Positions 1 through 22,145 of a stretch of 22,145 nt of DNA are shown piece by piece. The position numbers and the translations under genes are program-made. The notes below the pieces were generated by a model. That model saw only the letters and a program-made list of their open reading frames with translations. It searched no databases and was not told where the DNA came from. Origin of the DNA: a virus; IMG/VR virus record IMGVR_UViG_3300032287_000061, positions 1-22,145 of that record; one strand, 5' to 3'. Each line of letters begins with the position of its first letter. Positions within the stretch are counted from its first letter, which is position 1.

Positions 1-27
1 CTGTCCGTATGTGTCAGAGTACGCCAT
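1..27 (-). CDS. Start of next virion gene (5' end only)
   Basis: Nine codons (MAYSDTYGQ) run off the left edge, starting 3 bases after the stop of the 174-residue gene. The N-terminus MAYSDT- is one I associate with a conserved virion or connector protein that follows this head module in related phages, but nine residues cannot establish that. The tight spacing and same strand fit the continuing operon. No strong Shine-Dalgarno sequence is visible. Confidence 0.5.
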
Positions 28-30
28 TTT

Positions 31-555
31 TTACCAGCCAGAACAATTCCAACGCTTTAGCGAGGCTTTTGCTCTTGGCGCATCTCCTTTTGAATGTTCT
101 ACAACACCTTCCATACGAGCGCAAAAAGAATCCTTCCGCGCTCCACCTTGAGGCTGTGGAGCCTTTAAGTGACTCCCAGTCTCTCTATTGTATTTGTCTC
201 TGCCTTTTTGCGTAAGACCCGCGCCTTGTTTTGTTGGTAATTTTTCGCCACGTCCAACAGCGAGGGATACACCGCCTTCTTTCATTTTGGCGGTTTTTGC
301 TGATTCTCGGAAGGCTTCAGCCGTTGGCGCACCTTTGCTACCCACTCGGCGCATCTTTTCGCCAGAGCCTTCAGCGATTCTTTCACGTTTTTTATGAATA
401 TTTTCATACAAACCGCCTCCTTTAAAATTCTTGCCCTCATCAGCACGAGCGTACTCTTTGCCAACTTTTTGAGGGATGCCGACCTTCTTAGCGAAAGAAG
501 GGTTGTGAGCAACCGCCTCCATCAAACGATGTTGGGAAGGTGATTTGCTTGGCAT
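31..555 (-). CDS. Basic virion-associated protein with DUF6321-like C-terminus, 174 aa
   Basis: The N-terminus (MPSKSPSQHRLMEAVAHNP) matches a short motif common at the start of phage head-region proteins. A glycine-rich linker (KNFKGGG, about residues 42 to 49) and a charged helical middle follow. The C-terminal 60 residues (GLTQKGRDKYNRETGSHLKA, then PQPQGGARKDSFCARMEG and the ending SLKRWNC) resemble the family I know as DUF6321. The protein is strongly basic. Its function is unknown; DNA binding inside the head is an inference from charge. The start lies 2 bases past the upstream stop with no clear Shine-Dalgarno sequence, so translation is probably coupled to the 94-residue gene. Confidence 0.8.
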   Translation of the reverse strand: MPSKSPSQHRLMEAVAHNPSFAKKVGIPQKVGKEYARADEGKNFKGGGLYENIHKKRERIAEGSGEKMRRVGSKGAPTAEAFRESAKTAKMKEGGVSLAVGRGEKLPTKQGAGLTQKGRDKYNRETGSHLKAPQPQGGARKDSFCARMEGVVEHSKGDAPRAKASLKRWNCSGW

Positions 556-557
556 GG

Positions 558-842
558 TTAACCGCAGAAAATAGTTATAGCCGCATTGGTAGGCAATGTG
601 ACGTGAATATCGGTTGTAAAACGGATGCCGTTGCCCGGTATCAAATTCGCAAACGGATTGTTTGTGTTTGCAGGAATGTTGAACCTTAAAAGTACAGTTC
701 CGCCAGAACCGCCGTCACGAAAGACTATCTCTCCAGCGGTTCCGCCAGACAGTGCCTGATACCCAGCGAGATTGGTCGCGCCAGCGTAAATTGTTCCCGT
801 CGCATCTTTATGCGCAGAAAATACATTCGTCAATGTTGACAT
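558..842 (-). CDS. Small beta-rich virion protein, 94 aa
   Basis: A 94-residue protein poor in charged residues. Its conserved-looking core FRDGGSGGTVLLRFNIPA, then IPGNGIRFTTDIHVTL and a final ITIFCG, is a pattern I recognise from short structural proteins in the head region of aquatic phages. A role as decoration or minor head protein is inferred. The start is supported by GGAG six bases before the ATG. A strong UUCG-loop hairpin lies just upstream, between it and the Lys-Gly-rich gene. Confidence 0.75.
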   Translation of the reverse strand: MSTLTNVFSAHKDATGTIYAGATNLAGYQALSGGTAGEIVFRDGGSGGTVLLRFNIPANTNNPFANLIPGNGIRFTTDIHVTLPTNAAITIFCG

Positions 843-858
843 TTAAATCTCCAAAGGA

Positions 859-880
859 AGCAGGGGGCGAACCCCCTGCT
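859..880 (-). terminator. Perfect 9-bp hairpin with TTCG loop
   Basis: On the minus strand AGCAGGGGG, loop TTCG and CCCCCTGCT form a perfect 9-bp stem. It sits 5 bases after the stop of the Lys-Gly-rich gene and 16 bases before the ATG of the 94-residue gene. The minus-strand sequence after it is TCCTTT, a poor U tract, whereas on the plus strand AATTTTT follows. It may be a weak terminator, an RNase processing or 3'-end protecting hairpin, or a terminator for antisense transcripts. Confidence 0.55.
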
Positions 881-885
881 AATTT

Positions 886-2202
886 TTAACAAGCCCTACC
901 ACCGCTCCGCTTTTTAGCAGGAGGAGGAGAAACAGTCTTGCTGATTTCTCGCTCTGTAGTTGTTACCGCGCCTTGACCAGTAAGGCTGTTATAAGCCTTC
1001 TTAGCTTGACGTGGTAAATACATCAGTGCGTCCGTCATCATCTTGCGGTCTGCCTCGTTCTCTGCCTTTTCACGGGCATAGTGAGCGTCATACGCGCCTT
1101 TAGACATATCCATCTCTTTGTCAGAGGTAGCCCCACCGCCATTCATTCGTTTGGGAGACCCATACTTCAGATTGCTATCAGTTTTAGCTTGACGCATAGC
1201 GGTTGCGTTTTCAGCCTTATTGTTTTTCAACAAACGGGCTTCCGCAGGAGTTGCACGACCACCAGTTTTGTAAGTACCAGCCAATTGGCTAATCTTTACA
1301 GATGCTGGAACGGGTTTATTGCCTTGAGGCATGGCGACGGCGCGACCTGAATTAACAGTTCCCCCCGTCGCGTAGGCTTTTTTTGAGGTTTTGCCCCCCG
1401 ACTTAAAGCCACCGCCATTACCGTTGCGAACACCGCCAGTACCTACAGGTGGGTTAGTTTTGCTTGCTGAATACACTTTGGTAGTAGCGTAGTCTCCAGA
1501 AGAAGTCTCTTCAGGAATCTGGTTGCCAGTAGAGCCACCGTTTTTGTAACCACCGCCGTTAGACTTGGTCACGCCACCAGTAGCGTACTTCTTGGCTTTA
1601 CCGCCCATCTTGTATCCACCGCCGTTGCCGTTCTTCACGTCGCCAGTTTTAGCGGGTGAATGGTCAGCTTTGGCTTGATGCATCAAAGTGGTTTTGTATG
1701 AACCAGAAGTTGTCTCAGAAGGTATTGCTCCGCCTGTTGCGTACTTCTTCATGCCGCCTTTTTTCAGCTTGAGTGAAGTACCTTTTCCGCCCTTATGCTC
1801 TTGCGAGTCATGTTGCTTGAAAGCCTTCTTAATCATCGCTTTGTCTTGTGACATATCGGATTTACCGCCTTCGGCTTTTCCACCTTTTTTCATTGGAGGC
1901 ATCGCCATTGAAGGGCCAGACGGCGTAACGGCAGGTGCTGGCTTCTTAGCCATCATTGCTTTACGACGCGAAGCCATTGAGGGCTTGCCCGGTGCGCGAA
2001 CAGGGGCGTTAACAGCAGGACGACCAATCAAAGCAGGAGTGCCAGACATCATGTCCATAGCACCACCACCCATAGCCATCTTCTTGTGACCAGCCTCAGC
2101 CTTGCCACCTTTTTTCATGTTGACGTGACCGCCTTTTTTGAGCTTCAGTATTACTGAAGGCTCAGTGGTCTCCATCTTGACCATTGGTTTAAATTGTCCC
2201 AT
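886..2202 (-). CDS. Lys/Gly-rich repeat protein (KKGG protein), 438 aa
   Basis: Highly basic and low in complexity, with many KKGG and YATGG motifs. Two tandem copies of about 70 residues are visible: one from about residue 152 (KKYATGG, IPSETTSGSYKTT, NGNGGGYKMGGK) and one from about 204 (KKYATGG, IPEETSSGDYATT, NGNGGGFKSGGK), with a third partial KKAYATGG near 274. The C-terminal 80 residues are more ordinary and helical. Such proteins recur beside the capsid gene in aquatic phages; the function is unknown. Binding packaged DNA is inferred from composition. I chose the start at 2202 because AAGGAG lies six bases before that ATG. A 22-residue in-frame extension to 2268 overlaps the previous gene and is rejected. 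Confidence 0.85.
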   Translation of the reverse strand: MGQFKPMVKMETTEPSVILKLKKGGHVNMKKGGKAEAGHKKMAMGGGAMDMMSGTPALIGRPAVNAPVRAPGKPSMASRRKAMMAKKPAPAVTPSGPSMAMPPMKKGGKAEGGKSDMSQDKAMIKKAFKQHDSQEHKGGKGTSLKLKKGGMKKYATGGAIPSETTSGSYKTTLMHQAKADHSPAKTGDVKNGNGGGYKMGGKAKKYATGGVTKSNGGGYKNGGSTGNQIPEETSSGDYATTKVYSASKTNPPVGTGGVRNGNGGGFKSGGKTSKKAYATGGTVNSGRAVAMPQGNKPVPASVKISQLAGTYKTGGRATPAEARLLKNNKAENATAMRQAKTDSNLKYGSPKRMNGGGATSDKEMDMSKGAYDAHYAREKAENEADRKMMTDALMYLPRQAKKAYNSLTGQGAVTTTEREISKTVSPPPAKKRSGGRAC

Positions 2203-2212
2203 GTCGCTCTCC

Positions 2213-3190
2213 TTATGCTTGTGTGACGCCAAGAGCGCCAATACGGGTTGCATTTGGGCCTGCCGCAATTGCTGGCAGGGCTATTCCCATTACAAGACGC
2301 TTGATACCGTCACAAGCAGACGAGGGCAAATAAGTACCCCTCACATCACCAGTGGTTGTGGTTGCTGTGGCGGTAGCGGCAACAGTCATAGTTCCAGCAT
2401 CTTCAGCCAAAGTATTGTCCCAGCCCGCACGGGTGACGTAGCCCCTATCAGTGATACGCAATGGCGCACCCAAGATGTCGGTTGTACCTACCGCAACAGT
2501 TACCACACTTCCGCCAGAAGCAGTAACACTGGCAATTTGGTAAAAGGCTTTTTTACCGTTGACAGTTGTTGACGCTACTGCTCCTGTTGCAATTACCTCA
2601 CTCATAGCTTGACCGTAGTAGTCAAAACCTGAAACAGTAATGTTGACAGAAGTTGGGCTACCAGCGCCTGTGGTTGTACAAACAGCGCGTGGGCAGTCAA
2701 GTTGTAAGACTGTCGTGCCACTTGTGTTCGTAACGGATGTAACACCTGCACCTGCGGCAAGCGTGAGCGTGGTAGCAGTTGTGATGGCGGCGGCAACAAT
2801 GTTAGTTGTCAGTTTTGCCTGTGGTACAGCGTCCCAAATGTAAACGCGACCCAATGGGCCAACACCTACAGTCATTGTGGATGGGTTTTGCAACAAAGCA
2901 TTACCAGAGCCAACAATTGTGGCGCTTGCTACGGTTTGCGAGGCGCTTACAGTGTAAGTTCCTACACCACCTGTACCCGTACCAAAAGCGGTAATGTAGG
3001 TTCCATTGGTGAGTGACGTTGAACTGTCAATGAACATACCCACAGTAATTGGGTCACCAGAAAGCATGGCGGTGACGGTCAACGTGGTTGTAGCAATTGA
3101 ACCAGTAAAAGTTGAAACAGCAGGGTAGGCATCCGCACCTTGATAGGTAATAGCGGAACCCAAAAATAGGTCGTCTGAAAATTGTGGCAT
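2213..3190 (-). CDS. Virion (decoration-like) protein with inserted beta domain, 325 aa
   Basis: Begins [18 protein letters not shown] and continues with [12 protein letters not shown] near residue 109, then a beta-rich body ([33 protein letters not shown]) and the ending [16 protein letters not shown] recognise this as a structural family found beside the major capsid gene in aquatic phages. Residues about 26 to 93 look like a separate inserted domain ([18 protein letters not shown], then [18 protein letters not shown]), a motif shared with many unrelated phage surface proteins. A decoration or capsid-associated role is inferred. AAGGAG lies about 8 bases before the start. The gene follows a rho-independent terminator, so its expression may depend on readthrough. 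Confidence 0.85.
2912..3115 (-). other. Inserted GTYTV-type beta domain
   Basis: This segment encodes about residues 26 to 93 of the 325-residue virion protein. The pattern T-L-T-V-T-A, I-T-V-G, G-T-Y-I, G-T-G-T-G-G and G-T-Y-T-V-S-x-S-Q-T-V is a modular beta unit I know from many aquatic phage structural proteins. It interrupts the conserved N-terminus and the GVGPLGRVY motif. Confidence 0.6.
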
Positions 3191-3229
3191 TTTGTCTGCT
3201 CCTTGAAAAGTTTGACAAATACAGTTAAC

Positions 3230-3260
3230 AAAAAAGGGGCTGGGTTTTATCCCAACCCCC
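3230..3260 (-). terminator. Rho-independent terminator after the capsid gene
   Basis: On the minus strand GGGGGTTGGG, loop ATAAAA and CCCAGCCCC form a stem of about 9 pairs (one bulged G, one G-U), followed directly by TTTTTTG. It lies just after the major capsid stop and 40 bases before the next start. It probably attenuates transcription so that capsid message exceeds downstream message. Confidence 0.8.
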
Positions 3261-3271
3261 TGTGGCGTGGT

Positions 3272-4186
3272 TTAGACGCCGGGTGTGCCGTAAACGGCGC
3301 GTGGGTCAGTGAATCCCACTTGGTAACGCTCGGTAGCTTTGTAGCGCATGGAGTCGGTTTCAAAATCGCCTTCCATAGTCTTTTCTAGCTTACGACGCAT
3401 CAACAACTTCATGCCTTCTGGAGCATCTGTCTGCACCCACCAAGCGGTAGATGAAGTCAAACGAGACAGAACAGCCGCGCCCTCGTCAAGCAAGCCAATT
3501 GACTTGATTGGGTTGACGTCGTTGTTGCCTGTACCAGCGCGGAGAACTGATTTCAACAGAACTTCGGCTTGGAAGACGTTGCCCGGAGCCACAATCAATT
3601 GACGTGGAACCAAACGAATCTTCTTACCGTTGTTGTCAACAGCTTGGCGAATTTGAATCAACATCTGTTCGAGAGATGTTTGGCTCAAGTTAGCGGCTGT
3701 GGTCAACAAGTTGCTGAAAGTACCGTTCACGATTGGGTGTGATGCACTGTTCAGTGCCACGCCGTCACCACCGGGGTACGCGCTGTTGAAAGCGCGGTTC
3801 AACACGTTTGCACTCAATGTCTCTTTAGTCTCAATCAAAGACTGAGCCAAGTGACGAGCGTAAACCTGACCGATACGGATATGGTCGCCGTCTTCAACCA
3901 ACACTTTGGTCAATGCGAAGGCGAGGCCATACACGTTGTACACATAGCGTTGCAAGAAGAGAACACCACCCTGCTGATACGAAACAGGAGTTCCGTCAGG
4001 CAGTTGAGGTGCGGCTCCAAATCCATAAAGGACTGGTTCTTCGTGGTAGTTACGAGGGATACCTTCTTGCTCACGGAATACCCGTGACCATTCATCGGTA
4101 CGTTGGTCATAGACTCCATCGAAGCATTCGTTGAGAATTGGTTCAACGATGCTTCTAAAGTCCGTACTGCGCATTGGAGCGGCCAT
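3272..4186 (-). CDS. Major capsid protein, 304 aa
   Basis: Forms the icosahedral shell. The sequence is typical of HK97-fold capsid proteins of the Mu gpT or small-podovirus kind: N-terminal helix region (STDFRSIVEPILNECFDGVY), an E-loop-like part, a central helix-rich segment (FLQRYVYNVYGLAFALTKVL, about residues 76 to 95), a long helix with HLAQSLIETKETLSANVLNR, and a C-terminal LRRKLE-type/TERYQVGFTDPRAVYG end. The length of 304 is normal for unprocessed capsid proteins that use a separate scaffold. It sits downstream of portal, co-chaperonin and scaffold genes as expected. AAGGGGG lies about 9 bases before the ATG. A strong terminator follows. Confidence 0.9.
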   Translation of the reverse strand: MAAPMRSTDFRSIVEPILNECFDGVYDQRTDEWSRVFREQEGIPRNYHEEPVLYGFGAAPQLPDGTPVSYQQGGVLFLQRYVYNVYGLAFALTKVLVEDGDHIRIGQVYARHLAQSLIETKETLSANVLNRAFNSAYPGGDGVALNSASHPIVNGTFSNLLTTAANLSQTSLEQMLIQIRQAVDNNGKKIRLVPRQLIVAPGNVFQAEVLLKSVLRAGTGNNDVNPIKSIGLLDEGAAVLSRLTSSTAWWVQTDAPEGMKLLMRRKLEKTMEGDFETDSMRYKATERYQVGFTDPRAVYGTPGV

Positions 4187-4199
4187 GTTCTAGTCCCCC

Positions 4200-4772
4200 T
4201 TAAATAGCATTGATGGTGGCAACATACTGGCTACGGCTCACTTGAACCTGAACCACGGTGTATGCGTCACCCCATGCGTTATCGACACCGGGCGACAAAT
4301 TGATGATTCGTAAATCACCAACAGCACTCGAACCCACCAAACTCGAAGAGATGGTGCATTGCGACAAACCAGTGGTTGTTGAACCAGCGGTAATGTTGCT
4401 AAAGTTGGCTTGGTCGCCAACGGAGGTCTGAGCCAAACTACCATCGCACTGAATGTCGTAAACGATATTCGGGTCAGAATAGTAGTAAGTCACTTCAGAA
4501 CCAGTTTGGTATGCAGTGTTTGCAATCCATTGGTTGCTGACAATACGACGACCTGTGAGGTCGGTGTACTCATGACCAGCGAAAGCACCTTGGAAGGCGC
4601 TACCAGCAGTTGCGGCAATGATGTTGCCGCTTGTGTTCAGGGCTACAGGCTGACCTTTTAAGATGCCAGTGTTGTAGGCTGAAGCAATACCGTTAGAGAG
4701 AGCAACCGCTCTGTCCAAGCCCGTAGGATGGAAAGAAGGACGCAGACCAAACGGAGCATTGATTGAAGACAT
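4200..4772 (-). CDS. Virion protein next to capsid gene, 190 aa
   Basis: Starts MSSINAPFGLRPSFHPTG and contains QPVALNTSGNII, GAFAGHEYTDLTGRR, SDPNIVYDIQCDGSLAQTSV, GDQANFSNITAGSTTTG and VDNAWGDAYTVVQV. I recognise the pattern as a conserved protein immediately upstream of the major capsid gene in many aquatic phages. It is beta-rich, and a decoration or shell-stabilising role is an inference. There is no signal peptide or membrane segment. AGGAG lies 8 bases before the ATG. It is separated from the capsid start by 13 bases, so the two are certainly co-transcribed. Confidence 0.85.
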   Translation of the reverse strand: MSSINAPFGLRPSFHPTGLDRAVALSNGIASAYNTGILKGQPVALNTSGNIIAATAGSAFQGAFAGHEYTDLTGRRIVSNQWIANTAYQTGSEVTYYYSDPNIVYDIQCDGSLAQTSVGDQANFSNITAGSTTTGLSQCTISSSLVGSSAVGDLRIINLSPGVDNAWGDAYTVVQVQVSRSQYVATINAI

Positions 4773-4802
4773 AGTCTTACTCCTAATGTTCAGTTAAACA
4801 CC

Positions 4803-5342
4803 CTACCCCGCAAAATGCGGCGCAGGAATCGGTTTGTCAATGTCATTAAGCCCTTCGCCTTCTATCTGACCGAGGCTTCTGCCTCGACTATCGCGCCCAA
4901 CATTTTGCTCTGCTTGAAGGCGAATTTTGTTCGCTTCTTCCAACGGCGCATCATGATGGAAATGAGACATCACCTCTTGGTACATCTCCATAGGGATTTT
5001 GTACAGAAGCATCTCATTACACGCAATATAACCTTCATGCTCTCCAGCTTTTACACGGTTATTTCGCATATCAGGTAACTCATCCGCTTTCACGGGAACG
5101 TACCCTAATCGAATCCGTTTATCTATGCTGTCGTAACTGTTAGTTGTCGATAACCAGCAAACGTGCCATCCCTTCATATCAGGAACAGCGGGCAATGCAC
5201 TTTGTGTCCATTCGTCTTTCCACATCTTGCGACGTTCATCCGACGATGCCATTTTGTCTTCTGGAGCCTCGCGAATCGTGTCGCGACTTCCGCGATTATC
5301 GCGGTCTCCAGCAGATAAATTTTTCTTTAAACGAGAATCCAT
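4803..5342 (-). CDS. Conserved head-region protein of unknown function, 179 aa
   Basis: The N-terminal 35 residues are highly charged and probably disordered. A folded core follows (GWHVCWLSTTNSYDSIDKRI, RLGYVPVKADELP, HEGYIACNEMLLYKIPMEMY), then a charged tail ending in PIPAPHFAG. I know this arrangement only as a conserved hypothetical between scaffold and capsid genes in related phages, and I cannot assign a function. AGGAG lies 7 bases before the ATG, which supports the start. Only 11 bases separate it from the scaffold stop. Confidence 0.8.
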   Translation of the reverse strand: MDSRLKKNLSAGDRDNRGSRDTIREAPEDKMASSDERRKMWKDEWTQSALPAVPDMKGWHVCWLSTTNSYDSIDKRIRLGYVPVKADELPDMRNNRVKAGEHEGYIACNEMLLYKIPMEMYQEVMSHFHHDAPLEEANKIRLQAEQNVGRDSRGRSLGQIEGEGLNDIDKPIPAPHFAG

Positions 5343-5353
5343 TTTATTACTCC

Positions 5354-6319
5354 TTAACCGTTATTGTTGCGTGCTTCTAAGGCGTAGCGTCGAATCATCT
5401 TCGCTCGTTTCTCAGCGTCATCCCACATACCTGCATCTTTCATAGCTCTCACCTGTTCGGGTGACAAGGTAAATGAATTACCTCTACCATTATTCGATGC
5501 AGATTCGCGACCTGAACTTGTCACTGCACTTCTCGGTCTAGAGCGCGGTCTCTCGTCTGCCTCTTCAGTATACCTGTGCGGTACTACTCTTTGCAAGCGC
5601 CTGTCAAGTTCTTCCCAATACTCAGCAGTTTTTGGGTCGTAACCCTCTTCCGCAAGGATTGCATCTTCATTTAAAGCGCGTCGTGAATCAGCATCTTTTC
5701 CATTGGGGTCGTACCAAGTATTTTCTGCCATCCACTTGTTTGCATGACGCTGTAATTGAGGGTCTGGAGCCTGAATAGTGCGCTGTTTTTGTGGAGCAAC
5801 AGCACGTTTCTTCAAATTCGCTAAAGCCTCAGCTTGTCGGCGTGCTTCAAACCACATTTCTTGCGCAGAAGTCAGCAATTCACCGTTACCAGTCGAGGTA
5901 GCTTCAGCAATTTTCTGTTTTGCGAACAAAATACGGTTACTTTGGTCTTCAATTGCCTTATCCAAGCGTGCAAGGTCACTTCCGTGGGACTTGCGTTCCA
6001 AAACAGAGAGGCGTTCGAGCAATTGCTGGTTTTGACGCTCCAAAAGAGTCAATTTAACGTCTTTTTCGGTCGAAACCTGCTTGTGGTACTCCTTACGACG
6101 CTGGCGCTTGAGGCGTTTTTGCTCTCGAAGAGCCTCTGCGTCCTCATCTACAGCACCGCCGACCACCATTTCCTTCTGTCGAGCGCGTTCATCTGCCTCA
6201 TCAGAGTCATCATCGTGTTGTGGTTCAGGAGAAGGGATACTTTCAGGCAACTCAATGGTCGCTGAACCGTCTTTTTCTTCCTGAATAACGATTACTTCTT
6301 GTTCTTGTTCGGTACTCAT
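5354..6319 (-). CDS. Scaffolding protein, 321 aa
   Basis: Directs capsid assembly and then leaves the shell. Evidence is composition and position: very acidic N-terminus (about residues 1 to 60), a long basic and then heptad-rich coiled-coil region (about 66 to 175, rich in E, K, Q, L and R), a Q/P-rich linker, an S/R-rich disordered part, and a short basic C-terminal helix (DDAEKRAKMIRRYALEARN) like the shell-binding ends of P22-type scaffolds. It lies between portal and capsid, the standard place. The start overlaps the co-chaperonin stop by 4 bases (ATGA). No protease motif is visible. Confidence 0.8.
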   Translation of the reverse strand: MSTEQEQEVIVIQEEKDGSATIELPESIPSPEPQHDDDSDEADERARQKEMVVGGAVDEDAEALREQKRLKRQRRKEYHKQVSTEKDVKLTLLERQNQQLLERLSVLERKSHGSDLARLDKAIEDQSNRILFAKQKIAEATSTGNGELLTSAQEMWFEARRQAEALANLKKRAVAPQKQRTIQAPDPQLQRHANKWMAENTWYDPNGKDADSRRALNEDAILAEEGYDPKTAEYWEELDRRLQRVVPHRYTEEADERPRSRPRSAVTSSGRESASNNGRGNSFTLSPEQVRAMKDAGMWDDAEKRAKMIRRYALEARNNNG

Positions 6320-6744
6320 ATGAATGCCCTCACTTCAAGTGGATTTCCAGTGATTCTGGCAATCACTTCGTGGTCATTCAGCACCATAAATTCGACGTTG
6401 TCGTCTTCTCCATGCGGAACAACCCAGCGGTCGCCAGTCCATTTAGGTACGCGAAGGTAGTCACCCTCTTTGCACCATATGCCCTCGACCCAAGGCTCCA
6501 TCGTGTCGCGTTTTTTGAACGCTAATGGGCCCATCGCAATCACTTTAGCGACGGGGTTTTGCGCCCGTTCAGTGTCGCGAGTCTCTTCAGGCAGGATAAT
6601 CCCCGATTTGGTCATTCGTTTCTTGGCTTTACGCAGTTGTACTAATACTCTTGCACCAAGGGGAATCGCACCGGGGTCTACAAGAGGAAATGCATCCTCT
6701 AAATCAGCGGCATTACCCGCTACCGTGCTATCTGTCATCTTCAT
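6316..6744 (-). CDS. GroES-like co-chaperonin, 142 aa
   Basis: Probably a phage co-chaperonin that caps the host GroEL during folding of capsid protein. Residues 27 to 75 follow the GroES pattern: IPLGARVLVQLRKAKKR, then the mobile-loop equivalent with the hydrophobic tripeptide region SGIILPEE (GIIL at 48 to 51, compare GIVL in GroES), then VAKVIAMGPLAF as in the GEVLAVG strand. A second strand pair (EGDYLRVPKW) and a region ending FMVLNDHEVIARI match the GroES end EVLIMSESDILAIV. It is longer than host GroES (about 97 aa) because of an N-terminal extension and an insert near residues 76 to 117. A second in-frame ATG at 6738 is possible. The start overlaps the 61-residue gene by 17 bases. 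Confidence 0.85.
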   Translation of the reverse strand: MKMTDSTVAGNAADLEDAFPLVDPGAIPLGARVLVQLRKAKKRMTKSGIILPEETRDTERAQNPVAKVIAMGPLAFKKRDTMEPWVEGIWCKEGDYLRVPKWTGDRWVVPHGEDDNVEFMVLNDHEVIARITGNPLEVRAFI

Positions 6745-6913
6745 CTTCTTTCAAAAGGTGGTTAAGAATTTCAAGGGACGCTTCAAGTCCAAGGTTTTCC
6801 CCGACTAGGCGTTGATATGCGTTGTAGTCTGGCGCATTTCCATGTGCCAAACCACCCGCAATCTCTGCCTGACGCGCTTTTACAGCGCTGATAAAGTCGG
6901 ATAGAACCTTCAT
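6728..6913 (-). CDS. Small conserved phage protein, 61 aa
   Basis: MKVLSDFISAVKARQAEIAG followed by GNAPDYNAYQRLVGENLGLE and a helical, acidic end. It is predicted to be almost all helix. The pattern (helix, GN-x-x-DY-x-x-Y-x-R, GL-x-x-x-L-x-x-L) is one I have seen in small genes between portal and scaffold in related phages; the function is unknown. It starts with an ATGA overlap with the 59-residue gene and overlaps the co-chaperonin start, so it is translationally coupled on both sides. Confidence 0.75.
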   Translation of the reverse strand: MKVLSDFISAVKARQAEIAGGLAHGNAPDYNAYQRLVGENLGLEASLEILNHLLKEDEDDR

Positions 6914-7089
6914 GCGTTGGACTTATCCACACCCTTGGGTTCGTGGAAATTACCGTGGTCGCTGTTAGCTAGTGGCATAGTCGCTGTTGACTTCTCTTTT
7001 AGTGATTCACCTGTTACCCAAGCGCCAGCCGCCATGCGGGTCTTCTGGCGTACTTGCTCAGATTGCATTTCTTTAACTTCTTTTTCCAT
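6910..7089 (-). CDS. Small hydrophilic protein after portal, 59 aa
   Basis: Begins MEKEVKEMQSEQVRQKTRMA and ends GVDKSNA. It is hydrophilic with a helical first half and no membrane segment. AGGAG, formed by the last codons of the portal gene, lies 6 bases before the ATG, and the stop overlaps the next start as ATGA, so both ends are well supported despite the short length. An ATG at 7094 overlapping the portal stop opens only a lysine-rich peptide in another frame and was not chosen. Function unknown. Confidence 0.75.
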   Translation of the reverse strand: MEKEVKEMQSEQVRQKTRMAAGAWVTGESLKEKSTATMPLANSDHGNFHEPKGVDKSNA

Positions 7090-7090
7090 T

Positions 7091-9604
7091 TCATTCTCCT
7101 AAGTTACGTTGGGTTTGCTTGTTTAAAGCGATTGCAGTTTTCTCCTGCTCTTGCCGTAGCTTGACCTCATCTACGGTCAACTCTGCGGTCTTGATACGCT
7201 CTTGCGTCAAGTTGTTTTCGGCGTTCATAGCCACTTTTGCTTCTTGCTCTTGCTGGTCTTTTTCCATCTCTGCTTGGAACTTCTGAGTATCGAAGGCAAG
7301 GCGTGCTTGGTCGGAAGCGGCACGGCGCTGAGTTTCTGCCATAGACGCCTGCAACACAGCTTGAGACTCGCCATCCATTGGAGGAGGGGCGGGTTTGAAC
7401 TGTTGCATGAGTTGTCCCAACTGCTCTAGCGCAGGCATCACGCCTTGGAACACCTGCTTGGTGTCCAAACTGACGTGGTCTGACGCCACAGCAATAGCGC
7501 GGTCAATTTCTTTGGCAATCTTGCTCTCTTCGTACTTGCCCAACTTGACGTCGCCAGCCGCAAGAACGTAGCCCTGCACTTGCTGGGTGTACCAAAGCAT
7601 CATGTGTTGCTTGATATGCTCCAGCGCCTGCGGGATGAACTTGGGGGCGATAAGGCGGTTTGAACCTAGCATTGGGTCAAGAGCGAACGTCAAGTGAGTC
7701 TGGATGTGTGCAAGGTGGTCTTGACGTGGGTAAGCAAAGGCTGGCTTGCCCAGTGACATAGCGCTGTTCTCGTCTGCCGCGTTTAACTCTGCGGGTTTAC
7801 CCGTATTAGGCATCAACTCGTTGACGTTGGGAACTTTGAGTTGTTTGAGCATACGGCTGACCACAGCACGCTGGTCAAAAATCTGCGGGAACTGTGCAGA
7901 CAACTGCATGACCGACTGCATCTGCGCGACACGCTGTGTCTCAGAGAAGATGTGTGGGTCGCTGACAGGAACCACGTCGCTGTTGCGTTTGAAGTCTTGG
8001 CGCTTGATAGGTAACTCAGCGACGATGTCACCCTTGCGTTGCTCGTCTAAGTGCCAACGGTTGATACGTCCAAGGATGTGCAGAACACGGCGTTGGGCGT
8101 CATGCAAGCGTGAGTGGATGGAGGAGAACACTACCGCGCCCTGCTCAATCAACGCCTGCGTTGTACCTACTGGCATATTGCTCTTGGCGTCTGCAATCTT
8201 CTCTTCGGCTGTAGTCACCACCCCTTTAGCTTCGGTCGTCAACCAACCTAGCAATTGGAACAGGACAGGGGAGGGTGGATTGAACGGCATGGGCATCGCA
8301 ATCTTGCGGATGTCGTCCACGCCAATACCGCCTTCAATCTCTGTCACCTGCGTAATTTCAATCTGGTCGGACTGTCCTGAAACTTTTGCGCCCTTGAGTT
8401 TGAGCATTGTCAGGGAGTTGTTGACGTGCGCAGTATCCAGCAAGGCACGCAATGCGCCCGTAGAGGCGGCGGCAAGACCTCCGATGAGGTGAGGTAGCCC
8501 GATAGCATACGCGCCCCGCCAAGGGATGAATTTAAACTCAACAATCCAGTCCAGCTTGGTGAAGGTGTCGTCCCCTTCTTCCCAGTTGCGGTACAGACCA
8601 AGAACCTTGTTGTCGAGTTCGTCAATCATCAGGATGTAAGGCGCGGTGTCGCCCTTGGTGCGCTCGTCCTCATCCAAGTCAAGCCAAGTGTAGATGTGGT
8701 ACACACGGCGCAAACCGTCTTCACCATCCTCGAACTGCTTGCCTTCAATCTTGGCGTTGGCTTTCTCCGCCGCTGTTTGCTCTGGTTCTGACGTGGTGCG
8801 AATGAAGTTGATGTCGCGGTACAAACCACGGTCAATACGTTGTTTGAACTCCCACTCGCTGATGTCTTGTTGTTCCGTCACACGCTGTGAGGTGTAGAAG
8901 TTAGCGGAAGCGAAGGGAAGCAGGATGTTGTCAATGGCGACGAATTCAGCGCATGGTCGGCGCTTTTTGTCGTCGTACCACAGCTTCATAAACTGTGAAC
9001 CACCCAACGGCAACTGGGTCAGCATTTGCTCCTGCTCGTCCCTAAACTCTTCAATCTGCTCAGTCAACTGCCAGTTCATGTAGTCGCGTTTGCGCTCTGC
9101 GGTCTCTGTCTTCTCGTCAGTTACCTCGCCCAAAATCTTCGTCTTGGCAGGGCCATCTGGCGGGAACATCTCTTTGATGGCGCGGGATGCAAAGTCCACA
9201 CACGCCTCAGCCATCATTGGGTGTACAACCCGTGAGGCTCCGAGGAACTGAGCGCCGCCCGGTGCATCGTCCCCCATACCTGTACGGCGCAGACCTTCTT
9301 CGTATTGCTTGTCGCGCTTCTTGCGTGCTTGGCGGTCGTTGTCAATCAACTCGATGTAGCGCATAGCCAGCGTTTCCAACTCACGCACACTGATGACTTC
9401 CTCAGCTAAGTTGGCGTAAAAGTCTTCGTCCTCGGCAGGGCCTTTAAAGTCAGCGAGGCTCACCACAGCGGAACCGTCTGGAAGTTCCTCGACTTCGGGT
9501 TCCTCACCGGGGAGCATATCCACTTCCGCTCCACCTTCCTCGGTCATGCGGACACCGTCAATGAAGCGGTCTTCGTCTGGGCCAATTGGGTAATCTGTTG
9601 CCAT
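7091..9604 (-). CDS. Portal protein, 837 aa
   Basis: Forms the ring at the packaging vertex through which DNA enters and leaves. It is a large P22-type or T7-type portal: an acidic N-terminal extension (1 to 55), then a conserved body including GASRVVHPMMAEACVDFASR (about 122 to 141), the PLGGSQFMKLWYD segment, IPWRGAYAIGLPHLIGGLA (about 365 to 383) and the helix region KSNMPVGTTQALIEQGAVVF (about 480 to 500), which are typical of this family. The C-terminal 90 residues are Q/E/K-rich and probably form a coiled coil in a barrel-like extension. The position after terL and before scaffold fits. The start lies 2 bases after the stop of the 1506-residue gene. Confidence 0.9.
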   Translation of the reverse strand: MATDYPIGPDEDRFIDGVRMTEEGGAEVDMLPGEEPEVEELPDGSAVVSLADFKGPAEDEDFYANLAEEVISVRELETLAMRYIELIDNDRQARKKRDKQYEEGLRRTGMGDDAPGGAQFLGASRVVHPMMAEACVDFASRAIKEMFPPDGPAKTKILGEVTDEKTETAERKRDYMNWQLTEQIEEFRDEQEQMLTQLPLGGSQFMKLWYDDKKRRPCAEFVAIDNILLPFASANFYTSQRVTEQQDISEWEFKQRIDRGLYRDINFIRTTSEPEQTAAEKANAKIEGKQFEDGEDGLRRVYHIYTWLDLDEDERTKGDTAPYILMIDELDNKVLGLYRNWEEGDDTFTKLDWIVEFKFIPWRGAYAIGLPHLIGGLAAASTGALRALLDTAHVNNSLTMLKLKGAKVSGQSDQIEITQVTEIEGGIGVDDIRKIAMPMPFNPPSPVLFQLLGWLTTEAKGVVTTAEEKIADAKSNMPVGTTQALIEQGAVVFSSIHSRLHDAQRRVLHILGRINRWHLDEQRKGDIVAELPIKRQDFKRNSDVVPVSDPHIFSETQRVAQMQSVMQLSAQFPQIFDQRAVVSRMLKQLKVPNVNELMPNTGKPAELNAADENSAMSLGKPAFAYPRQDHLAHIQTHLTFALDPMLGSNRLIAPKFIPQALEHIKQHMMLWYTQQVQGYVLAAGDVKLGKYEESKIAKEIDRAIAVASDHVSLDTKQVFQGVMPALEQLGQLMQQFKPAPPPMDGESQAVLQASMAETQRRAASDQARLAFDTQKFQAEMEKDQQEQEAKVAMNAENNLTQERIKTAELTVDEVKLRQEQEKTAIALNKQTQRNLGE

Positions 9605-9606
9605 GC

Positions 9607-12600
9607 TTATCTCGCTCTAAGTTGTGTCAACCCACCGCGCTTGCGGGGCTGTACTGGGGTTGGTTTGAACATGATGCCCATTGGCTTACTTGCGTTCGGG
9701 TTAATCATGCCCTCGTATCCGTACTCTTTGACCAAGCGCTCGTAGTCGTTGGCCTCCTGCAAGGGGTGTGTGATGCCTGCGTTGTATTTTGCCGTGAACG
9801 GTGTACGGTTGGACTCACGGGCCAGCGGTCGAAAGCCTAGCGGGTCTTTGGTAATGTCGTACAGGTTCTGGGACTCGCCACGGTAGCGGTTGACGCCAAG
9901 GCCAGACTCAGGGGAGACCGTGCCGGGTTCGCCCAAGTACACATACGAGCGGTCTTTCACGCCACCTGCGTACTCATTCAAGCGCTCTGCCTCCGCGCCC
10001 TTGATGCCAGTGCCATACCTCTTGGGGTCAAGCAACTGCAAATTGGGGTCGTTGCTGAAGTGAGTCAAAACCGATTGGGTTTCGGTTCCCTTGGCGGGTC
10101 GGTTTGCGGCGCTCAAGTAATCAGGCATTCCGCCAGCAAACTTGGGGTCGATGAACTCAGGCGGCAATAAAACGGCTTTCTGGGGCGCGAACTGGAAGTT
10201 GTTGGCAAACTCTTGCCGCTTTGCGGCGCGAATCTCGTTGACCAAGTCCTTGTTGCCACGGCGCATGGCCTCAACCTCAAGGTCTTCCAGCTTGGCAATG
10301 TTGGTCTTTAGCTTCACGTTAAGCGGGCTGTAGTTCACAAGCGAGTTCTGACCACGGGTCTCGGAGGCCATAGCCAAGCGGGCAAGGGGCGAGTACATCT
10401 GCTGGTGGACAGCGTAGGCCAGTTCCTCACCTTTGGGGCCAAATTGATTGCCGTAAATGGCGTGGCCTAGCAAGTCGTGAACAGCGCGGAACTTCTCGTT
10501 CTCGTTAAGGCCAGAAGCCTTGTCCATACGGTTCAGGAAATCGTGGGGGTCACCACCTTGGAAGACGTACAGGTGCTTGTTGCCATGCACGTCAGCCATC
10601 ATCTCTTTCGAGCCGCCAAGGTAGTCGCCTTCGCCTGCGCGGTGGTACGAGAAGTTGTAGGGCAGTTGCTTAAACTGCTCGTCGGTTTCCTTGGCGAGTT
10701 GGCGGTAAGCCTTCTCCATCAGGTCGTCGTAGTTCTTGGCTCCCGCCTGCTCAAGCACGTCAGGCATCTGCTTTGCGTAAGCATCAAACACCGATGACTT
10801 GTACTCAGGCGAACCCTCAACAGCAAGCTGGTGGGCGCGGCCTATGGCAGACTGTTTGGCAAGCGAACTCTCTGGAATGTCAGGTCGCGCAAAGTCAGTG
10901 CCTTGCGTTTCCTTGGTAAAGCGTTGTGCAATTTGTAGGGGCTGATTTGACGCTGGGTCAGAAATTAGTCTTGCCACCTCTTCATCCGAGATGCGGAGCG
11001 GAACTTCGCTTCCAGCCTGTCCTGCTGTTCCTCCGACAGGGGCTTGGCTTTGTAGTTCATCCGCTTCTCGAAGTCCGCGACTCTTTGCTCCACTGACGTC
11101 GAGGGAGGTTGGGCTGACTCGGTAGAACGGCCCTTCTTGTTTGGTTGCATATGTTGCTCCTTGTGGTGTCCCCGCTGGTGCGGTCATTGCCTCTCGTTGT
11201 AGAGGAAACAGTTTAACAGACTTTTTACCAGTTAGTTTATCGTAGCCTTTAACAGCGCTCTTACCCAACTTGGACAAACCAGCACCACCAAGGATTGCGC
11301 TACCAATTTCAGTCCCCATACCAAAGCGTCCTGTGCGAGACACTAGCGGCTGTCCAGTCTCTGGGTCGATTGGCTGGCGTCCGCTCTCATCAAAGATGGG
11401 CTTGGTACTGCCATACATTAGGCCAGCGTCCTGCGCACGTTTAATCATGTGTTCAGACCCACCAATAGGCAATCCGTCTTCGGTTGTCAGGGCGTCGCTG
11501 ATACTGCCAAACATAGGCACGCGCTCCTGCTTCTCACCAGCCTTGGGTGGGCCAGCCAAAACAGAACGGTATGCGGGCTTGGTCAACAGCTTGTCGACGG
11601 TCACCGACTTGAGTGGGTCAAGGATAAGGTTGACACCAAGGTGTGCAAGGTCAGGCGCACCACCAGCAATTTGTGCCGCAGAAATTTTGGCAAGTTGCGC
11701 ACGGGCGCGAGGTGAATTCTTCAGGCGGTCGTAGTCATTGGCAAGGCTTTTCTTGGAGTCTTCAAACATCTCGGCGGCGTTCTTCTTGATGTCGCCCCAG
11801 CGCTTGCTAGATGTGAAAGGTTCAGCCGAGTAGCCACTGCTCTCTTCAGGTGAGGCGATGCCACCACCGTCAAAGCGTTGAGGCTCTTTAAATTGCAGGG
11901 TCTTAAATGCACCACCGCCCTCAGCGTATTGCTCTTGAGCAAACTCTGGTTGATATTCGCTAGGGTAATACTTTGAAAACACCGACTCAATTGTGCTTTC
12001 ATCTAATCCCATACCCAAGAACTGGTCACGCAAACCATTCACAACATCTGCGCCACCCAACGCCTCATATGCTCGGCTGTAGTCTGGAACGCTAGGCGTG
12101 CTAACTGCTTGTGGCGCTAATGTAGCCTCCTGCACTTGCGGTATAGGCGTTTGAGCAACTTGGCTAATTACCTCTGGCTGACTTACCTGCGTAATTTGCG
12201 CAATCTCTTGAGGGATGTCGACTATGTTGTCAGTCTGAGTTACCTGCTTGGGTATGCCTGTCTCGCCTTGGTTGGCTGTACCTTTGTAAGCATCCGCAAA
12301 CTGGCTGAGATATGCCAGCTTTGCATCGTCGCTGTTGAGGTGAAAGCCAGACTCATCCATCAAAGTCTTGTCGTTCAACATCCCTGACATTGCGTCGACT
12401 AGCGTCACGTTTGGATGCTTTGCCGCAATGTCGTTGTACAAATCATCCATCTGCAAGGTTGTGCTGTTGATGGCTTCCTCATACGATTTTGCCTCTGGCT
12501 GACCAGACAAGATGACGTTCACGCCACTGTCTCCAAGTCTGGACACAATCTCATTCAGGTTCTTGCGGATGGTGTCTTTGTCAACACCTTGGGCTATGTC

Positions 12601-14127
12601 GTTAGCGCCGATGTCCAGCACAACGGTAGTCCCCGGTGCAAACGTCCCGCCGTCTCGCTCAAACGCATTCAATTGGTTCAGCACGTCCGAGGTCTTCTGA
12701 CCACCGATGGCTGTGTTCGTTACGTCCTCGCCAAATAACTGCTTGGCAAGTCGGGTCTTCTCATCTCCAGCCATCCAACTTGCACCAGACAAAATAACGC
12801 CACCCAGTTCGTTTGGCTTTCTTGGTGCGCCTTTGTCAAGCACGGAGTAGTTCTGAATGTTTTTCAGGGTGTCTTGCAGTGACTCATTTTTGACTGGTGG
12901 TTGTCCTCCGCCAGCCATGAAGGCAATTTTCTTAAAGGCTCCACCACCACCAGCCATGCGTTGGGCTATAGCTTGCGCTAAACGGGCGTCAGCGGCCTCG
13001 ATGTCCACACTGCCACCCTTTGCCATACGTTGGCTTATTGCCGCCGCTAGGCGTGCGTCTGCCGCTTTGATGTCCACGGCTCCGCCTTTCTTGTAGCCCT
13101 CCTTCTGAAGGAACGTCAGGTAGTCCTCGTCCACAAACTGAGACGGCTCCGCTCTTGACAAATCGTAGTAGTTGACGGGCGCGTCCCTGTTGTTCTTGTC
13201 CTTGCGGCCTTCACGCGACTTGTAGAAGTCACGCATGGCCTTGTTGGGCGGCACGAGTTGGTACTTGATGCCAAGGTCATTGCCAGTCACCTGCAAGGGG
13301 AATGCCTCGTTCAGGTCTGAGCGCTCAATAATCTTGCCGTCCAACACAAAAAAGCGGTTGCCGACATCGTATGTGCCAGCGTCGACCAAGTCGGGGTCAG
13401 TCTCGCGCCTGAGAATGGAATCCATCTGGCCTGAGTCCCGCCAAGGCTCGTTGCCGTACTCGGACTTGTATGCCTTGCTTCGCATTGGGCCTTTGACGCC
13501 CTCACCTAACAGCACGTCACCAACGGCAGACCTGCGGCTGAAGGTGTTAGCCGCGCCCAGTGCGCCAAGGTCAGTCAGGTCATAGGCATCGTCAAACAGC
13601 AGTGCGCCAGTCTTGTCGTCCTTTGCCATCCTGATGCGGTCGTTCATCAGCTTGATTTGACCAGCAGGAACATTGCCTGCCTTCACCGCGTCTTGGAACT
13701 CCTTGATGGCGTCCTTCAGCACGACGGTGTTGCTCTTGTGCTGGTTTGGTGAGCCAACAAAGGTCGTCCAGATTGACTTCTCTGGGTCGTTCTGCTTGAC
13801 CTTCTTGTCGGCGGTGTTCTTGTTGCCAAAGCCCCATACGGTGTTGGCCTTCTTGTGCGGTATCGAGTAGTGTTGGAGGCCAGCGAACCCTACGCCGCCA
13901 CGGTTGGAGCCGAACACCCTTGAGCGGTCGGTCTCTGTGAAGTTCAGGGTTTTGCCCTCTGCGCCTACGTTACCCAATGCCTCAGACATCCGCATGGATG
14001 CGGGCGCGAGTGGGTCAGCGTATTGAGCGCCAGCCGCATACTTCTGGGCCAGCTTCTCCTCTTCGGTCATCGTCAGGCGCTTACTGGCCTTACCGAGTCC
14101 ACCTAGTATTCTTTTTGGGTCTGCCAT
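9607..14127 (-). CDS. Giant multidomain protein: SGNH-like, HDxxGH and toxin-like domains, 1506 aa
   Basis: I see these parts in order. Residues 1 to about 345 are an unrecognised globular region. Residues 350 to 395 are two copies of a 23-residue helical repeat. About 440 to 615 is an SGNH-hydrolase-like domain (LSGASWM with S450, AIGGQKT, GAND at 507 to 510, GFHLN with H596). About 630 to 690 is a Q/V/P-rich linker; about 730 to 755 is a second GGGAFK linker. About 770 to 1000 is Ala/Gly-rich and possibly membrane-interacting (AAQIAGGAPDLAHLGVNLIL). About 1090 to 1330 is a domain with HDLLGH (1217 to 1222) and ETRGQN (1256 to 1261), which I recognise from phage polyproteins. About 1350 to 1500 is a toxin-like domain (THFSNDP, YGTGIKGAEAERL, YVYLGEPG). 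It lies 2 bases after terL and 2 before portal. A virion-internal or ejected protein is inferred. Confidence 0.85.
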   Translation of the reverse strand: MADPKRILGGLGKASKRLTMTEEEKLAQKYAAGAQYADPLAPASMRMSEALGNVGAEGKTLNFTETDRSRVFGSNRGGVGFAGLQHYSIPHKKANTVWGFGNKNTADKKVKQNDPEKSIWTTFVGSPNQHKSNTVVLKDAIKEFQDAVKAGNVPAGQIKLMNDRIRMAKDDKTGALLFDDAYDLTDLGALGAANTFSRRSAVGDVLLGEGVKGPMRSKAYKSEYGNEPWRDSGQMDSILRRETDPDLVDAGTYDVGNRFFVLDGKIIERSDLNEAFPLQVTGNDLGIKYQLVPPNKAMRDFYKSREGRKDKNNRDAPVNYYDLSRAEPSQFVDEDYLTFLQKEGYKKGGAVDIKAADARLAAAISQRMAKGGSVDIEAADARLAQAIAQRMAGGGGAFKKIAFMAGGGQPPVKNESLQDTLKNIQNYSVLDKGAPRKPNELGGVILSGASWMAGDEKTRLAKQLFGEDVTNTAIGGQKTSDVLNQLNAFERDGGTFAPGTTVVLDIGANDIAQGVDKDTIRKNLNEIVSRLGDSGVNVILSGQPEAKSYEEAINSTTLQMDDLYNDIAAKHPNVTLVDAMSGMLNDKTLMDESGFHLNSDDAKLAYLSQFADAYKGTANQGETGIPKQVTQTDNIVDIPQEIAQITQVSQPEVISQVAQTPIPQVQEATLAPQAVSTPSVPDYSRAYEALGGADVVNGLRDQFLGMGLDESTIESVFSKYYPSEYQPEFAQEQYAEGGGAFKTLQFKEPQRFDGGGIASPEESSGYSAEPFTSSKRWGDIKKNAAEMFEDSKKSLANDYDRLKNSPRARAQLAKISAAQIAGGAPDLAHLGVNLILDPLKSVTVDKLLTKPAYRSVLAGPPKAGEKQERVPMFGSISDALTTEDGLPIGGSEHMIKRAQDAGLMYGSTKPIFDESGRQPIDPETGQPLVSRTGRFGMGTEIGSAILGGAGLSKLGKSAVKGYDKLTGKKSVKLFPLQREAMTAPAGTPQGATYATKQEGPFYRVSPTSLDVSGAKSRGLREADELQSQAPVGGTAGQAGSEVPLRISDEEVARLISDPASNQPLQIAQRFTKETQGTDFARPDIPESSLAKQSAIGRAHQLAVEGSPEYKSSVFDAYAKQMPDVLEQAGAKNYDDLMEKAYRQLAKETDEQFKQLPYNFSYHRAGEGDYLGGSKEMMADVHGNKHLYVFQGGDPHDFLNRMDKASGLNENEKFRAVHDLLGHAIYGNQFGPKGEELAYAVHQQMYSPLARLAMASETRGQNSLVNYSPLNVKLKTNIAKLEDLEVEAMRRGNKDLVNEIRAAKRQEFANNFQFAPQKAVLLPPEFIDPKFAGGMPDYLSAANRPAKGTETQSVLTHFSNDPNLQLLDPKRYGTGIKGAEAERLNEYAGGVKDRSYVYLGEPGTVSPESGLGVNRYRGESQNLYDITKDPLGFRPLARESNRTPFTAKYNAGITHPLQEANDYERLVKEYGYEGMINPNASKPMGIMFKPTPVQPRKRGGLTQLRAR
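10965..11150 (-). CDS. Possible nested out-of-frame gene, 61 aa
   Basis: A 61-codon ORF lies wholly inside the 1506-residue gene in another frame of the same strand. Its ATG is preceded by AAGGAG with a 6-base gap, a perfect Shine-Dalgarno arrangement and better than that of the host gene itself. The product is highly charged and helix-like (STSVEQRVADFEKRMNYKAK, then PLSEEQQDRLEAKFRSASRM, ending KRWQD) and reads like a real protein rather than a shadow frame. In the long frame this stretch is an S/G/Q-rich linker between domains, which would tolerate overprinting. Function unknown; chance is not excluded. Confidence 0.45.
   Translation of the reverse strand: MQPNKKGRSTESAQPPSTSVEQRVADFEKRMNYKAKPLSEEQQDRLEAKFRSASRMKRWQD
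12943..13080 (-). repeat. Two tandem 23-codon repeats
   Basis: Residues 350 to 372 and 373 to 395 of the 1506-residue protein are tandem copies (VDIKAADARLAAAISQRMAK and VDIEAADARLAQAIAQRMAG), each ending in Gly-Gly. Eighteen of 23 positions agree. The DNA copies differ at many third positions, so the duplication is not recent or is under protein-level selection. Confidence 0.85.
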
Positions 14128-14129
14128 AG

Positions 14130-15545
14130 TTACACCGCGTAAGGATTGACCCGCTCTTTGCGGGCATAAGCATAGTCATCATCGTCATCATAACGAGGCT
14201 CAGGGTTAATGTCGAGGAAACCCATGTCCTTGAGCAGTCGCATAGCCTGAGTCGCTGAGTCTACATAATCGTCGTGAGCGGCGTCAGGGAAGGCGCATAT
14301 CTGAGACAGGAAACCCTCGCACCAGTCCTTCACATATCCCTTATGCACTGACGACTCTGGGAGCCAGACGCGCCCAGTCGAGAAGATGGAGGCGGTGATT
14401 TGCAGGCGAGTCATCTTGTCCGCGTTCCCCGGGTTCCACGCACGGACAGGCAGGTGCATACCCTGCAACTCTTGTACAAGACTTAGACCCGACGCCTTAG
14501 CCTCGACCAGTATCAGGTCAGGGCGCTTGGCGTCCTTGCCTTCGCCATAGCTGACGCGCCACTCATCTAGCACCTTGGGTTTGAGGTCAGGGAACGTCAG
14601 GTGTTCAGCCCAGCAGTCGATAAGCAGGACGGACATAGGCCCATCCTGTGGCTTGAACACGCCCCAAGTGGTGGACGCGGTCGGGTCGTTGTAGGTCTTG
14701 TCCGTGTAGGCACAGTCCAGCGACATGACGATGTACTCGAACTTAGGTAGCGGTCGGTCGGCTGGGTACATCTTGAACATGGAGCGACTGACGACCTTCC
14801 CGTCTTCGAGGTCGACCAGTTGACCCATCACCTCCTGCTCGTACAGCTTGCTTCCCTTGTAGGACTCCAACTGCTGGCGGAAGGTAGAGGCGAGGTTCTT
14901 CTCGTTCTCGTAGGTGCTGGCGCGGTCAATCACCACGTCCGCTCCTTCGCGCCCGACCAAGTCAATGATGAGGTCTTTGGGGCGCGGTGTCGTTGTCACG
15001 ATGACACGAGGTTTGTCACCCAGACGTAAGCCCATCATCATCATGTCCCACGCTTCGCCAGCGCCGAGGTACTGGAACGCGGCTAACTCGTCGCACCACG
15101 CAAAGTGGAACTGAGGGCCTCGCAGACGTTCATAGCTATCGCCAGAGATACCACGGATGATGGAACCGTTGGACAGCTTAATCTGGTGGTCTTGCTTGTT
15201 GTAGTCAATCACCAACTCTTCAGGGATGCAGGCGAGTAGTCCGCTTTGCCCCTCGAAGCAGGTGAACTTGATGTCATTGGATGTGGGCGCGAGGACGAGG
15301 CAACGACTGCCTGCGTTTGTCCATGCCCACCACCAGAGAGCCTCAGCGGCGGAGCGTGTCTTCCCTGCACCGCGCCCTGCCAGCATCATCCAGACGGTAT
15401 AGTCCTGCTCCAACGGAGGAGGGACTTGGTAACGGTGAGCGCTTGCCACCCACTTGGCGTGCGCTATGTATGCGATGCGGTCATGCTCGGAGCGGGCGTT
15501 GAACTCCGCCTGCACCTCTGGGTCTTCGAGCAACTCAGCCAGCAC
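14130..15545 (-). CDS. terL: Terminase large subunit, 471 aa
   Basis: The packaging motor ATPase and nuclease. The ATPase domain has Walker A GRGAGKT (57 to 63), Walker B FHFAWCDE (D152, E153) and coupling motif TTTPRP (184 to 189). The RuvC/RNase H-like nuclease domain has D277 (MSLDCAY), E348 (LILVEAK) and the C-terminal acidic pair in HDDYVDS (424 to 430). The length is normal for the family. The C-terminal tail holds a run of five Asp and ends RVNPYAV. The start overlaps the terS stop by 11 bases, which implies coupled translation. All catalytic residues are present, so it should be active. Confidence 0.95.
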   Translation of the reverse strand: MLAELLEDPEVQAEFNARSEHDRIAYIAHAKWVASAHRYQVPPPLEQDYTVWMMLAGRGAGKTRSAAEALWWWAWTNAGSRCLVLAPTSNDIKFTCFEGQSGLLACIPEELVIDYNKQDHQIKLSNGSIIRGISGDSYERLRGPQFHFAWCDELAAFQYLGAGEAWDMMMMGLRLGDKPRVIVTTTPRPKDLIIDLVGREGADVVIDRASTYENEKNLASTFRQQLESYKGSKLYEQEVMGQLVDLEDGKVVSRSMFKMYPADRPLPKFEYIVMSLDCAYTDKTYNDPTASTTWGVFKPQDGPMSVLLIDCWAEHLTFPDLKPKVLDEWRVSYGEGKDAKRPDLILVEAKASGLSLVQELQGMHLPVRAWNPGNADKMTRLQITASIFSTGRVWLPESSVHKGYVKDWCEGFLSQICAFPDAAHDDYVDSATQAMRLLKDMGFLDINPEPRYDDDDDYAYARKERVNPYAV

Positions 15546-16110
15546 GCTTAGTCATCTCCATGTTGCGGATGATGTCAAGGAACTTGTTGGCGTTGGTGTC
15601 CTCGGTCTTGATGGCGGCTCCGTCCTCCACCCCTTCCAGCGCCACACGGTCGCCGTACTTACGGGGCTTCAGCTTGGCGGCTGTCCACTTGCGGGCTTCA
15701 ATGCGTTGCTTCTGCCACGCGAGGTAGGAGTGGTCAATGGTCGTCCTTCCCTTCTCATCCGTGTACTCAGGAGGCATCTCGTCAGCGATGGCGAGGATTT
15801 CGTCAGCGTTGGTGTCCGCCTGCTCTTCCCGCGCACGCGTGTACATATCGCAGAAGATGGGGAACCGAATCAACCAACGGTAAATTGTCGCAACGTGTGG
15901 GAGATGCTCATCAGCGCATATACGCACTAATGGTTCACCGTGAGTAATCCTCCAACATATCTCGTCTGCTATGTCTTCTGTGTACTCTACTGGTCTATGT
16001 GCAGGACGTGGGGTTTGCGGGGCTACAGGCTTCTCGGCGGGCGCGGAGACCTTACCCCTTGGCTTGGTAGTCTTGGAACCCTTAGCGGGCTTCTTGGCGG
16101 TTTCTGGCAT
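15535..16110 (-). CDS. terS: Terminase small subunit, 191 aa
   Basis: Recognises phage DNA for packaging and regulates TerL. Residues 1 to 40 are a Lys/Pro-rich tail. Residues about 45 to 85 form a helix-turn-helix of the Sf6 gp1 type (ADEICWRITHGEPLVRICAD, then ATIYRWLIRFPIF). About 88 to 112 is the helical oligomerisation region (TRAREEQADTNADEILAIAD), and the conserved EARKWTAAKLKPRKYGDR is at 138 to 155. It directly precedes and overlaps terL. No strong Shine-Dalgarno sequence lies before the ATG (GGGGATTACGGGTT precedes it), so the start is likely but not certain. Confidence 0.9.
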   Translation of the reverse strand: MPETAKKPAKGSKTTKPRGKVSAPAEKPVAPQTPRPAHRPVEYTEDIADEICWRITHGEPLVRICADEHLPHVATIYRWLIRFPIFCDMYTRAREEQADTNADEILAIADEMPPEYTDEKGRTTIDHSYLAWQKQRIEARKWTAAKLKPRKYGDRVALEGVEDGAAIKTEDTNANKFLDIIRNMEMTKRAG

Positions 16111-16428
16111 AACCCGTAATCCCCAGTGAACGTGAATGAATGACTCAAGTGTATTCGATTCGCTTTCACTTCGCCAACTGTAAACTTATTCGCGTGTCAC
16201 TGTTAAGTTATTGGGTTGTTGATACTCACGGCGTCCAAGGCAAAACCCATCTCCGAATTCACCATATCACCGCAAGTACCAACACAACTGAGTACCTCTT
16301 TCCCCGTCTTGCTACCACCGAGTTAACTAGTCCTCATGGCTTCCCGCTTCTGGGTTAGTCCGCTGTTACGTTTTGGCGTCCAGATACTCATGTGTGTTGG
16401 TTCCGCTTGCGCGGAAACCGACTCGGTT
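16111..16428 (-). other. Gap between early region and virion module
   Basis: 318 bases without a convincing gene. The right end holds two adjacent hairpins, listed separately. One copy of the octamer AAAGCGAA (minus strand) lies at 16159 to 16166, about 49 bases before the terS start, followed by TCGAA as in the leader at 17103. I found no convincing sigma-70 promoter, although a promoter for the virion operon would be expected here. Only short ORFs of about 20 codons on the minus strand are present; they lack good ribosome binding sites and I do not call them. Confidence 0.6.
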
Positions 16429-16429
16429 T
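16399..16429 (-). other. Two tandem hairpins after the early operon
   Basis: On the minus strand AAACCG, AGT, CGGTTT forms a first hairpin overlapping the stop of the 55-residue gene. It is followed by GGTTTCCGC, loop GCAA, GCGGAACC, a second hairpin with a GNRA-type loop and one bulged T. They share the GGTTT segment, so the two folds compete. No U tract follows, so this is not a standard terminator; a processing, protective or switch element is possible. Confidence 0.5.
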
Positions 16430-16596
16430 TATTTCGCTTTTGATTCGCTACACAGCTTTCCAACGTATGCGCTGGTGCTTTGTTTTGCGCAGTCCTCTTC
16501 GTCCAATGTGAAGTCAGGAACCCACATGACAAATACCAGAAACGCAATGAACATTATACTGATTGCGACCTTCTCCAGCAAGGTTTCTTCTCTCAT
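16429..16596 (-). CDS. Small single-pass membrane protein, 55 aa
   Basis: The N-terminus is charged (MREETLLEK), followed by one hydrophobic segment (VAISIMFIAFLVFVMWV, about residues 10 to 26), then an acidic stretch with two Cys (C36, C49) and a basic end. One transmembrane helix is expected. The start overlaps the previous stop as ATGA, and GGAGGTG, a near-perfect Shine-Dalgarno sequence, lies 4 bases before it. It is the last gene of the early run. Function unknown; small phage membrane proteins can be holin-related or superinfection-exclusion factors, but nothing here decides that. Confidence 0.75.
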   Translation of the reverse strand: MREETLLEKVAISIMFIAFLVFVMWVPDFTLDEEDCAKQSTSAYVGKLCSESKAK

Positions 16597-16856
16597 TTCA
16601 CCTCCTCCACAGTCACACGGTACTTGCGACCGTTACGGTCTTCCACGTCGATAGTCTTCTTGGTGCTGGCGAATGCGCCAGTCTCTGTCAGGTCGTACTG
16701 TGGGCGGCTCACGCTAGACAACAAGCGCTCGGTGTCGTTCGCCTTCAGGTTGCCCACGATGGTGTGAGCGATGTAGTCGCAATAGGCTACATAAGACTTG
16801 GGGATGTTGTCAAAGAATTGTTTGACGATGGTGTCCATAGTGTCGAAGTGTGTCAT
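16593..16856 (-). CDS. Hypothetical early protein, 87 aa
   Basis: MTHFDTMDTIVKQFFDNIPK, then SYVAYCDYIAHTIVGNLKAN and a basic beta-like end (TIDVEDRNGRKYRVTVEEVK). I do not recognise it. It is a small soluble protein with two helices then a two-strand end. The start at 16856 was chosen over an in-frame ATG ten codons upstream because the extension overlaps the preceding gene; ACTAAGGAAAAAACC precedes the chosen ATG and contains AAGGA. The stop overlaps the membrane protein start. Confidence 0.75.
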   Translation of the reverse strand: MTHFDTMDTIVKQFFDNIPKSYVAYCDYIAHTIVGNLKANDTERLLSSVSRPQYDLTETGAFASTKKTIDVEDRNGRKYRVTVEEVK

Positions 16857-16866
16857 GGTTTTTTCC

Positions 16867-17103
16867 TTAGTTAAAGTATTCTGCAATTTCGGATTCGATA
16901 CGGCTTGAGTCTTTGCTGGTCAGCTTGCGCTCCAGCCACGGTGCTGGGCGACCACGGCGGTCACACACAATCCACTCGCTGTAACCGTAGTAGTCGACGT
17001 CAGAGTCGCACCACTGATTACCGTTACCCTCTTGGTACTCTTCCACGCCAATGATGCAAGGGATGCCTGCAACACGGGATTCAATCTCTGCTATGAATGA
17101 CAT
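16867..17103 (-). CDS. Hypothetical early protein, 78 aa
   Basis: MSFIAEIESRVAGIPCIIGV, then EYQEGNGNQWCDSDVDYYGY and SEWIVCDRRGRPAPWLERKL, with a helical end. The DSDxDYYGY and PWLE motifs resemble small phage hypotheticals I have seen; no function is known. The ORF is open to 17319, but the extension lies inside the 95-residue gene in another frame. I chose 17103 because AAAGGA lies 8 bases before it. The leader contains the octamer AAAGCGAA and a GAAA-loop hairpin. Confidence 0.8.
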   Translation of the reverse strand: MSFIAEIESRVAGIPCIIGVEEYQEGNGNQWCDSDVDYYGYSEWIVCDRRGRPAPWLERKLTSKDSSRIESEIAEYFN

Positions 17104-17145
17104 CTTATTTCCTTTCGATTTCGATTCGCTTTTGATTTGGTTATC

Positions 17146-17161
17146 GGGGGCTTTCGCCCCC
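17146..17161 (-). other. Hairpin with GAAA tetraloop
   Basis: GGGGGC, loop GAAA, GCCCCC on the minus strand, 6 bases after the stop of the 95-residue gene, followed by GATAACC and an AAAGCGAA leader. The 6-bp all G/C stem closed by a GNRA loop is very stable. There is no U tract, so a role in RNA processing or stability is more likely than termination. Confidence 0.6.
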
Positions 17162-17167
17162 TTCGCT

Positions 17168-17455
17168 TTAGTAGGTGAAGAAACCTGAGATTGCGCCAAG
17201 GTAACCACCATTTGCAGTAGAGCGGCGGAACATCTCGGTGTAATCCATCGCGCCCACCCAACGTCCCCATGCTGGGATGAAGAACACAACATAGCGAGGT
17301 GCGCGACCTTCGCTGTCAAAATACTTGCCAGCGGCTTCAGCGGCTTTGGCAGTTGCTTTCTCTGCGGCTTCTTGAGTCGCGTAGTTCTTGCAAGGTTGCT
17401 TGTTGGTAGAACGGTACTCTTCGATGCGTGCTGTCAGTGTTTCGATAATGTTCAT
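17168..17455 (-). CDS. Hypothetical early protein, 95 aa
   Basis: A helical Ala/Lys-rich N-terminal half (about residues 22 to 45) precedes a conserved-looking aromatic part (RYVVFFIPAWGRWVGAMDYT, then GGYLGAISGFFTY). I know similar small proteins from phages but no function. The strongly aromatic C-terminus ends in Tyr. The ATG is preceded by the leader AACGAAAGCGAACC with no Shine-Dalgarno sequence, and about 50 bases further upstream by a sigma-70-like promoter, so it is probably the first gene of its transcript. Confidence 0.8.
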   Translation of the reverse strand: MNIIETLTARIEEYRSTNKQPCKNYATQEAAEKATAKAAEAAGKYFDSEGRAPRYVVFFIPAWGRWVGAMDYTEMFRRSTANGGYLGAISGFFTY

Positions 17456-17476
17456 GGTTCGCTTTCGTTTGGTTAC

Positions 17477-17498
17477 CCGACTGCATTATTGCTGTCAG
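17477..17498 (-). promoter_or_regulatory. Leader hairpin of the 95-residue gene
   Basis: Minus strand CTGAC, A, GCA, loop ATAA, TGC, A, GTCGG: a 5-bp and a 3-bp helix separated by an A-A mismatch, with one G-U pair. It lies between the promoter and the octamer AAAGCGAA. The hairpin at 21418 has the same plan with different bases. Confidence 0.6.
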
Positions 17499-17505
17499 TG
17501 GTGTA

Positions 17506-17536
17506 ATTCTAGCATAAACAAAGTAGGGGTTGGCAA
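17506..17536 (-). promoter_or_regulatory. Sigma-70-like extended -10 promoter (module A)
   Basis: Minus strand TTGCCA at 17536 to 17531, a 19-base spacer ending in TGC, then TAGAAT at 17511 to 17506. TGC before TAGAAT is an extended -10 element, which offsets the long spacer. It sits about 50 bases before the start of the 95-residue gene and is nearly identical to module B in TTTGTTTATGCTA. The -35 lies within the palindrome GGGGTTG-N-CAACCCC (17526 to 17540), a possible operator. A TAGG...CCTA element lies at 17560 to 17573. Confidence 0.6.
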
Positions 17537-17565
17537 CCCCCTTTTGAAAATATTTTTATTAGGAC

Positions 17566-18381
17566 TTACCCTAGTGCCGCCTCCAACACTTTAGGGCGCT
17601 GGATAACGGTCTGCTTGATGCCGTTATAGACGGTGTGTTCTTTGATGCTGGCTTTGATGGTGGTGGTGTCGCCCTTGCCACCGATGTCAGAGCGACCTTT
17701 GTAGGTGATGGCGTTGCCCTGCTCGTCACGGGCGATGGTGATGTAGTTGTCACCGTAGAACTCGGACTTCAGCACCACGATACGCTCGACGGTGATGGTT
17801 AGGGTGACCTTGTCGCCCACGTTGCCAATGTGCTGGCTGTTGGCGCGTGCGGCCTCAATGCGGTCAATCACTGCAAAGCAGGACTCAGTCGCCTCGACTT
17901 GGCGGGCAGACAGGTTGCCCCAGTGGCTCAGGTTGCTCACCATATCGCGCAGGAACTCATTGTTGCCCTCGTAGGCCATTAGACGGGCCACTAAGGCGTT
18001 GTTGGCATCACGCCATGCCTGAGTAGCCTCTTGGCGCTCTACGGCCCTTTGGGCGCGTTCTGCGGCGAGTTGTGCCTTGCGGGACTCGCGGCGCTTTTGT
18101 GCGCCAGCTTGGCGGCGTGCACGGGCGTTATCAGCGCGAACCTTCTCGAAGCCCTCAATACCCCAGCCAGTCTTGGCAACGCAATCGCAACCCACTTTGA
18201 ACTGGCGTGCGCCAGCAATGGAACCCTTAATCCAAAACTCCCAGCGAATGCCTGTGCCGCAGTAATCGCATACACCGCCAGCCTTGGTCGTGCCGTCGCC
18301 GTTCTCCCAGACGTTTTCGGTAACGTGAGTGCAAGAGAAGGGAGCCTTGCCAAGGTTTGCTTTTTCAAATGGGTGTGTCAT
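17566..18381 (-). CDS. Zinc-finger protein with possible OB fold, 271 aa
   Basis: Residues about 14 to 70 form a zinc-ribbon-like domain with C38 and C41 (VCDYCG) and C65 and C67 (VGCDCV), with an aromatic RWEFWIKGS between. Residues about 80 to 125 are a very basic, Ala/Arg-rich coiled-coil stretch. About 125 to 190 is helical. About 195 to 265 is beta-rich (GDKVTLTITVERIVVLKSEF, then NYITIARDEQGNAITYKG) and could be an OB-like nucleic-acid-binding fold. I have seen this architecture in phage hypotheticals, but no function is known; RNA or DNA binding is inferred. The start at 18381 follows the leader GAAAGCGAAACACC and a strong promoter. It is probably the only gene on that transcript before module A. 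Confidence 0.8.
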   Translation of the reverse strand: MTHPFEKANLGKAPFSCTHVTENVWENGDGTTKAGGVCDYCGTGIRWEFWIKGSIAGARQFKVGCDCVAKTGWGIEGFEKVRADNARARRQAGAQKRRESRKAQLAAERAQRAVERQEATQAWRDANNALVARLMAYEGNNEFLRDMVSNLSHWGNLSARQVEATESCFAVIDRIEAARANSQHIGNVGDKVTLTITVERIVVLKSEFYGDNYITIARDEQGNAITYKGRSDIGGKGDTTTIKASIKEHTVYNGIKQTVIQRPKVLEAALG

Positions 18382-18406
18382 GGTGTTTCGCTTTCTTTTC
18401 GCTGTC

Positions 18407-18419
18407 CTGCACATCGCAG
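18407..18419 (-). promoter_or_regulatory. Leader hairpin of the 271-residue gene
   Basis: Minus strand CTGC, loop GATGT, GCAG: a short hairpin in the same place relative to the promoter and octamer as those at 17477 and 21418, but with a shorter stem. Confidence 0.4.
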
Positions 18420-18426
18420 TGGTTTA

Positions 18427-18457
18427 ATTGTAGCATAAACAAATTAAACACCGTCAA
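18427..18457 (-). promoter_or_regulatory. Sigma-70-like extended -10 promoter (module B)
   Basis: Minus strand TTGACG at 18457 to 18452, a 19-base A/T-rich spacer ending in TGC, then TACAAT at 18432 to 18427. Five of six bases match the consensus in each box, plus the extended -10 TGC. It lies about 46 bases before the 271-residue gene and shares TTTGTTTATGCTA and the following AATTAAACCACTG-like sequence with module A. A TAGG...CCTA element lies at 18468 to 18482. Confidence 0.7.
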
Positions 18458-18546
18458 GAACTTTTTGTAGGTGCTTTCCCTAATGCTTTCCGAGCGGCTA
18501 TTTCACGCTGGAGGATATGCCAGAAGGGGGACTTGATTGGGTTCAG
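18454..18546 (-). CDS. Possible short ORF with CTG start, 30 aa
   Basis: After the glycosyltransferase stop, one minus-strand frame stays open for 30 codons and reads like protein (NPIKSPFWHILQREIAARKA, ending GKAPTKSS). No ATG, GTG or TTG precedes it in frame; a CTG overlapping the previous stop is preceded by GGAG. It could be a small coupled gene, the tail of a frame-shifted longer product, or chance. Part of it overlaps the conserved promoter module, which argues against a purely coding origin. Confidence 0.2.
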   Translation of the reverse strand: MNPIKSPFWHILQREIAARKALGKAPTKSS

Positions 18547-19409
18547 ACCTTCTCCACCAGCGCCATGCCGTAGTTGTTGATGCCCTTTGGAATGACCACG
18601 CCAGCCTTGCGCACCAAGGCGTTGTGCTTAAACACGGTGTAGTCAACGTGGTGATGCCACCGACCGAACCGCCAGACCACCTCAGCCACGTCAGGGTGCA
18701 GGCGCTCTAGCATCTGCGACTTAGGCAAGGTTCCCTCCTTGGCGTAGAACTCTTCAGTGTTGCCACCTGCCATCGTCTGGGTGGTGGCCTTCTCTTGCAG
18801 GAATGCGTTGAACTGCACGGTGCATAGGCCAGCCTTGAGCGCCCGCAGGGACAGGTCGGTGTCCTCGTTGTAGCGCCCGCGCCAGCGCATGGGCAGGTCG
18901 TTCTTGATAAGCAGGCAAGAGTAGATGCGGGTGTTCATCACGAAGGCAGGCAGAGGCTCCTTGGCCTTAGCAAAGAAGTCGTAGTTGAAGCCAGCAATGG
19001 CGACGTTCTCGTAGCGGTCAACGAAGTCCTCTGCGGCCCTGAATATCGTGCCAGAGGTGACCTTGACCATGAGGTTGCGGTTGAGCCTGTTGAAGGAGGC
19101 GATGTTGTCGTCCATGACCCAGTGGCGCTCGGCCTCAAGGGTGAGGCTGTGGAGCCAGCAGAAGTTCCGAGCCGCCCCGGGGCCTTTTCCACGCGCCTCG
19201 CCCACGTCATCGCAGGTGTCGTAGTCACGCAAGAACTCAGGCGGCAACACCAGCACCTTCGCTGGGTCAATCACACTAGCGTACTCGTCTCGCTCGTGAG
19301 CCTCCACAACGATGTAGTAGGGGACATTGATGCGGTCAAGCGCCTTGCTTGTCAGGCGCGTCTTCCACCGCCCTTTGGAAACAATGTAGACAGGGTACTT
19401 AGGGTTCAT
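18543..19409 (-). CDS. TAGT-type glycosyltransferase, 288 aa
   Basis: Resembles the TET-associated glycosyltransferases (GT-A fold) of phages, which add sugars to modified bases in phage DNA. Visible motifs: PKYPVYIVSKGRWKTRLTSK at the N-terminus, IPYYIVVEAHE-type strand 2 (residues 29 to 39), the DDN metal-binding motif in HWVMDDNIASFNR (97 to 109), and the catalytic NEDTDLSLRALKAG (181 to 194). QTMAGGNTEEFY (211 to 222) is also typical. The length fits. The start is ATG 19409, preceded by GAGG at 8 bases; a TTG one codon earlier is less likely. It overlaps the 80-residue gene by 11 bases. No TET/JBP dioxygenase or methylase is in this window, so the substrate is unknown. Confidence 0.8.
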   Translation of the reverse strand: MNPKYPVYIVSKGRWKTRLTSKALDRINVPYYIVVEAHERDEYASVIDPAKVLVLPPEFLRDYDTCDDVGEARGKGPGAARNFCWLHSLTLEAERHWVMDDNIASFNRLNRNLMVKVTSGTIFRAAEDFVDRYENVAIAGFNYDFFAKAKEPLPAFVMNTRIYSCLLIKNDLPMRWRGRYNEDTDLSLRALKAGLCTVQFNAFLQEKATTQTMAGGNTEEFYAKEGTLPKSQMLERLHPDVAEVVWRFGRWHHHVDYTVFKHNALVRKAGVVIPKGINNYGMALVEKV

Positions 19410-19641
19410 CAACGTACCTCAAATGCGATGCCCTGCGGAACTCAGCAAACGGGAACCACAGCGCCTTTTGCCTTGGCGTGATGACCTGCTCGACCAGCTT
19501 GGCAAACTCCTGCACATCCTCTTCACTTCTGAACCGAAGGTTGAGGACGCGAAAGGGCGTAAGGTCTTCCTGAAAGAACTCAGGCATACCCTGCCACTCC
19601 TTTCGCCAATCGAACTCCTCATAACCAAACAGGTCTGTCAT
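19399..19641 (-). CDS. Small conserved protein paired with glycosyltransferase, 80 aa
   Basis: MTDLFGYEEFDWRKEWQGMP, then EFFQEDLTPFRVLNLRFRSE and a C-terminus with KALWFPFAEFRRASHLRYVD. The W-x-GMPEF-x-QE and WFP motifs belong to a family I have seen in phages near base-modification genes. It has an alpha/beta look and no catalytic motif I can name. It overlaps the glycosyltransferase by 11 bases and the upstream gene by 4 (ATGA), so the stoichiometry is probably coupled. A partner role in DNA modification is inferred from position only. Confidence 0.75.
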   Translation of the reverse strand: MTDLFGYEEFDWRKEWQGMPEFFQEDLTPFRVLNLRFRSEEDVQEFAKLVEQVITPRQKALWFPFAEFRRASHLRYVDEP

Positions 19642-19952
19642 TCAGGCTTGCCTTCCATCTTGAGGTGGGCCAGCAACTCCTTCACCGCAAACACGTCATG
19701 CGGGTACAAGTCGATGTATTGCTCAATCTCATTCAGGACGTAGCCATAGCCCGCGTCAAAGCCCTTGATGTAGTCAGACATCACCGCCTCGCTTGGAGGG
19801 CGCTTACAGCCCTTGTGGGCCTCCAAAAAGGTGTCGAACGTACCCAAGATAGCGTCGATGGGCGCAGGCATCTTGACGGCCTGCGTAAAGCCACAATGCT
19901 GGCATTCCATGCGCTGAGTGGTGCTGTTGTGAATGATGTGGTCGGTGTTCAT
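19638..19952 (-). CDS. Hypothetical protein with CxxC motif, 104 aa
   Basis: The N-terminus carries MECQHCGFTQAVKMP (C17, C20), one half of a zinc-finger-like motif; possible further ligands are H45 and C49 in EAHKGC. The remainder is helical (SDYIKGFDAGYGYVLNEIEQ, HDVFAVKELLAHLKMEGKPE). Zinc binding is plausible from C17, C20, H45 and C49. Function unknown. Both ends overlap neighbours by 4 bases (ATGA), which fixes the start and places it in a polycistronic message. Confidence 0.8.
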   Translation of the reverse strand: MNTDHIIHNSTTQRMECQHCGFTQAVKMPAPIDAILGTFDTFLEAHKGCKRPPSEAVMSDYIKGFDAGYGYVLNEIEQYIDLYPHDVFAVKELLAHLKMEGKPE

Positions 19953-20134
19953 GCTGTTTCCCTTGCTTCTTTGCGACCACGCTCTACAAAGTAGCGTGCG
20001 TCTGATTGCTCGTCAATGTGTTCATCCTGAAGCATCTTGCGGATGCCCTCTGCTACGGCCCGCGCCTTGTCGGCGCTGTTGGCCTTCTCGTAACGATAGC
20101 CTGCGTTGATGTACTCTGCTTGTGCGTGCTTCAT
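19949..20134 (-). CDS. Small helical phage protein, 61 aa
   Basis: MKHAQAEYINAGYRYEKANS, then ADKARAVAEGIRKMLQDEHI and a charged end with DARYFVERGRKEARETA. Mostly helical, no Cys, no membrane segment. The AEY-x-x-AGYRYE and AR-x-FxxRGRKEA pattern is one I have seen among small phage genes. Function unknown. Four-base ATGA overlaps with both neighbours support the boundaries. Confidence 0.75.
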   Translation of the reverse strand: MKHAQAEYINAGYRYEKANSADKARAVAEGIRKMLQDEHIDEQSDARYFVERGRKEARETA

Positions 20135-20541
20135 GCGGCCTCCTCAACCTGTGGTAAACGCAATTCCCAGCATCGACCGTACCCAACTATTTTGCGTGAG
20201 GCCACATTGCGAATATCGTCAATGAGCGTCTTTGCGCCAGAACTTTCCCAACCGTCGTACTCGCAAGCCTGATAAGCAAAACAATCGCACCCAGAAATAA
20301 TGTCGATGGCCTCAATATGCGACACCGATACGGTCTTAGGCAAGAAGTCCTCTGGCTTGTCACCGTAGCGGGCGTGCATACTGGAGTTGTTGGCGTCTCG
20401 CAAGACCGCGCCCACGCGCCAATAGTCTTCGGACTGGGTCAAGTCAAATCGAACATCACCCACCCGCACGATGGGGTTGTGCTTACGCGCCCATGACAGA
20501 AGGATGTTGATGTGGTCATCAGAAACGTGAAATGCTGACAT
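20131..20541 (-). CDS. Conserved phage protein of the SAFxVS type, 136 aa
   Basis: Begins MSAFHVSDDHINILLSWARK. Further motifs are VGAVLRDANNSSMHARYGD (about 49 to 67) and CDCFAYQACEYDGWESSGAK (about 91 to 110, three Cys), then a C-terminal helix IDDIRNVASRKIVGYGRCWE. It matches a widespread phage and mobile-element hypothetical family that starts SAFxVSxxHI and has CDCxxYQxCExxxWE. Function unknown. The start at 20541 lies 2 bases past the upstream stop; the 38-residue in-frame extension lies within the previous gene and is rejected. Confidence 0.85.
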   Translation of the reverse strand: MSAFHVSDDHINILLSWARKHNPIVRVGDVRFDLTQSEDYWRVGAVLRDANNSSMHARYGDKPEDFLPKTVSVSHIEAIDIISGCDCFAYQACEYDGWESSGAKTLIDDIRNVASRKIVGYGRCWELRLPQVEEAA

Positions 20542-20543
20542 GA

Positions 20544-20729
20544 TTAAGCCCCCTGTGGCGCGTTGATGTAACCCTGCTCGATGAGCGAGGCGGCGGTGCG
20601 ACCAAAGAAGCCTTGCAGTTGCCATGCGAGGCCCGTGTCGACCAAGTGTTGCCACGCCTCCAATACTTGCTCTTCGCTCTCGGCCTCAATGAAGCCCTCT
20701 GCTAAACCTGTTGCTGTGTAGTTGTCCAT
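20544..20729 (-). CDS. Small conserved phage protein, 61 aa
   Basis: MDNYTATGLAEGFIEAESEE, then VLEAWQHLVDTGLAWQLQGF and FGRTAASLIEQGYINAPQGA. The pattern EGF, W-x-x-L-x-x-TGLxWxLQG, FGRTAxxLI-x-x-G-x-I is conserved in many phage small proteins; the function is unknown. Predicted to be helical. Upstream lies a GGGGG/CCCCC hairpin and the leader ATAACCGAAACGAAAGCGAA, with no ordinary Shine-Dalgarno sequence. Confidence 0.8.
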   Translation of the reverse strand: MDNYTATGLAEGFIEAESEEQVLEAWQHLVDTGLAWQLQGFFGRTAASLIEQGYINAPQGA

Positions 20730-20754
20730 GATGATTCGCTTTCGTTTCGGTTAT

Positions 20755-20768
20755 GGGGGCAAGCCCCC
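20755..20768 (-). other. GGGGG-CTTG-CCCCC hairpin
   Basis: A perfect 5-bp G/C stem with a CUUG loop on the minus strand, 6 bases after the stop of the 104-residue gene and 25 bases before the next start. It is followed by ATAACC, exactly as the hairpin at 17146 is followed by GATAACC. No U tract. Confidence 0.55.
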
Positions 20769-20774
20769 GTTTAG

Positions 20775-21089
20775 TTAATCTGCGCGTGAACCCATGTAAC
20801 ACTGGATGCCATGCTTGTTCATCACCTCAGAGAACGCCTGAGCGCCAGCTTCTTTGATGTCCATCGACTGGGTGTGGTTGCCTGCTGGGTTCCAAATAGA
20901 CCAGCCCTTTTTCCAATGCTTAGAGCCAACGCCATTCTTTTTGCACCAAGTCACAAACGGTGTGCGTGCGCTTGGGAAGTCAACCCAAGCAAAACCGCAA
21001 TACATTGGTTCGCCGTACTTGGCTTGATATTCAGCTTCAGCCGCCTTAGCGGCGGTCATTGCTTCTTCGTAGATTGATGTGAAGTTCAT
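20775..21089 (-). CDS. Conserved phage hypothetical, 104 aa
   Basis: An N-terminal helix (MNFTSIYEEAMTAAKAAEAE) is followed by MYCGFAWVDFPSARTPFVTW, KKNGVGSKHWKKGWSIWNP, TQSMDIKEAGAQAFSEVMNK and a final MGSRAD. The YCGFAWV motif, the K-x-W-x-x-GW-x-IW-x-P segment and the SRAD end are shared by a phage hypothetical family of unknown function. The start is supported by AGGGGG about 6 bases upstream. Thirteen bases separate it from the preceding gene, so it is in the transcript of module C. Confidence 0.8.
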   Translation of the reverse strand: MNFTSIYEEAMTAAKAAEAEYQAKYGEPMYCGFAWVDFPSARTPFVTWCKKNGVGSKHWKKGWSIWNPAGNHTQSMDIKEAGAQAFSEVMNKHGIQCYMGSRAD

Positions 21090-21102
21090 GTCCGCCCCCT
21101 GA

Positions 21103-21396
21103 TTAACGTGAAGTTACTTTGACGCTGAACACAGCGGTGGTTTTTGTGTGACGAGCAATTTGCTCGGCAGTTGCACCCAACTCAGCCAACAAGGCTTTGT
21201 TGTCAACAACAGAGCGATTGCTCTCAATGTATGTTGCTTTGAAGAGGTTGCCCTCAACAACTTTGTCGCCACCAGCAGAGGCGGAATCTTTGATGCCGTC
21301 TTTGATAGAGTCGGCTTGCTTAGTTAACTCAGCAATCTGAGCCAAGAGGTTACCCAGTAAGTCGACTTGGGTGAGTTGGATGTCGTTTGTTTTCAT
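21103..21396 (-). CDS. Hypothetical early protein, 97 aa
   Basis: MKTNDIQLTQVDLLGNLLAQ, then IAELTKQADSIKDGIKDSAS form a helical N-terminal half. A beta-like core (KVVEGNLFKATYIESNRSVV) and a helical AELGATAEQIARHTK with a beta end (TAVFSVKVTSR) follow. This layout is seen in small phage proteins of unknown role. The start at 21396 follows the leader AACGAAAGCGAACC, identical in its last 15 bases to that of the 95-residue gene. A 12-residue in-frame extension would run through the leader and is rejected. First gene after promoter module C. Confidence 0.8.
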   Translation of the reverse strand: MKTNDIQLTQVDLLGNLLAQIAELTKQADSIKDGIKDSASAGGDKVVEGNLFKATYIESNRSVVDNKALLAELGATAEQIARHTKTTAVFSVKVTSR

Positions 21397-21417
21397 GGTT
21401 CGCTTTCGTTTAGTTGC

Positions 21418-21443
21418 CTGACTCAGCACCATTGCTTTGTCAG
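21418..21443 (-). promoter_or_regulatory. Leader hairpin of the 97-residue gene
   Basis: Minus strand CTGAC, AA, AGCA, loop ATGG, TGCT, GA, GTCAG: two helices of 5 and 4 bp around a 2-by-2 internal loop, placed between the putative promoter and AAAGCGAA. Same plan as the hairpin at 17477. Confidence 0.6.
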
Positions 21444-21445
21444 TG

Positions 21446-21480
21446 CCTCTAGTTTAAGCCCAAATTAAACGCCAACACAA
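21446..21480 (-). promoter_or_regulatory. Putative promoter (module C, degenerate)
   Basis: This aligns with modules A and B through GTTTAATTTG and CTAGA, then CACTGAC. The boxes are weaker: TTGTGT with an 18-base spacer to TAAACT, or TTGGCG with an 18-base spacer to TAGAGG. A TAAGG...CCTAA element lies at 21501 to 21515. Placement between a nuclease stop and a leader with hairpin and octamer supports a promoter role. Confidence 0.4.
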
Positions 21481-21538
21481 CATCTTTTTAAAAATATTTC
21501 TAAGGAAAACCCTAATATGTTGCAAAAAAGCAACCGCT

Positions 21539-21835
21539 TTACGCGCAAACCGTAACCCCAAGCAGTTCCAGCGTCTCTTTCAAGAGGTCAGCCTCGTCAT
21601 ATCCGTAGTGTTTCTCGAACCCCTTGGTTCCCAAGCCATGCAAGCCCGTGGAACCGCGATGATGCTCAGGACAGAGCGGTATGACGGTCATGTGGCTGGA
21701 ACGCCCCCAACCCCCCGCCAAACGCCTTGGATGGTGTAGTTCTGCTGGCGTGCCTTGGTATCCCATCCGCCTGCATACTGCGCACCCCAATTCCGCTACG
21801 GCGCTCATATGCTTCTTTTCTTTCAACGTGGTCAT
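21539..21835 (-). CDS. Ref-like HNH nuclease, 98 aa
   Basis: Resembles the phage P1 Ref (RecA-dependent nuclease) family: AELGCAVCRRMGYQGTPAEL with C18 and C21, HHPRRLAGGWGRSSH with the catalytic-type HH at 34 to 35 and H48, IPLCPEHHRGSTGLHGLG with C55, H58, H59 and H66, then KGFEKHYGYDEADLLKETL. Metal-binding and HNH-type residues are all present. P1 Ref cuts DNA at RecA-formed loops and stimulates recombination; that role is inferred here. It lacks the long N-terminal tail of P1 Ref, as many phage versions do. The start at 21835 overlaps the zinc-ribbon stop by 4 bases (ATGA). Confidence 0.85.
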   Translation of the reverse strand: MTTLKEKKHMSAVAELGCAVCRRMGYQGTPAELHHPRRLAGGWGRSSHMTVIPLCPEHHRGSTGLHGLGTKGFEKHYGYDEADLLKETLELLGVTVCA

Positions 21836-21978
21836 TGCTTGCCCTTGGTAAAGCCCGAACGGTTTTTGAGGTCGTGGCAGGTCTGGCATCGCCACTGCGG
21901 TGCGCCCCTGCTATTCCTGCCCTTGACCTCTGCTGGTCTCAGGCGACACACCTGACAGGTAGGTTGCTTGTCAGTCAT
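21832..21978 (-). CDS. Small zinc-ribbon protein, 48 aa
   Basis: Two Cys pairs are visible: CQVC (8 to 11) and CQTC (31 to 34), with a basic linker between, so a single zinc ribbon or knuckle is expected. The rest is basic (RSGFTKGKQ end). Nucleic-acid binding is inferred. The start at 21978 was chosen because it overlaps the upstream stop by 8 bases and has an AGAAAGAAG-type purine stretch before it; ATGs further upstream lie within the preceding gene. It runs directly into the Ref-like nuclease, and the two may act together. Confidence 0.7.
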   Translation of the reverse strand: MTDKQPTCQVCRLRPAEVKGRNSRGAPQWRCQTCHDLKNRSGFTKGKQ

Positions 21979-22145
21979 TAGCTTCTTTCTTGAGTCGCTC
22001 ATTGCGTGAGCCTGCTTCAAATCCAGCAAGGTAAGCGCGGCGCTCAACCCAAAATTGGTTTGGCTGATGGCTATGCTCCCAGTCGTTAAAAGAATCAACG
22101 CTGGTCTTTGCCGAAACAATTTGCCGTTTGCGCCAACCCACCGCC
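21971..22145 (-). CDS. C-terminal part of a gene entering from the right edge
   Basis: The last 57 codons are present, the start is outside the window. The visible end contains DSFNDWEHSHQPNQFWVERR, AYLAGFEAGSRNERLKKEAN and a final Asp. The AYLAGFEAG motif near a charged C-terminus is common in short phage early proteins of unknown function. The frame is chosen by the absence of stops, its protein-like composition, and the 8-base overlap with the zinc-ribbon gene. Confidence 0.65.
   Translation of the reverse strand, partial: AVGWRKRQIVSAKTSVDSFNDWEHSHQPNQFWVERRAYLAGFEAGSRNERLKKEAND

Follow-up and report, generated by a model that had tools for sequence, protein, structure and literature searches.

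A repeated promoter–leader module with a predicted Cro/YdaS-family operator in uncultured freshwater phages

The closest described counterparts of the module studied here are the lambdoid immunity region, with Cro on OR/OL and PR/PL, and YdaS of the Rac and CP-933P prophages, which published studies treat as the counterpart of Cro although it is named a 'toxin' (PMC5917428, PMC9986795). Like these systems, the phages analyzed here combine a small helix-turn-helix (HTH) protein of the Cro family with a palindrome of lambda-operator size that overlaps sigma-70 promoters (a predicted operator), and have such sites both at the protein's own gene and at other early promoters. Unlike in the lambdoid and Rac cases, neither an S24-type CI nor a tyrosine integrase was found (18 genomes), the sites are dispersed over several separate small operons, and the group appears to comprise only uncultured freshwater phages and MW202545. 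In lambdoid phages, Cro recognition helices correlate with OR half-sites (Hall et al. 2005, cited in PMC4488713), and the covariation is of the same type as the one described below, at recognition-helix positions; the present case differs in concerning the YdaS branch, hundreds of uncultured phages, and several target promoters per phage.

Two mycobacteriophage systems are also comparable. The stoperators of Cluster A are likewise repressor sites that are dispersed over the genome and diverge with the repressor, but they are asymmetric and halt elongation, whereas the sites here are palindromic and lie at promoters only (PMC9283540, PMC6550527). In the start-associated and extended start-associated sequences (SAS/ESAS) of Cluster K, which precede many unrelated genes, a short motif at the ribosome-binding position likewise has an inverted repeat upstream of it (PMC3203893); unlike there, a −10 can be recognised that the inverted repeat here overlaps, and the start motif is of either the AAAGCGAA or the AGGAG type. 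The sequences also differ, as neither the 13-bp GGGATAGGAGCCC at Cluster K starts nor the 17-bp inverted repeat was matched by the module sequences. Each ingredient is already known, and what looks new is a dispersed, CI-less Cro regulon with natural factor–site covariation.

The module and its copies in the window

The window, meaning the whole stretch of DNA analyzed (22,145 bases), is a fragment of an uncultured freshwater tailed phage (IMG/VR record) in which terminase, portal, and capsid genes are followed by a small-gene region (16.6 to 22.1 kb), all on the minus strand. The closest annotated phage is MW202545, a complete public phage with a 57-kb circular genome from Manatee Spring (89% identity in the major capsid protein, 60% in the portal, and 51% in the terminase), followed by Caulobacter phage RW and its relatives. 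The nearest relatives with longer contigs, L182 and L181, are ~88–90% identical in DNA.

The original prediction held that three minus-strand copies of a promoter–leader module precede three genes of this region, in the order TAGGG element, A/T-rich stretch, TTTAATTTG or TTTGTTTATGCTA with a −10, CACTG, hairpin, octamer, and start codon. All three copies were found where they had been placed. The distribution of the two core strings had to be corrected: TTTAATTTG occurs in copy A and TTTGTTTATGCTA in copy C, while copy B has both within one string. The features are as follows.

Copy A
21500–21515, minus strand: TAGGG...CCT element TTAGGGTTTTCCTTAG
21484–21500, minus strand: UP-like A/T tract GAAATATTTTTAAAAAG
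21475–21480, minus strand: weak −35 TTGTGT, 18-nt spacer (from sequence)
21453–21469, minus strand: predicted operator, palindrome TTTAAT-TTGGG-CTTAAA, overlapping the −10
21451–21456, minus strand: −10 TAAACT
21418–21445, minus strand: 5′-terminal leader hairpin CACTGAC...GTCAG (leader −11.8 kcal/mol)
21399–21406, minus strand: AAAGCGAA at the ribosome-binding position
21103–21396, minus strand: downstream gene, 97 aa, phrog_6244, unknown function
Copy B
18468–18483, minus strand: TAGGG...CCTA element
18452–18457, minus strand: −35 TTGACG, 19-nt spacer, extended −10 TGC
18423–18448, minus strand: operator-like half-sites TTTAAT...TTTATG-CTACA-ATTAAA flanking the −10
18427–18432, minus strand: −10 TACAAT
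18407–18421, minus strand: leader hairpin CACTGCGATGTGCAG
18387–18394, minus strand: AAAGCGAA
17566–18381, minus strand: downstream gene (gene B), 271 aa, phrog_2319, Cys-rich N-terminus, unknown function
Copy C
17559–17574, minus strand: TAGGG...CCTA element, overlapping the stop codon of gene B
17541–17557, minus strand: UP-like A/T tract
17526–17541, minus strand: GC hairpin GGGGGTTGCCAACCCC with the −35 TTGCCA (17531–17536) within its loop
17502–17518, minus strand: predicted operator, degenerate, TTTATG-CTAGA-ATTACA, with the −10 as its centre
17506–17511, minus strand: −10 TAGAAT
17477–17500, minus strand: leader hairpin CACTGAC...GTCGG
17458–17465, minus strand: AAAGCGAA
17168–17455, minus strand: downstream gene, 95 aa, phrog_3633, unknown function

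A search of both strands of the window with the profile R1, derived from an alignment of 38 copies from the window and related contigs, gave exactly three matches (E 9e-15, 4e-14, and 2e-10) and no further match on either strand. These E-values are overstated because three of the 38 training copies are the window's own; this bias affects neither the lack of further matches nor the copies found in contigs that were not used for training. In the whole window there are three strict TAGGG elements and three palindromes, all of them within module copies. The palindrome is good in copy A (TTTAA...TTAAA) and degenerate in copies B and C, where it lies ~6 bp nearer the start site.

By its sequence, the module combines a sigma-70-type promoter and its UP-like A/T tract with a 5′-terminal RNA hairpin and a start-site motif. 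The sigma-70-like character claimed for the −10 was borne out across copies, its TA and final T being almost invariant; it lies at a fixed distance from the expected start and is often extended (TGn in many copies). The −35 is weak or badly spaced (13–19 nt by copy, where 16–18 nt would be typical of sigma-70 promoters) and in some copies, including copy C of the window, falls within the loop of a GC hairpin. UP elements are A/T tracts between about −40 and −60, and the tract of the module fits their consensus (≤3 mismatches) in 63 of 126 modules, as against 5% of shuffled regions. CACTG stands at the expected start site and opens the 5′-terminal stem-loop.

The octamer AAAGCGAA had been counted as a part of the module. 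It is indeed in every copy of the window but is not confined to the module: it occurs eight times in the window (1.1 expected; none of 100 shuffles reached eight), and four of these occurrences directly precede an ATG, including one at 20735–20742 where there is no promoter copy. In other lineages AGGAG-type sequences take the place of AAAGCGAA at the ribosome-binding position, so the best reading of the octamer is as a signal for translation initiation rather than a piece of the promoter.

Two parts of the module could have roles of their own. TAGGG-N4-6-CCTA is found in 85 of 146 modules where 2.2 would be expected, its left half is strictly conserved, and it mostly starts 57–58 bp upstream of the −10 (with minor groups at ~47 and 66–70 bp), so that its centre would be near −61. 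It may be where a second activator, from host or phage, binds at ~−61, or it may form a weak 3′ hairpin that belongs to the upstream operon; taken together we regard these as a tentative proposal, somewhat short of an even chance. The element is missing from many active-looking copies, its internal spacing varies by one base, and the dyad was not enriched in 143 sampled Gammaproteobacteria genomes, among which the host may not figure. The distances to the −10, dominated by one class, do not establish helical phasing, and an RNA hairpin was judged less likely because the sequence is conserved and without covariation. The leader hairpin stands directly downstream of every promoter, pairs in 94% of leaders with compensated stem changes (CTGC/GCAG, CTGAC/GTCAG, CTGTC/GACAG), and has a GCAA loop in 89 of 126, as would suit an antitermination (nut- or put-like) site, with terminator read-through in the early region as the main role of the module. 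We consider this unlikely: neither boxA nor an N-like protein was established, a 5′-terminal stem-loop that protects the mRNA accounts for the same data, and an antitermination site would supplement the operator reading rather than displace it.

Spread of the module among related phages

The original prediction had proposed a search for the pattern beyond the window. Over the 707 kb made up by the window together with 79 related contigs, R1 gave 204 matches at E ≤ 0.01, all but one (203) in the same sense as the small genes, and the module was present in 74 of the 80 sources scanned. Long relatives have two to five copies apiece, confined to one region, and MW202545 has two. The module was not found in ~50-kb stretches of Caulobacter phage GB2A and phage DSL-LC04; the kinship of these two with the window phage is in capsid-side genes. 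A strict TAGGG-TTTAATTTG-CACTG pattern, whose inner spacing was mis-set, had one match in a Psychrosphaera genome, where R1 finds no module.

The proteins encoded downstream of the modules fall into 31 clusters without detectable mutual relation (~30 gene families), in agreement with the claim that the copies drive unrelated genes. Directly behind gene B, 39 contigs have the module followed by one of 16 unrelated families, which means that promoter positions were kept while the genes were exchanged. The module had also been described as duplicated and kept. The second half of this description stands; duplication is only part of the history, as most copies in the main slots are of old date and have been passed down at the same position, with the downstream genes swapping behind them.

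The palindrome and the Cro-like protein

Across these copies, the core formed by TTTAATTTG and the −10 region is a single element, a 17-bp imperfect palindrome (6-5-6) overlapping the −10, which is best read as an operator. Its versions follow lineage (TCTAAC/GTTAGA; TTTAAC/GTTAAA or GTTAAG; TGTAAT/GTTACA; TGAAAT/GTTACA; TTTAAT/GTTA(A,C,T)A), and copies within one phage tend to share one version. The halves covary: of 110 copies, 52 have complementary bases at left position 2 and its partner, where 29.4 would be expected. In the promoter core, copies of one phage resembled each other more than in any of 500 shuffles (0/500), while the hairpin loop had no such excess, a pattern that suggests a trans-acting, phage-specific reader.

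The relatives encode a candidate reader ~5 kb upstream of their modules, at a position that would fall shortly outside the window, which ends before the cro gene. It is a protein of 65–70 aa of the YdaS/Cro family, first found by Pfam scans of the relatives (PF15943) and present, as a YdaS-like HTH protein, in all five phage groups for which longer stretches were searched (14 loci initially; 240 loci after three wider scans). Its profile matched PDB 8co2/8c7k, YdaS (Cro) of prophage CP-933P, at 4e-13, and its AlphaFold model (mean pLDDT 93) matched 8co2 with a TM of 0.85 and places the recognition helix at residues 26–33. In both L182 and L181, cro lies ~5 kb upstream of copy A; that of L181 is of the SKTWFSL type and is preceded by TTTAATTTGGTGTTGCA, from which we predict that the cro of the window phage belongs to the same SKTWxS-type class.

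In the 144 loci having both, the type of recognition helix matches the type of palindrome. Of 63 TKQWMA loci, 61 have TGAAAT or a close variant of it; SLTWxS goes with TTTAAC, TxTWLG with TCTAAC, SRTWxA with TGTAAT, and SKTWxS mainly with TTTAAT, a few SKTWMSL loci having TGTAAT operators instead. With one vote per protein cluster, residue 30 ranks first among all variable residues for operator position 2 (normalised mutual information 0.85; next residue 0.63), S pairing with T, A with G, and G with C; a weaker rule links residue 26 to operator position 6. On a tree built without the recognition helix, by which phylogeny is partly controlled, residue 30 changes three times, and in independent pairs the operator changed in the same direction and never the opposite, in numbers too few for significance.

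The promoter of cro itself provides independent support for this match. With matrices derived only from module palindromes, 226 of 236 loci had a class-matching palindrome (top 5% of windows) no more than 130 nt upstream of cro, and in all five classes the class's own matrix scored best of the five. Among 150 position-permuted half-site matrices per class, only 0 to 3 did as well as the real one, so A/T richness does not explain these sites. The likely common factor of the palindromes is the phage YdaS/Cro-type protein.

Regulatory model and rival readings

We consider it probable that the module joins a strong early promoter of the host (sigma-70) type to an operator for a phage-encoded Cro/YdaS-family repressor and to a standard 5′ leader. 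As a whole, the system is best read as many small operons that form one early regulon under repression by Cro, with CI apparently lacking. The idea of a regulon under one factor, advanced in the original prediction, thereby gains support with a YdaS/Cro-type protein as the likely factor; the early timing that it also assumed would follow from the position of the genes and their host-type promoters, and repression is the predicted sign because the palindrome overlaps the −10, the sole basis for it.

At infection, the host polymerase would transcribe each short block of small genes from the module promoters, aided by the UP-like tract and perhaps also by a factor at the TAGGG element. The RNA would begin at or beside the A of CACTG, leaving the hairpin at its 5′ end, and the AAAGCGAA/AGGAG position would mark where translation starts. 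With rising levels of the Cro-like protein, whose gene lies ~5 kb upstream, dimers of it would occupy the 17-bp palindromes that cover the −10 in all module copies, as well as the site at cro itself, and the whole early set would be shut down together.

Alternatively, these might be only constitutive sigma-70 early promoters, in which DNA bending or contact with the polymerase favours the TTTAATTTG spacer and the lineage differences are drift. The −10, the extended −10, and the UP-like tract are all there, and repeated early promoters are common among phages. However, the spacer half-site keeps a constant spacing to the −10 while the −35 shifts, its changes track those of the downstream half and of the Cro recognition helix, and the same palindrome stands before cro within a different promoter context, which makes this reading improbable. 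The palindrome might also be read by another factor, an activator or a host regulator, the Cro-like protein correlating by shared ancestry. The small number of residue-30 changes is compatible with this, and other YdaS residues correlate too, to a lesser degree; yet the best-correlated residue sits on the recognition helix, cro itself has the site in all classes, and a host factor would not vary with phage lineage, so we give this explanation little credence.

No tyrosine integrase (PF00589) and no S24-type CI/LexA repressor (Peptidase_S24) were detected in 18 genomes of 35–58 kb, including MW202545, while control genomes scored for both, and no CI-type HTH family was found among 112 proteins scanned from three phages; in lambdoid switches such a repressor is usually encoded divergently from cro. 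The missing tyrosine integrase and S24-type CI fit virulent phages with a lone Cro. It is about an even call that these form a large group of virulent, CI-less freshwater phages in which a lone Cro-type repressor times a dispersed early regulon, the cassette staying in place as a docking site while unrelated early genes are swapped in behind it, and Cro and all its operators shifting specificity together.

These phages would constitute a natural experiment in which a repressor and several operators changed specificity together, spanning five classes of sequence in hundreds of genomes. For an abundant group of uncultured phages whose early genes are almost all uncharacterised, a likely regulator and its regulon can be assigned, and the module offers a sequence tag for early-gene discovery. 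The predicted early genes of the relatives include an ArdC-type anti-restriction gene.

Module surroundings and a hairpin at the −35 box

Three further features of the window, all on the minus strand, are:
17526-17541 (−), GC hairpin of the GGGGGTTGACAGCCCCC type, immediately upstream of the start site and with the −35 box enclosed by its loop
18543-19409 (−), match to PF20691 (TET-associated glycosyltransferase) at E 1e-42
21539-21859 (−), match to PF16786, a family of RecA-dependent (Ref-like) nucleases

The same type of hairpin, again with the −35 box in its loop, also occurs in relatives (e.g., L028, L035, and L049), and one possible reading is that a terminator and a promoter overlap here. 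The PF20691 match hints that the phage DNA may be hypermodified.

Anti-defence genes and a third palindrome

In the relatives L010, L028, L038, and L054, a module copy directly precedes an ArdC-like anti-restriction gene (MEKANFSQLLND...), and a Tad2-like anti-Thoeris domain was matched in a pooled set of 55 proteins, drawn from MW202545, the closest annotated phage, and from the relative G004. MW202545 carries two module copies and, outside both, a further perfect palindrome:
L136 (MW202545 sequence) 5656-5672, third TCTAAC-N5-GTTAGA site, before a gene annotated as a 2OG-Fe(II) oxygenase

The cro control region

Upstream of cro in relatives (e.g., L149 9770-10000), the divergently oriented gene also carries a GAAAGCGAA leader, plus additional half-sites, which makes this stretch a divergent control region. 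The layout resembles that of lambda, but no obvious cI is present there. By record annotation, the cro neighbourhood in MW202545 includes two further genes:
L133 (MW202545 sequence) 1887-2936, cro with a ParB-like nuclease gene and a restriction-modification-like gene next to it
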